This document shows, piece by piece, positions 1 to 64,000 of a DNA stretch of 64,000 nt. The position numbers were made by a program, and so were the translations under genes. The DNA lies in contig CAJYPV010000007.1 of NCBI GenBank assembly GCA_913776825.1, positions 186,001 through 250,000 on the forward strand. The letters are read 5' to 3'. The notes below the pieces were generated by a model. That model made no database searches, was not told the DNA's origin, and worked only from the letters and a program-made list of their open reading frames with translations. How positions within the stretch are numbered: the first letter of the stretch is position 1; each line of letters opens with the position of its first letter. The DNA is from Burkholderiaceae bacterium (GTDB taxonomy: Bacteria; Pseudomonadota; Gammaproteobacteria; Burkholderiales; Burkholderiaceae_C).

Positions 1-941
1 CCGGATTCCCGGATCACCTGGTGCACCAGCGAGAAGATTTCTTCCACGCGCGGCTCGATCACACCGGCGAGGGCCTGCTTGGATAGCATGCGGGGTGCCC
101 GGTCACCCAAACCCGGCACTTCGACCTGATCGGACGGATCGGCCAGTAACTGTTTGGCCACGCCATGCTCGACCTTGATTTCCTCCGCATCCTTGGTCGG
201 GGTGCGCAGGGCCATGGCGATATCGCTGGTAATGAGGTCGCCGGCAATCGGAATCACTGCGGTATGACGGATCGACCCGCCGGTGAAAATCGCCACGTCG
301 GTGGTGCCGGCGCCGATGTCGACCAGCGCCACACCCAGGTCGCGCTCGTCCGAAGTGAGTGCGGCCAAACTGGAGGCGCTCGGGTTCAGCACGAGCTGCT
401 CGACCTCCAGCCCGCAGCGGCGGACACACTTGACGATGTTCTCGGCCGCACTCTGGGCGCCGGTCACAATGTGGACCTTGACCTCCAGCCGGCCGCCGCT
501 CATGCCGATCGGCTCTTTCACTTCATGGCCGTCGATCACAAATTCCTGGGGCTCGACCAGCAAAAGCCGTTGGTCGTTCGGAATATTGATGGCCTTGGCG
601 GTTTCCACCACCCGCGCGACATCGACCGGCGTGACTTCCTTGTCCCGCACGATCACCATGCCGGTGGAATTCTGGCCACGAATATGGCTGCCGGTAATGC
701 CGGTGAAAACCCGGGCGATGCGGCAGTCGGCCATCATTTCGGCCTCCTTGAGCGCCTGCTGGATCGATTGCACCGTGGCGTCGATATTGACCACCACGCC
801 GCGCTTGAGTCCATGGCTGGGCGCCACGCCCAGACCGGCGATGCGCAATTCCCCGTTGCCCATCACCTCCGCCACCACCGCCATGATCTTGGCGGTGCCG
901 ATGTCCAATCCGACGACCAAATCCTTGTATTCCTTGGCCAT
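1..941 (-). CDS. ftsA: Cell division protein FtsA (3' end beyond window)
   Basis: FtsA is the actin-like ATPase that tethers FtsZ filaments to the inner face of the membrane and recruits later divisome proteins. The visible 313 codons start MAKEYKDLVVGLDIGTAK, giving the first phosphate-binding loop (VGLDIGTAK) near residue 9. The second (VDIGAGTTDVA) lies near residue 207, and the SHS2/1C subdomain should lie between them. The C-terminal part, including the membrane-targeting amphipathic helix, runs off the window. The ATG at 939-941 lies 8 bp after the ftsQ stop, the standard ftsQ-ftsA junction of the dcw cluster; ftsZ is expected just outside. Identification is firm; only the C-terminus is unseen. 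Confidence 0.96.
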   Translation of the reverse strand, partial: MAKEYKDLVVGLDIGTAKIMAVVAEVMGNGELRIAGLGVAPSHGLKRGVVVNIDATVQSIQQALKEAEMMADCRIARVFTGITGSHIRGQNSTGMVIVRDKEVTPVDVARVVETAKAINIPNDQRLLLVEPQEFVIDGHEVKEPIGMSGGRLEVKVHIVTGAQSAAENIVKCVRRCGLEVEQLVLNPSASSLAALTSDERDLGVALVDIGAGTTDVAIFTGGSIRHTAVIPIAGDLITSDIAMALRTPTKDAEEIKVEHGVAKQLLADPSDQVEVPGLGDRAPRMLSKQALAGVIEPRVEEIFSLVHQVIRES

Positions 942-949
942 GCCTGTCC

Positions 950-1789
950 TCAATTCTTCTTGGTGGCGCCCTTGGGCGCGTTTGAAACTGTCGTCACACC
1001 GGCCAGCCGAACCGCGTATCCCTGCTCATGGCGGAGATCGGCCGAAACCATCGAAGTGCGATAGCGGGCAGTAATCTGGGGAATGCTGGCGATAAATTGA
1101 CCATATCGAGCCACCACCTCCGCCTCGGTGCCTCGCCCCAGTTCGATGACGGCGCCCTTTTCCAGGGTGACCCGCCAGGAGCCCCGTCCTGACAAATCCA
1201 GGCGCTCCACCCCCTCATTCAATTTGCCGCGGGTGAGCGGATCCAGTTGCCGCCACATCGACAACATGGCGCCGGAGGTTTTCTCCGGGCCGGCCAGGGT
1301 GGGCAGATCGTCGTCCTCGACATCGCCCAGATTGGCCTCGAAGACCTCGCCGAAACTGTTCACCAGCTGGGTATCGACCACCGCATCGCTGTCCGCATCC
1401 GCGTTGTCGGCCTTGGTTTCCCAATACGCGGCGGGGCGGTGCTCTTCCAGATGGACCAGCAACTGCCGCGGCCAGATGCGCTGCACCGTCGCATGCCGCA
1501 CCCACGGTACGGACTCGAATGCCTGGCGCGCGCTCTTCAGGTTCATCGTCAGGAACCCGCCGCTCAGGCGCGGCAGCGCGTTGGCCCGCAGCGACGCGCT
1601 GCTGTTGCGGCTTACGTCGCCTTCGACCGTGATCGAGCGGATGGCCAGGAACGGTTGACGCACCAGCCACTGCAAGCCGATCGCCACACCGCCGGCCATT
1701 ACCAGCAACACGAGCAACGCCGCGACCGCGTTCATCACTCGGATGTCCGACGGCAGCGGCGTGGCTTGGCTGGTGAAGGTGGCGCCCAT
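950..1789 (-). CDS. ftsQ: Cell division protein FtsQ
   Basis: FtsQ is the bitopic divisome scaffold that binds FtsB/FtsL. The 279-residue protein has a short cytoplasmic N-terminus, one membrane span at about residues 20-45, and a periplasmic POTRA domain beginning around FLAIRSITVEGD (about 50-118). A beta domain follows (about 125-265), containing the family-type VQRIWPRQLLVHLEEHRPAAYW stretch. Between the strands is an Asp/Ala-rich insertion (around 127-140) that looks like a lineage-specific surface loop. It sits between ddlB and ftsA in the canonical order, 27 bp after ddlB. Length and topology match the family. Confidence 0.95.
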   Translation of the reverse strand: MGATFTSQATPLPSDIRVMNAVAALLVLLVMAGGVAIGLQWLVRQPFLAIRSITVEGDVSRNSSASLRANALPRLSGGFLTMNLKSARQAFESVPWVRHATVQRIWPRQLLVHLEEHRPAAYWETKADNADADSDAVVDTQLVNSFGEVFEANLGDVEDDDLPTLAGPEKTSGAMLSMWRQLDPLTRGKLNEGVERLDLSGRGSWRVTLEKGAVIELGRGTEAEVVARYGQFIASIPQITARYRTSMVSADLRHEQGYAVRLAGVTTVSNAPKGATKKN

Positions 1790-1816
1790 GATGGCGATGC
1801 GTGGGTGGGGTGGGGA

Positions 1817-2794
1817 TCAGGCCTGGCTGTCCAGTCGGGCCTGGCTCAACAACCACAGGCACAACTGCTCGTAGCTGATGCCCACCGCTTGCGCGGCCTT
1901 CGGCACCAGGGAATGAGAAGTCATGCCCGGCGAGGTGTTCATCTCCAGCAGGAACAATTTGCCGTCGCTCCGACGTCGCATCAGGTCGGCACGGCCCCAA
2001 CCCCGGCAGCCGAGCGAGCGGTAGGCGGCGAGCACCAGCGCCTGCACCTCTTGCTGCAGCTCGCTGGGCAGTTGACCGACCAGGTACTGCGTGGTGTCGG
2101 TGAAGTACTTGTTCTGATAGTCGTAATTGCCTTCGACGGCGCGGATCTCGATGACCGGCAGCGCCACCGCCGCTTCGCCATCGCCCAGCACCGGGCAGGT
2201 CAACTCCTGACCCTCGATGAATTCCTCGCACAGCACGACCGCATCGAAGCGGGCCGCCAGCTCGACGGCTTCCTGCATCTGCGAATAGCCCATCACCTTG
2301 CTCGCGCCCATGGACGAGCCTTCATGCGGCGGCTTCACGAACAGCGGCAGGCCCAGGTCGTCCGGCACGGTGCGGATGACCTCGCGCTGTTGTTGGTCCC
2401 GACGCAGGCTGATCCAGCGCGGCGTGGACAAACCGTCGGCCAGCCAGATGCGCTTGGTGGTGATCTTGTCCATCGCGATGGCCGAGGCCATGACGCCGGA
2501 GCCGGTGTAGGGAATGCCCAGCAGTTCCAGCGCGCCCTGCACCGTGCCGTCTTCCCCATGGCGACCATGCAGCGCGATGAACACCCGCTGGAAGCCTTCC
2601 TCCTTCAGCGCCTGCAGCGGTCGCTGCGACGGGTCGAAGGCATGGGCATCCACGCCCTGCGACTGCAGCGCGGCCAGCACGCCCTGGCCCGACATCAGCG
2701 ACACATCGCGCTCCGCCGAGTCACCACCAAACAGCACGGCCACCTTGCCGAGTGCGGGGATGGAAATCCCCGTCATGTCGAGGTCCAGCATCAT
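1817..2794 (-). CDS. ddlB: D-alanine--D-alanine ligase
   Basis: This ATP-grasp enzyme makes the D-Ala-D-Ala dipeptide used by MurF. The 325 residues show the Ddl hallmarks: [13 protein letters not shown] near the N-terminus with the conserved Glu, [12 protein letters not shown] in the substrate region, the ATP-grasp lysine segment [13 protein letters not shown], and the metal-binding EMNTSPGMT near residue 280. The start is fixed by a 4-bp ATGA overlap with the murC stop at 2791-2794. Its place between murC and ftsQ supports ddlB rather than a free-standing ddlA. Confidence 0.96.
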
Positions 2795-4209
2795 GAGCGG
2801 CCCTTCCCTTGCGTCATCAAATCCACGGTGAGCGCGGGCACGGCAGCAATCGATCCCGCCCCCATCACGATCACCACATCACCCGCCCGCGCCTGCGCGC
2901 GCAGCGTCTGCGGCAACTGCTGCCAGTCGCCGACATAACCGGCCGCCGTGCCGCGCGCCGTCACCGCCTGCGCCAGGCTGTCACCGCTGATGCCGGGCAG
3001 CGGCGATTCGCTGGCGGCATAGATGTCGGTGAGCCAGACCGCGTCGGCCTGGGCCAGCACGGTGGCGAAGTCGTCGAAGCAATCGCGGGTGCGGGTGTAG
3101 CGGTGCGGCTGGAATGCCAGCACCAGTCGGCGGCCCGGGTAGGCGCCGCGTGCGGCCTTCAGCACCGCCTGCATTTCCACCGGATGGTGACCGTAGTCAT
3201 CGATCAGCAGCGCGGTGCCGCCGTCGACCGGCAGTTCCCCATAGGACTGGAAACGCCGCCCCACGCCGCCGAAGCCGGCGAGTGCCTGCTGCAGCGCGTC
3301 GTCCGGCACCCGCAGCGCCATGGCCATCGCGATCACCGACAGCGCATTCAGCACGTTGTGCTGTCCCGCGAGTCGAAGCTGGATCGGCAGCGGCGCAAGG
3401 GCCTCGCCGTCCGCGCGGCGGCGCAGCGCGGTGAACCGCATCTGGCCGCCGACATCGGCCTGCACGTCGATCGCGCGCACCTCGTTGGCGGCGTCCAGGC
3501 CATAGCGCAGCACCGGGCGGGACAGCATCGGCAGGATGCTCTGCACACCGGCGTCATCGCCGCAGAGCACGGCGGTGCCCCAGAACGGCATGCGGTGCAG
3601 GAAGTCCACGAAGGCCTGACGCAGACGGGCCATGTCATGCCCGTAGGTGTCCATGTGGTCGGCGTCGATGTTGGTGACGATCGCCATCTGCGGCAGCAGG
3701 TGCAGGAAGGAGGCATCCGATTCATCGGCCTCCACCACCATGTGCGGACCGCTGCCCAGCGCAGCATTTGCGCCGCTGGCGAGCAACTGACCGCCGATCG
3801 CATAAGTCGGATCCAGGCCCGCCTGCAGCAGCACCGAGGTCAGCAGCGAGGTGGTCGTCGTCTTGCCATGGGTGCCGGCGATGGCGATGCCCATGCGCGG
3901 GCGCATCAGCTCGGCCAGCATTTGCGCCCGCAGCAACACGGGGATGTGGCGCGCATGCGCAGCCATCAGCTCCGGGTTGTCGGCCTTGATCGCGCTGGAC
4001 TTCACCAGCACCTGCGCCTGGCCGACATGCTCGGCCGCATGGCCGATGTGGACGGTGACGCCGAGCGCGCGCAGACGACGGGTGGTCTCGCTCTCGCCCT
4101 GGTCGGAGCCGCTGACCTGATAGCCCTGCGCCGCCAGCAACTCGGCGATGCCGCTCATGCCGGCGCCACCGATGCCGGTGAAATGAATGCGTTGGAGCGC
4201 GTGCTTCAT
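2791..4209 (-). CDS. murC: UDP-N-acetylmuramate--L-alanine ligase
   Basis: MurC adds L-Ala to UDP-MurNAc, the first cytoplasmic amino-acid addition to the peptidoglycan precursor. The 472-residue protein has the N-terminal UDP-binding motif [17 protein letters not shown], the P-loop [11 protein letters not shown] at residues 111-121, the Mur-ligase [11 protein letters not shown] segment, and a C-terminal domain with DDYGHHPVE. Both ends overlap neighbours by 4 bp (murG upstream, ddlB downstream), indicating tight translational coupling. Length is typical for MurC. Confidence 0.97.
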
Positions 4210-5294
4210 GCGCGGCCTCCGGACGGCAGCATGGCTTCGATCTCGTCGGCCACGCGCGACGCCGCGCGCGGACGCGCCAGCGAGCGCGCCTTCACCGCAT
4301 AGCCCAGCCAGCGCTCGCGCGGCGATTGCAGCAGCGCATGCAGCGCTTCGGCAGTCAGCTCGCCTTGCGGCAGGTGCACGCCGGCCTCGTGCTGCGCCAT
4401 GTACTGGGCGTTGTCGCGCTGGTGCGAGGTGGTGCTCACCACCAGCGGCACCAGGATGCTGGCCACGCCGGCCGCGCAGAGTTCCGAGACGGTCACCGCG
4501 CCCGCGCGGCAGATCACCACGTCGGCATCGGCCAGCCGGGCGGCCATGTCGTGGATGAAGGGCAGCACCTCGGCCTGCACGCCGGCGCGCTCATAGGCGG
4601 CCTGCACCAGCGGGAAGTTGGCCTCGCCGGTCTGGTGCGTCACCTGCGGACGCTCGGCTTCGGGCCAGAGCGCCAGCGCCTGCGGCAACACCTCGTTGAT
4701 GGCCCGCGCGCCCAGCGAGCCGCCCACCACCAGCACCTTCAGCGGACCGCTGCGGCCTTCGAAGCGAAGTTCCGGCGCGGGCAGGTCTTCGATGTCGGCA
4801 CGCACCGGATTGCCGGTCACCACGCCCTTGCGCTGCTGGATCGCGGCCAGGCCGTCGAAGCCGAAAGCGATCTTGCGGGCCACCGGCGCGAGCGCCTTGT
4901 TGGACAGCAGCAGCGCCGCATCCGCATTCACCAGCAGCAGCGGGCGACGCATCAGCCAGGCCATCAGACCACCGGGCAGGCAGACATAGCCGCCCATGCC
5001 CAGAACCGCATCGGCCTTGCGCTCGCCCAGCACATGGGCGCTCTGGGCCAGCGCGCGGAACAGACGACCCACGCCCAGCACCGCATGCTTGAGGCCCTTG
5101 CCGCGCAGACCGGCGAAGGCCAGCCGGTCCAGCGGCAGGCCGGACGGCGGCACCAGCTTGTTTTCCATGCCGGCTTCGGTGCCCAGCCAGGACACCGTCC
5201 AGCCGCGACGCTGCATTTCCGCCGCGACCGCCAGGCCGGGAATCACATGGCCGCCGGTGCCGGCGGCCATCACCACGAGGTGGCGCGTGCTCAT
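4206..5294 (-). CDS. murG: UDP-GlcNAc:lipid I GlcNAc transferase MurG
   Basis: MurG adds GlcNAc to lipid I to make lipid II at the inner face of the membrane. The start chosen is the ATG at 5292-5294, which overlaps the ftsW stop as ATGA. The open frame continues 23 codons upstream into ftsW, but those codons have no support. The 362-residue product begins [20 protein letters not shown], carrying the glycine-rich donor loop, and has a second [11 protein letters not shown] loop (about residue 190) and the [12 protein letters not shown] segment with the Glu typical of GT28 glycosyltransferases. It lies between ftsW and murC, as in other proteobacterial dcw clusters. Confidence 0.96.
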
Positions 5295-6565
5295 GCCCGC
5301 CCTCCCCGCATCAACTGTCGGTTCTCGATATCGATTCGCAAAACAATCGCCAATGCCACGCAATTCAGGACCGTGGCCGAGCCGCCATAACTCATCAGCG
5401 GCAGGGTCAGGCCCTTGGTCGGAAGGGCGCCCAGGTTGACGCCCATGTTGATGAAGGCCTGGCCGCCCATCCAGATGCCGATGCCCTGCGCATACAGACC
5501 AGCGAAGACGCGGTCCAGCGCCACCGCCTGACGGCCGATGTGGAACAGGCGGCGCGACAGCCAGAAGAACGCGAAGATCACAATCGCCACGCCGATGAAG
5601 CCGAGTTCTTCGCCGATGACGGCGAGCAGGAAGTCGGTGTGCGCCTCGGGCAGGTAGTGCAGCTTTTCGAGACTGGATCCCAGCCCCTGGCCGAACAGTT
5701 CGCCGCGACCGAAGGCAATCAGCGAGTGGGTCAGCTGGTACGCCTTGCCCTGCGCATACTTCTCATCCCACGGATTGAGATACGCAAAGATCCGCTCGCG
5801 GCGGAAATCGCTGAAGGTGATCATCAGCACGAAGGCGCCGATCAGCACCGCCACGCTGAGGAAGAACATCCGACCGTTCACGCCGCCCAGGAACAGGATG
5901 CCCATCGCGATCGCGGCGATCACCATGAAGGCGCCCATGTCGGGCTCGGCCAGCAGCAGCACGCCGACGAAGGCAAGCGCGCAGGCCATCGGCCAGACCG
6001 CCTGGAAGAAGTTCTCCTTCTTCTCCATCTTGCGGACCATGTAGTTGGCCGCATACATCGCGATCGCCAGCTTGGCCAGTTCGGACGGCTGGAAGTTCAT
6101 CACGCCCAGCGGCAGCCAGCGCCGCGCGCCGTTGACGCCCTTGCCCACATGCGGAATGAGCACCACCACCAGCAGCACCAGCGCCGCCACGAAGATCTTG
6201 GGCGCATGACGCTCCCAGACATTCACCGGCACCATCACCGTGATCCAGCCGGCCAGCAGGCCGAGCAGGATGAAGGTGGACTGCCGGATGAAGAAATGCA
6301 TCGGCGCGTACTTGGCGAACTTGGGGTTGTCCGGCAGCGCGATAGACGCCGAATAGACCATCAACAGCCCGAGCGCCAGCAGGGACAGCACCACCCAGAC
6401 CAGCGTCAGGTCGAAGCCCAGGATGCGCGTGGGCTGGCCCGACGAGGTCGAGACCCAGTCCCGCACCGGCACGTCCACGCCGCCGGCGGCCGCGGCCTCG
6501 CGGCGCGACGTCAGCGCGCGCAGCCGGGTGCCGAGCTGGTCGAGGAAGCCGGTGATGGCGCTCAT
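5291..6565 (-). CDS. ftsW: SEDS peptidoglycan polymerase FtsW
   Basis: FtsW is the septal glycan polymerase that works with FtsI. The 424-residue protein has a soluble N-terminal tail of about 60 residues and then around ten membrane spans. Family signatures include [22 protein letters not shown], the [18 protein letters not shown] loop near residue 310, and a C-terminal [17 protein letters not shown]. The N-terminal tail ([20 protein letters not shown]) is longer than in E. coli, as is common in Burkholderiales. It overlaps murD by 4 bp and murG by 4 bp. Confidence 0.96.
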
Positions 6566-8754
6566 TCGATCAGCCCTTCGTCTTGCGCCAGCTCGCGCAC
6601 GGTGGCGACGAACACCTCGGCGCGATGCGCATAGTTGCGGAACATGTCCAGGCTGGCGCAGGCCGGGCTGAGCAGCACGCTGTCGCCCGATTGCGCTTGT
6701 GCCAGCGACCAGCGGGTGGCGTCCTCCAGCGAGTCATGGCGCTGCATCGGCACGCCGCTGCCTTGCAGCGCGGCTTCGATCTGCGGCGCATCCCGGCCGA
6801 TCAGGGCCACGGCGCGGGCATGCAGCGCGATCGGCGTGGCCAGCGGCGAGAAGTCCTGCCCCTTGCCGTCGCCCCCGAGGATCATCACCAGCTTGGCCGG
6901 CGCGCGGTCGACGCCCAGACCCAGCACCGCCGCGACCGTCGCGCCGACGTTGGTGCCCTTGGAGTCGTCATAGAAGTCCACGCCGCGCACGGTGCTGACG
7001 AATTCCACCCGATGCGGTTCGCCGCGGTATTCGCGCAGACCATGCAGCATCGGCGCCAGCGGGCAATCGATGGCGGTGGCCAGGGCCAGCGAGGCCAGCG
7101 CATTCGAGGCGTTGTGGCGGCCGCGCACGCGCAGCGCATCGGCCGGCATCAGGCGCTGGATGGACAGCGGCTCATCGTCCTCGCCCTTCTTGCGCTTGAG
7201 GCCCTTGAGTTCTTCTTCCTGCTCACGCGCGCGCACCAGCCAGGCCATGCCGTTCTCGACCATCAGGCCGAAATCGCCGGGCCGGCGCGGCGCGTCCAGG
7301 CCGAAACGCACGACCTCGCGCTCCACCAGCTTGCTGGGGCGGCCGCGACCTTGCTTGACCTGAATCGGTGCCGGCACCAGTGCCTCGACCTCGGCATCGT
7401 CGCGATTGATCACCATCACCGCCTGCTCGCCGAAGATGCGGCCCTTGGCGCGCGCATAGGCGGGCATGTCGCCATGCCAGTCCAGATGGTCCTGGGTGAT
7501 GTTCAGCACGGCGGCCGCGCTGGGCTCGAAGCCCTGCACACCCTCCAGCTGGAAGCTGGACAGCTCCAGCACCCAGACCTGCGGCAGCACCTCGAACTCC
7601 GGCGGCTTGGGCGGCGGAGGCTTGATCGGCAGCGGCGCTTCGTCCAGCAGCTCGGCCACGGTCTCCAGCGCGCTGCGCTCGGGGTCGGCCGGGATCGGCT
7701 CGGTCGGCGTGGGGCCTGCGGCGGTCGTGGCGCTCGCTTCGTCGACGACTGCCGGGCCGGTCGCGTCGGCGGCGTCGGTCGGCGTGTCGTCCGATGATTC
7801 CGTCGAGGCGTGCGGCGTGGCCTCATCGGACGCTTCCGCCGATGACGGCAGCGGCTCGATCGCCGCAGCAGCCTCAGCGTCAGGGGCGCTCGATGCCTCG
7901 GCCGAGTCCTTCACTGCATGCGCAGCCACCTCGGGCTCCACGGTTTCCTCAACGTCGGCGGCTTCGGTCGCATCGGTCGCATCGACGGACTCCACCGCGG
8001 TGGGCAAATCCACTCGCGCATGGGCGACAGTCGAGGCATCGGCCGCGATCGAGGTCGACGCCGCCGCAGTCCCCTCGCTCGGCGAGGTCGCCGCTTCGCC
8101 GTCGCCTGCTGCTTCGGCCGCCACGGGCTCGGACGAAGACAACGAAGCGCCCGCATCCCCCGCGGCTTCGGCGGGTTCGGCCGGTTCCAACGGCTCAGCC
8201 GCGTCGATCGCTTCCGGCGACACCGGCTGCGGCTCACGGTCCAGCGCATCGGACAGCGTGCCCAGCAGCGTCGGTCCGATGTTGCCGGCCATCGCCACGC
8301 GGCGACCAGCGCGCTCCACCAGCAAGGCGGTCATGCTGGTGGTGGTGGTCTTGCCGTTGGTGCCGGTGATGGCCAGCACGCCGGGCTCATAGCGGTAGCT
8401 CGTCTTCAACTGGGCCAGGGCCTGCGCGAACAGGTCCAGCTCGCCCTGCACCCGCAGGCCGCGCTCGGCGGCCCGCGCCAGCAGCGGCTGCAGACGGGTG
8501 TCGAGCGGCGACAGGCCGGGGCTCTTGAACAGCAGCGTGACATCGGCCAGGCGGGACGGCGACAGCTCGCCGTTCAGGAACTCCGCCTCCGGCAGTTGCT
8601 CGCGCAGCGCCGCCAGTTGCGGCGGCTGTTCGCGGCTGTCCCACACGGTGACGCGCGCACCCAGCCGCGCGACCCAGGCCGCCATCGCCAGGCCGGAGTC
8701 GCCCAACCCCAGCACCAAGGCGTGCTGTGACTGGAAGAGCGCGGGGAAGTCCAT
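6562..8754 (-). CDS. murD: UDP-MurNAc-L-Ala--D-Glu ligase MurD with large internal insertion
   Basis: MurD adds D-Glu to UDP-MurNAc-L-Ala in the cytoplasm. The conserved parts are clear: N-terminal [13 protein letters not shown]-loop [12 protein letters not shown] (residues 129-140), GNIGPTLL (157-164), [10 protein letters not shown] (395-404), [12 protein letters not shown], the [11 protein letters not shown] hinge, and C-terminal [11 protein letters not shown] and [11 protein letters not shown]. The odd part is length: 730 residues against roughly 450-500 for the family. The excess is an Ala/Glu/Asp/Ser/Pro-rich segment at about residues 172-385, plus a second charged insertion ([18 protein letters not shown]) before the hinge. 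The frame is unbroken and all catalytic motifs remain, so it is probably functional. It overlaps ftsW by 4 bp. Confidence 0.95.
7600..8241 (-). other. Low-complexity acidic insertion inside MurD
   Basis: This segment codes for about 215 residues made almost only of Ala, Glu, Asp, Ser, Thr, Pro and Val. It ends in a proline-rich patch ([16 protein letters not shown]) just before the [10 protein letters not shown] motif. It separates the GNIG loop, which follows the P-loop helix, from the next core strand of the ATP-binding domain, where E. coli MurD has only a short connection. It is in frame with no stop codon and should form a disordered surface loop. Confidence 0.85.
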
Positions 8755-8803
8755 GGGTTCGTGTCCTGCGTGAGATCGGCGTCGTCGGGTCAGTGAGCGG
8801 AGC

Positions 8804-9982
8804 TCACCGCAGCTTCAGGCTGGCCAGACCGACCAGGCACAGCAGCATGGTGATGATCCAGAACCGGACGACGACCTGCGTCTCCTTCCAGCCCGACTTC
8901 TCGAAATGGTGGTGCAAGGGCGCCATCTTGAAGATGCGCCGGCCCTCGCCGTATTTCTTCTTGGTGTACTTGAACCAGCTGACCTGCAGCATCACCGACA
9001 GCACTTCGGCGACGAACACGCCGCCCATGATGCCCAGCACGATTTCCTGGCGCGTGATCACCGCCAGCGTGCCGAGTCCACCGCCCAGCGCCAGGGCGCC
9101 CACATCGCCCATGAACACCTGGGCCGGATGGGTGTTGAACCACAGGAAGGCCAGACCGGCGCCCGCCAGCGCGGCGCAGAAGATCAGCAGTTCACCGGCG
9201 CCCGGGATGTAGGGCAGCAGCAGATAGCGGCTGAACACCGAGGAGCCGGTCAGGTAGGCGAACACGCCCAGCGCCGAGCCCACCATCACCACCGGCATGA
9301 TGGCCAGGCCATCGAGGCCGTCGGTGAAGTTGACCGCGTTGCTGGTGCCGACGATGACCAGATAGGACAGGCCGATGAAGCCGAACACGCCCAGCGGATA
9401 GCTGACCGCCTTGAAGAACGGCAGCAGCAGGTCGGCCCGAGGTGGCAGTTCGGTGGAGAAGCCGCTGGACACCCAGCGGAAGAACAGTTGCACCACGCCG
9501 AAGAAGCTGGTCTCGGACACGCTGAAGGCCAGGTACAGCGCGGCGATCAGGCCGATCAGCGACTGCCAGAAGAATTTCTCGCGGCTGCGCATGCCCTCCG
9601 GATCCTTGTTGACGACCTTGCGGTAGTCGTCGACCCAGCCGATGGCGCCGAAACCCATGGTCACCAGCATCACCACCCAGACGAAACGGTTGGCCCAGTC
9701 GAACCACAGCAGCGTCGACACGCCGATGGCGATCAGGATCAGCACGCCGCCCATGGTCGGCGTGCCGCTCTTGGACAGATGCTGCTGCACGCCGTATTCA
9801 CGGATGGGCTGGCCGATCTTCATCTCGGTCAGGCGACGGATCACCCACGGGCCGAAGGCCAGGCCGATCAGCAGCGCGGTCAGCGCGGCCATCACCGCAC
9901 GGAAGGTGATGTAGCTGAAGACGCGGAGAAAACCCAGGTCGGGAAAATTGGCCTGCAGCCATTGGGCCAGACTAAGCAGCAT
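8804..9982 (-). CDS. mraY: Phospho-MurNAc-pentapeptide translocase MraY
   Basis: MraY transfers phospho-MurNAc-pentapeptide to undecaprenyl phosphate, making lipid I in the membrane. The 392-residue polytopic protein has the diagnostic motifs: [13 protein letters not shown] (around residue 70), DDYRKV (around 118), [13 protein letters not shown] (around 215), [17 protein letters not shown] (around 290) and the histidine-rich [14 protein letters not shown] near the C-terminus. It overlaps the end of murF by 11 bp. A 49-bp gap to murD is the largest spacing in this part of the operon. Confidence 0.97.
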
Positions 9983-11444
9983 GGGTTCCTCCTGCGCCGC
10001 CAGACTGCAAGGCGGCCACGATCTGTTCCATCTTCATGAAGCGCGAACCCTTGACCAGGATGTTCTGCACTTGGGGGGCCGCGTCGAGCGCGGCGATGAG
10101 GTCGGCGACGGTGTCGAAGGCCCGAGCGCCGCTGCCAAAGGCGGCGGCCGATTCGCGCGCCGCCGAGCCCGCTGTCCACAGCGCGGCCAGACGCTGATCG
10201 GCCGCATGGGCGCCGACCTCACGGTGGAAGGCCGGGCCTTGATCGCCGACCTCGCCCATGTCGCCCAGCACCAGCCAGGAGCTGCCCGGCAGTTCGGCCA
10301 GGACATCGATGGCGGCGCGCACGCTGTCGGGATTGGCGTTGTAGCTGTCGTCGATCAGGGTGATGCGGCGACCTTGCCAGACCGCCGTCTGCAAGGCGGA
10401 GCGGCCCTTCACCGCCTTGAACGCCTGCAGGCCTTCGCGAATCGCCACCAGCGGCGCGCCCGCGGCCAGCGTGCAGGCGGCAGCGGCCAGCGCATTGCGC
10501 ACGTTGTGCTGACCGGCCATCGCGAGCGCCACCGGCACCGAGCCAGCCGGCGTCAGGATTTCCAGCGCCCAGTGACCGGCAGCGCCCGCGCCGGTCGCCA
10601 CGGGGCCGGCGTCATCACCGGGCGCGATCCATTGGGCACGGCCCATCACATCGGCCTGACCCTGCAGGGCAAAGGTGAGCGTGCCGCGACCGGCCGCCAG
10701 CGATTGCCAGACGGGCGCGCAGCCATCCTCGGCCGGGAAGACCGCCACGCCGGCAGGATCGAGCGCCTCGATCACCGCGCCGTTCTCGCGGGCCACCGCT
10801 TCCACCGTGTGCATGAATTCCTGATGCTCACGCTGGGCGTTGTTGACCAGCGCCACGCCCGGTTGGGTCATCGCGGCCAAGGGCGCGATTTCGCCGGGAT
10901 GGTTCATGCCCAGCTCGATCACGGCAGCGCGGTGCCAGACGGATTCGTTCTGACGCAGGCGCAGCAGCGTGAGCGGCACGCCGATCTCGTTGTTGAGGTT
11001 GCCTTCGGTGGCAAGCATCGCTGCGTCGCCCAGCCAGGCGCGCAGGATGGCGGCGATCATCTGCGTGACCGTCGTCTTGCCATTGCTGCCGGTGACGGCG
11101 ATCACCGGCAGATGGTGCTGGGCGCGCCAGGCTTGCGACAGCAGGCCGAGCGCCTGCTTCGCGTCCGGCACCAGCAGGCCGGGCAGGCCGGCTTCGCTCA
11201 GGCCGCGTTCCGCCAGCGCGGCTGCGGCGCCCGCGGCCTTGGCTTGCGCCAGAAAGTCGTTCGCATCGAAACGCTCGCCCCGCAGCGCGACGAACAGGTC
11301 GCCCGCGCGCAGGCTGCGGGTGTCGGTGTGCACGCGCGACAGCGGCGTGGCGGGATCACCCACCAGCGTCGTCGCCGGCAGCCAGGGCTGCAGCAGCGCG
11401 TGGGCCTGGCCCAGCGTCATCATCGGCAGCACGGTCTCGCTCAC
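9972..11444 (-). CDS. murF: UDP-MurNAc-tripeptide--D-Ala-D-Ala ligase
   Basis: MurF adds the D-Ala-D-Ala dipeptide to complete the UDP-MurNAc-pentapeptide. The 490 residues show the N-terminal [14 protein letters not shown] motif, the P-loop [14 protein letters not shown] (GSNGKT at 119-124), [13 protein letters not shown], the [13 protein letters not shown] hinge and [15 protein letters not shown], which is specific to MurF. It overlaps murE by 4 bp and mraY by 11 bp. Confidence 0.97.
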
Positions 11445-12973
11445 AGGCCGGCCCTCTCGATCAGGGCCGCACGCGCGGCTTGCACATCGGAGAAGGCGCG
11501 GCGTTCGCCGGCGATCTCCTGATAGTCCTCATGGCCCTTGCCGGCGATCAGCACGACATCGCGTGCACCCGCCTCGGTGACGGCCTGGTCGATGGCCTGC
11601 GCCCGGTCGACGATGACCTGACGCACCGAGGCGGCCGGCAGGCCGGCTTCGATGTCGGCCAGGATGCGGCTGGGATCTTCATGACGCGGGTTGTCGCTGG
11701 TCAGCACCACGCGGGTGGCCAGTCGCGCGGCGATCGCGCCCATCAGCGGACGCTTGCCCGGATCGCGGTTGCCGCCACATCCGAAGACCACCCGCAGCTC
11801 GCCGCCGCGCGCCTGCGCCAGCGGTTGCAGCGCGGACAGCGCCTTCTCCAGCGCATCCGGCGTGTGGGCATAGTCGACCACCACCTGCGGCAGCTCGCGG
11901 CCATTGCCGACGCGCTGCATGCGGCCGGGCACCGGCGTGACGAGCGCGGCGACGCGTGCGATGTCCTCCAGCGAATGGCCCAGCGCCCGCAGGCCGGCGA
12001 TGACGCCCAGCAGGTTCGAGACGTTGTAGTCGCCGATCAGGCCGGTCTGGACCGGCACCGCGTGCGCGGCTTCGCGCAGGGTGAACGCCAGGCCCTGGGC
12101 GTCATGACGCAGGTCTTCGGCCCAGAGGCGGGCATCGGTGCGGTTCAGGCCGTAGGTCCAGAGATCCAGCGCCTGGCCGTTGACCGGCGGCTGCGCCGCG
12201 AGTTCAGCGGCCAGCGAGACGCCCTTCTCGTCATCCAGATTGAGCACCGCCGCCTGCAGGCCTTGCCAGGCGAACAGCTTGCGCTTGGCGGCCCAGTAGG
12301 CGGCCATGTCGCCGTGATAGTCCAGATGGTCCTGGGTGAAATTCGTGAACAGCGCCACCTTGATCTGGGTGCCGCTGAGCCGGTGTTCTTCCACGCCGAT
12401 GGACGAGGCTTCGATCGCGCAGGCGGCATAGCCGTCATCGGCCATGCGCTTGAAAGCTTCCTGCAGACGGACCGGATCCGGCGTGGTCAGGCCGGTGGCT
12501 TCGATGGAGGCGCTGGTGCCCGCCGGTGCGCCGGGCACCGGAGGCTGGCCGACGCCCAAGGTGCCGATCACGCCGCAGCGAGCGCCGAGCAGCGTCAGCG
12601 CCTGGGCGATCCACCAGGCGCTGGAGGTCTTGCCGTTGGTGCCGGTGACGGCCAGCACATCCAGCCGAGCGCTCGGATGGCCGTAGAAGGCAGCAGCGAT
12701 CTGGCCGCAGCGCGCCTTCAGGTCGGGCAGCGCCGCGATGCGGGCATCGACGAAACCGAAGGCGGCCACGCCCTGGTCCTCGACCAGGCAGGTCGCCGCG
12801 CCGGCGGCCAGCGCGCCCGCGACGAACTGGCGCGCATCCTTGGCATAGCCGGGCCAGGCGATGAAGGCATCGCCAGGGCCGACCGCGCGGCTGTCGGTGC
12901 GCAGCAGGCCGCTGGGCGTCCATTCCTGCAGCCAGCGGGCAGCGGCTTCGGGGGATTTCAGGTGCATCAACAT
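11441..12973 (-). CDS. murE: UDP-MurNAc-L-Ala-D-Glu--meso-DAP ligase
   Basis: MurE adds the third stem-peptide residue. The P-loop is VTGTNGKTSSAWW (GTNGKT at 111-116), the DTRAVGPGDAFIAWPG-like segment reads DSRAVGPGDAFIAWPG, and the motif SDNPRHEDP (DNPR) marks the meso-diaminopimelate-using type. The ATG at 12971-12973 is chosen: it lies just after the ftsI stop (12987-12989). A longer frame would start 50 codons inside ftsI and shows no family similarity there. A second ATG two codons later is also possible. The product of 510 residues is a usual length. It overlaps murF by 4 bp. Confidence 0.95.
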   Translation of the reverse strand: MLMHLKSPEAAARWLQEWTPSGLLRTDSRAVGPGDAFIAWPGYAKDARQFVAGALAAGAATCLVEDQGVAAFGFVDARIAALPDLKARCGQIAAAFYGHPSARLDVLAVTGTNGKTSSAWWIAQALTLLGARCGVIGTLGVGQPPVPGAPAGTSASIEATGLTTPDPVRLQEAFKRMADDGYAACAIEASSIGVEEHRLSGTQIKVALFTNFTQDHLDYHGDMAAYWAAKRKLFAWQGLQAAVLNLDDEKGVSLAAELAAQPPVNGQALDLWTYGLNRTDARLWAEDLRHDAQGLAFTLREAAHAVPVQTGLIGDYNVSNLLGVIAGLRALGHSLEDIARVAALVTPVPGRMQRVGNGRELPQVVVDYAHTPDALEKALSALQPLAQARGGELRVVFGCGGNRDPGKRPLMGAIAARLATRVVLTSDNPRHEDPSRILADIEAGLPAASVRQVIVDRAQAIDQAVTEAGARDVVLIAGKGHEDYQEIAGERRAFSDVQAARAALIERAGL

Positions 12974-12986
12974 GAGGGTTGCCCGC

Positions 12987-14762
12987 TTAAAAACTCTCGT
13001 CCACGGCCTGCAGCTTTTGCGAGGCGACGATCTGGGGCTTGACCTCCAGATCCGGCGCCTCGCCGAGCAGCCGCAGTGTCTGCGCCACGACCTGGCTGAA
13101 CACCGGGCCGGCGACCGCGCCACCGAAATACTGGCCGTTCTTGGGCTCGTCCACCATCACCGCGACGATGATGCGCGGCTTGGAGATCGGCGCGATGCCG
13201 ACGAACCAGGACCGGTACTTGTTGCTCGCGTAGCCCTTGCCTTCCTGCTTGTGCGCCGTGCCGGACTTTCCGCCGACGCTGTAGCCCGGCACCATCGCCT
13301 GCGGCGCGGTGCCGCCGGGGCCGGCCGCCATCTGCAGCATCTCGCGGATGATCGCTGCGGTCTTGGGCGAGAACACCTTGATGCCGGCGACCGGTTCATC
13401 CGGACCGCGCTTGGTCATGGTGATCGGGATGATGTCGCCATCGCGAGCGAACACGGTGTAGGCGCGCGCCAGCTGCAGCAGCGATGCGGACAGGCCGTAG
13501 CCGTAGCTCATCGTCGCCTGCTCGATCGGACGCCAGCTCTTGTAGGGACGCAGCTTGCCGGTCACCGCGCCGGGGAAATTGATCTGCGGGCGCTGACCCA
13601 GACCGATCGCGGTGAACATCTCATGCATTTCGCGCGGCTGCATCATCAGCGCCAGCCGGGCCGCGCCGATGTTGCTGGACTTCTGGATCACCTGCGCCAC
13701 GGTCAGGTCGCCGTGGGGATGGGAATCGGTGGGCGACCAGCCGGAGATCACCACGCTGCGCGGGCCGGTGCTGAGCACGGTGTCCGGCTTCACCCGGCCG
13801 GTTTCCAGCGCGAGTCCCGCGGTGAACGGCTTCATCGTCGAGCCCGGCTCGAACACATCGGTCAGCGCGCGGTTGCGCAGTTGCTCGCCGGAGAGGTTCT
13901 TGCGATGGCCGGGGTCGTAGCTCGGGAAGTTGGCCAGCGCCAGCACTTCGCCGGTGTGCACATCCAGCACCACGACCGAGCCCGCCTTGGCCTTGTTCTC
14001 CGCCACGGCATCGCGCACGCGTTGATAGGCGAAGAACTGCACCTTCGCATCGATCGAGAGCTCGATGTCACGGCCATTGGCTGCGGGCACCCGCTCGCCC
14101 ATGTCTTCCACCACACGGCCGAGACGGTCGCGCACCACCGAGCGGCTGCCATCGCGGCCCTGCAGTTCCTTCTGGAACGCCAGCTCGATGCCTTCCTGGC
14201 CCTGCTCCTCGATGTTGGTGAAGCCCACGATGTGCGCGGCGGACTCGCCTTCCGGGTACTGCCGCTTGTATTCGCGGTCCTGGAAGACGCCCTTGAGGTT
14301 GAGCTCCTTGATCTTGGCCGCGGTCTGGTCATCCGCCTGGCGGCGCAGGAAGACGAAGCGATTGGACGGGTCCAGGCGCTTGTCGAGCTCGCTCGGCGAC
14401 ATGTCCAGCAGCTTGGCCAACTGGCGGCGCTTCACCGGGTCGGTGTCGACCTCTTTGGGGAAGGCCCAGATCGACGGCACGGCGACGCTGGCGGCCAGCA
14501 CCTGGCCGCCGCGATCGCTGATCTTGCCGCGGCTGGCGGGCAATTCCATCTTGTGGGCATAGCGGGCCTCGCCCTGGCGCTGGAAGAAGTCCTCGCCGAT
14601 GAGCTGGATGTAGGCGGCGCGGCCCAGCAGGCCGGCGAAGGCCAGCCCGACCAACGCGACCAGGAAGCGCGAGCGCCACGGCGGCGTCTTGGACGCGAGC
14701 AGCGGGCTGCTCGAGTAGCTGACGCTGCGCGAGGCATTGAGCGTGCGCTTGCGGCCGATCAT
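12987..14762 (-). CDS. ftsI: Septal peptidoglycan transpeptidase FtsI (PBP3)
   Basis: FtsI is the class B penicillin-binding protein that cross-links septal peptidoglycan with FtsW. The 591-residue protein has a cytoplasmic basic N-terminus, one membrane span at about 32-52, and a pedestal domain with ASRGKISDRGG. The transpeptidase domain has active-site triads S308-T-M-K311 (EPGSTMKPF), S362-S-N364 and K497-S-G-T500. Its 4-bp overlap with ftsL and place before murE are canonical. Confidence 0.97.
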   Translation of the reverse strand: MIGRKRTLNASRSVSYSSSPLLASKTPPWRSRFLVALVGLAFAGLLGRAAYIQLIGEDFFQRQGEARYAHKMELPASRGKISDRGGQVLAASVAVPSIWAFPKEVDTDPVKRRQLAKLLDMSPSELDKRLDPSNRFVFLRRQADDQTAAKIKELNLKGVFQDREYKRQYPEGESAAHIVGFTNIEEQGQEGIELAFQKELQGRDGSRSVVRDRLGRVVEDMGERVPAANGRDIELSIDAKVQFFAYQRVRDAVAENKAKAGSVVVLDVHTGEVLALANFPSYDPGHRKNLSGEQLRNRALTDVFEPGSTMKPFTAGLALETGRVKPDTVLSTGPRSVVISGWSPTDSHPHGDLTVAQVIQKSSNIGAARLALMMQPREMHEMFTAIGLGQRPQINFPGAVTGKLRPYKSWRPIEQATMSYGYGLSASLLQLARAYTVFARDGDIIPITMTKRGPDEPVAGIKVFSPKTAAIIREMLQMAAGPGGTAPQAMVPGYSVGGKSGTAHKQEGKGYASNKYRSWFVGIAPISKPRIIVAVMVDEPKNGQYFGGAVAGPVFSQVVAQTLRLLGEAPDLEVKPQIVASQKLQAVDESF

Positions 14763-15079
14763 CGGTGGGCTCCGGCGACTGTGGCGGCGGCGGTGCGCGG
14801 CGCACTGGCCGTCAGCACCGGCGCTTCGGCCGAGAAGGTGATGGCCGGCGAGATCGGGCGCATCTTCAGACGCTCGCGCGCGACCTGCTCCACCCGCAGG
14901 TTGGTGGCCTGAGCCTGGCGGTCCGCGAGCAGGCGCTGATAGTCCGCCTCCAGACGACGGGCTTCGGTCTGGGAGCGATCGACCTCGGTGAACAGGCGGC
15001 GCGCGTCATAGGCGCTGCGGACCATGAACAGGCCTGACACCAGCACCGCGATGAGCAGGATCAGGTTGATGCGGCTCAT
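14759..15079 (-). CDS. ftsL: Cell division protein FtsL
   Basis: FtsL is a small bitopic protein that joins FtsB and FtsQ and activates FtsWI. The 106-residue product begins with an N-terminal membrane helix (about residues 3-22), followed by a coiled-coil-like region with [19 protein letters not shown] and the conserved hydrophobic/basic patch [11 protein letters not shown]. The Ala/Thr-rich C-terminal tail is poorly conserved. Sequence identity in this family is low, so the call rests on size, topology and its position with 4-bp overlaps to rsmH and ftsI. Confidence 0.93.
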
Positions 15080-16092
15080 CGACGGCGCCCTCCCCGCTCC
15101 CCACGACGCTGCTTGCCCGAGGCTTCGGCGGGCGCAGCGGGCAGCGGCGCATCGGTGCGTTCAGCCACGCGCAGGATGGCCGAGCGCGAGCGCGGATTGG
15201 CCCGCACCTCGCCGATCGACGGCTTGATGCGACCCAGCGCCACCAGCGGCAGCGGCTTGGGCGCGGCGAACGGGGCGCGGCGATCGACCTCGTCCTTGCT
15301 GTGGGAGGCGATGAAGTTCTTGACGATGCGGTCTTCCAGCGAATGGAAGCTGATCACCGCCAGACGTCCGCCCGGCGCCAGCAGGCTCAGCGCGGCATTC
15401 AGCCCCTGCTGCAGCTCTTCAAGCTCGGCGTTGACGAATATCCGTAGAGCCTGAAATGTGCGCGTTGCAGGATCCTGGCCCGGTTCGCGGGTTTTGACCG
15501 CACCAGCCACGACTTTGGAAAGCTCGGCGGTGCTTCGTACAGGACTCCCGCCTTCCCGGCGAGCCACAAGCGCCTTTGCAATCGGCAAAGCAAACCGTTC
15601 TTCCCCATAGTCACGAATCACCTGTGCGAGTTGTGTGACGTCGGCCCGGGCGAGGAAGTCCGCAGCGCTTTCGCCGCGGGTGGTGTCCATGCGCATGTCG
15701 AGTGGGCCGTCGAATCGGAAACTGAAGCCGCGTTCCGGGTTGTCGATCTGCGGGCTGGAGACGCCCAGATCGAGCAGCACGCCCTGCGCCTGGGTGATGC
15801 CCAGCGCGGCGAGCTCGGACGCCATGTCGGCGAACGGCGCGTGGCAGATCGAGAAGCGCGGATCGTCGACCCGTGTCGGGCCGGTGGTGGCCGCAGCGAC
15901 GGCCTCGGGATCGCGGTCGATCGCGATCAGCCGGCCGCGCTCGGACAGCTTGGACAGCAGCAGGCGTGAATGGCCGCCGCGGCCGAAGGTGCCGTCGACA
16001 TACAAACCATCCGGATCGTTCAGAACGCCGTCGACGGTTTCGTCCAGCAGGACGGTGGTATGGGTGAAGGAGGGGGACTGCTCGGCGCTCAT
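15076..16092 (-). CDS. rsmH: 16S rRNA (cytosine-1402-N4)-methyltransferase
   Basis: RsmH methylates C1402 of 16S rRNA in the ribosomal P site. The 338-residue protein has [13 protein letters not shown] at the N-terminus, the SAM-binding [14 protein letters not shown] (about residue 33), [21 protein letters not shown] (about 107), and [14 protein letters not shown] near residue 255. The segment at about 15430-15640 uses codons such as ACA, GTA, CTA, AAA and ATA that are rare in the flanking parts of the same gene, although the protein stays conserved. It starts 8 bp after mraZ and overlaps ftsL by 4 bp. Confidence 0.96.
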
Positions 16093-16100
16093 CGGTCGGC

Positions 16101-16529
16101 TCAGAAACTGAAGTCCTTGAGCGCGTCGGGCAGCTCGGACTGCATGACGGCGGCCTCATGGGCGGCATAGGCCTGGGCATCCCAGAGCTCGAAGTGGCTG
16201 CCCATGCCGAGCAGCATCACGTCCTTTTGCAGGCCGGCGGCGGCGCGCAACTCAGGGGCGACCAGGACGCGGGCGGCGGAGTCGATCTCGACATCCTGCG
16301 CATTGCCCAGAAACACGCGCTTCCAGCCGGCGGCGGACATGGGCAGCGCGGCGACGCGGTCACGGAATTGTTCCCAGGCGGGACGGGGGAAGACCATCAG
16401 GCAGCCTTCCGGGTGTTTGGTGAGCGTCAGCTGGCCGGCGCAGAGCGCCTGCAGCACGTCGCGGTGTCGTGCAGGGACGGACAAGCGCCCCTTGGCGTCC
16501 AACGCCAAGGCACTCGCCCCCTGAAACAC
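16101..16529 (-). CDS. mraZ: Transcriptional regulator MraZ (GTG start)
   Basis: MraZ is a double-AbrB-fold DNA-binding protein that represses its own dcw promoter. The GTG at 16527-16529 is chosen, giving a 142-residue protein starting (M)[18 protein letters not shown] with both DxxxR motifs (DAKGR near residue 11, DSAAR near 85). An ATG 23 codons upstream (16598) keeps the frame open but lies inside the proposed -35 element and ahead of the transcription start, so it cannot be the start if that promoter is right. There is no strong ribosome-binding site before the GTG. It is the first gene of the dcw operon, 8 bp before rsmH. Confidence 0.94.
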
Positions 16530-16535
16530 GACATT

Positions 16536-16570
16536 CGCCACTTTGACCCACCAAATTGCACTTTCTCCCA
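16536..16570 (-). promoter_or_regulatory. MraZ-box operator
   Basis: Read on the minus strand, four pentamers recur exactly every 10 bp: TGGGA, TGCAA, TGGGT and TGGCG, separated by GAAAG, TTTGG and CAAAG. The first and third match the known MraZ recognition unit TGGGN with 5-bp spacers; the second and fourth are degenerate. The array starts at the last-but-one base of the -10 element and ends 6 bp before the mraZ start, so bound MraZ would cover the transcription start. Confidence 0.85.
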
Positions 16571-16598
16571 CTTTAATGGGCGATTTAGCGCGGGTCAA
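16570..16598 (-). promoter_or_regulatory. dcw operon promoter (Pmra)
   Basis: On the minus strand a -35 box TTGACC (16593-16598) is followed by exactly 17 bp and a -10 box TAAAGT (16570-16575), a good sigma-70 arrangement. Transcription should start near 16563, about 33 nt before the mraZ GTG. The region upstream (16600-16790) is AT-rich compared with the rest of the window, as expected for a strong promoter flank. Confidence 0.7.
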
Positions 16599-16798
16599 GG
16601 AAATTGAGCGTTTTTCCCAATCAAATCAACTACTTAGCTTGCATTCGCAAGCAACTTAACAAAATAAAAGTCTTTCAAAATGAAGGACTTAAGGTTCGCT
16701 GTGCAAGTGATGGATCAACAAATCGCGGCGATGTACCACCCTGAAACCGGGGATGCAACTGACTGAAATGGGAGGGAGAAGCTTCTGATATAGACGAC

Positions 16799-16820
16799 AA
16801 AAAGGGACCCGAAGGTCCCT
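16799..16820 (-). terminator. Rho-independent terminator after the MBL-fold gene
   Basis: On the minus strand a 7-bp stem AGGGACC/GGTCCCT closes a TTCG tetraloop and is followed by TTTTTG. It lies about 130 bp after the stop of the MBL-fold hydrolase and insulates the dcw promoter from it. The rest of the 16600-16948 gap shows no gene. Confidence 0.85.
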
Positions 16821-16948
16821 GATGGGGCGCATGGCCCGTGTCGATGTGGGCCGAAAGGGGCGACCCGAAAGCCGATCGCGCGAGCGTCGCGACGATCAGT
16901 TCAGGGGCATGGCGGCGCTACAGCCTCCACGCCGCCCTCACCGGGCCC

Positions 16949-18097
16949 TCAGCGCGCGACCGGCGCTTCCTGCCACCAGGCCGGCGTCGGCCCGGGCTGC
17001 ATCACATCGAGCGGCGCGCCGATGAGCGGCGTGACCAGCTCGACCTCCCGAAGCCGCGCGAGCGCGCTGACCCGCTCGAAGGGATCCTGCCAGCGGTGCA
17101 TCGCCAGATCGAAGGTGCCGTTGTGGATGGGCAGCATGCGCTTGCCGCGCAGGTCGATGTGGGCCTGCACCGTCTGCTCCGGCTGCATGTGGACATAGGG
17201 CCAGCGCGGGTCGTAGGCGCCGGTCTCCATCAGCGTCAGATCGAAGGGACCGAAGCGCTCGCCGATCGTCTTGAAGCCGTCGAAATAGCCGGTATCGCCG
17301 CTGAAGAACACCCGCAGGTCGTCATCGACGATCACCCACGAGGCCCACAGCGTGCTGTTGCGATCGCCCAAACCACGGCCGGAGAAATGCTGCGCGGGCG
17401 TGGCCGTCAATTGCAGCCCGGCGATGGTCGTGCCCTGCCACCAGTCGAATTGCTGCACCTTGGCCGCCGGCACGCCCCAGTCGATCAGACGCTGACCCAC
17501 GCCCAGCGGCGTGACGAAATGCTTGACCTTGGGCGCGAGCGCCTGGACCGTCGCGTGATCCAGATGGTCGTAATGGTCGTGCGACAGGATCACCGCTTCG
17601 ATCTCGGGCAGGTCCTCGAGCGCAATCGGCGGCGCATGGAAGCGCTTCGGGCCCATCCACTGGACGGGCGACGCGCGCTCCGAGAACACCGGGTCGGTCA
17701 GCCAGAAGCGGCCGCGCAGCTTCAGCAGCACGGTCGAATGGCCGAGTCGGAACAGCGTGCGATCCGGCGCCGCCATGAGCTGCGAGCGGGTGACCGCCTG
17801 AACCGTCAGCGCCTGCTCCGGCGCCGTGCCGGCGGGCTTGTGGAACAGGACATCCCACAGGATGCCGGCCATCTTTCGAAAGCCCTGCTCGGGCTCCGCC
17901 ACCGGATTGCGGAACTTGCCGTCCGACCATTGCGGGGACTGCTCGATCGCCTGCTCCACCGACGGCGGCTGGCCCGCCGAGCTGGGCGCGGCGGTGGTCG
18001 GCGAGGACATCACACGGGACACGGTCATGGCGAGGACTCCAAAAGCAAAAACAGCCACAAGGCGAGGCGTCAATCGAGCGAGGCGGGACACAGGCAT
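16949..18097 (-). CDS. Metallo-beta-lactamase-fold hydrolase, NAPE-PLD-like
   Basis: The protein carries the metal-binding motif SHDHYDHLD (HxHxDH) and later FSGDTGYFDGF and MLPIHNGTFDLA, typical of the UlaG/NAPE-PLD-like branch of MBL-fold hydrolases; PKRFHAPPIAL is also typical of that branch. The ATG at 18095-18097 gives 382 residues with an N-terminal hydrophobic segment (LVAVFAFGVLAMTVSRVMSS), either a signal peptide or a membrane anchor, so the enzyme probably acts outside the cytoplasm. A GTG start at 18175 would lie inside the operator palindrome and is rejected. It is transcribed divergently from a TetR gene, which probably controls it. The substrate is unknown. Confidence 0.85.
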   Translation of the reverse strand: MPVSRLARLTPRLVAVFAFGVLAMTVSRVMSSPTTAAPSSAGQPPSVEQAIEQSPQWSDGKFRNPVAEPEQGFRKMAGILWDVLFHKPAGTAPEQALTVQAVTRSQLMAAPDRTLFRLGHSTVLLKLRGRFWLTDPVFSERASPVQWMGPKRFHAPPIALEDLPEIEAVILSHDHYDHLDHATVQALAPKVKHFVTPLGVGQRLIDWGVPAAKVQQFDWWQGTTIAGLQLTATPAQHFSGRGLGDRNSTLWASWVIVDDDLRVFFSGDTGYFDGFKTIGERFGPFDLTLMETGAYDPRWPYVHMQPEQTVQAHIDLRGKRMLPIHNGTFDLAMHRWQDPFERVSALARLREVELVTPLIGAPLDVMQPGPTPAWWQEAPVAR

Positions 18098-18173
18098 CAA
18101 ACACTCATCAATCCGTGGGAGACACCCACAAAAAATTGCAGCACAGCGCGGATGAATGCCGCCAAAAACTTGC

Positions 18174-18188
18174 ACTACACAGTGTAGT
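18174..18188. promoter_or_regulatory. Palindromic operator between MBL and TetR genes
   Basis: A perfect inverted repeat, ACTACAC-A-GTGTAGT, lies in the 151-bp divergent region. The half-site GTGTAGT recurs at 18198-18204. A second partly symmetric site centred on CACCGGTG (18228-18235) lies just ahead of the TetR gene. These are the natural binding sites for the adjacent TetR regulator, which would control both directions. Confidence 0.7.
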
Positions 18189-18248
18189 TTTCAGCGAGTG
18201 TAGTGAGATGGAACCAAAAAGTAAACTCACCGGTGTAACATTGACCCC

Positions 18249-18947
18249 ATGACTTCAGACGCCCAGGCGCCCGTGCCCTCCCCCGCTTCCGCCGCTGCCG
18301 ACGAACCCATCCTGGAGGGTTCCGAGCCGGCGGAGCGCACGCGCCTGACCGATCGCAAGCGGCAGGCGATCGTCGATGCGGCGATCGCGGAATTCCGCGA
18401 GCACGGCTTCGAGGTGGCCAACATGGACCGCATCGCCACGCGCGCCCAGGTGTCCAAGCGCACGGTCTACAACCACTTCTCGGGCAAGGACGCGCTGTTC
18501 GACGCGATCCTCGAACGGATGTGGGAGGCGACACAGGCGCAGGTCAAGCTGAGCTATCAGGCAGACCGCCCGCTTCGGGAGCAACTGCTGATCCTGATCG
18601 AGCAGAAGCTGGCGATGTCCGATGATCCGCAGTTCCTGGATCTGGCGCGGGTGTTGATTGCCGAGGCGATCCACGCGCCGCAACGCGCGCGGGACATGCT
18701 CTGTCGCCTGGGCGGCCGCGAAGAAGGACTGACCGTGTGGATCCGCGCCGCCATGGCCGAGGGCCGCTTGAAGACGGGCGATCCGGTCTTTGCGGCGGCG
18801 CAGTTGCAGGCGCTGGTGAAGGGTTTCGCGTTCTGGCCTCAGATCACCATGGGCCAGCCACCGCTGGATGCCGCGCAGCAGCGCCAGGTCGCGGATGCGG
18901 CGGCCGACATGTTCCTGCGCACCTACGCCCAGGACCCGGCGGGCTGA
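18249..18947 (+). CDS. TetR/AcrR-family transcriptional regulator
   Basis: The 232-residue protein has an Ala/Pro-rich N-terminal tail of about 35 residues. A TetR helix-turn-helix follows (RKRQAIVDAAIAEF through VSKRTVYNHFSGKDALFDAI, about residues 37-88). The C-terminal ligand domain is of the AefR-like type. No clear Shine-Dalgarno precedes the ATG (the upstream bases are GTAACATTGACCCC), so the mRNA may be nearly leaderless. It faces the MBL-fold hydrolase across palindromic sites and is most simply its repressor. The ligand is unknown. Confidence 0.9.
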   Translation: MTSDAQAPVPSPASAAADEPILEGSEPAERTRLTDRKRQAIVDAAIAEFREHGFEVANMDRIATRAQVSKRTVYNHFSGKDALFDAILERMWEATQAQVKLSYQADRPLREQLLILIEQKLAMSDDPQFLDLARVLIAEAIHAPQRARDMLCRLGGREEGLTVWIRAAMAEGRLKTGDPVFAAAQLQALVKGFAFWPQITMGQPPLDAAQQRQVADAAADMFLRTYAQDPAG

Positions 18948-19073
18948 CCACAGCCGCGGCGATGGCAGCGCTGACGAATGCGTCGCCGCCAGCCATCGCC
19001 ACCTCCCGGCAGCGAGGGCGCCGCCGCCCCGCGCCACCGCTCCTGCCACGGACCGCTGGCCCCTGGACCTCGC

Positions 19074-20903
19074 TCAACGCGTCATGCCAGACGACGCCGA
19101 CGAGCCGCCGCTGAGCCGGAAACTGCCGACCACATCGGCCAATCGCTGCGCCTGATCCTTGAGGCTTTCGGCGGCCGCAGCGGATTCCTCGACCAGCGCC
19201 GCGTTCTGCTGCGTCACCTGATCCAGTTGCGCAACGGCCTGATTGACCTGGCTGATGCCCTGGCTCTGGTCCTGCGATGTCTGGCTGATCTCGCCCATCA
19301 TCTGGGTGACGCGCTTCACGCTGCCGACGACCTCGCTCATCGTCGTGCCCGCCGAGGTGACCTGACGGGTGCCGGTCTCGACGCGCTCCACGCTCGCGGT
19401 GATCAGGCTCTTGATTTCCTTGGCCGCGCTGGCCGAGCGCTGTGCCAGCGCGCGCACCTCGCTGGCCACCACGGCGAATCCACGGCCCTGCTCACCCGCA
19501 CGCGCGGCTTCGACCGCCGCATTCAGCGCGAGGATGTTGGTCTGGAAGGCGATGCCGTCGATCACGCCGATGATGTCGCCGATCTGACGCGAACTGGCGC
19601 TGATCGATTCCATGGTGCTGACCACCTGCGTCATCGCCACACCGCCCTGCTCCGCGACCCGGCTGGCGGATTCGGCCAGCTCACGCGCCTGGGCGGCGCT
19701 GTCGGCACTGCTGGCGACGGTGCTGTTGAGCTGCTCCATCGAACTGGCCGTCTCCTGCAGATTGCTGGCCGTCTGCTCGGTGCGCTGGCTCAGGTCATGG
19801 TTGCCGGACGCGATCTGACGTGAGGCCACCGCGATCGACTGGCTGGTGTCACGCACCTGCAGCATCACCTGCTCGATCTTCTGCACGAACTGGTTGAAGC
19901 CGCGCGAGATGTCGGCCAGCTCGTCCTCGCCCTTCACCCGCAGGCGTTGGCTGAGGTCGCCCTCGCCGGCGCCGATGTCGTTCATGGCGCGCTTGATGCC
20001 CGCCAGGCCGCGCAGCAGGGTGCCCACCGCCGCTGCGGCCACCAGCGCCGCGGCGGCGGTCACGGCCACCATCGTCCAGCCGGCATTGCGCAGCACGCTG
20101 GTCAGCGCGGACAAGGCTTCGTCCCGCTCCGCCGCCGCGACCAGCACCCAGTCGGTGCCGGGCACGTCGACCGCTTTCAGGAAATAGCGACGATCGCCGA
20201 TGTCGGCGGCGGTCAGCGCCTGGCCGTGGGCCGCCGTCAGCAGCGCGTCGTCGAGCTGATTCGACAGCTCCTTCACCGGCTTGAGTGTCAGTGACGCATC
20301 CGGATGCGCGATGACCTTGCCACTCTTGTCGAGCAGCATGGCGAAGCCGCTCTCGGTCGGCTTGATGGCCTTCATCGTGCTGATCACATCGTCCAGCGTC
20401 ACGTCGGCGCCGGTCACCGCCTTCACCTCGCCGCCCTCCTTCACCGCGCTGGCGAAGGTCACCACCAGCTTCTTGCTGGAGGCCGCCACATAGGGCGCGG
20501 TGATCACCGGCTGATCGCTGCCACTGGCCAGCTTGAACCAGGGACGGGCGGTGGGGTCATAGTCGGCCGCGCGCTGGCGGTCGGGGATGGAAATCATCCG
20601 CTTGTCCGCGCCGCCGACATACGCCAGATCCAGCCGACCCGAATTCAGCGCCTGGCTCAGCGCCGGCCGAGGATCCTCCAGACGAGCCGCCGGCGCCAGC
20701 GCCGCGACCACATCCTTCTGGGTCTTGACCCAGGCCGCGATGCCGGCCGCATGGGCGCTGGCCAGCTCGGTCAGTTGCGATTGCACCTGCCGCCGGGCGT
20801 GGTCGCGCACCGCCCAATAGCTGGCGAAGGTGGCGAGTGCGACCGCCACCACCACGATGGCGATGCTGATCGCGATGAGGCGCGACTTGATGGTTTTCAA
20901 CAC
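19074..20903 (-). CDS. Methyl-accepting chemotaxis protein with Cache sensor
   Basis: This transmembrane chemoreceptor would signal to CheA/CheW. The GTG at 20901-20903 is chosen because AGGAAG precedes it at proper spacing; the longer frame from 21002 lacks a ribosome site. The 609-residue protein has TM1 (about 9-31), a periplasmic double-Cache-type sensor (about 35-275, with [11 protein letters not shown] and TPYV-like strands), TM2 (about 282-304), HAMP, and a cytoplasmic hairpin. The hairpin tip, [29 protein letters not shown], is canonical and is described here by key residues only. No C-terminal NWETF-type pentapeptide is present. No chemotaxis genes lie next to it, so it is an orphan receptor. 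Confidence 0.93.
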
Positions 20904-21149
20904 GGTACTTCCTGGGTTGAAGTGAATGGGATGTCTGCCGTTGTTGAGATTTATCAACACATGAGGCGAAGGCGGCGGATTTTGCCGAGAGAAACCCTCC
21001 AAGCGAGGGTTAACACCAGGAAAACCGCGCCGGTGTGCGGATCGTCACGGACGGCGCCAAGCTCGAACCGGCCTCTCCATCGGTCGCACCACGGGCGGTC
21101 CGGGCCGCTTGTCCGCCTGGGCATCCCCTCGCTCAATCAAGGTGTTGCC

Positions 21150-22298
21150 ATGACCGAAACGTCTTCTGATTCCACGCCGCGCCACGGTGCCTCGACGTCC
21201 GCTGACGAGCGCGCCCCAGGCGCCGCCGCAGGGCCAGTCCTTGCGGCAAGACCTGGCCCCGACGTTGCCGACGACCATGAAGCGCCGCATCCGGCCTCCC
21301 ACGAATCGCTTGCGCCCGACCAACCCGATCGTCGCCAGTACCTTCGCTCCGGCCTGGTGATGGCGGCTGCCGGCGCCGGACTGGGCATCGCGACGCCCAC
21401 GGCATTCGCCCAGTCGCCAGCGCCCGGTGCGATCGTGCGCCCGTCCAGCGACGGCCGCTTCTGGCCGGATGGCATCCGGCTGGTGATCTCAGTCTCGATG
21501 CAGTTCGAAGCGGGCGCGCAGACGGAGCATGGCAACGGCTCTCCGTTCCCTTCGATGAAAGCGACGGACGGTCCCGACCTGCCGGCCCGGACCTGGTTTG
21601 ACTACGGCTGGCGCGAGGGGATTCCCCGCCTGCTGGATCTGTGGGATCGGCACGGCGTGAAAGTGACCTCGCACATGATTGGGCGAGCGGTCGAGCTGCA
21701 ACCGGCGCTGGCCAAGGAAATCGTCGCGCGCGGTCACGAGGCCGCCGCTCATGGCCAGACCTGGGAACCGCACTGGACGATGACCGAAGCCCAGGAACTC
21801 GCGTCCTATCGCGCGAATGTCGCGGCGATCCAGCAGGCCACCGGCACCAGGCCAGTCGGCTTCAATGCGTACTGGATGCGCGGCACGCCGCGCACCCTTC
21901 GCCTGCTGCAGTCATTGGGCTTCACCTATCACATCGACGACGTCGGCGCCGATGAGCCGATGCTCACCGAGGTGCAGGGCAAGCCGTTCGCGATCGTGCC
22001 CTACACGCTGCGCAACAACGACATCGCCCGCTTCGGCGCGGAGGGACCCCTGACCGCCGCCGGCTTCGCGCAGGACTTGAAGGACGAGTTCGATGTCCTT
22101 TACGAGGAGGCGGGCCGACGTCGCCGGATGATGTCGATCGCCACGCATGACCGCCTGGGTGGCACGCCCGCTCGCGTCAAGGCCTTGGGTGACTTCCTGC
22201 GACATGCCGCCGCCCATCCCGGCGTGGCGTTTGTCCGCAAGGATCAGATTGCTCGCTGGGCCCTGGAACTGCCGAACGTTCCGCGCAAGCCGGGCTGA
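21150..22298 (+). CDS. Polysaccharide deacetylase-family protein with Tat-like signal
   Basis: The 382-residue protein belongs to the NodB-fold deacetylases, closest in style to the PuuE/allantoinase-like branch: VSMQFEAG in place of the classical DD motif, then EIVARGHEAAAHGQTWEPH with the conserved His residues. The ATG at 21150 is preceded by AAGG. A twin-arginine motif (DRRQYLRSG) followed by a hydrophobic stretch ending PTAFA starts only at residue 60, after a disordered Ser/Ala/Pro-rich tail, an unusually long n-region for a Tat signal. The substrate is unknown. It stands alone, divergent from the chemoreceptor and convergent with the carbonic anhydrase. Confidence 0.85.
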   Translation: MTETSSDSTPRHGASTSADERAPGAAAGPVLAARPGPDVADDHEAPHPASHESLAPDQPDRRQYLRSGLVMAAAGAGLGIATPTAFAQSPAPGAIVRPSSDGRFWPDGIRLVISVSMQFEAGAQTEHGNGSPFPSMKATDGPDLPARTWFDYGWREGIPRLLDLWDRHGVKVTSHMIGRAVELQPALAKEIVARGHEAAAHGQTWEPHWTMTEAQELASYRANVAAIQQATGTRPVGFNAYWMRGTPRTLRLLQSLGFTYHIDDVGADEPMLTEVQGKPFAIVPYTLRNNDIARFGAEGPLTAAGFAQDLKDEFDVLYEEAGRRRRMMSIATHDRLGGTPARVKALGDFLRHAAAHPGVAFVRKDQIARWALELPNVPRKPG

Positions 22299-22353
22299 AT
22301 CATCCGCGCGGCGGGTTCAGGCGGGACACTTCCCGCAGCGATGGAAACGAGCG

Positions 22354-23487
22354 TCAGTTCGATTCCTTGATCAAGCGTCCCGATCCCGCCTGCAGCGGTC
22401 GCGCATTCATCGGATACAGCCGGCTGAAGATCGAGATCTGCTGCGTCGACAACTGGACCGGTTGGCGGAACACCATCCACAGCACGCCCTCGGTGCAGGG
22501 CGGCGTGGTCATCGACCCCATGTAGGTGAAGTAGCCGCGGTCCTTGGGCAGCAACTGGTTCAGGTCGATGGGAATCGGCGCTTCATAGGTGTCGCCCTTT
22601 TCCAGCGGCAGGTGGTTCCACACGGCTTGAATCAGGGGCTGATCCTGGCCGCGTTCCAGCAGCACCGCGATCGTGGCCAGCCGGCCATCCGCATCCTTGT
22701 GGGTCAGGTGGGCCACCATGTCGTACTGGCGGCCGTTGATGCGCTCTTCGCTCGGACGATGGAAATGGAACTCCTGCAATTCATAGCGGCGGCCCATGAC
22801 CTCCATCGAATTGCCCGGTGCCACATTGACCTGCACCGTGTGGCCGTTGTCCACCACCGCGAATTTGCTGGGCCGGTAATCAAACTGGATCTTTTCCTGA
22901 TCGACGCGGATGGTGTCGCGGATGTCGATCGGGCTTTGTCGCGTGCCGATCGCGCATTGGCGGAACTCCGGCGTCAGTTGTCCCCAGCGGTCCGGCGCGC
23001 CCTCGCCGGTATAGCCCCAGCGGATGTCCTGTTTCGGCGCCGAGGCGGCCGCCGCCGGCGCCGACTTGCCGGTCGACGGCCGGCGCGATCTGGGATCGTC
23101 CTTGGCCTTGTTGGCGGGGATGTTCAGCTTCAGCGAGCTGACATCGTCCCGCAGGCGCTCCGCCAGCCGCTGCCGCAGTTGCTCGGGCGATTCCTCGGCG
23201 GGCGGCTCGGCTGGTGCCGCAGCGGCGCCGGGTGTCACGGCAGTCTTGGCGCCAGGCTTGCCGGCAGGCTCTGCGGCATGCGCCAGGGTCGGCGCCAGGG
23301 CCAGCGCCACGCACACGGCGGTGCAGCTGAACCAGGCGCGGGTCGCCGCATCCGGCCAGGCGCCCAGGGAGACCGACGTCGCACGGCTGGCCCTCGTGGA
23401 TCCGACGAGGGCGTGCCTCAGGACGGTGGTCACCACGGACCAACGATCGCCACGAGCATGGGCCCGCGCAGGGGCGCGAAAGGACAT
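22354..23487 (-). CDS. Alpha-class carbonic anhydrase, exported
   Basis: Carbonic anhydrase interconverts CO2 and bicarbonate. The alpha-class signature is clear: RQSPIDI, the zinc-ligand motif QEFHFHRPSEE, the third ligand in MVAHLTHKD, and the substrate pocket TTPPCTEGVLW. The 377-residue protein has a hydrophobic export segment (about 52-70, ending THAAE-like at LAHAAEP) preceded by a long basic N-terminus. An Ala/Pro-rich linker of about 80 residues then precedes the catalytic domain. A GGAG sits 6 nt before the ATG. The enzyme is expected in the periplasm. The linker with KPGAKTAV and charged repeats may be a spacer. Confidence 0.93.
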   Translation of the reverse strand: MSFRAPARAHARGDRWSVVTTVLRHALVGSTRASRATSVSLGAWPDAATRAWFSCTAVCVALALAPTLAHAAEPAGKPGAKTAVTPGAAAAPAEPPAEESPEQLRQRLAERLRDDVSSLKLNIPANKAKDDPRSRRPSTGKSAPAAAASAPKQDIRWGYTGEGAPDRWGQLTPEFRQCAIGTRQSPIDIRDTIRVDQEKIQFDYRPSKFAVVDNGHTVQVNVAPGNSMEVMGRRYELQEFHFHRPSEERINGRQYDMVAHLTHKDADGRLATIAVLLERGQDQPLIQAVWNHLPLEKGDTYEAPIPIDLNQLLPKDRGYFTYMGSMTTPPCTEGVLWMVFRQPVQLSTQQISIFSRLYPMNARPLQAGSGRLIKESN

Positions 23488-23554
23488 CGGAAACTCCAGC
23501 AGGAAAGAGGCGCTCCCTGCTACATCGGACGTTTCGCCGCCGGCTTGAGCCCGA

Positions 23555-24760
23555 TCAGCCGACTTCCCGCTTCACCCACAGCCAGGCGACCAGTCCGACA
23601 CACATCAGCCCGGCCGAGGTCAGCGCGAGCGACAGCGTGGAATGCATCACGAGCGGCACCAGCAGGCCCGCCACCAGGCCATTGGCCGCGCTGCCGATAC
23701 AGGCCTGCAGCGACGACGCCATGCCGCGCCGATCGGGCGCCTGATCCAGCACCATCAAGGTGACGACCGGGACCATCAGCGCCCAGCCGAAGGCAAAGGC
23801 GCCGATCAGCGGGAAGGCCCAGAACGGGCTCGGCGGCAGCGTCAGGTTGCAGACGATGTTCACCACCGACGTGATCACCATGATCACGAACCCGCGACGG
23901 ATCTGGTGACGGGGCTTGATGTGGCCGGCGAGTCGTCCGCTCAGGAACGCGCCGCCCATGATGCCGCCGATGCTGAAGAGGAAGAACCAGAAGAACTGGG
24001 TCGGCGCCAGATGCAGGTGCTCGCCGAGGAAGACCGGCGCCGCCAGCACATACAGGAACATGCCGTTGAACGGAATGCCGCTGGCCAGCGCCAGCAACAG
24101 GAACCGCCGGCTGCCGACCAGGCTGCGGTAGCCGCGCATCAGCGCGCCGACATGGAACGGCTGCTTGTGGTCGACGTGCAGGGTCTCGGGCAGCAAGCGC
24201 CAGTTGGCGACGAACAGCGCGGCACCGACCAGCACCAGGAACCAGAAGATCGCATGCCAGTCCGCATGCGCGAACAGGAAGCCGCCGACCATCGGCGCGA
24301 TGGCCGGGGCGAGGCCGAAGAAGATGGTCACTTGCGACATCACCCGCTGCGCTTCCGACGGCGGGAACATGTCCCGGATGATGGCCCGCGACACCACCAC
24401 ACCCGCGCCGGCGGACAGCCCCTGCACCGTGCGCCAGAACACCAGCTGGCCGATGCTGCCCGACAAGGCGCAGCCCATCGAGGCGAGCGTGAACACCGCC
24501 ATGCCGGTCAGCACCACCGGTCGACGGCCGAAGCTGTCCGACAGCGCGCCATGGAATAGGTTCATGACCGCGAAGCCCAGCAAATAGCCGGACAGCGTCT
24601 GCTGCATCTCGACCGGCGTCGCGTTGAGCGCGCGCGCAATGCCGGCGAAGGCCGGCAGATAGGTGTCGATGGAGAAAGGCCCGACGGTGGCCAGCGCGGC
24701 CAACAGGATGGACAAGGCCCACCGTGGCGCGCGCCACAGCTGGCTGGCTTGAGGGTTCAT
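23555..24760 (-). CDS. Bcr/CflA-family MFS drug exporter
   Basis: This 401-residue, 12-TM transporter has the features of the Bcr/CflA subfamily of proton-coupled drug exporters: an N-terminal DTYLPAFAGIA after TM1, the loop 2-3 signature GALSDSFGRRPVVLTGM, and QGLSAGAGVVVSRAIIRD in TM4. Substrates cannot be read from sequence. It is divergent from the Gfo/Idh gene with a 114-bp intergenic region that contains an inverted repeat, so the two may share control. Confidence 0.92.
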   Translation of the reverse strand: MNPQASQLWRAPRWALSILLAALATVGPFSIDTYLPAFAGIARALNATPVEMQQTLSGYLLGFAVMNLFHGALSDSFGRRPVVLTGMAVFTLASMGCALSGSIGQLVFWRTVQGLSAGAGVVVSRAIIRDMFPPSEAQRVMSQVTIFFGLAPAIAPMVGGFLFAHADWHAIFWFLVLVGAALFVANWRLLPETLHVDHKQPFHVGALMRGYRSLVGSRRFLLLALASGIPFNGMFLYVLAAPVFLGEHLHLAPTQFFWFFLFSIGGIMGGAFLSGRLAGHIKPRHQIRRGFVIMVITSVVNIVCNLTLPPSPFWAFPLIGAFAFGWALMVPVVTLMVLDQAPDRRGMASSLQACIGSAANGLVAGLLVPLVMHSTLSLALTSAGLMCVGLVAWLWVKREVG

Positions 24761-24820
24761 TCGGGCTCAGTCGTGCGTTGCTCGCCCACGCGAATCAATC
24801 GGTGGGATCGGGTGCGGGTC

Positions 24821-24843
24821 AGTGTAGCGGGGGCCCCTACACT
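24821..24843. promoter_or_regulatory. Inverted repeat in divergent MFS/oxidoreductase region
   Basis: A 23-bp imperfect inverted repeat has arms AGTGTAG and CTACACT around a GC-rich centre. It lies midway between two divergent start codons and could be an operator or a hairpin near the transcription starts. The arm GTGTAG is the same hexamer seen in the 18174 operator but in opposite polarity. Confidence 0.5.
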
Positions 24844-24874
24844 GCGCCGGGTTTGCGGGCGAGGAGCAATTGCG

Positions 24875-25855
24875 GTGCCGGGTGTATTGAGCGTGGGCGT
24901 GATCGGTTTGGGCGTGATGGGGCAGCGGATGCTGGCCCGTCTGGCCGGTCATGCGCGACTGCGGGTGACCCGGGTCTGGGACGACAACCCCGAGGTCATG
25001 GCGCACGTCCTCGCCCACTATCCGCTGCTGCGCGCAGCCACCAGCGCCCAGGCACTGATCTGCGAGCCCGGCCTTCACGGCCTCTACATCGCCACGCCGC
25101 CGGGACCGCACATCGCCTTGAGCGAGCAGGCCTTCGATGCCGGCCTCGCCGTGCTGTGCGAGAAGCCGCTCACCACCGACTTTGCCGCCGGCCGCGCCTG
25201 CGTCGCGCGCATCGAGCGCGAGCGTCGTCGTGCGGCGGTGAACTATTCGCTCGCCTCCTCCGCCGGCCTCGCGTCGCTGCAACTGGCTTTCGGCGCTGCG
25301 GCGCGGCGCACGCTCGGCGCGTTGCAGGAGGTGCTCATCGAGCTCCGCTTCGCAGCCTGGCCTCGGCCGTGGCAGCGCGAAGCGGGCGTCTGGCTCTCTC
25401 AACGCGCGGAAGGCGGATTCAGCCGCGAGGTGCTCTCGCATTTCATCTTCGTGCTGCAACGCGTGCTGGGCCCGGCGGAGGTGGTCTCCAGCCGCGTCAC
25501 TTGGCCCGAGGACGGCGTGAGTTCAGAGACGTCGCTGGAAGCGGAACTGGTCGCGGGCGGGGTGCCCGTGCGCATCCGCGCCGGCCTGGGCGGTGAGCGC
25601 GCCGACGACAACCGCATGCTGTGGCGCGCCACGGAGGGCGAGATCGAATTGCGGGACTGGTTCGGCGCGACGCAGCAGCGTCAGGGTGAACGGATGAAGA
25701 GCCTGGGCGATGCCGATGCGCTGCGCATCAATGGCATGTCCGATCAGTTGGCGCATTGGGCGGCGATGCTGGAAGGCCGTTCACACAGCCTGCCCGGATT
25801 TGCCGAAGCGCTGGCCGTGCAGCGCACCATCGAAGCGCTGCTCGCGGGTCGCTGA
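24875..25855 (+). CDS. Gfo/Idh/MocA-family oxidoreductase
   Basis: The 326-residue protein has an N-terminal NAD(P)-binding Rossmann motif (VGVIGLGVMGQRM) and the family motif CEKPLTTD near residue 110, where Lys is the usual catalytic or nicotinamide contact residue. A C-terminal alpha/beta domain follows. The GTG at 24875 is chosen because GAGGAG lies 8 nt upstream; the longer frame from 24749 crosses the promoter region and the start of the divergent gene. The substrate, probably a sugar or polyol derivative, cannot be assigned. It is followed by a tandem repeat and rnpB. Confidence 0.88.
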   Translation: MPGVLSVGVIGLGVMGQRMLARLAGHARLRVTRVWDDNPEVMAHVLAHYPLLRAATSAQALICEPGLHGLYIATPPGPHIALSEQAFDAGLAVLCEKPLTTDFAAGRACVARIERERRRAAVNYSLASSAGLASLQLAFGAAARRTLGALQEVLIELRFAAWPRPWQREAGVWLSQRAEGGFSREVLSHFIFVLQRVLGPAEVVSSRVTWPEDGVSSETSLEAELVAGGVPVRIRAGLGGERADDNRMLWRATEGEIELRDWFGATQQRQGERMKSLGDADALRINGMSDQLAHWAAMLEGRSHSLPGFAEALAVQRTIEALLAGR

Positions 25856-25869
25856 GACGACGTCCCTGG

Positions 25870-25911
25870 ATGCGCGGGATGCGCGGGATGCGCGGGATGC
25901 GCGGGATGCGC
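25870..25911. repeat. 9-bp tandem repeat ATGCGCGGG
   Basis: Four perfect copies of ATGCGCGGG plus a partial ATGCGC lie in the 64 bp between the oxidoreductase stop and the 3' end of rnpB. No spacers exist, so this is a microsatellite-like array, not CRISPR. Confidence 0.9.
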
Positions 25912-25919
25912 TGAAAAGT

Positions 25920-26259
25920 GTGAAGCGGGCCGATAGGCCGGATTTTGTGCACGGACCGGTTTTTGCAAACCGGCCCATGTGACCGCCATTCCTCTTGGCC
26001 GGACATCACTGCCCGGCTCGGTGCCACCTACCCGCCAGCTCTGCGAGCCGCATCAACGCTGGCCTACTTGGTGTTGCTGCGCGTAGAGATTGCCCGTTTC
26101 ACCCGATGCGGGCTTGCACCCGCATCGACTCGTCTCTGTTGCTCTGATCCTCGGCTTACGCCGGGCAGCCGTTAGCTGCTACGCCGCTCTATGCAGTCCG
26201 GACCTTCCTCCAGTGCCGTGTTTCCACGCTTGCACCAGCGGCGGTCTGGCCCGCTTCAC
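25920..26259 (-). ncRNA. rnpB: RNase P RNA (bacterial class A)
   Basis: Read on the minus strand, this is the catalytic RNA of RNase P, which matures tRNA 5' ends. The 5' arm GTGAAGCGGGCC pairs perfectly with GGCCCGCTTCAC at the 3' end to form helix P1. Conserved core segments are present in order: GGAGGAAGGTCCGGACT, AGAGCAACAGAGA, GGTGAAACGGGCAATCTC, and the 3' AATCCGGCCTATCGGCCC. The length of about 340 nt fits class A. The exact ends are placed by P1 pairing. A short T-run (ACTTTT) follows the 3' end and may complete termination. Confidence 0.93.
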
Positions 26260-26265
26260 GGGTGG

Positions 26266-26271
26266 ATTCTA
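26266..26271 (-). promoter_or_regulatory. rnpB -10 element
   Basis: TAGAAT on the minus strand lies 6 bp before the first base of the P1 helix, which places the transcription start at the RNA 5' end. No consensus -35 is visible; the equivalent position is occupied by G-runs. Confidence 0.6.
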
Positions 26272-26272
26272 A

Positions 26273-26307
26273 CCCCCCTACCGGCTGCGCCGGCCCCCCC
26301 AGGGGGG
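26273..26307. repeat. G/C-run element upstream of rnpB
   Basis: Runs of six or seven C, then CCGGC-TGC-GCCGG, then seven C, A, six G. It can fold as hairpins or, on the minus strand, present several G-runs. It occupies the -35 region of rnpB and the space after the lipoprotein genes. Similar G/C-run elements are common between genes in Comamonadaceae-like genomes (general recollection, not searched). Confidence 0.5.
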
Positions 26308-26446
26308 CGAGCAGGGAGCCCGGCGGAGCCGGATCTCCTTGCTCTGCTGGACGGGTCGGGACGGGGTCCCTCTTGAAGATTAACGGGGACGCTTGTTGGG
26401 CGCGGGAAAGCGGTCACGCCATCGCTGCGCAGATGGCGTGTGCGGC

Positions 26447-27028
26447 TCAGCGCTTGACGGCAGCCCGGAACTCCGGGTCGTCGGCCAGCTTGCCGACCAG
26501 CGTCTTGTAGAGCGCGCCGTACTGGTTGATGGCCATCGGGATGGCCACCGCACCGATGAACGACGACTCCCACTTCGCCTCCACCGCCAGCTCCTTGTCG
26601 AACACGACCGCGCCACCGCGCTTGACGATGAAGCGGGCGGCCAGGCGTCCGGTGCCCGTGCCGATCGCGGCGTCGACCTGGCTGTCCGTCAGCAAGCCGC
26701 TGATGACCACCGGGCTGGACGCATCCAGCAAACCCGCCGCCGTCAGCTCGGCGCTCAACTCGTCACGCAGCTGTTGCGAAAAGGTGCCGCCGCTGGGCGA
26801 GACGGACGACCCGCGCAGGCCGCCCACCGAGGTGTCCATCGCGGCCGGCTTTCCCGGCGCCAGCTTGAACTCGCCCACCTGGCTCGGCGCCATCGACGCC
26901 GAACGCAGCTTCTCGACATTCTCCGCATTGGCGCTTGGCGTCGGCAGCTTGACGGACACGCAGGCCGACAGCGCGGCAGCGACGGCCAGAGCGGCCAGCA
27001 GGCGGAAAGAACGAATCATGGATGTCAT
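26447..27028 (-). CDS. Putative lipoprotein of unknown function (second of pair)
   Basis: The 193-residue protein begins with a lipoprotein signal (RLLAALAVAAALSAC, lipobox LSAC, Cys at about 23) and should be lipid-anchored after cleavage. The mature part has no motif I recognise. It contains a Ser/Gly-rich stretch and a C-terminal half with WESSFIGAVAIPMAINQYG, which could form an amphipathic or membrane-touching segment. It begins 15 bp after the stop of the other lipoprotein gene and is co-transcribed with it, which suggests a joint envelope role. Confidence 0.8.
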   Translation of the reverse strand: MTSMIRSFRLLAALAVAAALSACVSVKLPTPSANAENVEKLRSASMAPSQVGEFKLAPGKPAAMDTSVGGLRGSSVSPSGGTFSQQLRDELSAELTAAGLLDASSPVVISGLLTDSQVDAAIGTGTGRLAARFIVKRGGAVVFDKELAVEAKWESSFIGAVAIPMAINQYGALYKTLVGKLADDPEFRAAVKR

Positions 27029-27043
27029 GGCAGTAAGTCCGAT

Positions 27044-27655
27044 TTATTTGAAGGAAGGATCGCGCGTGGTCTCATTCAAGACCTGGCTCACGGCAATACG
27101 CACCACCCGGGTGATGGCTTCTTCACCGTTGGCGGCCTTGTCGGCATTCGTCGGCGTGCCGGCGTTGCCCATCGTGGTGTAGATCGCAGTACGCGCCTTC
27201 TTCACGATCGGGGTGGGCGTGTCCGGGCCACGATAGGTGGCGGTGCACAGATAGCCGTCGCCGACTTGCGAGCCCGCCAGACCGAAGGTCAGTCCGGTGG
27301 CGAAGCCCTTCGAGAAGGCGTCGTCGCTCATGGGCACGTTGTCCAGCACGACGCTCAGCGACGCACCATCCGCCACCGGGCCTTCAGAGACTTCGCTGAA
27401 CAGACCGCTGCCGCGGATCTGGTCGGTCACGCGCGCCTTCAGATAGCCGGTGGCCTGCTGGTTCAGCACGCCCTTGGTACGGAATTCAAAGAACAGCTGG
27501 ACCGGCTTCGCCTGAGCAGGCTTTTGGTAGTCGGCGACGGCCACTTCCTTGACGGTGTTGTCGACATACATGCTCACGCAACCGGTCAGGCTGACGGTGA
27601 ACAAGGCCATGGCAAGCGCGCGCAAGAACGCGCGCCCACGGTGGAAGGTCTGCAT
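27044..27655 (-). CDS. Putative lipoprotein of unknown function (first of pair)
   Basis: The ATG at 27653-27655 is chosen because GAGGGAG lies just upstream. The frame is open for 79 more codons without support. The 203-residue product has a lipoprotein signal (LAMALFTVSLTGC, lipobox LTGC). The mature domain contains SMYVDNTVKEVAVADY, a KARVTDQIRGSGLF strand-helix unit like those of lipoproteins that bind other envelope proteins, and a glycine-rich GFATGLTFGLAGSQVGDG segment. No function is assigned. Confidence 0.8.
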   Translation of the reverse strand: MQTFHRGRAFLRALAMALFTVSLTGCVSMYVDNTVKEVAVADYQKPAQAKPVQLFFEFRTKGVLNQQATGYLKARVTDQIRGSGLFSEVSEGPVADGASLSVVLDNVPMSDDAFSKGFATGLTFGLAGSQVGDGYLCTATYRGPDTPTPIVKKARTAIYTTMGNAGTPTNADKAANGEEAITRVVRIAVSQVLNETTRDPSFK

Positions 27656-27968
27656 CTGGGTTCTCCCTCGTGCCGCGGATGAAATGTTGGACATGTAAAA
27701 AGGGCCATCCGGGCGGGCGCCAATATAGCGCTGTACGTTGCACGTGCGGCGCCGAGACGCTCCCCCCATTGGTGGGCCGTGAAAGCCCGGATGGGCAAGG
27801 CGCCCGCAGTCTGTGGGGGCGCTGAACGACGGTCGAGGAACGCTCGTCCCTCGACCCGCGCCATCGTCGTCGGGCACGTGCATTGCTTCCACTGTTCCGC
27901 CGTACTTTCAGCGAGGGTGAGCGGGTCGGTGTCTGTCGCGGACGCCGATGCCTGCTCGCCACACCATC
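27656..27968. other. 313-bp divergent intergenic region
   Basis: Region between the lipoprotein operon and the divergent GNAT gene. It should hold both promoters. On the minus strand a TATATT hexamer near 27722 is a possible -10 for the lipoproteins. I see no small gene or clear operator. Confidence 0.4.
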
Positions 27969-28433
27969 ATGCAGATCCAGGCCCTCGACCCCTGCAGCGA
28001 AGCTGCCTTGTCCCTGCTGGCGCAGTCCGATGCCTACATGGCGGCGCTGTACCCGCAGGAAAGCAACCATCTGGAGAGCCCGCAGGCGCTGGCTCAGCCG
28101 CAGGTGCATTTCATCGGCGTGTGGCTGGCCGAGTGGCTGGCGGGTTGCGGTGCGGTCAAGGTGATCGAAGACGAACACGGCCGCTACGGCGAGATCAAGC
28201 GCGTGTTCGTGCAACCTCAATTCCGTGGACGCGGCATCTCCAAAATGGTCATGGCCGAGCTGGAGGTCCACCTGCGCGCCAAGGGCATTCCGCTCGCACG
28301 ATTGGAGACCGGGGTGCACCAACCCGAAGCGCTCGCGCTCTATGAAGGGTTGGGCTATGACCGGCGCGAACCGTTCGGCGCCTATGCCCCCGATCCGTTG
28401 TCGGTGTTCATGGAAAAGCGGTTGAGCGCTTGA
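27969..28433 (+). CDS. GNAT-family N-acetyltransferase
   Basis: The 154-residue protein has the GNAT fold hallmarks: GCGAVKVIEDEHGRYGEIKRVFVQPQFRGRGISKMVM contains the beta4 strand and the acetyl-CoA loop (Q/RxxGxG/A as FRGRGI), and ALALYEGLGYDRREPFG is the usual C-terminal beta-bulge region. It resembles small single-domain acetyltransferases of the YsnE/PhnO type. The ATG at 27969 is preferred; an in-frame ATG at 27948 adds seven residues, and neither has a good ribosome site. The substrate is unknown. A 10-bp direct repeat (GAGCGCTTGA) spans its stop codon. Confidence 0.87.
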   Translation: MQIQALDPCSEAALSLLAQSDAYMAALYPQESNHLESPQALAQPQVHFIGVWLAEWLAGCGAVKVIEDEHGRYGEIKRVFVQPQFRGRGISKMVMAELEVHLRAKGIPLARLETGVHQPEALALYEGLGYDRREPFGAYAPDPLSVFMEKRLSA

Positions 28434-28776
28434 GCGTTTGAACAGTCGAGCGCTTGAACTTGGCTCGGCTGACCGATTGAGCGAGTCACTGTCGCGCCCG
28501 GCGTCTCAGGTCAGCATCCGCGACGGACGACCGCCGACGACGGCTCGAATCGCGGCTTCATCACCAGCCGGATGGCGAATCCCAGATCGTCGACGGCATA
28601 TCGAAACTCCAAATTGTTCTAAAGCGGCTGGAGCGCTCTCATTCATCGCGCGATGGCGCATTCCGCCTCGATGGCGCCAGTTCGTCGAGCCCCTCCGCAC
28701 CCGTTTCCAGCGCGACCGGGACGCTGCACGGCCGCAGCGACTGCACTAGCATGGGCGCCTTTGCTGGAGCGCCCAC
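28434..28776. other. 343-bp intergenic region before cysK
   Basis: The second copy of the 10-bp direct repeat GAGCGCTTGA (28448-28457; first copy 28424-28433) lies at its left edge. The rest is of lower GC around 28590-28640. No open frame with a ribosome site, RNA or terminator is recognisable. It should contain the cysK promoter. Confidence 0.4.
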
Positions 28777-29697
<921 letters not shown>

Positions 29698-29711
29698 GGG
29701 AATGAGCGCCA

Positions 29712-29743
29712 CGCGCCTCGGTCTCAGAAGAGATCGAGGCGCG
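29712..29743 (+). terminator. Stem-loop after cysK
   Basis: CGCGCCTCG pairs with CGAGGCGCG, and the stem continues inward (GTCTC with GAGAT, one G-U pair) to an AGAA tetraloop, about 15 bp in all. There is no T-run, so it is a stabilising hairpin or a weak/Rho-assisted terminator. Confidence 0.55.
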
Positions 29744-29831
29744 CTGCGGTGGCCCCCGATGGCGGGCGCCGATGCGCGCACCGCCTCGGTGGGAACCGCG
29801 GCGGGTCATCAGGTCGCGGTGACCGCACGAC

Positions 29832-30827
29832 TCATTCGTCGTCGCCGCTGCCGCCTTCCTGCTCATTGCGCTTGAGCGATTGACGCTTCAGCGGCTCCTC
29901 GAGTTCCTGCAAGGCATCGACGAACCCATCGATCGGCCGAGGCTCAACCAGCCGCAAGGCCGGCGGCGGCAAGGCGCTCAGATAGTTGGGGCCCAGCCAG
30001 TGCTGCTGCTCCGTGCGCCGGCCGACGGTGAGCGCCAAGCCCACCAGCGCCATCGCGCCGATGCCGAAGGCCAGCCGGCGTCGCGCCCGCGGCCAGACCA
30101 CGCTGGCATGCCACCACAGCAGCACCGCGATGCAGACGGTGAAGGTGAGCCCCTCCAGCGCCATCAGTCGCGGCCAGGAGAACGCATAAGCGACCAGCGG
30201 CAGCGCCAGGTCCACCGCCTGCAGCAGCACCGATGCCACCAGCGCGCGCCACAGATGCGCGCCGAAGGCGAACCAGTGACGGAACAGCTGCGTCACCAGC
30301 GCCCAGAGCCCCGCCCAGATCAGCGCAACGCCCAGCGGCGCCAGCACGCCGCTGACCGCATCGACCCACGACGCGCTCGCATCGCTGCCCGACCAGTTCA
30401 CCAGCCACAGCATCAGCAGCCACAGCGCCAGCAGCCCGGGCAGCGCCCAGGCCGGACGGGCGTCGCGCCGCATCGGCTCATCCGCACGCGGCAGTGGCCG
30501 TTCCGGTGCCAGCGGGTCCAGCGCGGTGCGCAGCCGCAAGCGCGTGGTGCCCAGTTGCACGGTGGCTTGCGGCGTCCACAGCCGGCTTTCACCGGCGGCG
30601 ACGCGCTGGCCATCGAACCAGCCGCCGTTCTGGCTGTCGAGCAGGTTCAGGCGCGGACCGTCTTCCGCCCAGTGCAACAGCGCATGCACGCCGGCCAGAT
30701 GCGGATCGGACAACACCAGATCGGCATCCGGCGAGCGGCCGATCCGCACCGGCCAGGACCGCACCTGGTGCAGTTCCCGGCAATGACCGTCGCGGTCCAG
30801 GATCTCGATTACCGCGGCGTGGTCCAT
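29832..30827 (-). CDS. Degenerate FHA-domain membrane protein
   Basis: The 331-residue protein has an N-terminal FHA-like domain (about 5-100; VRIGRSPDADLVLSD and DSQNGGWFDGQRV) followed by about five or six predicted membrane spans (about 128-268) and a charged C-terminal tail (LKRNEQEGGSGDDE). FHA domains normally read phosphothreonine. Here the canonical SRxH is AGVH and NGT is NGG, while GR and the final His remain, so the usual phosphate pocket is weakened. AAGGA lies 7 nt before the ATG, and the gene overlaps the protease gene by 19 bp, so the two are translated together. Its function is unknown, perhaps a membrane partner of the protease. Confidence 0.8.
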   Translation of the reverse strand: MDHAAVIEILDRDGHCRELHQVRSWPVRIGRSPDADLVLSDPHLAGVHALLHWAEDGPRLNLLDSQNGGWFDGQRVAAGESRLWTPQATVQLGTTRLRLRTALDPLAPERPLPRADEPMRRDARPAWALPGLLALWLLMLWLVNWSGSDASASWVDAVSGVLAPLGVALIWAGLWALVTQLFRHWFAFGAHLWRALVASVLLQAVDLALPLVAYAFSWPRLMALEGLTFTVCIAVLLWWHASVVWPRARRRLAFGIGAMALVGLALTVGRRTEQQHWLGPNYLSALPPPALRLVEPRPIDGFVDALQELEEPLKRQSLKRNEQEGGSGDDE

Positions 30828-32350
30828 GCGAATCCTTGCAAGTAATGACGGGTCAGCCGGGTCGCATTGGCGAAGCTCACGCCGCGCGCATCAAAGCGAC
30901 CGAGCGCGCCTTCGGTCGATGAATCCACATGGGTCACCAGTACGGTCAAGTCGTAGAGTCCTTCCAGTTTTCGATAGGCCCGCAAGCAGGCGACGGTGCG
31001 CAGCGGCGGGCCGTCCTTCTGCTGCACGAAATCTTCGCGACAGAACGGTGCGGTGCGATCGCGGTCCGCGCCGCCCAGGCGCTCATTGCGGAAGCTGGCC
31101 GAATACTGGCGCGCGAAGCGGATCGCGCCCAGCTTGCTGCCGTCGTAGGCCTCCTGGGCCACGCTGAGATAACCGGTCTGCAGCGCTTCGCTGACGAAGA
31201 TGGCCTGCTCCATGCGGCACTGGGTGCGCTGCATCTGGATGCCTTCCGCATCCGCCGGCGTGGCGCTGCCCCAGCAGCGCATGAACTGTTCCTGCGGGAT
31301 CGGCAGCCGATAGCGGGGATGGTTGGCACTGCGCCAGGGCTGGCTCAGAAAGTTGCGGACCAGCTCCTCCTGATAGGCCATCAGCTGCTCGCGCAGGCGC
31401 GGCCAGGCGGCGCCCTTGAGGGGCGGCGCATTGCGGCTGCGCGCGAGCAAGGCCGATGCATGCGCACCGGGCACCAGAAAGCTCATCTGCTGCGCGAAGA
31501 ACATGGCCGACACGTTCACGCCGACGACCTCGCCGTCCTCGTCCAGCACCGGCCCGCCGCTCATGCCCGGATTGATCGAGCCCGAGTAATAGATCAGCGG
31601 ATCGAAGCTGCGCTCCACCAGGCCGTTGTAGGTGCCCTCCACCACCGCGAACGCGACATCATGCGGATTGCCCATCGAATAGATGCGCTCGCCCTTGTCC
31701 ATCGGCTGATCCAGCGGTCGGAACACCAGCGCCTTCGCCGCCATGCGCCGCACCGCGTCGGTCCCGCCGGCCAGCCGCAGCAGGGCGAGGTCACGCCGCA
31801 CGTCGACGTCCAGCAGCTCCAGGTCGCCGCTGTCGCCATCCGGTGTGGCGAACTGCAGCCGGTAGCGCTCCGGTTCCAGCGCATGTTGGCTGACGACGTG
31901 GTAGTTCGTGATCACATGGCCATCGCTGCTGACGACGAAACCCGAGCCCACCGAGGCCTGGCTGCCATTCAGCAGCGTGCGGATCTGCAGCAACTGGCTG
32001 CGGGTGCGGTCATACAGCCGGCGCGCGCTGGCCGACACCGGCCCGCCGCTTCCCGCCTGACCCGCCGCGCTGGCCGCCTCGGAAGGCACGCCGGGCACGG
32101 CCGGCGGTGCGGACGACGACGCGCCCGGCCCTGACGGCGGCGCGGCCAGCGGCGCATCGCTGCGGCCGGGCGTCGTGGTCTTGGCCGGAGGGGTCGATGC
32201 CGCCGCCTTGGACGGCGGTGGCGGCGCGACGGACCGAGGCGAGGTGGGCGTCTGCGCCTGCGCCGTGAGGGCGACACAGGTCAGGCCGATCATCACCATC
32301 CGCCAGGCGCGGCGCCTCAGGCGCTGCGAGGAAATCGTGGATGCGAACAA
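30809..32350 (-). CDS. Exported trypsin-like serine protease (TTG start)
   Basis: The 513-residue protein has an export signal (about 17-32, ending AQAQ), a Pro/Ala/Ser-rich linker (about 33-105), and an S1/DegP-like protease domain with the full triad: His151 (NYHVV), Asp187 (RRDLALL) and Ser264 (NPGMSGGPV). A Cys-containing C-terminal region of about 200 residues has no family I know. There is no PDZ domain. The TTG at 32348-32350 follows GGAG by 7 nt; an ATG at residue 18 would cut the signal's basic end. It is the first gene of a two-gene operon with the FHA protein and may process periplasmic proteins. Confidence 0.87.
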   Translation of the reverse strand: MFASTISSQRLRRRAWRMVMIGLTCVALTAQAQTPTSPRSVAPPPPSKAAASTPPAKTTTPGRSDAPLAAPPSGPGASSSAPPAVPGVPSEAASAAGQAGSGGPVSASARRLYDRTRSQLLQIRTLLNGSQASVGSGFVVSSDGHVITNYHVVSQHALEPERYRLQFATPDGDSGDLELLDVDVRRDLALLRLAGGTDAVRRMAAKALVFRPLDQPMDKGERIYSMGNPHDVAFAVVEGTYNGLVERSFDPLIYYSGSINPGMSGGPVLDEDGEVVGVNVSAMFFAQQMSFLVPGAHASALLARSRNAPPLKGAAWPRLREQLMAYQEELVRNFLSQPWRSANHPRYRLPIPQEQFMRCWGSATPADAEGIQMQRTQCRMEQAIFVSEALQTGYLSVAQEAYDGSKLGAIRFARQYSASFRNERLGGADRDRTAPFCREDFVQQKDGPPLRTVACLRAYRKLEGLYDLTVLVTHVDSSTEGALGRFDARGVSFANATRLTRHYLQGFAWTTPR

Positions 32351-32558
32351 CGGGGAACTCCAGGACAGGGCCGCGCCCGGGCGCGGATCGACGCATGCTA
32401 GCCGCTTTGCCGCACTGCAGCAGGACGGTGCTCCCTCGTCCAGGGGGCGTTCGCGAACGGGCCCGGTGCGAGTGCGGCGCCAGGCAAGCGACGCTCGTCA
32501 TCGCCCGGATCGGCTTCGGCCGACCGTCGGACCGCAAGACCTGGCCCCTTCCGATCGC

Positions 32559-34076
32559 CTATTCCGCCGGACGTTCCTCGACGGGCGGCTGTTCCGCCGG
32601 TGCGGGACGAACCGGTCGGCGGTCGCCCGGCCAGGCGCCGAAGAGCGGCAAGGGCATGCGCACAGGTGTCACATCCAGGTACAGATTGGAGACGGTGTAG
32701 TCGTCCGGGCCCATCTCATCGGTGCTCCAACCCATGCTGCCCGGCCCCTTGTAGAGGCGGAACAGGAAACCCAGATCGGCCAGCGTGTCGTTGGCGCTGG
32801 GATTGACCTCGAAGCTGAGGCCGCGCACCTCGGGCTGGACGCTGTCGATCAGATAGGCCATCGCGTTGGAGATGGTGGAGTCGCCCAGCATGTCGCCGTA
32901 GAACTGCGGCAGCGTGTAGTAAGGCTTGTAGTCGGGCGAGCCCGGCTCCAGCTTCTGACCTCGCAGCTTGACCGCCGACGGCGTCAGGCCATGGGTGCGC
33001 AGGCTGTACCGGTCGCCGTGATCGAGGTAGGTCAGCTTGGCCTGCTTGAGGTTGAACACGCCCAGCGACCGGTCGCTGGTGCTCTCGCGCAGGTCCACCA
33101 GCAAGGCGCCCTTCTGGCCGAGCACCTCGATCTCGCCGCCGCGGATCACCGCGGCGGAGTTCTCATCGACGCCCAGCCCCAGCTTGTAGCCCTTGGCCAT
33201 CATCAGCGGGATCATCCGGCCGAAGCGGCCGCGCTTGAGGAAGTGCTGATCGACGAACAGCTCCGGGCCGACGAAACCCAGGCCTCGGTCGATCTGCTTG
33301 CCCTCTTCCCATCGGCCCTTGAGGATGCTGATCACGCTCGGCGCATCCCGGAACATCACCGTGCTCATGATGGCCGCGCCAGCGGACGTGCCCGCCACCA
33401 CGCCACCGCGGCGATAGACCTCCCAGATCGCTTCCAGCATGGGCGTCGCATGGCCGTCGGGCATGAGCACATCGACGATGCGCTCCTGCGACCCGCCGGT
33501 GAAAAAGATGCCCCGGGCATTGCGCACCTTGTTGATGAGCGCGGTGTCCCGCACCACTTTGCCCAGGTCCACCCAGGAGAACTTGGGCGCCACCGGCAGC
33601 GCTTCCGCCACCGCGCCGCGCCGCTGGAGCTGGTCCACCACCTGCTTGGCGCTGGCCTCCGGATCTTCGGACGCGGTGCCCAGCACCACGAAACGCGCGC
33701 CCTTGCCGCCGGCCAACGCGACGAGTCGATTCCAGACCTCATCGTTGTCCGACTTCAGCGCGCCGCCGATCGCCATCGCATGGCCCTTGATCGGCTCGAT
33801 CGGCGCGTCGTTGTCGGAGACCAGGGGTGATGGGGCGCTCGCCGCGGGCGGCTTTGCGCTCGGCGCGACCGGCCCGGAGCGGGCCGCGCTGGCGCTGGCG
33901 CTGGCGGCGGGCGGCTTCACCGGCGTGGCCGCGGTCACGTCGGCGCTGATGAGCCCCATCCACAGGCAGACGGCGACGATCAGCCCGCCGGACGCCGCCT
34001 TCCTGGAGGATCGTTCATCCGCCAGGCGCATGGTGATCACGCTCACTCGACACCTCTTCGATTTCATCCGGATCAT
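32559..34076 (-). CDS. Exported cyanophycinase-like peptidase (S51 family)
   Basis: Cyanophycinases hydrolyse the Asp-Arg polymer cyanophycin to beta-Asp-Arg dipeptides. The protein shows the family set: FFTGGSQERIV (about 191), nucleophile Ser231 in GTSAGAAIMS, FVDQHFLKRGRFGR (about 287), and GVDENSAAVI (about 315). A hydrophobic signal segment (about 28-50) and an Ala/Ser/Pro-rich linker precede the domain, so the enzyme should be exported, unlike the intracellular type. A C-terminal extension of about 130 residues has no known family. The start is uncertain; ATG at 34031 (residue 16) is an alternative. Divergent from a TonB-dependent receptor, suggesting an outside degradation-and-uptake pair. 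Confidence 0.82.
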   Translation of the reverse strand: MIRMKSKRCRVSVITMRLADERSSRKAASGGLIVAVCLWMGLISADVTAATPVKPPAASASASAARSGPVAPSAKPPAASAPSPLVSDNDAPIEPIKGHAMAIGGALKSDNDEVWNRLVALAGGKGARFVVLGTASEDPEASAKQVVDQLQRRGAVAEALPVAPKFSWVDLGKVVRDTALINKVRNARGIFFTGGSQERIVDVLMPDGHATPMLEAIWEVYRRGGVVAGTSAGAAIMSTVMFRDAPSVISILKGRWEEGKQIDRGLGFVGPELFVDQHFLKRGRFGRMIPLMMAKGYKLGLGVDENSAAVIRGGEIEVLGQKGALLVDLRESTSDRSLGVFNLKQAKLTYLDHGDRYSLRTHGLTPSAVKLRGQKLEPGSPDYKPYYTLPQFYGDMLGDSTISNAMAYLIDSVQPEVRGLSFEVNPSANDTLADLGFLFRLYKGPGSMGWSTDEMGPDDYTVSNLYLDVTPVRMPLPLFGAWPGDRRPVRPAPAEQPPVEERPAE

Positions 34077-34477
34077 CCGACCCTCTCAATGAGTAACGAC
34101 ATGAACAAGCGACACGGTGGGCAGGACCGCGCCATCGCGCCGACATGCACCAGCATGCGGCATGCCAGCGCACGACGTCCGCCGACGGATCACGGCGACT
34201 GGGACGTTTTTCGGCTGGCTGAAGCGCTGGAGGCCCCTGCCCATCGAGCCTGCCGCCTTTGATGCGCGTCGCAGCCGGTCCGACCCGCCGGACAGCGCCG
34301 AGGATCGCCGACGCACCACGATAGCCGGGCGATGCCCTTGCACCATGACAAGGGACATCGGTCTGACACGAATCAGTTGTATGGACACGACTGCGCTCGC
34401 GAACCCTCTAGCGGCGGCAGGACTCTGCTCCCTAGACTGCGGCGATAACAGCATTGGCCAGTTTCGGGAGCCCGCTC
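34077..34477. other. 401-bp divergent region, peptidase/TonB receptor
   Basis: This region should hold both promoters. A TAGACT hexamer near 34431 could be the -10 of the receptor gene. No operator-like palindrome, RNA or small gene is recognisable. Confidence 0.4.
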
Positions 34478-37372
34478 ATGTCCGCCCTTTCGCGTTCGCG
34501 CCTCACTTGTTTTGCCGCCGACTCCGGTGATCGGCGCGGTCGCGTGCCGTCGTCGGGCCTCGCCCACACCGACCACGCCGGCCACGCCAGCCACACGATG
34601 TCGCCCAGGCCCGTGCGCTTGCATGCGGTGGCGTGGGCCGCGGCCCTGGTGGTCGGGCTGCCGCTGGCGGCCTTCGGTCCGAATGCCCAGGCGCAGCAGA
34701 GCGGCACCGAGGTGCAGAAGCTGGAGAAGGTGGAAGTCACCGGCTCGGCCATCAAGCGGATGGCCGATGAAGGGGCGCTGCCGGTGCAGGTCATCACCCG
34801 CAGCGACATCAAGAAGGCCGGCGTGACCACCGCCGCCGAGCTGATGAGCACGGTCAGCGCGGCCAGCAAAGGGCTGAGCGACGGCGGCAGCATCGGCACT
34901 GGCGGCAAGGAGCAGATGGGCTTCAACTCGGCCAACCTGCGCGGGCTGGGCACCTCGTCCACCCTGGTGCTGCTGAACGGCCGGCGACTGGCCAACTTCG
35001 CCTCGCCCGGCGATGACAACGGCGTCGATCTGAACAACATCCCGGCCGCCGCGATCGAGCGGGTCGAGATCCTGCTGGATGGCGCCTCGGCCATCTACGG
35101 CACCGATGCCATCGGTGGCGTCGTCAACTTCATCACCCGCAAGGACTACCAGGGCGTGGACCTGGAGGTCTACGGCGGCTTCACCGACGAGGGCGGCGCC
35201 AGCAAACGAACCGCCTCGCTGGCGGCCGGACACGGCGACCTGGCCCGCGACGGCTTCAATGTCTTCGGCGTGATGGATGTGCAGTCCACCGGCGCGCTGC
35301 GCACCTCGCAGCGCAAGTTCATCTCCGACCTGCGCATTCCCGAGCGGCTGCCGCATCTGCTGTCCTCGGCCACCTTCCCGGGCAACATCCGGCTCTCGTC
35401 GGATCAGTTCGACTATCTGCAGAGCCAGGGTTTCGCCATCAACGGCAAGCCGATCACCTCCAGCCAGATCAACCTGAGCGCCCCCAACTGCCAGCCGCCG
35501 CACACGCTCTATCTGCCGAACGGCGTCGGCGGCGAGAACGCCTGCACCTACGACTACATGCGGGACCTGGAGCTCTACCCGAAGAGCAACAAGGCCAGCT
35601 TCCTCGGACGCGGCGTGCTCAAGCTGAACGACCAGCATCAGGCCTTCGTCGAAGCGGCCTACACGCGTTCGCGCAGCTGGTACGTCGGCACCAGCAACCG
35701 CGTCGATGCGGAACTGGATGTGTCGCTGATTCCGGCGCTCGCGGCCACCGGCCTGGGCGACGCGCTGCCGGACGATCGCTCCATCACCGTGCGGACCCGC
35801 ATGATCGAAGCGGGCATGCGCGCCAGCCAGCTCACCAGCACCGGCTCGCGGCTCGTCGTCGGCATGAACGGCAGCCTGGCGGGCTGGGAGTACGACTGGG
35901 GCCTCAATCACAGCGTGAACCGGGTGTCCGACCGAGATGCCCGCGGCTATCTGCTCTACGACGAAACGCTGCAGGGCTTCGCGGATGGCGTGCTCAATCC
36001 GTTCGGTCCCAACACGCCGGAAGGCCTGGCGCTGCTGAAGTCGCTCAATGTGAACGAGGAAGTGCGGCGCGCACGCGGCGTGATGGACTCGTTCGACATC
36101 AAGGGCACCCGCAGCCTGATGAAGCTGGGTGGCGGGGACCTGTCGTTGGCGCTGGGCGCGGAACTGCGCAGGGAGAAATCCACCTCGGCGGCCAGCGATC
36201 TGCTGATCTCCGACAACATCGCCGGCGACGACACGCCGGGCGATGCCCAGTTCACCAACAACTCTCGCAACATCTGGGCCGCGTATGGCGAAGTGCTGGC
36301 GCCGCTGTCGCCCGAATGGGAGCTTCAATTCGCGCTGCGTCACGATCACTACCAGCGCATTGGCGCGACCACCAACCCCAAGATCGGCGTGCGCTACATG
36401 CCGTCGAAGTCGTTGACGGTGCGTGCGTCGGCGGGCACCGGCTTCCGGGCGCCGTCGATGAATGATCTCTACCGGCCGACCAAGACCAGCACCACCTCCA
36501 CCCTGCCCGACCCGGTCTGCATGGCCGAGAACAACAACGACCTGGGCTACTGCGCCGACAACTGGGAAACGCGCACCTATTCCAACGCCAATCTCAAGCC
36601 GGAAAAGTCGCGGCAGTTCTCGATCGGCGTGCTGGCCGATCCCTCGCCGTTCTGGAGCGTCGGACTGGACTACTGGAACATCCAGAAGCGCGACCTGATC
36701 AGCACCCTGGGCGATGACGTGATTCTGGGCAACCTGGCCAAGTACGAGCCGCTGGTGCACCGCTACAACGAAGATGAAGGACTCGCGGGTTGCGACTACG
36801 ACCCTGACGATTCCGCCATCTGCTACATCGAGCTGCGCAAGGAAAACCGCGGACGGCAGAAGTCGTCGGGTCTCGACCTGACGCTGCAGCTGCGCTCGGC
36901 GGCCACTTCATGGGGACGCTTCGGCCTGCGGCTGCTCGGCACCTGGGTGCTGTCCTCCAAGAAGCAGACCGGCCAGGGCGATCCATATGTGAGCGACCTG
37001 GGCCACTTCGTCACCGACGGCGTGGTGCAGCGCTGGCGTCACCGCTTGAACCTGGATTGGAGCCAGGGGGCCTGGAGCGTGAACCTGGCCAACAATTTCT
37101 ACAGCGGCTATGAGGATCAGAACTCGGCCATCGACACCACCAGCGGCACGGTGGTGGGTCGCAACCGGGTCAAGCCGTATTCGCTGTGGGATCTGTCGGG
37201 CGGTTGGGAGGCCACATCGGCGCTCACCTTGCGTGCGGGCGTGAAGAACCTGTTCGACACCGCGCCGCCGTTTTCCAACCAAGCCTACTTCTTCATCTCG
37301 GGCTACGACCCGAGCTACACCGATCCGCGCGGCCGCTTCTTCTACATGAGCGCGTCTTATCGCTTCAAGTGA
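34478..37372 (+). CDS. TonB-dependent outer-membrane receptor
   Basis: TonB-dependent receptors import large or scarce substrates across the outer membrane. The 964-residue protein has a long basic N-terminus, a signal segment ending FGPNAQAQ (about 70), then KLEKVEVTGSAIKRM and a plug domain (LLNGRRLANF, IERVEILLDGASAIYGTDAIGGVVNFITRKDY), and a 22-strand-type barrel with a C-terminal aromatic residue (SASYRFK ends at K). The ATG at 34478 follows CGGGAG; a TTG at 34454 or an ATG at 34598 is less likely. Two Cys pairs in barrel loops (around NCQPP, ENACTYD, VCMAENN) suggest extracellular disulfides. Its partner is the divergent peptidase gene. Confidence 0.93.
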   Translation: MSALSRSRLTCFAADSGDRRGRVPSSGLAHTDHAGHASHTMSPRPVRLHAVAWAAALVVGLPLAAFGPNAQAQQSGTEVQKLEKVEVTGSAIKRMADEGALPVQVITRSDIKKAGVTTAAELMSTVSAASKGLSDGGSIGTGGKEQMGFNSANLRGLGTSSTLVLLNGRRLANFASPGDDNGVDLNNIPAAAIERVEILLDGASAIYGTDAIGGVVNFITRKDYQGVDLEVYGGFTDEGGASKRTASLAAGHGDLARDGFNVFGVMDVQSTGALRTSQRKFISDLRIPERLPHLLSSATFPGNIRLSSDQFDYLQSQGFAINGKPITSSQINLSAPNCQPPHTLYLPNGVGGENACTYDYMRDLELYPKSNKASFLGRGVLKLNDQHQAFVEAAYTRSRSWYVGTSNRVDAELDVSLIPALAATGLGDALPDDRSITVRTRMIEAGMRASQLTSTGSRLVVGMNGSLAGWEYDWGLNHSVNRVSDRDARGYLLYDETLQGFADGVLNPFGPNTPEGLALLKSLNVNEEVRRARGVMDSFDIKGTRSLMKLGGGDLSLALGAELRREKSTSAASDLLISDNIAGDDTPGDAQFTNNSRNIWAAYGEVLAPLSPEWELQFALRHDHYQRIGATTNPKIGVRYMPSKSLTVRASAGTGFRAPSMNDLYRPTKTSTTSTLPDPVCMAENNNDLGYCADNWETRTYSNANLKPEKSRQFSIGVLADPSPFWSVGLDYWNIQKRDLISTLGDDVILGNLAKYEPLVHRYNEDEGLAGCDYDPDDSAICYIELRKENRGRQKSSGLDLTLQLRSAATSWGRFGLRLLGTWVLSSKKQTGQGDPYVSDLGHFVTDGVVQRWRHRLNLDWSQGAWSVNLANNFYSGYEDQNSAIDTTSGTVVGRNRVKPYSLWDLSGGWEATSALTLRAGVKNLFDTAPPFSNQAYFFISGYDPSYTDPRGRFFYMSASYRFK

Positions 37373-37385
37373 TCGGTGGCAAGGC

Positions 37386-37419
37386 GGCGCGGCGCGCGTT
37401 CGGCGCCGAGCGCCGCGCC
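37386..37419. terminator. GC-rich stem-loop between convergent genes
   Basis: GGCGCGGCGC (37386-37395) pairs with GCGCCGCGCC (37410-37419) around a 14-nt loop, in the 52-bp gap between the ends of the receptor gene and pyrC. No T-run is present on either side, so it is a possible bidirectional terminator. Confidence 0.5.
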
Positions 37420-37424
37420 GACCG

Positions 37425-38459
37425 TCAGTCCAGCTTCCAGGCCATCGCCTCGCCGCCTCGCAGCGGCTTGAGCTGCGCCGCCTCGCCGAAGGGCACCGCT
37501 TCCGGCAGCGTCCATTCGGTCTTGCGCAGGGTGACGCGCTGGGTGTTGCGCGGCAGGCCGTAGAAATCGGCGCCGTGGAAGCTGGCGAAGGCTTCCAGCT
37601 TGTCCAGCGCGCCAGCGGCCTCGAAGGCCTCTGCATAGAGCTCGATCGCGGAGAGCGCAGTGAAGCAGCCGGCGCCGCACACCGAGTTTTCCTTCATCAC
37701 CGACGCATGCGGCGCGCTGTCCGTGCCGAGGAAGAAGCGCGGATTGCCCGACGTCGCGGCGCGGATCAGCGCCTGGCGGTGTTCCTCGCGCTTGAGCACC
37801 GGCAGGCAGTAGTAGTGCGGACGCAGCCCGCCCGTGAAGATCGCATTGCGGTTGTAGAGCAGATGCTGCGGTGTGACGGTGGCGCCAGTGAAGCGGTCGG
37901 CTTCGGTCACGTACTGCGCGGCTTCCTTGGTGGTGATGTGTTCGAACACCACCTTCAGCTCGGGGAAGTCCTGGCGCAGCGGACGCATGATGCGGTCCAC
38001 GAACACGGCCTCACGGTCGAACACATCCACATCGGCGTCGGTGACTTCACCGTGGACCAGCAGCAGCAGTCCGGCCTTCTGCATCGCTTCGAGCGTGGCG
38101 TAGGTCTTGCGGATGTCGGTCACGCCGGCATCGCTGTTGGTGGTGGCGCCGGCCGGGTACAGCTTGAGCGCCACCACGCCTGCCGCCTGGGCCGCCGCGA
38201 TGTCCTCGGGCGTGGTGCGGTCGGTCAGGTAGAGCGTCATCAGCGGCTGGAAGTCCACGCCTGCCGGCACCGCCGCGAGGATGCGGTCGCGATAGGCGAC
38301 GGCCTGTGCGGCCGTGGTGATCGGCGGCTTCAGATTGGGCATCGCAATGGCACGTCCGAACTGGCGCGCGGTGTAGGGCACGACGCTCTGCAGCGCAGCG
38401 CCATCGCGCAGATGCACATGCCAGTCGTCGGGGCGGATCAGGGTGAGGAGGTCGCTCAT
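37425..38459 (-). CDS. pyrC: Dihydroorotase
   Basis: PyrC closes carbamoyl-aspartate to dihydroorotate in pyrimidine synthesis. The 344-residue protein (E. coli is 348) starts [20 protein letters not shown] with the HxH zinc motif, then MPNLKPP, the carboxylated-lysine segment [29 protein letters not shown] and FLGTDSAPH with the catalytic Asp. The ATG at 38457-38459 is chosen because it gives the family N-terminus; the open frame runs 31 codons further without similarity. It is a single gene. Confidence 0.96.
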
Positions 38460-38620
38460 GGGGCGGAATTGTCGCATCGGGGCTGTCTGCACGCGCAACC
38501 GTGCGGGCAAGCCGCGCTGCCATTCAACGCTGCGGCGACGCGCTGCATCCAAGGGCGGACAAGCCGCGCTTTCAACAGGCCCGGACAGGCCGCGCGGGCC
38601 AGGAATGCGGGATGGGCCTG

Positions 38621-39259
38621 TCAGCGCTCATCCTCGTCTGGCCGCGCGGATTCCGGCGCCGGCGCGGGGGCTGACCGGGAGCCAGGCTCGGCACCGGGCG
38701 CGGCGACCTTCGCGATCTCGGCGACCTCGTGAGGCGGCGCGCGACGCACCGAAGCGAACTGCGCCAGATTCAGACCGGCGACGCCCAGCACCAGCGCCAA
38801 CATCGTGGCCATCATCCACTGCATCGAGCCCATGCTGTGCTTCAGACCGGCGACCTCGCCTTGCAGGCTCGTCAACCCGCCGCGAAGATCGGCCAATCCA
38901 ATCGCCATGTCGTGCCGGATCGCCGTGCAGGCCTCACGAACTTCGGACCGGGCGGTGACGGAATCGGCCCGCGTCTCCCGCCGCAGGTCGTGCAGATCGC
39001 GCTGAAGGTCGGAGACGTCGCCCTGGATCTCGCTCACAGAACGGCGCAGGTCGGCGACCTCGAACCGGATCTCGCCGACATCGTGGCGCAGGTCGGTCAC
39101 TTGCTGGCGGATGTCGGACACGCTGCCACGCCATCCGCGGACATCCAGCCGCTGCCGTTTGCGCCGGGCGAGCTCGCTGCGACGCTTGCCGTGCCGGCCT
39201 GCGGTGCGGGGGTCTTTGAACTGGAACAGTCCGGGGAAGAGAGGTCGAGGAGCATTCAT
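38621..39259 (-). CDS. Heptad-repeat coiled-coil protein with C-terminal membrane helix
   Basis: This 212-residue protein of unknown function begins [19 protein letters not shown] and is very basic up to about residue 45. Seven unbroken heptads of the form V-x-D/E-I/L-R/Q-x-x follow ([49 protein letters not shown]; 38975-39121). A further helical stretch, a membrane helix ([20 protein letters not shown]) and an Ala/Pro tail complete it. This is a parallel coiled coil anchored at its C-terminal end, with the N-terminus in the cytoplasm; the pattern recalls DUF1640/CCDC90-like proteins. An in-frame start 12 codons upstream is possible. Confidence 0.75.
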
Positions 39260-39383
39260 GGCCCCAATTCTGAAAATCTCCCGACCCCGCGTCACTGACT
39301 CAATTCAGGAGCTTCCGTAACGAGATGTTTGGCCATCAGGCAGACGAACGACCTCGGCGGCGGCAGCGCGTGATCCAAAGCAA

Positions 39384-39412
39384 ACCGGCCCGTCTCTGTC
39401 GAGCGGGCCGGT
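39384..39412 (-). terminator. Terminator of the glt operon
   Basis: On the minus strand ACCGGCCCG pairs with CGGGCCGGT (9 bp) around an 11-nt loop, followed by TTGCTTTG. It lies about 100 bp after the gltL stop and matches the end of that operon. Confidence 0.65.
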
Positions 39413-39513
39413 GGGTGGGCAGACCGATCGGGTGATCGGACCGCCATCGCCGAGGGCGTCGGCGTCCTGTGCGGGCCGCACATCGACGAACCATCGTCGA
39501 CGTGCGCCGGGCC

Positions 39514-40248
39514 TCAGTGCTGCAGGATCTTCGCCAGGAAGTCCTTGGCGCGAGGCGAACGCTCGTCGGGCTTGCCGAAGAAGTCTTCCTTGACGCAATC
39601 CTCGATCACCTTGCCGGCATCCATGAAGATGACGCGATGGCTGACCTTCTTGGCGAAACCCATTTCATGGGTCACGCACATCATGGTCATGCCTTCGTTG
39701 GCCAGTTGCACCATCACGTCCAGCACTTCGCCGACCATTTCCGGGTCCAGCGCCGAGGTGGGTTCGTCGAACAGCATCACGATCGGATCCATCGACAGCG
39801 CGCGTGCAATCGCCACGCGTTGCTGCTGACCGCCGGACAGCTGGCCAGGGAACTTGTCCTTGTGGGCCATCAGGCCCACGCGGTCGAGCATCTTCAGGCC
39901 GCGGGCCTTGGCGTCGTCCAGGCTGCGGCCCAGCACCTTGACCTGCGCGATGGTCAGGTTCTCGGTCACCGACAGATGCGGGAACAGCTCGAAGTGCTGG
40001 AACACCATGCCGACGCGCGAGCGCAGCTTCGGCAGATTGGTCTTGGGATCGGACAGGCTGATGCCGTCCACCACGATGTCGCCCTTCTGGAAAGGCTCCA
40101 GCGCGTTCACCGTCTTGATGAGCGTGGACTTGCCCGAACCCGACGGGCCGCACACCACCACCACTTCACCCTTCTTGATGGTGGTCGAGCAATCGGTCAG
40201 CACCTGGAACGGGCCGTACCACTTGGAGACGTTCTTGATTTCGATCAT
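39514..40248 (-). CDS. gltL: Glutamate/aspartate ABC transporter ATP-binding protein
   Basis: This is the ATPase of a polar amino-acid uptake system. The 244-residue protein has Walker [10 protein letters not shown] (about 33), Q-loop [12 protein letters not shown], signature [15 protein letters not shown] (about 135), Walker [15 protein letters not shown] and the switch His in CVTHEMGFA. It is the last gene of a four-gene operon (gltI-J-K-L), 12 bp after gltK. Confidence 0.94.
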
Positions 40249-40260
40249 GGCGAGTGGACC

Positions 40261-40929
40261 TCAGCGAATGATGGCGATCTTCTTCTGCAGCCGACGGACC
40301 AGCATGGACAGGCTGAAGCAGATGACAAAGTAGACGGCGGCGGCGACCAGATAGGTTTCCACCGGACGGTTGAAGTTCTTGCCGGCAACCTCGAAGCCCT
40401 TCAGCAGGTCATAAGCGCCGATCGCATAGACCAGCGAGGTGTCCTGGAACAGCACGATGGTCTGCGTCAACAGCACCGGCAGCATGTTGCGGAAGGCCTG
40501 CGGCAGCACCACCAGCTGCATGGTCTGGCGATAGGTCATGCCCATGGCGTAACCGGCAAACACCTGACCGCGCGACACCGACTGGATGCCGGCGCGCATG
40601 ATCTCGGAGAAGTAGGTCGCCTCGAACAGGATGAAGGTGATGATGGCCGACTTCTCGGCGCCCACGTTCACGCCCAGGTAAGGGATCAGCAGGAAGAACC
40701 ACAGGATCACCATCACCAGCGGGATGGAGCGCAGCGTGTCCACATAGAACGCGGCCGGCCGCTCCAGCCAGGCCCGGCCGGACAGACGCATCAGCGCCAG
40801 CAGCGTGCCCAGCACGATGCCGCCCAGCGTGGCGATCAGAGTGAGCTGCACCGAGAACATCAGTCCCTTCAGGACGAACGACTGCAGCACCTCCCAGGTC
40901 AGGAAGGAAAAGTCCAACTGCGACATCAC
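40261..40929 (-). CDS. gltK: Glutamate/aspartate ABC transporter permease GltK
   Basis: One of two inner-membrane permeases of the transporter. The 222-residue protein has about five membrane spans and the HisM-type EAA loop around [34 protein letters not shown]-like sequence, here [14 protein letters not shown]. The ATG at 40927-40929 overlaps the gltJ stop by 4 bp. Confidence 0.93.
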   Translation of the reverse strand: [222 protein letters not shown]

Positions 40930-41663
40930 TTGGCCCCCAGGATGCCGGGCACCCGTACATACGCCTCGATGAGTTTCGCGACGCGGTTGATCAGGAAGGC
41001 GGAGATGAAATAGAGCAAGGTCACCGGCAGGAAGATCTGCACGAAGCTCGATTGCTCCGAGGCCTGCTGCGCGAACTGGGCCAGTTCAGGAATGCTCACC
41101 GCGAAGGCGACGGCCGAGTTCTTGACGATGTTCATGCTCTCGCTGGTCAGCGGCGGGATGACGATGCGGAAGGCCATCGGCAGCAGCACGAAACGGTAGG
41201 TCTGCGGCAAGGTCAGACCCAGCGCCTGACCCGCGAAGCGCTGGCCCTTGGGCAGCGTCAGGATGCCGGCCTTGACCTGTTCAGCGACCCGCGCCGAGGT
41301 GAACAACCCGATCGCGATCACCACCAGCACTGACGCCGGCACGCTCGCGAACATCGGGAACAGCCGCGGCACCACGTGATACCAGAGGAACAACTGGACG
41401 ATCAGCGGGATGTTGCGGAAGAGCTCGGTGTAGGCCTCCCCCAACCACGCCAGCTTGCGGTTCGGCACCGTTCGAAGAATGCCGATCAGCGAGCCGGCGA
41501 CCATGGCCACCGCCAGGCCCAGGATCGAGATGCCCATGGTCCAGCCCCAGGCATGGACCATGGCATCCAGGTAGGTTTCATAGCCGGCGGCACCGAAGCA
41601 TTTCGGCGCCACTTCTTCCGTCACCATGTCGGTGCAGTAAAGCTGCCAATCCCAACTCGGCAT
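40926..41663 (-). CDS. gltJ: Glutamate/aspartate ABC transporter permease GltJ
   Basis: The partner permease, 245 residues, with the GltJ-style N-terminus (MPSWDWQLYCTDMVTEE...) carrying an extra short segment before TM1, then IPLIVQLFLWYHVVPRLFP and the EAA region VAEQVKAGILTLPKGQRFAGQALG. It lies after gltI, separated by 110 bp with a strong hairpin, and is coupled to gltK by a 4-bp overlap. Confidence 0.93.
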   Translation of the reverse strand: MPSWDWQLYCTDMVTEEVAPKCFGAAGYETYLDAMVHAWGWTMGISILGLAVAMVAGSLIGILRTVPNRKLAWLGEAYTELFRNIPLIVQLFLWYHVVPRLFPMFASVPASVLVVIAIGLFTSARVAEQVKAGILTLPKGQRFAGQALGLTLPQTYRFVLLPMAFRIVIPPLTSESMNIVKNSAVAFAVSIPELAQFAQQASEQSSFVQIFLPVTLLYFISAFLINRVAKLIEAYVRVPGILGAK

Positions 41664-41723
41664 GGCTCACTCCCATCCATAAAGCAAAGGGCCGCCAGCC
41701 TGCGGCCCATCGTTGCTGGAAAC

Positions 41724-41754
41724 TCAACGCGGCGCCTCGAGGGCGCCGCGTTGA
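41724..41754 (-). other. Intercistronic hairpin between gltI and gltJ
   Basis: A perfect 13-bp stem (arms TCAACGCGGCGCC and GGCGCCGCGTTGA) around a 5-nt loop lies just after the gltI stop. There is no T-run in the minus direction. Such hairpins after binding-protein genes commonly stabilise the upstream mRNA and let less transcript continue into the permeases. Confidence 0.8.
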
Positions 41755-41772
41755 TTCACATCGCCGACGCCA

Positions 41773-42666
41773 TCACTTCTTGGCGTATTCCTCGACCGGC
41801 TTGTCGTTGGGCGTGGCCCAGGCCGCCTTGGTGGCGTCCGACAGCGGCAGGTTGACCTTGGTGTTGGTCGGCGGAATCGGTTGCATGAACCACTTGTCGT
41901 AGAGCTTGGCGATGTCGCCAGACTTCATCATGGCCTTGATGCTGTCGTCGACGGCCTTCTTGAAGGCGGGATCGTCCTTGCGGATCATGATGGCGATCGG
42001 CTCGACCGACAGGGTTTCGCCGACGATCTTGTAGTCCGCCGGAGCGCGCGACTTGGCGATGTTGCCGGCCAGGATCTGACCGTCCATCACGAAGGCATCG
42101 GCACGGCCCGATTCCAGCAGCAGGAAGCTGTCGGCGTGGTCCTTGCCCAGCACTTCCTTGAAGTCCACGCCATTGGCGCGCTCATGCTTGCGCAGCAGCT
42201 GGACCGAGGTGGTGCCAGTGGTGGTAGCGACCGTCTTGCCGTTCAGCTGGCTGATCGAGGTGATGCCCGAGGCGGCCTTCACGGCGATGCGCACTTCCTC
42301 GACGTAGGTGGTGACCGCGAAGGCCACGTCCTTCTGACGGGTCAGGTTGTTGGTGGTGGAGCCGCATTCGATGTCGACCGTGCCGTTCTGCACCAGCGGC
42401 ACGCGGTTCTGCGAAGTCACCGGCTGGTACTTGATGTCCAGCTTGGACAGGCCCAGCTGCTTCTGCACATCGGCCAGGACGCGCTGGCAGATTTCCACGT
42501 GATAGCCGACGTACTTGCCGTCGCCCAGGGTGTAGGACAACGCACCCGAGGACTCCCGCACGCCCATGGTGACGACGCCCGAGTCCTTGATCTTCTTCAG
42601 CGTGTCGGCTTGCGCCACACCGACCAGGGCCGCGCCGAGGGCCACGACCAGCAATGCCTTTTTCAT
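41773..42666 (-). CDS. gltI: Glutamate/aspartate-binding periplasmic protein
   Basis: This is the solute receptor of the transporter. The 297-residue protein starts at ATG 42664-42666 with GGAG 7 nt upstream, and has a Sec signal peptide (KKALLVVALGAALVGVAQA). The mature protein carries family segments GVVTMGVRESSGALSYTLG, IECGSTTNNLTRQKDVAF, TVATTTGTTSVQLLRKHE and YDKWFMQPIPP, all typical of the GltI/DEBP family for Glu and Asp. A frame extending 12 codons upstream is unlikely. It is the first gene of the operon and follows the LysR gene on the same strand. Confidence 0.95.
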   Translation of the reverse strand: MKKALLVVALGAALVGVAQADTLKKIKDSGVVTMGVRESSGALSYTLGDGKYVGYHVEICQRVLADVQKQLGLSKLDIKYQPVTSQNRVPLVQNGTVDIECGSTTNNLTRQKDVAFAVTTYVEEVRIAVKAASGITSISQLNGKTVATTTGTTSVQLLRKHERANGVDFKEVLGKDHADSFLLLESGRADAFVMDGQILAGNIAKSRAPADYKIVGETLSVEPIAIMIRKDDPAFKKAVDDSIKAMMKSGDIAKLYDKWFMQPIPPTNTKVNLPLSDATKAAWATPNDKPVEEYAKK

Positions 42667-42787
42667 AAGTGCTCCTGCAAGTTCGGAATCAGTTTTTTTC
42701 AACGGCGAAGCAGACCACGGGTCGCCCGTTCACCGGGTAGGGAGTATTACGCATCTGCAACACATGCGTCGACGCGGCATGCAGGTT

Positions 42788-43717
42788 TCATGCCGCCGCG
42801 CCCGACGCCTGGGTCAGGAAATTCCATAACGATTGAGCGACCGGCTTGACGCGTCGCGCCGTGCCCTGGCGCTCGCGGTACATCCGCAGCTCCATGTCGA
42901 GTTCATACCGGCCCGGCTCCGCCGCCCGCACCAGGCGGCGCGCCTTGACCTCCTTCTTGACCGAGCTGGCCGGCAGGAAGGCCAGGCCATGCCCCTCCAG
43001 CGCCATCGCCTTGAGGCTCTCGGCCATGTCGGTCTCGAACACCGATTCCAGATTCAGCGGTTGGGCCGAGTCCTTCACGATGAGCTCCACCAGGCGACCG
43101 AGGTACGCGCCCGAGGCGTAGCTGAGAAACGGGATCTTATGGCCCGGATGGCCGGCGATGCGGAACATCGGCGCGCCGTCCGCGTCCGCCTTCGCATAGG
43201 CGGACAGGGTTTCGTGTCCGAGCGAGACCGACTCATAGCGCTCCGGGTCCAGCTGCAGCGGCTGGCTCGGGTGGTGATAGACCACCAGCAGATCGCAATT
43301 GCCTTCGCTGAGCTGCAAGGTGGCGTCGTGGACATTGAGCGCATTGAGCCGGCACTTCACTTCGCCGAAGCGCTGGCGCAGCTCCATCAACCAATGCGGG
43401 AAGAAGCTGAAGGACAGCGAGTGCGGCACCGCGAACTCGATCATGTCCTGGCCCGCCGACTGATGGCTGCGCAGCATGTTGCGCGTCGCCTGCAGGTTGC
43501 CCAGCAGGTCGACGGCCTGACCCAGCAGCGTCTCGCCGGCTGCTGTGAGTCGGGTCGGGTAGGACGACCGGTCCACCAGGTCCACCCCGGCCCAGGCCTC
43601 CAGCGCCTGAATGCGGCGCGAGAACGCGGGTTGGGTCACATGCCGGAGCTGGGCCGAGCGCGAGAAGCTGCGCGTCTCCGCCAGACTGACAAAGTCTTCA
43701 AGCCATTTGGTTTCCAC
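42788..43717 (-). CDS. LysR-family transcriptional regulator (GTG start)
   Basis: The 309-residue protein has an N-terminal winged helix-turn-helix (METKWLEDFVSLAETRSFSRSAQLRHVTQPAFSRRIQALE, motif given by its LysR core SQPALSRRI-like VTQPAFSRRI) and a C-terminal periplasmic-binding-like effector domain. The start is GTG at 43715-43717. It lies upstream of gltI in the same direction with a 121-bp gap, so it probably controls glutamate/aspartate uptake, although a LysR gene beside its target is more often divergent. The ligand is unknown. Confidence 0.9.
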   Translation of the reverse strand: METKWLEDFVSLAETRSFSRSAQLRHVTQPAFSRRIQALEAWAGVDLVDRSSYPTRLTAAGETLLGQAVDLLGNLQATRNMLRSHQSAGQDMIEFAVPHSLSFSFFPHWLMELRQRFGEVKCRLNALNVHDATLQLSEGNCDLLVVYHHPSQPLQLDPERYESVSLGHETLSAYAKADADGAPMFRIAGHPGHKIPFLSYASGAYLGRLVELIVKDSAQPLNLESVFETDMAESLKAMALEGHGLAFLPASSVKKEVKARRLVRAAEPGRYELDMELRMYRERQGTARRVKPVAQSLWNFLTQASGAAA

Positions 43718-43867
43718 GGCGCGCAGTTTAGCCGCGCCCCTCGGCGTTCTGCGGCGGCGCGCTCAGGGTAAATCCGGAGTGAACCCGCGAACGCGGTGGC
43801 GGAATCCACCGGACGACCGTCGCGGCTTGGCGACTCTCCTGCCGACGTTTCGCGGATTCAAAACTCA

Positions 43868-43891
43868 GCATTCGCGACGTCGCGTGAATGC
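43868..43891 (-). terminator. Stem-loop after the ABC exporter gene
   Basis: On the minus strand GCATTC and GAATGC flank the palindrome GCGACGTCGC (one bulged base), followed by TGAGTTTTG. It lies 64 bp after the ABC exporter stop and is a plausible terminator. The remaining 43718-43954 gap holds the LysR promoter and no visible gene. Confidence 0.45.
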
Positions 43892-43954
43892 CGCATGCCG
43901 ACCCTCGGCCGAAACCTGGCGCAGATCCAGCGCAATGACCGTTCGCTCAGCCGA

Positions 43955-45847
43955 TCACGACGCGGACGGCTCGCCAGACGCTTGCGCCTGTCCGCCGCCC
44001 GCCTGCTGCAGAGCCCACATCTGCGCATAGCGACCGCCCAGCGCCAGCAGTTCGTGATGCCGGCCCCGTTCGATGATGCGGCCCTGCTCCATCACCAGGA
44101 TCTCGTGCGCATCCACGATGGTGGACAGCCGATGCGCAATCACCAGCACCGTCTTGTTCTGCGCGGCGGCTTCGAGCTCGGCCTGGATCGCGCGCTCATT
44201 GCGCGAATCCAGCGCGGAGGTCGCCTCGTCGAAGATCAGGATCGGCGGATTCTTCAGCAGCGTGCGCGCGATCGCCACACGCTGCTTCTCCCCGCCGGAC
44301 AGCTTCAGGCCGCGCTCGCCGACCATCGTCTGATAGCCCTGCGGCAGGCTCTGGATGAACTCATGCACATGGGCGGCGCGGGCCGCGCCCTCGATCTCCG
44401 CCATCGTCGCGTCCGGCCGGCCATACGCGATGTTGTAGGCGATGCTGTCGTTGAACAGCACCGTGTCCTGCGGCACGATGCCGATCGCACGGCGCAGGCT
44501 GTCCTGGGTGACCTCGGTCAGGTCCTGCCCGTCGATGGTGATGCGGCCCTGGCCCACGTCATAGAACCGATACAGCAAACGCGCGAGCGTGCTCTTGCCC
44601 GATCCGCTCGGCCCCACCACCGCGACCTTGCGGCCGGCCGGAATTTCCAGGCTCACGCCCTTGAGGATCGGGCGCTGCGGCTCATAAGCGAAGTGGACAT
44701 CCTCGAAGCGCACGGTGGCGCCGCTCACCACCAGCGGCTGCGCGCTGGGTCGATCCGCGATCTCGCGCTCACGCGAGAGGAGGCCGAACATCTTGTCCAG
44801 ATCGGTCAGGCTCTGCTTGATCTCGCGGTAGATGACGCCGAGGAAATTCAGCGGGATGTAGAGCTGGATCATGAACGCATTGATCATCACCAGATCGCCC
44901 AGACTCATGCGCCCGGCCACCACGCCCTCGGTCGCGCGCCACAGCATGGCCACCAGCGCGATCGCGATGATCAGTTGCTGGCCGCTGTTGAGCATCGCCA
45001 GCGTCGACTGCGACTTGAGCTGCACCCGGCGAAGCTCTTCCAGGCTCTTGTCATAGCGCCGCGCCTCGAAGTCTTCATTGTTGAAGTACTTCACCGTCTC
45101 GTAATTGAGCAGCGAATCGATGGCCTTCGAATGCGCCACCGAATCCAGCTCATTGAGCTTGCGACGGAATTGGGTGCGCCATTCGGTGACCCAAATCGTG
45201 AAGCCGATGTAGAAGGTCAGCGCCGCGCCGGTGATCACCGCGAACAGCGCATCGAACTTCACCGACAGCAGGCTGAGCACCAGCACGACTTCGATCAGCG
45301 TCGGAAAGATGCTGTAGAGCGAATAGGAGATCAGCGAGTTCACCGCGCGGGTGCCGCGCTCGATGTCGCGGGTCATGCCACCCGTCTGGCGCTCGAGATG
45401 AAAGCGCAGGCTCAGGTCATGCAGATGGCGGAACACCTGCAGCGAGATGCTGCGTGAGGCGCCTTCGGTCGCCTTCGAGAAGATCAGCTCACGCGCTTCG
45501 GTGAACAGCGAGGTGCACAGTCGCAGCAGGCCATAGGCCACCAACAGACCGACCGGCACCACCATCAGGGCCTGCGGTGAACCGGGCGAGATGTCCAGGC
45601 TGTCGACGAGCCGCTTGAGCAACAGCGGCACGCCCACATTCGCCAGCTTGGCGCCGACCATGAACGCCAGCGCGAAGCCGACGCGCCAGCGATAGCGCCA
45701 GAAATAGGGCAACAGCCGGGCGACGGTGTGCCAGTCGCCCCGCGCTGCGGGCGGTGCGACGGCGGCGGTCGATGAGGGAGCGTTGCTGACACCGCCCACC
45801 ACGGACGGTGCAGGCGGCGGCGAATCGGGAAGGGTGGAACGACGCAT
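43955..45847 (-). CDS. ABC exporter, Atm1/ABCB7-like
   Basis: A half-size exporter with an N-terminal six-span membrane domain and a C-terminal ATPase: Walker [10 protein letters not shown], signature LSGGEKQRVAIARTLL, Walker B ILIFDEATSALD and H-loop IAHRLSTI. The membrane domain has the Atm1/HMT features ALNRFHLERQTGGMTRDIERG-like RFHLERQTGGMTRDIERG and YFNNEDFE, which point to glutathione-conjugate or heavy-metal export. The ATG at 45845-45847 gives 630 residues; a TTG 13 codons upstream is less likely. It is divergent from a thioesterase gene. Confidence 0.92.
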   Translation of the reverse strand: MRRSTLPDSPPPAPSVVGGVSNAPSSTAAVAPPAARGDWHTVARLLPYFWRYRWRVGFALAFMVGAKLANVGVPLLLKRLVDSLDISPGSPQALMVVPVGLLVAYGLLRLCTSLFTEARELIFSKATEGASRSISLQVFRHLHDLSLRFHLERQTGGMTRDIERGTRAVNSLISYSLYSIFPTLIEVVLVLSLLSVKFDALFAVITGAALTFYIGFTIWVTEWRTQFRRKLNELDSVAHSKAIDSLLNYETVKYFNNEDFEARRYDKSLEELRRVQLKSQSTLAMLNSGQQLIIAIALVAMLWRATEGVVAGRMSLGDLVMINAFMIQLYIPLNFLGVIYREIKQSLTDLDKMFGLLSREREIADRPSAQPLVVSGATVRFEDVHFAYEPQRPILKGVSLEIPAGRKVAVVGPSGSGKSTLARLLYRFYDVGQGRITIDGQDLTEVTQDSLRRAIGIVPQDTVLFNDSIAYNIAYGRPDATMAEIEGAARAAHVHEFIQSLPQGYQTMVGERGLKLSGGEKQRVAIARTLLKNPPILIFDEATSALDSRNERAIQAELEAAAQNKTVLVIAHRLSTIVDAHEILVMEQGRIIERGRHHELLALGGRYAQMWALQQAGGGQAQASGEPSAS

Positions 45848-45914
45848 GGTCGGGGGTCGTGTTCTCTGGCGCGTGCTGGACGACAATGGCGATCATTGTC
45901 ACCGTTCCCTCATC

Positions 45915-46349
45915 ATGAGCGCCTCTCACACCCCTCCCCCTCCCGGACTGGCGTCCGCCGCCACTGAAGCGCTGGGCCCGCGCGAACTCGTCATGCGGGT
46001 GATGCCGATGCCGGCCGATGCCAACGGCAATGGCGACATCTTCGGCGGCTGGATCATGGCGCAGGTCGACCTGGCGGGCTCGGTGCTGCCGCTGCGCATT
46101 TCGCGCGGCCGGGTCGCCACCGTCGCGGTGAATGAATTCATCTTCAAGCAGCCCGTGTCCATCGGCGACCTGCTGAGCTTCTATGCCGAGGTCAAGCGCA
46201 TCGGCCGCACCTCCATCACCGTGCATGTGGAAGTCTTTGCCGAGCGCAATCCCGCCAATCCGCATGTGGTGAAAGTGACTGAAGCCAATCTCACCTATGT
46301 CGCCATTGACCGGGACGGCAAACCTCGCGCATTCGCACAACAAGGGTGA
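45915..46349 (+). CDS. Acyl-CoA thioesterase, YciA-like hotdog fold
   Basis: The 144-residue protein matches the YciA type: RVMPMPADANGNGDIFGGWIMAQ with the conserved N-G-DIFGGW motif containing the catalytic Asp, followed by VATVAVNEFIFKQPV and a strand rich in VKRIGRTSITVHVEV. YciA hydrolyses many acyl-CoAs in the cytoplasm. The ATG at 45915 starts the family-like region after a short Pro-rich tail. It is divergent from the ABC exporter (67 bp gap). Confidence 0.92.
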   Translation: MSASHTPPPPGLASAATEALGPRELVMRVMPMPADANGNGDIFGGWIMAQVDLAGSVLPLRISRGRVATVAVNEFIFKQPVSIGDLLSFYAEVKRIGRTSITVHVEVFAERNPANPHVVKVTEANLTYVAIDRDGKPRAFAQQG

Positions 46350-46517
46350 GATCGGGCGAAAGCCGCATGGCATGGGGCCAAATCGCCCCATAGGCTACGT
46401 AGATACCGCAGCCATGCGGTTTTTGACGGGTGGGATACTGATTCATCGGGTTCCCTGCCGCCGATCACCGTCGTGCGCGGCACATGGGCGCCCACCCGTT
46501 CTCGACGTTGATCCCCC

Positions 46518-47861
46518 ATGCTGTCCACGCCCACCTCTCCCGCCACGCCGGTCGTCAAGCCGCCGTTCTACAAGCAGTTGTATGTCCAGGTGCTGATCGC
46601 GATCACCATCGGCATCCTGCTCGGCCATTTCGAACCGTCTTACGCCACCACGCTGAAGCCGCTCGGCGATGCCTTCATCAAGCTGGTGAAGATGATCATC
46701 GCGCCGGTGATCTTCCTGACCATCGTCACCGGCATTGCGGGCATGACCCACCTCAAGGCGGTGGGCCGGGTGTTCGGCAAGGCGATGGCCTATTTCCTGT
46801 TCTTCAGCACCCTCGCGCTGATCATCGGCATGGTGGTGGCGAACGTGGTGCAGCCGGGCGCCGGCATGAATGTCAACGTCGCCGAGCTGGACCAGAAAGA
46901 GGTCAACAGCTACGTGCAGAAGACGCATGACCTGACGCTGACCGGCTTCCTGATGGACATCATCCCGAAGACGCTGCTGAGCGCCTTCGTGGACGGCAAC
47001 ATCCTGCAGACGCTGTTCGTCGCGGTGCTGTTCGGCATCTCGCTGGCGCTGGTCGGCGAGCGCGGCAAGCCGGTGCAGACACTGCTGGAGTCGCTGACCG
47101 CGCCGGTCTTCCGTCTGGTGCACATCCTGATGAAGGCCGCCCCGATCGGCGCGCTCGGCGCGATGGCCTTCACCATCGGCAAGTACGGCCTGGCGGTGTT
47201 GCTGAACCTGGCCTGGCTGGTCGGCAGCTTCTATGTCACTTCGCTGCTGTTCGTGCTGGTCGTGCTGGGCGTCGTGGCCAAGCTCTGCGGCTTCTCGATT
47301 CTGAAGCTGATCCGCTATCTGAAGGCCGAGCTGCTGCTGGTGCTGGGCACGTCGTCGTCGGAATCGGCGCTGCCGTCGCTGATGGAGAAGATGGAGAACG
47401 CCGGCTGCGAGAAGACCGTGGTCGGTCTGGTCGTGCCGACGGGCTACTCGTTCAACCTGGACGGCACCAACATCTACATGACGCTGGCGGCGCTGTTCAT
47501 CGCGCAGGCCACCAACACCGAGCTGACGCTCGGCCACCAGATCACCCTGCTCCTGGTCGCGATGCTGAGCTCCAAGGGCGCGGCGGGCGTCACCGGCGCG
47601 GGCTTCATCACCCTGGCGGCGACCTTGTCGGTGGTGCCTGAAGTGCCGGTCGCCGGCATGGCGCTGATCCTCGGCGTCGATCGCTTCATGTCGGAATGCC
47701 GCTCGCTGACCAACTTCATCGGCAACGCCGTGGCCACCATCGTGGTGTCGAAGTGGGAAAACGCGCTGGACAAGGGCGCGCTGGACCGCGCCCTGAATGG
47801 CTCGGCGATCGATCCTGATGATCTGCCGATCCGCGTGGCGGGGCCGGCGGAGAACGCCTGA
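46518..47861 (+). CDS. dctA: C4-dicarboxylate/cation symporter
   Basis: The 447-residue inner-membrane protein belongs to the DAACS family. It has the serine-rich re-entrant loop [16 protein letters not shown] (about 275), the substrate-site motif [16 protein letters not shown] (about 308), [20 protein letters not shown] (about 352), and the [16 protein letters not shown] signature. These match DctA, which takes up succinate, fumarate and malate. It ends in ...GPAENA with the stop inside the 11-bp repeat described separately, and is followed by a strong terminator. Confidence 0.94.
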
Positions 47862-47862
47862 T
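47852..47862. repeat. 11-bp direct repeat, left copy (end of dctA)
   Basis: GAACGCCTGAT includes the last two sense codons (AAC GCC) and the stop (TGA) of dctA. The identical 11 bases recur at 49497-49507, beyond the Fic gene pair. Confidence 0.7.
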
Positions 47863-47897
47863 GACACAGCCGCGCATCAGCGGCTGACGGATCGAAC

Positions 47898-47927
47898 ACG
47901 GGCTTCAGATCGAAGCCCGTTTTTTTC
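47898..47927 (+). terminator. Rho-independent terminator of dctA
   Basis: ACGGGCTTC pairs with GAAGCCCGT (9 bp) around a 5-nt loop, followed by six further T. It lies 37 bp after the dctA stop. Confidence 0.92.
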
Positions 47928-48042
47928 GTCTCGAAGTTGCCGCCAGACGGCCATCGGTGAGTCACGACGACGAGACACCGCCATCACGCTCGCCCAGCCG
48001 CCAAGGCGCCGGGGCGCCGGGGCGCCACCGAGCGCCTGCCGC

Positions 48043-48768
48043 TCACCGACCGCGCGAACGCTTCAGTTCCGCATAACGAGCCAGTGCGTCCTCGTCGTCG
48101 TTGCGGTAGACGATGTTGGCATCCGCCTGATCGACGCCATCCAGCCCCGGCAACGCCTTGAATTGGTCAACCCATCGGGCTCGGGGATGGCAGGGCCGAC
48201 ACAGCGGTTCGAAGTATTGGTCCAGCCTGCGGTCCTGCGGGTACTTCAATTCATGGCTGAGCGCGGCTAGATAGTCGTTTTTCCTGGATGCCAGCCAGTC
48301 GATCGCAAAGCCCGCTCGGTGGCAGAGCTCGGTATGGACCAGCAGCATGGTCCGACCGTTGCCATCCAGAAATGGGTGCCCCCAAACGAAAGCCCCCATC
48401 ACCTCGCCCGGACGGGCCCGCATCCGCGCTCGATCATTGCCGAGCCGCAGACCCCACGCCACCGCTTGTCGGCACAGCTCGGACACCTCGAACTGCAGGC
48501 CATCGCCCTTACCGACGAGGCGTCCCACGCGAAGCTCATGGCGATCCTTGCCGGCCCAAGGATAGAACTCGTGGAAGAGGATGCGATGCACCTGTTGAAA
48601 GTGCCGGTAGGTGAGCGGAACCCGCTCTGCCCGAAGCAACGCCAGCGCTTCTTCGAGATTGCTTTCAAAGAAAAAATGCTCGAGACGTTTGACTTCGTCC
48701 AGGTCCTTGAGACCTTCAACGTTGCGCAGATACCCCCTGCTCTCGAAGTCGTTGAACGGGTCGAACAC
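48043..48768 (-). CDS. Fic-domain protein (probable AMP transferase)
   Basis: Fic enzymes transfer AMP or related groups from nucleotides to protein hydroxyls. The 241-residue protein has the catalytic motif HPFLDGNGRT at residues 131-140 (His131, with the anion-binding GNGR), plus the upstream FHEFYPWAGKDR flap region. The start is GTG at 48766-48768, 53 bp inside the preceding gene, so the two are translated together. The N-terminal LRNVEG resembles the (S/T)xxxE(G/N) inhibitory motif but has Leu in place of Ser/Thr, so the mode of inhibition is uncertain. It may act as the toxin of a two-gene unit. Confidence 0.87.
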   Translation of the reverse strand: MFDPFNDFESRGYLRNVEGLKDLDEVKRLEHFFFESNLEEALALLRAERVPLTYRHFQQVHRILFHEFYPWAGKDRHELRVGRLVGKGDGLQFEVSELCRQAVAWGLRLGNDRARMRARPGEVMGAFVWGHPFLDGNGRTMLLVHTELCHRAGFAIDWLASRKNDYLAALSHELKYPQDRRLDQYFEPLCRPCHPRARWVDQFKALPGLDGVDQADANIVYRNDDEDALARYAELKRSRGR

Positions 48769-49438
48769 CTCGGATTTCCCTCATGTGATTGGTCAACAGC
48801 CTGGCCGCTTGCCGGCCGTTGATCAGGTGGCGTTGCTTCAGCGCGAGCAGCAGGCGCTCGGTTCGGTCCAAGCGGATGTCATCGCCTGACGCCCGGGTCA
48901 CCGCCTCCGACCAATCGTCCAAACGGCTGCGTTGCCACACCACTTGATGGGCACGAGCAAATCGTTCGACGAAGTCGCCAACGCCGGTGGTCGGCAGCAG
49001 ACTGACATCTGCGGGCATCCAGTTCGCGTCCCGTTCGCCGGGGCGCGAAGGAAGGTCCGCTTCCAGATGGCGGTAGTTCACCTCGCCATCGCCCAGGTTC
49101 AGACGTGGCAGCGCACGGCGCGCCGAGGTTTCCACCCAGTGAACCCGCTTCCGCCCCTTCTGCGCCACGCCGATCCAGCACGCCTCGATGCCGAGTCGCT
49201 CAAAGACCTCGGCCACGACGACCTCAGGTCGCGCGCGGAGGTGGACACGTCCGTCCGACGTCTGAATGGCCTTCGCATAGATGCCGCTGCCCAGTCTCAG
49301 GAGCGCACCGGAGACCACCAGGGACCGCAGCGCCAGCGTCAGTTGCGTCCGTCCGCCGAGCTTGCTCAGGTCGGAGCGGAAGATGACCTCGCCAGCGCGC
49401 CGACGGATCGACATCTGAACCCTGTCGAGCAACTTCAC
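48716..49438 (-). CDS. AbiEi/DUF6088-like winged-helix protein, putative antitoxin
   Basis: The 240-residue protein begins with a winged-helix-like domain (SIRRRAGEVIFRSDLSKLGGRTQLTLALRSLVVSGALLRLGSGIYAKA) listed here by its core features: a two-residue basic patch, a helix-turn-helix and a GxGIY wing. This is the N-terminal pattern of AbiEi-type and DUF6088 proteins. The rest has no family I recognise. GTG start at 49436-49438 with GGAAGGGG upstream. It precedes and overlaps the Fic gene, the usual antitoxin-first order. The role as regulator or neutraliser of Fic is inference. Confidence 0.65.
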   Translation of the reverse strand: MKLLDRVQMSIRRRAGEVIFRSDLSKLGGRTQLTLALRSLVVSGALLRLGSGIYAKAIQTSDGRVHLRARPEVVVAEVFERLGIEACWIGVAQKGRKRVHWVETSARRALPRLNLGDGEVNYRHLEADLPSRPGERDANWMPADVSLLPTTGVGDFVERFARAHQVVWQRSRLDDWSEAVTRASGDDIRLDRTERLLLALKQRHLINGRQAARLLTNHMREIRGVRPVQRLREQGVSAQR

Positions 49439-49496
49439 CGCGAGCCCCTTCCAATCACATGAAACTTGAGTTTATCCGGCCGGTCCAGGCGGCAGC

Positions 49497-49507
49497 GAAC
49501 GCCTGAT
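49497..49507. repeat. 11-bp direct repeat, right copy
   Basis: GAACGCCTGAT is identical to the dctA end at 47852. In the dctA frame the 5' flank reads ...AAANA-stop, as a dctA C-terminus could. A plus-strand terminator follows 39 bp later with no plus-strand gene between the two repeats. Confidence 0.65.
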
Positions 49508-49545
49508 CCCTCACCCCAGGCGCCCAAGGCGCCGACACCAACGAC

Positions 49546-49573
49546 AAAGCGGGCCCATGAGGCCCGCTTTTTT
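49546..49573 (+). terminator. Plus-strand terminator without an upstream gene
   Basis: AAAGCGGGCC pairs with GGCCCGCTTT (10 bp) around CATGA, followed by TTT and then GTGG. The tail is on the plus strand. The nearest upstream plus-strand gene is dctA, 1.7 kb away and already terminated. It could also weakly end the minus-strand enoyl-CoA isomerase-like transcript. Confidence 0.75.
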
Positions 49574-49678
49574 GTGGTGCTGGTGGTCGGCTTCAGTCGA
49601 CCTGAACGCTCGTTCCGCGCGCCTCGCCGACGCGCGCTGCGCGCTGCGCACGGCCCACCGCTGGGCAGCGCCCAGCGA

Positions 49679-50440
49679 TCAGAACTTCGAGAAGTCCGGC
49701 TGGCGCTTCTGGAAGAACGCCTGGAAGGCCTCGATGGCTTCGGGGCTGCGCAGACGGGCGCCGAAGATCTCGGCTTCCACGCGGATGGTCTCCAGCAACT
49801 CTTCCTGCGAGGCCCGACGCATCAGCTTCTTGCTCTCGCGCACCGCGCTCGGGGCCAGCTTGCCAAAGCGCTCGGCCGTGCGACGCGCCTGATTGACGAC
49901 CTCGCCGGCCGGCAGCACCGCATTCGCGATGCCGCACTCCACCGCCTGCTCACCCGTGAACGGGTCGCCCAGCAGCAGCTTCTCGGCCGCGCGACGCGGT
50001 CCCATCAGACGCGGCACCAGCAGGCTGGAGCCGAATTCGGGCACCAGGCCCAGACTGACGAACGGCATCGCCAGGCGGGCGTCATCGGCCACATAAACGA
50101 AATCGCAGTGCAGCAGCAGCGTCGTGCCGATGCCGATGGCCGCGCCATTCACGGCCGCCACGATCGGCTTGTCGCAGCTGATCATCGCCCGCATGAACTG
50201 GAACACCGGGGCTTCCTCGTCCCGCGGCGGGCTGCTCATGAAGTCCTCGATGTCATTGCCCGAGGTGAAGATGCCCGGCTGGCCCTGGATCAACACGGCG
50301 CGCACGGTGTTGTCGTCCTGGGCGGCCACCAGCGCATCGGCCATCTCCTGGTACATCGCGCGGGTCAGCGCGTTCTTTTTCTCCGGCCGTGCAATCTCGA
50401 TGGTCTGCACGCCGTTGACGATGGCGGTCTTGATGCTCAT
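49679..50440 (-). CDS. Enoyl-CoA hydratase/isomerase family protein, isomerase-like
   Basis: The 253-residue crotonase-fold protein has the CoA loop GIFTSGNDIEDF and the oxyanion helix NGAAIGIGTTLLLHCD. The hydratase residues are not kept: the Glu144 position (GGGCEL in crotonase) is Thr (GIGTTL) and the Glu164 position is Phe (MPF). An acid occurs instead in SLGLVPEFGSS, the arrangement of delta3-delta2-enoyl-CoA isomerases and PaaG. It therefore more likely shifts double bonds than adds water. It starts after the terminator of the beta-oxidation operon and probably has its own promoter; GGAG lies upstream of the ATG. Confidence 0.88.
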   Translation of the reverse strand: MSIKTAIVNGVQTIEIARPEKKNALTRAMYQEMADALVAAQDDNTVRAVLIQGQPGIFTSGNDIEDFMSSPPRDEEAPVFQFMRAMISCDKPIVAAVNGAAIGIGTTLLLHCDFVYVADDARLAMPFVSLGLVPEFGSSLLVPRLMGPRRAAEKLLLGDPFTGEQAVECGIANAVLPAGEVVNQARRTAERFGKLAPSAVRESKKLMRRASQEELLETIRVEAEIFGARLRSPEAIEAFQAFFQKRQPDFSKF

Positions 50441-50548
50441 GGAGCGATCTCCTCGGTGAAGCGGTGAATCGAATGCGCGAGATCATGCCAGCCCTCGCCC
50501 GGCTGCGGTGCGCGTCGATCGACCCGCACCTCGGCTGTCGCCACAACG

Positions 50549-50574
50549 AAAAAAGGCGCGGCCGAAGCCGCGCC
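50549..50574 (-). terminator. Terminator of the beta-oxidation operon
   Basis: On the minus strand GGCGCGGC pairs with GCCGCGCC around a TTCG loop, then TTTTTTCG. It lies 14 bp after the thiolase stop. This is a classic strong terminator and separates the operon from the isomerase-like gene. Confidence 0.92.
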
Positions 50575-50587
50575 CTTTCGCCCGGCC

Positions 50588-51802
50588 TCAGACCAGTTCG
50601 ACGATGCCGGCCGCGCCTTGGCCCGCGCCCACGCACATCGTCACCATGCCGTACTTGCCGCCGGTGCGGCGCAGGCCATGGATCACCGACGCCGCACGGA
50701 TCGCGCCGGTCGCGCCCAGCGGGTGGCCCAGAGCGATCGCGCCGCCGTTCGGGTTGACCTTGGTCCGATCCAGCACGATGCCCTTGCTGTCCAGGTCATT
50801 CAGGACTGCCAGCGACTGCGCCGCGAAGGCTTCGTTCAGTTCGACCCAGCCCAGATCCTCGGCCTTGATGCCCGCCAGCTTCAGCGCCGCCGGAATGGCT
50901 TCGATCGGGCCGATGCCCATGATCTCGGGCGGCACGCCACGCACCGCGAACGACACGAAACGCGCCAGCGGCTTCAGGCCGAAACGCTTGACCGCCGCTT
51001 CCGACGCCACGATCAGCGCGCCCGCGCCGTCCGAGGTCTGCGAGCTGTTGCCAGCGGTCACGCTGCCCTTGGCGGCGAACACCGGCTTGAGCTTGGCCAG
51101 GCCTTCCATCGACGTGTCCTTGCGCGGACCTTCATCGATGTCGACGGTGCGGCTCTTCACGATCACGCCATCGCCATTCAGGTCGGGCTGGCGCTCCTTG
51201 ATCTCGAACGGGGTGATCTCGTCCTTGAAGAAGCCACCTTCGATCGCCGCCAGCGCGCGGCGATGCGATTCCAGCGCGAATTCATCCTGCGCTTCGCGGC
51301 TGACCTGCCACTTCTCGGCCACCTTTTCAGCGGTGAGACCCATGCCGTAGGCCAGGCCGATGTTCTCGTCGCGCTCGAAGATCGCGGGCGGGAACGACGG
51401 CTTGTTGCCGCCCATCGGCACCATCGACATCGACTCCACGCCGCCGGCGATCATGACCTCGGATTCGCCGATGCGGATGCGGTCCGCCGCCATCGCCAGG
51501 GCAGTGATGCCCGAGGCGCAGTAGCGGTTCACCGTCACACCGCCCACGGTGTTGGGCAGGCCGGACAGCACCGCCGCCACGCGGGCGATGTTCATGCCCT
51601 GCTCACCCTCGGGGAAGGAGCAGCCGATGATGGCGTCTTCGATCGCCGACGGATCCAGGCCCGGCACCTGGGCCATCGCGGCCTGGATGACGCGGGACAG
51701 CATTTCGTCCGGTCGGGTGTTCTTGAAATAGCCCCGGCCCGACTTGCCGATCGGCAGACGGGTGGCGGCGCAGATGTAGGCGTCTTGAACTTGCTTGCTC
51801 AT
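50588..51802 (-). CDS. fadA: Acetyl-CoA C-acyltransferase (thiolase)
   Basis: This 404-residue thiolase cleaves 3-ketoacyl-CoA in the last step of beta-oxidation. The nucleophile is Cys95 (VNRYCASG); the others are His in ALGHPLGATGA and Cys in MCVGAGQGA. The ATG at 51800-51802 has AAGGA 7 nt upstream; the frame is open for 59 codons more, into the intergenic space and fadN-like gene end, without similarity. It is the last gene of the operon, 26 bp after the FadN-like gene. Confidence 0.94.
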   Translation of the reverse strand: MSKQVQDAYICAATRLPIGKSGRGYFKNTRPDEMLSRVIQAAMAQVPGLDPSAIEDAIIGCSFPEGEQGMNIARVAAVLSGLPNTVGGVTVNRYCASGITALAMAADRIRIGESEVMIAGGVESMSMVPMGGNKPSFPPAIFERDENIGLAYGMGLTAEKVAEKWQVSREAQDEFALESHRRALAAIEGGFFKDEITPFEIKERQPDLNGDGVIVKSRTVDIDEGPRKDTSMEGLAKLKPVFAAKGSVTAGNSSQTSDGAGALIVASEAAVKRFGLKPLARFVSFAVRGVPPEIMGIGPIEAIPAALKLAGIKAEDLGWVELNEAFAAQSLAVLNDLDSKGIVLDRTKVNPNGGAIALGHPLGATGAIRAASVIHGLRRTGGKYGMVTMCVGAGQGAAGIVELV

Positions 51803-51828
51803 GATGGATTCCTTGTGGGCTGCGCGGC

Positions 51829-54225
51829 TTAGTTGCGGACCGGCTTGCCGGTCTGGAGCATGCCCATGATGCGTTCCTGGGTCTTCGGATGCTCGAGCAA
51901 GCTGCAGAAGTGCTTGCGCTCCAGCGACATCAGGTACTCCTCGGTCACCAGCGAGCCGGCTTCCACTTCGCCGCCGCACACCACATCGGCGATCAGCGAG
52001 GCCAGATGGAAATCGTGCTGGCTGATGAAGCCGCCGTCACGCATGTTGGCCAGTTGCGCCTTCACCGTGGCGATGCCGGAACGGCCGGCCACCGGGAACT
52101 TCGCCTTCAGCGGCGCACGGTAGCCGGAGTCGGCCATCGCCTTGGCCTGAGCGGCCGCCACGAACAGCAGTTCGTCCTTGTTGGGCACGATCACATCGCT
52201 GTCCAGCAGGTAGCCGAGCTTCTGCGCTTCCAGCGCGGAGGTCGCCACCTTGGCCATCGCGGCGTTGGTGAAGCCGTCCTTCAGGAAGGCGAAGATGTCC
52301 GCATTGGCGTTGCCCGCCGAGGCCATTTCAGCCGCGCGACGAGCGATGTAGGTCAGACCGCCACCGCCCGGGATCAGGCCGACGCCCACTTCCACCAGGC
52401 CGATGTAGGACTCCATGTGCGCGACGCGACGGGCGCAATGCACCGCCAGCTCGCAGCCGCCGCCCAGCGCCAGGCCACGCATCGCAGCGACCACCGGCAC
52501 GTTGGCGTAGCGGATGCGCAGCATCATGTCCTGCAGCTTCTTCTCTTCCGGCGCGATGCCCTTGGCGCCCTTGGTCATGAAGACCGGCATCAGCGCTTCC
52601 AGGTTGGCGCCCGCGGAGAACACGTCATCCGGCGACCAGATCACCAGGCCCTTGTACTTGGACTCGGCGATCTCCACGGCCTTCAGCAGGCCGTCGGTGA
52701 CGGTCGGGCTGATCAGGTGCAGCTTGGCGGTGATCGAGGCGATCAGCACCTCGCCATCCAGCGACCAGACGCGCACTTCCTCGTTCTTGAACTCTTCGGT
52801 GCCGGCCTTCAGCGGCTCCGAAGCCCCTTCGCCGACCAGCGATTCCGGGAAGGCCTGACGCTCGTACACCGGCAGCTTGGCGCGCGGCTTGAACTTGCCT
52901 TCGGCCGCGCTCCAGGAACCCGCCTGGCTGTGCACGCCGCCGTTCTCGGCGACCGGACCTTCGAACACCCACGCCGGCAGCGGTGCGCTCGACAGGGTCT
53001 TGCCCGCGTCGATGTCGGCCTTCACCCATTCGGCGACCTGCTTCCAGCCCGCGGCCTGCCACAGCTCGAACGGACCCTGCTGCGAGCCGAAGCCCCAGCG
53101 CATCGCGAAGTCGATCTCGCGGGCGGTATCGGCCACGGTGTCCAGATGCACGGCCACGTACTGGAACGAGTCGCGCAGGATGGACCACAGGAACTGCGCC
53201 TGCGGATTGGTCGATTCACGCAGCAGCTTGATGCGGTCGGCGGCCGGCTTCTTCAGCATGCGCGCGACGATTTCATCGGCCTTCTTGCCGCCGGCGACGT
53301 ACTCGCCGGTGGCGAAGTCCAGACGCTGGATGTCCTTGCCGACCTTCTTGTAGAAGCCCGCACCGGCCTTCTGGCCCAGCGCGCCCTTCTCGATCAGACC
53401 CGCCAGCACCTTGGGCGTGGCGTAGGTCGCGTAGAACGGGTCGTCCTTCAGGTTGTCCTGCATGGTCTTGACCACATGCGCCATCGTGTCCAGGCCCACC
53501 ACGTCTGCCGTGCGGAAGGTGCCGGACGATGCGCGACCCAGCTTCTTGCCGGTCAGGTCATCCACCACGTCCACGCTCAGGCCGAACTTCTCGGCCTCGA
53601 TCATCGTGGCCATCATGCCGGCGATGCCGACGCGGTTGGCGACGAAGTTGGGCGTGTCATTGGCGCGCACCACGCCCTTGCCCACCGCCGAGGTCACGAA
53701 GCTTTCCAACTGATCGATCACTTCCGGACGCGTGGTCGGCGTGTTGATCAGCTCCACCAGGTACATGTAGCGCGGCGGATTGAAGAAGTGAATGCCGCAG
53801 AAGCGCGGCTTGATCGCTTCGGGCAGCACTTCGCTCAGCTTGGTGATCGACAGGCCCGACGTGTTGGACGCCACGATGGCGTGCGGCGCGACGAACGGCG
53901 CGATCTTCGTGTAGAGATCCAGCTTCCAGTCCATGCGCTCCGCGATGGCCTCGATGATCAGATCGCAGTCCTTGAGCAGCTCGAGATGCTCTTCATAGTT
54001 GGCCTGCTGGATCAGCGCGGCGTTTTCCGGCACGCCCAGCGGCGCGGGCTTGAGCTTCTTCAGGCCGTCGACCGCCTTGGTCACGATGCCGTTCTTCGGG
54101 CCTTCCTTGGCCGGCAGGTCGAACAGCACGACCGGCACTTTCACGTTGACCAGATGGGCGGCGATCTGCGCGCCCATCACGCCGGCGCCGAGCACGGCCA
54201 CCTTGCGAACTTGGAATCGACTCAT
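51829..54225 (-). CDS. 3-hydroxyacyl-CoA dehydrogenase/enoyl-CoA hydratase, FadN-like
   Basis: A 798-residue bifunctional enzyme with dehydrogenase first and hydratase last, the reverse of E. coli FadB and like B. subtilis FadN. The N-terminal NAD site is VLGAGVMGAQ (GAGVMG at 13-18); FCGIHFFNPPRYM and GIAGMMATMIEAEKFG follow in the 3HCDH domain. The crotonase part near the C-terminus has FSAGANLEAL, GLALGGGCELAVHCAR (with the catalytic Glu) and VEVGVGLIPGGGG (second Glu). The ATG at 54223-54225 follows GGAG at 7 nt. Together with the thiolase and dehydrogenase it completes a beta-oxidation cycle. Confidence 0.93.
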   Translation of the reverse strand: MSRFQVRKVAVLGAGVMGAQIAAHLVNVKVPVVLFDLPAKEGPKNGIVTKAVDGLKKLKPAPLGVPENAALIQQANYEEHLELLKDCDLIIEAIAERMDWKLDLYTKIAPFVAPHAIVASNTSGLSITKLSEVLPEAIKPRFCGIHFFNPPRYMYLVELINTPTTRPEVIDQLESFVTSAVGKGVVRANDTPNFVANRVGIAGMMATMIEAEKFGLSVDVVDDLTGKKLGRASSGTFRTADVVGLDTMAHVVKTMQDNLKDDPFYATYATPKVLAGLIEKGALGQKAGAGFYKKVGKDIQRLDFATGEYVAGGKKADEIVARMLKKPAADRIKLLRESTNPQAQFLWSILRDSFQYVAVHLDTVADTAREIDFAMRWGFGSQQGPFELWQAAGWKQVAEWVKADIDAGKTLSSAPLPAWVFEGPVAENGGVHSQAGSWSAAEGKFKPRAKLPVYERQAFPESLVGEGASEPLKAGTEEFKNEEVRVWSLDGEVLIASITAKLHLISPTVTDGLLKAVEIAESKYKGLVIWSPDDVFSAGANLEALMPVFMTKGAKGIAPEEKKLQDMMLRIRYANVPVVAAMRGLALGGGCELAVHCARRVAHMESYIGLVEVGVGLIPGGGGLTYIARRAAEMASAGNANADIFAFLKDGFTNAAMAKVATSALEAQKLGYLLDSDVIVPNKDELLFVAAAQAKAMADSGYRAPLKAKFPVAGRSGIATVKAQLANMRDGGFISQHDFHLASLIADVVCGGEVEAGSLVTEEYLMSLERKHFCSLLEHPKTQERIMGMLQTGKPVRN

Positions 54226-54267
54226 GGTTTCTCCAATGAACATCTCGAGGATGTAAGACTTCTGTGT

Positions 54268-54720
54268 TTACTCGACGCGAATCCAGGTCTGTGTACGGCC
54301 CAACAGTGGCATGCCGATGAAACCGCGCACTTCCAGCTTCTTGCCGCCATCCACCGGGCGCAGCCGCACGCGGTACACCTTGCCATTGGCCGGGTCGAGG
54401 ATGTCGCCGCCGTCCCACAGATCGGCGTCAGCCGGGTTCTTCTTGACGTTGCGGATGATGGTCAGGCCGAGGATCGGCTGGTTCTTGCGGTCGTCACTGC
54501 ATTCGTCGCAGGTGGCGGTCTGCTTGGCCGGGTCGGTGATCTTTTCGATCTTGCCGGCGAGCACCCCATTCAACTCGCTGATGCGGACGGTGGAACGCTC
54601 CTGCTTGGTCTCGTCGTCGATGGTCTTCCAGACCCCGACCGGCGAGGCCTGCTGGGCCATGGCCAGTCCGTAAGAGAGGCTCAGTCCCAGCGCGGCAGCG
54701 GTGGCGATCAGCGATTTCAT
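54268..54720 (-). CDS. DUF2147-family exported protein
   Basis: The 150-residue protein has a signal peptide (about 1-22, ending GLAMA) and a DUF2147 domain: SPVGVWKTIDDETKQERSTVRI, VLAGKIEKI, a two-Cys segment (TCDECSDD) and a C-terminal PLLGRTQTW. DUF2147 proteins are small periplasmic beta-barrel-type proteins of unknown function. The ATG at 54718-54720 follows GGAG. It lies inside the beta-oxidation operon, between dehydrogenase and FadN-like genes, so it may assist fatty-acid handling; that role is inference. Confidence 0.9.
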   Translation of the reverse strand: MKSLIATAAALGLSLSYGLAMAQQASPVGVWKTIDDETKQERSTVRISELNGVLAGKIEKITDPAKQTATCDECSDDRKNQPILGLTIIRNVKKNPADADLWDGGDILDPANGKVYRVRLRPVDGGKKLEVRGFIGMPLLGRTQTWIRVE

Positions 54721-54783
54721 GGTGTCTCCTTGCATCTTTTTGAGGGTGGCCCGAGAGGCCAGAACCGGCGCCTTGAGGCGCTT

Positions 54784-54819
54784 CGGACGCGGCCGCCCTC
54801 AGCGGGGCGGACGCGTCCG
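54784..54819 (-). other. Intercistronic stem-loop in the fatty-acid operon
   Basis: CGGACGCG and CGCGTCCG pair, then after one mismatch CCGCCC pairs with GGGCGG: a 14-bp stem with a 6-nt loop, 9 bp after the acyl-CoA dehydrogenase stop. There is no T-run. It probably stabilises the upstream message rather than ending it. Confidence 0.65.
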
Positions 54820-54828
54820 GCGCGGGGA

Positions 54829-56619
54829 TCAGAACAGCGCTTCGTCCATTTCCATCAGCGGCGACAGGCCGGCGCGGCAGCTGCGGATCAGGCCGGCGGT
54901 TTCCGGCAGCAGCTTGGCGAAATAGAAGCGGGCGGTCGACAGCTTGGCGGTGTAGAAGGCGTCGCCGCTGTCCTTCTTCTCCAGAGCCAGCTTGGCCATG
55001 CGGGCCCACATGTAGGCGAAGGTCAGGTGACCCACCACACGCAGGTAATCCACGGCCGCGGCGCCGACTTCGTCGGGATTCTGGAAGGCCTTCATGCCGA
55101 TTTCGGTGGTCAGCTTGGTGACCTTGTCGCCGAGGTCGGCCAGCGGGTTGATGAACTCCTGCATCGCTTCGCTGGTGCCCTCTTCCTCGACGAACTCGGC
55201 GATCTTCTTGCCGAACTTCTTCAGCGTCGCGCCGTTGTTGCCCAGGATCTTGCGGCCCAGCAGATCCAGCGCCTGCACGGTGTTCGTGCCTTCGTAGATC
55301 ATGTTGATGCGGGCATCGCGCACATATTGCTCCATGCCCCATTCATGGATGTAGCCGTGGCCGCCGAAGACCTGCATGCAGTGCGAGGTGGCGATCCAGC
55401 CGTTGTCGGTGATGAAGGCCTTGATGATCGGCGTCAGCAGGGCGACTTCGTCCTCGCAGGCCTTGGCTTCATCGGCGTCGTCGCTCGACAGGGCCTTGTC
55501 CAGCTGCAGGGCCACATAGGCCGACAGCGCACGGCCGCCTTCGGCGTAGGCGCGGGCGGTCAGCAGCATCTTGCGCACGTCCGGGTGCACGATGATCGGA
55601 TCGGCCGGCTTGTCAGGCGCCTTCGGGCCGGACAGCGCGCGCATCTGGATGCGGTCCTTCGCATAGGCCACCGCGTTCTGGTAGGCCACTTCGGTCAGGC
55701 CCAGGGACTGGTTGCCCACGCCCAGGCGCGCCGCGTTCATCATCACGAACATGGCCTGCAGACCCTTGTTGGGCTGGCCCACCATCGTGCCGACGGCGCC
55801 ATCGAGCACCATCTGCGCGGTCGCATTGCCGTGGATGCCCATCTTGTGCTCGAGGCCGCCGCAGTAAATCGGGTTGCGCTCGCCCAGCGAGCCATCGGCA
55901 TTCACCTTGAACTTCGGCACGATGAACAGCGAGATGCCCTTCGAGCCCTGCGGCGCGTCCGGCAGACGGGCCAGCACCAGATGGATGATGTTCTCGGCCA
56001 GGTCGTGTTCGCCGGCGGAGATGAAGATCTTCTGGCCGGTGATCTTGTAGGTGCCGTCGGCCTGGGGCTCGGCCTTGGAGCGCAGCAGGCCCAGGTCGGT
56101 GCCGCAATGCGGTTCGGTCAGGCACATCGTGCCGGTCCACACGCCGGAGGTCAGCTTCGGCAGGTAGGTGGACTTCTGTTCCGGCGTGCCGTGGGCATGC
56201 AGCGCCTCATAGGCGCCGTGGCTCAGGCCGGGGTACATCGTCCAGGCCTGGTTGGCCGAGTTCATCATCTCGTAGAGGAACTGGTTCAGCAGCACCGGCA
56301 GGCCCTGGCCACCGTATTCCGGATCGCAGGACAGCGCGGGCCAGCCGCCTTCCACATACTGCGCATAGGCTTCCTTGAAGCCCTTGGGCGCCTTCACCTC
56401 GTGGGTGGTCTTGTCCAGCACGCAACCCTCGGCATCGCCGGAGAGGTTGATCGGCGCCAGGATCTCGGCCGCGAACTTGCCGCCCTCTTCAAGCACCGCA
56501 TTCACCGTGTCCTCATCCACCTCGGCATGGGCCGGCAGCAGCTTCAGCTCGTCGACAGCATGCAGCAGCTCGTGCAGGACGAACTGCATGTCGCGCAGGG
56601 GCGGGTTGTACTGGGGCAT
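54829..56619 (-). CDS. Acyl-CoA dehydrogenase
   Basis: The 596-residue FAD enzyme catalyses the first oxidation of beta-oxidation. It has an N-terminal helical domain, MCLTEPHCGTDLGLLRS and ITGQKIFISAGEHD in the middle strands, the flavin-contact region GVGNQSLGLTEVAYQNAVAYA, and the catalytic Glu in MIYEGTNTVQALDLLGRK. The length and C-terminal extra domain place it with the long-chain, FadE-like bacterial group (subclass with a fused C-terminal domain). AGGAG lies before the ATG. It follows the TetR gene after 71 bp in the same direction. Confidence 0.94.
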   Translation of the reverse strand: MPQYNPPLRDMQFVLHELLHAVDELKLLPAHAEVDEDTVNAVLEEGGKFAAEILAPINLSGDAEGCVLDKTTHEVKAPKGFKEAYAQYVEGGWPALSCDPEYGGQGLPVLLNQFLYEMMNSANQAWTMYPGLSHGAYEALHAHGTPEQKSTYLPKLTSGVWTGTMCLTEPHCGTDLGLLRSKAEPQADGTYKITGQKIFISAGEHDLAENIIHLVLARLPDAPQGSKGISLFIVPKFKVNADGSLGERNPIYCGGLEHKMGIHGNATAQMVLDGAVGTMVGQPNKGLQAMFVMMNAARLGVGNQSLGLTEVAYQNAVAYAKDRIQMRALSGPKAPDKPADPIIVHPDVRKMLLTARAYAEGGRALSAYVALQLDKALSSDDADEAKACEDEVALLTPIIKAFITDNGWIATSHCMQVFGGHGYIHEWGMEQYVRDARINMIYEGTNTVQALDLLGRKILGNNGATLKKFGKKIAEFVEEEGTSEAMQEFINPLADLGDKVTKLTTEIGMKAFQNPDEVGAAAVDYLRVVGHLTFAYMWARMAKLALEKKDSGDAFYTAKLSTARFYFAKLLPETAGLIRSCRAGLSPLMEMDEALF

Positions 56620-56690
56620 GAGGGACTCCTGATTTCTGTGATGTGGGTGAGAAAACGATCCGGCGGACCGGTGAAACTGAATCGCGCGGC

Positions 56691-57512
56691 TCAGCCGCGT
56701 TTTCTGCGGGGGGCGGCCGCGCTGACCTCGATGTCGCGGCTGCCCGTGCCGGCAAGGGGCGTCGGGCTGTCCTCCCGACCGTTCGCCGCCACCGCGCGGC
56801 CCGGCTGAGCGGCGGCGCGGCGCTGGCGCTGCTCGGCATCCGCCTGGCGCCCGGCGGGCGTGGCAAAACTGTCCAGGATGCGCTCCAGGCCCACGCCGGC
56901 TCGGCCGAGCGCGCCGGGGCTGCGCAGGAAGCGCGCATCGTGATGCAGGGACAGGATCAGTCCATGCATCTCGAAAAGAATCTGATCGGGATCGGCCTGC
57001 GGCACCAGATGGCCGGCATCCTGCGCCAGCAGGATGGCCTTGCGGATCGCGGCATGCCAGTCGCGCACCATGCCCACCAGCGCATCGCGCACCGGACCGG
57101 GCCGGTCATCGAATTCCACGGCGCCGCTGATGTAGATGCAGCCGGAGTCCACTTCGACCGAGGTGCGCTGCACCCAGCGCTCGAACAGCGCCCGCAGCCG
57201 CGGCAGGCCGCGCGGCTCGCGCAGGGCCGAGAAGAACACTTCTTCTTCGAACTTGGCGTGGTACTCCCGCACGACCGCGATCTGCAGCTCCTCGCGCGAC
57301 CCGAAATGCGCGAAGACGCCGGATTTGCTCATCTTGGTCACATCGGCAAGCGCGCCAATGGACAAGCCCTCCAGCCCCATGTGCGAGGCCAGGCCCAGCG
57401 CCGCGTCCAGGATCGTGGCGCGGGTCTGCTGGCCCTTTTGCAGCGAGCGGGTGCTGCGCCGTGGCGCGACCGCGCCTGCAGCAGGCTTGGGGGTGAGGGA
57501 AGGTGAGGACAA
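56691..57512 (-). CDS. TetR-family regulator of the fatty-acid operon (TTG start)
   Basis: The 273-residue protein has an N-terminal TetR HTH (GQQTRATILDAALGLAS through MSKSGVFAHFGSREELQIAV, about 28-80) and a ligand domain with a C-terminal Ala/Arg-rich tail. The only supported start is the TTG at 57510-57512, with no clear Shine-Dalgarno. A 12-bp palindrome 20 bp upstream should be its operator, so it represses itself and the downstream dehydrogenase operon until a fatty acyl-CoA binds. The ligand is inferred from the neighbouring genes. Confidence 0.88.
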   Translation of the reverse strand: MSSPSLTPKPAAGAVAPRRSTRSLQKGQQTRATILDAALGLASHMGLEGLSIGALADVTKMSKSGVFAHFGSREELQIAVVREYHAKFEEEVFFSALREPRGLPRLRALFERWVQRTSVEVDSGCIYISGAVEFDDRPGPVRDALVGMVRDWHAAIRKAILLAQDAGHLVPQADPDQILFEMHGLILSLHHDARFLRSPGALGRAGVGLERILDSFATPAGRQADAEQRQRRAAAQPGRAVAANGREDSPTPLAGTGSRDIEVSAAAPRRKRG

Positions 57513-57531
57513 GGGGGCCGAACAATAAAAC

Positions 57532-57543
57532 GAACGATCGTTC
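57532..57543. promoter_or_regulatory. TetR operator palindrome
   Basis: GAACGATCGTTC is a perfect 12-bp palindrome, 20 bp before the TetR start, with AT-rich flanks. This is the type of site bound by TetR repressors of fatty-acid genes in proteobacteria. Confidence 0.82.
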
Positions 57544-57726
57544 TATTTTGCAGACTTCCGACCCACCTGCGCAATCCTTGACCAGTGTTTTTTAGTGGTG
57601 ATGACCTAAAAAGTCTAGTCCCGCCGCCGGCCACCCCGACCGCAAGTGGCGGGCTGGCCGTCCGATTGCCCTGTCCCCGGGACCAGTTGGCTGACATAGA
57701 CTCAAGCCCATCAGGGAGCCGAACCA

Positions 57727-57864
57727 ATGAATAAGCCAGCAAATGGCGATTCGGCAGATGCTGTCGAGCGCAGGCTCGCCACGGCTCAGCCGCGCGAGTC
57801 GATTCGCCGTTGCCCCCTGTCTTCACCGAGGCAACGGAGGTCCCTTGCACGGCACTGGCGCTGA
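57727..57864 (+). CDS. Possible 45-codon leader ORF
   Basis: ATG at 57727 with GGGAG 9 nt upstream, 45 codons and a TGA. The product (MNKPANGDSADAVERRLATA...) has no recognised domain. It overlaps the proposed TTG start of the first CheW gene by 20 bp, so ribosomes finishing here could feed that start. It may also be a broken CheW N-terminus. Not firm. Confidence 0.3.
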   Translation: MNKPANGDSADAVERRLATAQPRESIRRCPLSSPRQRRSLARHWR

Positions 57865-58335
57865 ATCCGCATTTCTCCTCTGCCGGGTGCAGACGCGCCT
57901 GTGCGGCCTGCCGCTGGCCGCCGTCGAGGAAATCCTGCGCCCGCAGCCGGTGCGGCCGCTCGCAGCGCCGGTGGTGCATGTCCAGGGACTGGCCCGCATC
58001 CGCGGCCGCTGGGTGCCGGTGCTGGATCTGGCGGGGCTGCTCGGGCTCCCGGGCGGCACGGTGCAGCGATATGTCGTGCTGCGCAGCGGCGACCGCCAGA
58101 TCGCGCTCGCGGTGGCCGAGGTGCTGGGCCTGCATCGCCTGCCCGAGACCGCGATCGACGCCCTGCCCCGCCTGCTGCAGGACCCCGGCCACGCTGCGGT
58201 GTCCGCCCTCGCCGCCCGCGACGACGACCTGATCGCCTTGCTCGACGCGGCCCGGTTGCTGCCGGACGACTTCCTCGCGTCCGTGGCGCTGCTGGCGCCG
58301 CCGCCGGACGCGTCCCCACCGGAGGAGAGCGCCGC

Positions 58336-58339
<4 letters not shown>
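57845..58339 (+). CDS. CheW-domain protein (WspB-like), TTG start
   Basis: CheW proteins couple chemoreceptors to CheA. The 164-residue product has the CheW fold: AFLLCRVQTRLCGLPLAAVEEILRP, PVVHVQGLARIRGRWVPVLDLAGLLG and VLRSGDRQIALAVAEVLGLH. GGAGG lies 4 nt before the TTG at 57845. An ATG at 57743 in the same frame lacks a ribosome site and adds 34 residues with no CheW similarity. It is the first gene of the chemosensory cluster and overlaps the CheR gene by ATGA (58336-58339). Confidence 0.85.
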
Positions 58340-59840
<1,501 letters not shown>

Positions 59841-59844
<4 letters not shown>

Positions 59845-60449
59845 CCGTGTCCCTGCAGGCACCGAGCCCTGAACTCGATCTCAACCGCCCACCGGCGTCC
59901 GGCGCGGCGCCGACGGGCGCGGGCCTCGGCAGTGATGTCCGTCAGCAATTGCAGACCTGGCGAGACGCCTTCGACCAATCCTTCGCCCAGCCTCGACAGA
60001 CGGGCGAAGACGACACGCCGATGGACGTGCTGGGCATCCGGATTGCCAATGCGCCGTTTGCCCTGAATCTGGCCGATCTGGCCGGCCTGCTGCCCGCCAT
60101 GACGCCCACGCCCTATCCCGCCGATGCGCCCGGTTTGCTGGGCGTGATCGGTCATCAGGGTCAGGTGTTGCCGCTCTATGACCTGCAGTCGTTGATCGGT
60201 TTGGGCGCGGCGCCGCCGGCGCGTTGGTGGGTCGTCACCCGCGCGGCAGCGCTGGCGCTCGCCTTCGAGGGATTCGACGGTCAATGGCGACTCACGCGCC
60301 AGGACCGACTTCAGCAGACCGACGCTGCCGGCACCGGACTGGCGGTGCGCTGCGGCGGGCATTTGCGGCCGTTGATCGATGTGGCGGCGCTGATCGCCGG
60401 CATCGCCGATCGGACCGGCGCCGGCAACGGTCCGGCCCATCATCTTTGA
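59841..60449 (+). CDS. Second CheW-domain protein (WspD-like)
   Basis: The 202-residue protein has an N-terminal extension of about 50 residues and a CheW domain (MDVLGIRIANAPFALNLADLAGLLPA, GVIGHQGQVLPLYDLQSLIGLG, AALALAFEGFDGQWRL). In Wsp-type clusters two CheW proteins, WspB and WspD, link the receptor to the CheA-like kinase and this one fits WspD by position and length. It overlaps CheR by 4 bp and lies 16 bp before the receptor gene. Confidence 0.9.
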
Positions 60450-60465
60450 GCGGGGGAGACAAACG

Positions 60466-61926
60466 ATGTGGACATTCGGCAAGAAGTTGACCGTGGGCTT
60501 CGCCCTCTCGTTCCTGTTGCTGCTGTTGATCGGTGCCTTGTCTTATCGCGGCGTCGAATTCCTGACGAGGACCAGCCATGAGGTGAACCGCACGCACCAG
60601 GCCGTGGCCAGGATCGATGGCCTGCTCAGCGCCATGAAGGACGCCGAGACCGCGCAGCGTGGCTATCTCCTGACCGGCGACGACAGCTATCTCGAGCCCT
60701 ATCGGACGGCGGTCACCGAAGTGCCGCGCATGATCGTCCAGTTGCGCGGCCTGATCCGCGACAACCCGACGCAGCAAAGCCGGCTCAATCAGGCGGCGGT
60801 GATGATGGACAACCTGCTGCAGCTGCACAAGGAACGGATCGACACGCGCAAGGGCGCGGGCGAGGACGCCGCCATGCGCCTGGTCCGCATGGGCGACGGC
60901 AAGCGCCGGATGGACGAATTGCGACAAGTCATCGGCCAGATGGAAGATGCGGAGGAAGACACCCTCAAGCAGCGCGCCAAGGACGTCGAGGAGGCCGCCA
61001 GCTCGGTCCGCTCGGCGATTGGCTGGGGCACGCTGGCGGGCCTGGCGCTGGTGGTGCTGGCGGGCTTCACCTTGAACCGCGTGCTCGCCGGACAGATCGG
61101 CGCGGCGGTGCGCCACGTGCAGCGGTCGTCGGCCGAATTGCAGGCGGCGGCGAATCAGCAGGCCGCGGGCGCGCGGGAGACCGCCACCTCGATGACCGAG
61201 ATTTCCACCACCATCTCGGAGCTGCTCGCCACCTCGCGGCAGATCGCCGACAGCGCGCAGCGCGTCGTCAGCATCGCGGAACAGACGGCCGGCTTTGCCC
61301 GCGCCGGCGACGGCACCTTGCAGGCGGCGCGGGAAACCATCGCGGCCATGCGGCGCCAGATCGATCTGGTCGTCACCCACATGCTGGACCTGGGCCGCAA
61401 GTCGCAGCAGATCGGCGTGGTGCTGGACCTGGTCAGCGAGCTGGCGGAGCAGACCAACATCCTGGCGATCAATGCCACCATCGAAGCCACCGTGGCCGGG
61501 GACGCCGGACGGCGCTTCGGCGTCGTGGCCGACGAAATCCGCAAGCTCGCCGACCGCATGACCGCCTCCACCAAAGAGATCCGCCTGCAGATCGACGATG
61601 TGCGCGGCGCGGTGAACACCACGGTGATGGCCACCGAGGCCGGCTCCAAGGCGGTCGATGCCGGTGCCCGCCAGTTCGATGACGTGACCGCCACCTTCGG
61701 CCGCATCGCCGGCCAGGTGGTGACCACCACCGACGCCGCGCGCGAGATCGAGCTCTCCACCAAGCAGCAGGCCACGGCGGTGGAGCAGCTCAACATCGCG
61801 CTCTCCAATTCCGCTCAGGCCTCGCGTGAGACGGAGGCCAGCTCCAGCCAGACCTCGCAGACGGCCAATGAATTGGCCGAGACCTCCCGCAACCTGCTGC
61901 GCCTGGTCCAGGCCCAGCCCGCCTGA
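60466..61926 (+). CDS. CHASE3-type chemoreceptor (WspA-like) without HAMP
   Basis: The 486-residue receptor has TM1 (about 9-27), a periplasmic helical CHASE3 sensor (about 40-180, with DAETAQRGYLLTGDDSYLEPY), TM2 (about 186-206) and a cytoplasmic coiled-coil signalling domain. After TM2 the sequence goes directly into the coiled coil; no HAMP is visible. The signalling tip reads EQTNILAINATIEATVAGDAGRRF: compared with Tsr the arginine position 388 is Val343 and Glu391 is Asp346. Start and ribosome site (GGGGGAG) are clear. It is the input of this cluster, which probably controls something other than flagella. Confidence 0.92.
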   Translation: MWTFGKKLTVGFALSFLLLLLIGALSYRGVEFLTRTSHEVNRTHQAVARIDGLLSAMKDAETAQRGYLLTGDDSYLEPYRTAVTEVPRMIVQLRGLIRDNPTQQSRLNQAAVMMDNLLQLHKERIDTRKGAGEDAAMRLVRMGDGKRRMDELRQVIGQMEDAEEDTLKQRAKDVEEAASSVRSAIGWGTLAGLALVVLAGFTLNRVLAGQIGAAVRHVQRSSAELQAAANQQAAGARETATSMTEISTTISELLATSRQIADSAQRVVSIAEQTAGFARAGDGTLQAARETIAAMRRQIDLVVTHMLDLGRKSQQIGVVLDLVSELAEQTNILAINATIEATVAGDAGRRFGVVADEIRKLADRMTASTKEIRLQIDDVRGAVNTTVMATEAGSKAVDAGARQFDDVTATFGRIAGQVVTTTDAAREIELSTKQQATAVEQLNIALSNSAQASRETEASSSQTSQTANELAETSRNLLRLVQAQPA

Positions 61927-61943
61927 TCACTGGCGACCGCATC

Positions 61944-64000
61944 GTGGCCAAGGATCCCTACCGCTACTTCCGCGTCGAGGCGCGCGATCTGCTGCGTCAG
62001 ATGAGCGAAGCGGTCCTGGCTGCGGACCAGCGGCCCGATCCCGAGCTGCCTGCCCGCCTGCTGCGCCTGGCCCACACGCTCAAGGGGGCGGCCAGCGTGG
62101 TGCGACAGCCCGACATCGCCGCACAGGCGCATGGCATCGAGGATCTGCTGACGCCGCTGCGCGACAGCGCCCAAGCGCCGCGCCGCGACGACCTGGACGC
62201 GCTGCTGGGCTTGATCGACGCGGCGAGCCAGGCGGTAGCCTCGCTGGATCCGATCAGCGGCGCGGGTGCGGCGGGAAGTCCGACGGCATCGCCAGCGCCA
62301 TCCAGCGTGGCGAGTCCTCGCGGGGCGGCGCCGACGCTGGCGTCGACGACACACGCTCCGGCCGCCGACCGGCCCGGCGTTGCGGCGCTGCCGTCGCCGT
62401 CGCCGTCGCCATCGCCATCGACGTTGGACGGCACGTCCTCCACAGAGCCCGCCGCCACTGAGGCTGCCACACCGCTGTCCACGCCCTATCTCGACATTCC
62501 CCAACTGGTGCCGGAGGAAGTGGATGCCGTCAGCGCCGCCATCGCGCAGACGCAAGCCCATCTGACCGGTCTGCAACGTGCGACGGGCTTGCTGCGAGCG
62601 CTTCGCAATGAGCTGCCGCTGTCGCCGGACGATCTCGCCAGCCGGCTGGCCCGGATCGAGGACCAGTTGGAGCGCGGCACGCGTCAGCTGGGCCATGGTG
62701 TCGTGCAACTGCGCGACAGCGCCGAACAGTTGCGGCTGCTGCCGGCCTCGCATCTCTTTGGTCCGCTGCAGCGGGCAGCACGCGATGCCGCCCGCGCGCA
62801 AGGCAAGCGCCTGCAGTTCACGGGGCTCGGCGGTCAGGTGAAGCTGGAGGGCACGCTGCTCAATGCGGTGCTGAGCGCCCTGATGCAGGCCATTCGCAAT
62901 GCGGTGGCTCACGGCATCGAAGCGCCGGCCGCCCGCGTGGCCGCCGGCAAGCCTGAGCAGGGATTGATCGAGGTCAGCATTGAGCGGCGCGGCCGTCAGG
63001 TGCTGTTCAGTTGCCGTGATGACGGCGCCGGCCTGGACCTGGCGGCGATCCGTCAAAGCGCCCATCGACGCGGCATTCCCCACGCTGAGCAGTTGGCCGA
63101 CGACGCGCTCATCGACCTGCTGCTGCGCGGCGGCCTGAGCACCGCGCAGCAGGTGGATGCACTGGCGGGTCGGGGCGTTGGCATGGACCTGGTGCGAGAC
63201 ACCGCCGAACGCCTGGGCGGCCGCGTCACCTTGCAGAGCGAGGCCGGTCAGGGCACCACCGTGTCGCTGCTGCTGCCGATGCAGCTCTCGGCGGTGAAGG
63301 CCATCCAGGTGCAGGCCGGTGGCCGATGGGCCTGGGTGCCGCTGGCGGCGGTGCAACAGGTGCTGCAACGACCGGTGCTCAACGGCCAGCATCTGGCGGT
63401 GGGCGACGAACTCCTGCCGCATGTGGATCTGGCGGATCTGCTGTTCAGCGGCTCGCCGTCGCAGGCGGCTCGGGCCCATCCGTCGGCGCGGTCGGCGCTG
63501 GTGTTGCGTTGCGGCACGCAGCGGGCGGCCCTGGGCGTGGAAGCGCTGGAAGGCGTGGCCAGCGTGGTGTTGCGTCCGCCGCCCGCCCTGTTGCCCGACA
63601 GCCCGTTGGTCAGCGGGCTGACGCTGGACGCGGACCAGCAGCCGGTGCCGGTGCTCTCGCCCGACGGCCTGATTCAGGCGGCGCGCCAGGCCCGGCCCCG
63701 GCCGGTCGCCGCGCCGCCGCGCACGGCCACGGTGCTGGTGATCGATGACTCGCTGACCACCCGCATGCTGGAGCAGAGCATCCTGGAAGCGGCCGGCTAT
63801 CGGGTGCACATGGCCGCGTCGGCCGAAGATGGTCTGGAAGCGCTGCGACGCACGCGGTATGCGCTGATCCTGGTCGATGTGGAGATGCCTGGCATGAGCG
63901 GATTCGAATTCATCGAACAGCTGCGCGCCGATGCCGCGCTGCGCGACATTCCGGCGGTGCTGGTCAGCTCCCGCAATGCGCCGGAAGATCTGGCGCTGGG
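61944..64000 (+). CDS. CheA-type hybrid kinase with receiver (WspE-like, 3' end beyond window)
   Basis: The GTG at 61944 follows the receptor stop by 17 nt, without a strong ribosome site. The order of domains is: P1/Hpt with phosphorylatable His44 (RLAHTLKGAA); a Ser/Pro/Ala linker of about 80 residues with five tandem hexamers at 62391-62420; no P2 domain; dimerisation helices; the ATPase (MQAIRNAVAHGIE, DDGAGLD, GRGVGMDLV); a CheW-like P5 domain; and a receiver (VLVIDDSLTTRMLE, phosphate-acceptor Asp in LILVDVEMPGMSG). The window ends inside the receiver. This architecture is that of WspE, which phosphorylates the diguanylate cyclase WspR. Confidence 0.93.
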   Translation, partial: MAKDPYRYFRVEARDLLRQMSEAVLAADQRPDPELPARLLRLAHTLKGAASVVRQPDIAAQAHGIEDLLTPLRDSAQAPRRDDLDALLGLIDAASQAVASLDPISGAGAAGSPTASPAPSSVASPRGAAPTLASTTHAPAADRPGVAALPSPSPSPSPSTLDGTSSTEPAATEAATPLSTPYLDIPQLVPEEVDAVSAAIAQTQAHLTGLQRATGLLRALRNELPLSPDDLASRLARIEDQLERGTRQLGHGVVQLRDSAEQLRLLPASHLFGPLQRAARDAARAQGKRLQFTGLGGQVKLEGTLLNAVLSALMQAIRNAVAHGIEAPAARVAAGKPEQGLIEVSIERRGRQVLFSCRDDGAGLDLAAIRQSAHRRGIPHAEQLADDALIDLLLRGGLSTAQQVDALAGRGVGMDLVRDTAERLGGRVTLQSEAGQGTTVSLLLPMQLSAVKAIQVQAGGRWAWVPLAAVQQVLQRPVLNGQHLAVGDELLPHVDLADLLFSGSPSQAARAHPSARSALVLRCGTQRAALGVEALEGVASVVLRPPPALLPDSPLVSGLTLDADQQPVPVLSPDGLIQAARQARPRPVAAPPRTATVLVIDDSLTTRMLEQSILEAAGYRVHMAASAEDGLEALRRTRYALILVDVEMPGMSGFEFIEQLRADAALRDIPAVLVSSRNAPEDLAL
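62391..62420 (+). repeat. Hexamer tandem repeat in CheA linker
   Basis: CCGTCG is present three times, then CCATCG twice, coding for a Ser-Pro run (PSPSPSPSPS) in the linker after the P1 domain. Copy number could vary by slippage without shifting the frame. Confidence 0.85.

Follow-up and report, generated by a model that had tools for sequence, protein, structure and literature searches.

The window, i.e., the whole stretch of 64,000 nucleotides that was analysed, encodes a MurD that is intact apart from a long acidic, disordered insertion in its ATP domain, and related MurDs bear acidic arms at this point or at one of two others. The reading that we favour, at a probability of roughly 45%, is that of a working MurD with a flexible acidic docking or tethering arm for a putative partner.

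The protein passes the curated cut-off of the NCBIfam MurD equivalog TIGR01087 (341.5 bits versus 211.95), is the only protein of its own genome above this cut-off among the matches listed, and matches the Pfam families PF21799 (MurD-like_N), PF08245 (Mur_ligase_M), and PF02875 (Mur_ligase_C); by this standard it is a MurD, and the ligase activity that adds D-Glu onto UDP-MurNAc-L-Ala is predicted from its sequence. The initial annotation had described an unbroken frame with complete catalytic motifs, and this holds, as the frame is open throughout and the P-loop, the Glu of LELSSFQ, the His of DHLDWH, the Lys of YARAK, and the DSK of DDSKGTN are all present. G131, N133 to K135, E397, H423, K437, and D597 to K599 are invariant in the 43-row alignment A2, as are S399, S400, F401, and Q402 of LELSSFQ, and the E, H, and K of LELSSFQ, DHLDWH, and YARAK are presumably the residues with catalytic roles. 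Solved MurDs (TIGR01087; 7sy9, 8dp2, 1uag, 2jfg) share with the window MurD the three-domain fold and the motifs GTNGK, LELSSFQ, and DDSKGTN, and the position between mraY and ftsW is alike in known MurD; the difference is that the window MurD has 220 residues without counterpart in the P. aeruginosa enzyme, inserted between positions 156 and 157 of the latter (residues 171 and 392 align to 156 and 157 of 7sy9). An AlphaFold2 model of the single chain, with 42 relatives in the alignment, confirmed the MurD fold (TM 0.92 to 8dp2 by target length), and the best 33 Foldseek matches were all solved MurDs. The positions of the features are listed in Table 1. As to the murE of the window, most relatives match its longest frame only from about residue 50, so that the true start probably lies near 12973.

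Table 1. Features of the murD region in the window (residue numbers are those of the window MurD).
Feature	Position	Strand	Residues	Remarks
murD	6562-8754	minus	730 aa	open frame, with insertion; dcw cluster, between mraY and ftsW
mraY	8804-9982			murD neighbour in dcw cluster
ftsW	5291-6565			murD neighbour in dcw cluster
Longest murE frame	11441-13123	minus		starts at GTG inside ftsI
Site 2 position	8392-8406	minus	117-121	used by relatives; no insert in the window MurD
P-loop GTNGK	8350-8364	minus	131-135	
Site-1 insertion	7582-8241	minus	172-391	220 residues by structure alignment, 214 over commonest family loop length
N-terminal end of insertion, DREPQP	8224-8241	minus	172-177	ALDxEP-like pattern
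Disordered acidic middle	7711-8163	minus	198-348	pLDDT <50; aligns poorly among most genus members
Predicted helix	7645-7683	minus	358-370	AlphaFold2 model
Proline-rich base of insertion	7582-7644	minus	371-391	mean pLDDT 81 (371-380), 91 (381-390)
LELSSFQ, strand end and motif	7549-7569	minus	396-402	shortly past insertion
Charged hairpin	7165-7224	minus	511-530	with basic cluster

The insertion point, which we call site 1, is in the ATP domain, after the GNIG helix and before the VLELSSFQL strand. The initial annotation had given the insertion as 7600-8241, which corresponds to residues 172-385; measured as the span of this loop, the window MurD has 263 residues versus a commonest family span of 49, an excess of 214. 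Ala, Glu, Asp, Pro, Ser, and Thr abound in the insertion, and Lys and Arg are nearly absent (over 217 residues, D+E 22%, K+R 3%, A 25%, P 13%, net charge −42), and its description as acidic and disordered with a proline-rich end is confirmed by this composition, by the pLDDT below 50 at residues 198-348, and by the PLPI.P base. The inserts of the 16 genus members have 18-28% D+E and 2-6% K+R in the coding frame and a net charge of −17 to −47. In the two other sense frames of these inserts, D+E does not exceed 10% and K+R is 16-45%, one antisense frame has 1-7% K+R and only 0-8% D+E, and D+E stays at or below 15% in the non-coding frames of the insert DNA of all 16 members. Because the other frames of the same DNA are less acidic, the acidity is a property of the protein frame. 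When open frames of at least 100 residues were scanned in all six frames, no such acidic stretch was found in the window besides that of MurD, and in 40 dcw regions of about 20 kb each, such stretches occurred in 25 MurD frames and in five other open frames that look like wrong frames. An overlapping antisense gene (open plus-strand frames 7466-8392 and others) was considered and set aside: the codons of D, E, A, V, and G, which make up 57% of the residues, begin with G, their antisense codons end in C and are therefore never stops, and an open antisense frame is thus expected.

In the model, the MurD core has pLDDT values mostly above 90, the low-complexity middle of the insertion is the low-confidence stretch, and the chain regains order through the helix and the base, with means per ten residues of 66, 79, 81, 91, and 97 from residue 351 on. 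In the model of Aquabacterium lacunae MurD, pLDDT falls below 50 for residues 189-218 only. Site 1 and a second insertion point of relatives, site 2 (past the final helix of the N-terminal domain and ahead of the strand toward the P-loop), come before strands 393-397 and 125-130, respectively, and the far ends of these strands enter LELSSFQ and GTNGK. In the usual topology of such sheets, the near strand ends would lie opposite the nucleotide.

The insertion is not confined to the window. All 16 genus genomes covered have a homologous site-1 insertion, with spans of 136-316 (87-267 extra residues over the commonest 49), and the possibility of an assembly artefact, which the initial annotation had raised, was thereby settled in favour of a real insertion. 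A survey was drawn from 140 genomes of the family, about one per genus, of which 138 matched and 137 were measured, partial MurDs from incomplete genomes included; one (G107) was excluded because its match begins at a contig end. The span was 49 in 72 rows, at least 70 in 48, and at other values between 47 and 67 in 17. At least 21 extra residues at site 1 are therefore found in 48/137 family MurDs, and the earlier statement that so much extra length is rarely tolerated at a core site is not supported for this family. Seven of the 137 rows have no recognisable start and are absent from the tree and the site-2 count (n=130), and six could not be measured N-terminally (n=131). One clade of the MurD core tree (SH-aLRT 99) has site-1 inserts in 38 of its 51 rows, eight rows elsewhere bear them too, and some insert-bearing rows adjoin insert-free sisters (L189, L226). 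The site-1 label requires 19 changes on this quick tree, in which many branches are weak (19 of 127 inner branches starred, 55 open) and change counts cannot separate gain from loss; the starred branches force just three changes between site-1 and site-2 rows.

The two ends of the insertion recur among relatives. The ALDxEP-like pattern of the N-terminal end is found in 16/16 genus members and in 28 of the 48 insert-bearing survey rows. At the other end, the helix followed by PLPI[KD]PP is present in 16/16 genus members and in 13/48 site-1 survey rows (two of them from the window's genus), the helix plus the PLPIKPPPP ending of window-type arms is kept in all 16 members and in 11 other genera, and PLPI.P occurs in 16/16 genus members and 16/48 survey rows, with a looser proline pattern in 32/48. 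Thirty-one named loci, taken from a list of at least 80, were read, with site-1 spans of 120 in Aquabacterium lacunae (L032), 115 in Azohydromonas australica (L034), 55 and 51 in two Rubrivivax MAGs, 57 in Pseudoduganella umbonata, and 49 in Comamonas granuli, Delftia acidovorans, and the Burkholderia, Paraburkholderia, and Massilia records. A draw from the order (70 genomes, 68 of them from other families) gave 60 with a MurD profile match in one nearly complete piece, and most of the broken or long MurDs were read (10 of 11 loci readable, one from the window's own family and outside the draw). Among those read, the MurDs of G037, G044, and G188 have about 25-40 extra residues at site 1, and those of G196 and G219 have some at site 2. 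A long Ala/Pro-rich insert after the NRADG strand, distinct from sites 1 and 2, was seen in a MurD from another family of the order (L293 of G210).

The initial annotation had also named a second, smaller charged insertion before the hinge. The stretch exists, at residues 511-530, and it is a common hairpin of related MurDs: as 31 of the 32 Burkholderiales-like rows of A2 have a comparable stretch (the exception, L048, is shortened) and none of the 11 other rows has one, it is not a second local insertion. The MurDs of G188, G196, and G219, from other families of the same GTDB order, are without it.

Arms also occur at two further points of family MurDs. Inserts at site 2 are present in 14/130 rows, with lengths of 14-207 residues, two of the 14 being merely 14-15 residues above the baseline, and none of these rows has a site-1 insert; L223, whose extra residues lie elsewhere, was not scored. 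Net charge is negative in 48/48 site-1 and 14/14 site-2 inserts, in some of the latter only by 3 to 5, and many site-2 inserts end proline-rich and resemble site 1 by eye, e.g., DDDDGSLPPIAPPPVETGYRP beside DDAPLQLAPPPPAAPVF. The third point is the N-terminus, whose length was taken from the first in-frame ATG or GTG past the mraY end to the GxGxSG motif: 20/131 rows have at least 40 residues there, versus 12 in most arm-free rows, and the window's genus, with 15-20, has no N-terminal arm. In 18 of these 20 rows, there is a four-base overlap between the mraY stop and the predicted start of murD, as in translational coupling (e.g., L022, L024, L172, L238). Sixteen of the 20 N-terminal arms are 78-195 residues long and contain a helix motif at about residue −180 relative to the P-loop (AAxxAAxFVAxI by pattern in 15, a variant in L210 by eye), and the other four, of 41-56 residues (L203, L220, L235, L248), lack the motif. 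Named bearers of N-terminal arms (96-161 residues) are Comamonas granuli (L033), Delftia acidovorans (L036), a Polaromonas MAG (L038), a Rhodoferax MAG (L041), and a Burkholderiaceae MAG (L037). The MurD of L303 (G062) has an N-terminal arm and an extra stretch directly after DHLDWHG.

The same motif, AAxxAAxFVAxI, is found inside the site-2 arms of L173 and L186 (AAREAAEFVARI, AAREAAAFVATI), about 54 residues before the P-loop, and in L180, which the tree places as their sister (support 89, not starred), it is N-terminal (AARDAAEFVAQV). In about 1.03 million residues of six-frame open frames from the window and the 40 dcw regions, the pattern matched MurD nine times and nothing else, and genome searches with the motif region gave one match each in L036 and L033, the identical match in L036 being taken as MurD itself. 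The simplest reading is that the motif at the two attachment points has a common origin and moved between them. Most armed enzymes bear a single arm: the 131 rows comprise 52 without an arm, 46 with site 1, 19 with an N-terminal arm, 13 with site 2, and only one (L248) with two, N-terminal plus site 2, whose N-terminal extension is among those without the motif. Among the 79 rows that do not belong to the main clade (19 N-terminal, 14 site 2, 8 site 1), about 6.7 doubles would be expected if the arms were independent and one was seen, a scarcity that is suggestive only, as kinship is ignored in it; the same applies to the mutual exclusion of sites 1 and 2 (Fisher p 0.002, 130 rows, kinship ignored).

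The central parts of the arms diverge rapidly and remain acidic, whereas a short helix is conserved, as is the proline-rich base in site-1 arms. Over 120 genus pairs, with most alignments of the middle unreliable, the median pN is 0.41 for the middle versus 0.15 for the last 40 residues of the insertion and 0.12 and 0.07 for two parts of the core; together with the motif counts, this points to a short motif kept above its surroundings. We favour docking or tethering over passive growth because the arms are acidic, occur mostly one per enzyme and at three points, and have kept motifs, one of them at two points. The arm would emerge from the ATP domain as a loop that joins the GNIG helix to the LELSSFQ strand; both loops sit at the start of strands running into the active site and hence probably on the opposite face, so that an arm there would leave catalysis undisturbed. 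The kept helix and base may serve to attach MurD to another protein, or to a second MurD surface, with the acidic chain as a soluble, non-sticky spacer. For the window MurD, this reading draws on its own kept helix and base and, by analogy, on its relatives. Our first guess for the putative partner is MurG or another peptidoglycan enzyme, and MurG has been reported to bind MurD in Thermotoga (PMC6420597).

Several observations speak against docking. The initial suggestion that the loop could bind another protein gained weight from the arms at other points and their shared helix motif, but this motif is not that of the window, and the likeness between the two (VA, two hydrophobic residues, acids) was seen by eye only. 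Two of the site-2 inserts are small, and the four shortest N-terminal extensions have no helix motif. The window-type helix motif is present in just 13/48 site-1 arms, the base is predicted to be ordered in the single chain, which would also fit packing on MurD itself, the arm is absent from 52/131 rows and thus dispensable in the family, and palindromic repeats in two arms together with the unalignable middles fit passive growth. When 20 regions were compared with another 20 (for some proteins, 19 could be measured), the median lengths of eight further dcw proteins differed by at most 18.5 residues, and no correlated change was seen. This grouping is imperfect: G130 (span 58) is in the first group, and the second includes a region from another family, a site-2 arm, and N-terminal arms. 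Of the 20 regions in each group, 18 of the first and 7 of the second have a MurD frame with an acidic stretch. Individual proteins do differ in length, with MurE spans ranging from 466 to 567 across the dcw regions, and the BLAST spans of MurD are shortened in some rows of this comparison.

Bordetella, which belongs to the same order as the window bacterium, offers a known case of altered Mur ligase architecture. Its MurE-MurF fusion and MurG scaffold (PMC6420597) resembles the window MurD in that the change is proposed to help a Mur complex, and it differs in that two enzymes are joined by a linker of about 20 residues, whereas the window MurD has a disordered arm on one enzyme and a putative partner. 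Among the matches listed in a literature search with most subscription journals outside its range, there was no description of such a MurD insertion.

The main rival of the docking reading, to which we give about a third of our credence, is a tolerated acidic bristle: on the side of MurD that faces away from the active site, permissive points would expand repeatedly, and selection would only keep the chain free of basic residues, and hence soluble, and the base ordered so that the next strand folds, with no partner needed. The 19 changes of the site-1 label and the widely varying lengths agree with such tolerated growth, as does the conserved base, which is predicted to be ordered in a single chain and follows the same course in Aquabacterium lacunae MurD. 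In three species whose middles align well (L009, L011, L012; three non-independent pairs), the dN/dS of the middle is 0.10-0.34 versus 0.02-0.08 for the C-terminal core, which this explanation would also accommodate. However, it requires neither one helix motif at two attachment points nor nearly always one arm per enzyme.

Neutral drift, in which in-frame DNA lands or slips at loops and ends and only the intact fold is selected, appears improbable to us. It would suit pairs such as L002/L003, L007/L013, and L002/L004, whose C-terminal cores are 97-98% identical with middles only 34-44% identical, the 13 of 51 main-clade rows with little or no insert, and the third-position GC, which is lower in the insertion middle than in the N-terminal core in 20/20 rows. 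In-frame repeats are seen in relatives as well: the site-1 insert of G113 (L137, 2509-2625) is a palindromic repeat with 26 match rows at 15 genome places including murD, the site-2 insert of G148 (L191, 1144-1332) contains a dispersed repeat with at least 58 match rows (40 of 79 candidates scored), and repeat-like peptides were noted by eye at site 1 of L140, L149, L150, and G188 and at site 2 of G196 and G219. In-frame palindromic elements in coding genes are known from Rickettsia (PMC10969869), and the inserts of G113 and G148 are alike in being in-frame dispersed palindromic repeats; the window insertion is unlike them, as no repeat family was found for it among the 40 of 190 candidates scored (four other matches of at most 69 bases, best E 3.4e-5). 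A search for other genome copies of its last 41 residues gave one weak match (E 0.066) in an open frame, which was set aside by eye. Drift is contradicted by the net negative charge of 62/62 site-1 and site-2 inserts, an acidity that does not come from other frames, by a dN/dS below 1 where measurable, by the kept motifs, and by the other ORFs of the window, which have no such stretch.

A regulatory surface, also considered in the initial annotation, would mean that the acidic arm folds onto the basic cluster of the hairpin or onto the domain interface and modulates how the enzyme opens and closes. The C-terminal domain of MurD rotates as the enzyme works (PMC4816537), and the basic cluster is present in the hairpin of most Burkholderiales-like rows of A2, but the hairpin is found in arm-free MurDs as well, and we regard such self-regulation as very improbable. 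An assembly or frame artefact, finally, has practically no probability left and was rejected, as nothing was found in its support and the homologous insertions of the 16 genus genomes contain no stop and differ in length between separate assemblies.

Returning to the docking or tethering arm, a wider version, which we consider rather doubtful as a whole, is that the MurD of this family bears a single movable recruitment arm, made of an acidic spacer and a short docking helix. Its attachment point would be the N-terminus or one of the two loops behind the active site, and evolution could transfer it from one of these points to another. The arm would place MurD, as the second Mur ligase, within the assembly line of peptidoglycan precursors, and palindromic repeat DNA would have supplied part of the arm's length. 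In any case, the ATP domain of an essential and much-studied drug target accommodates as many as 267 extra residues, and the three predictable points at which relatives bear arms lend themselves to the tagging of MurD. Should the kept helix dock a partner, deleting the helix would directly test whether the long-suspected complex of Mur enzymes exists.
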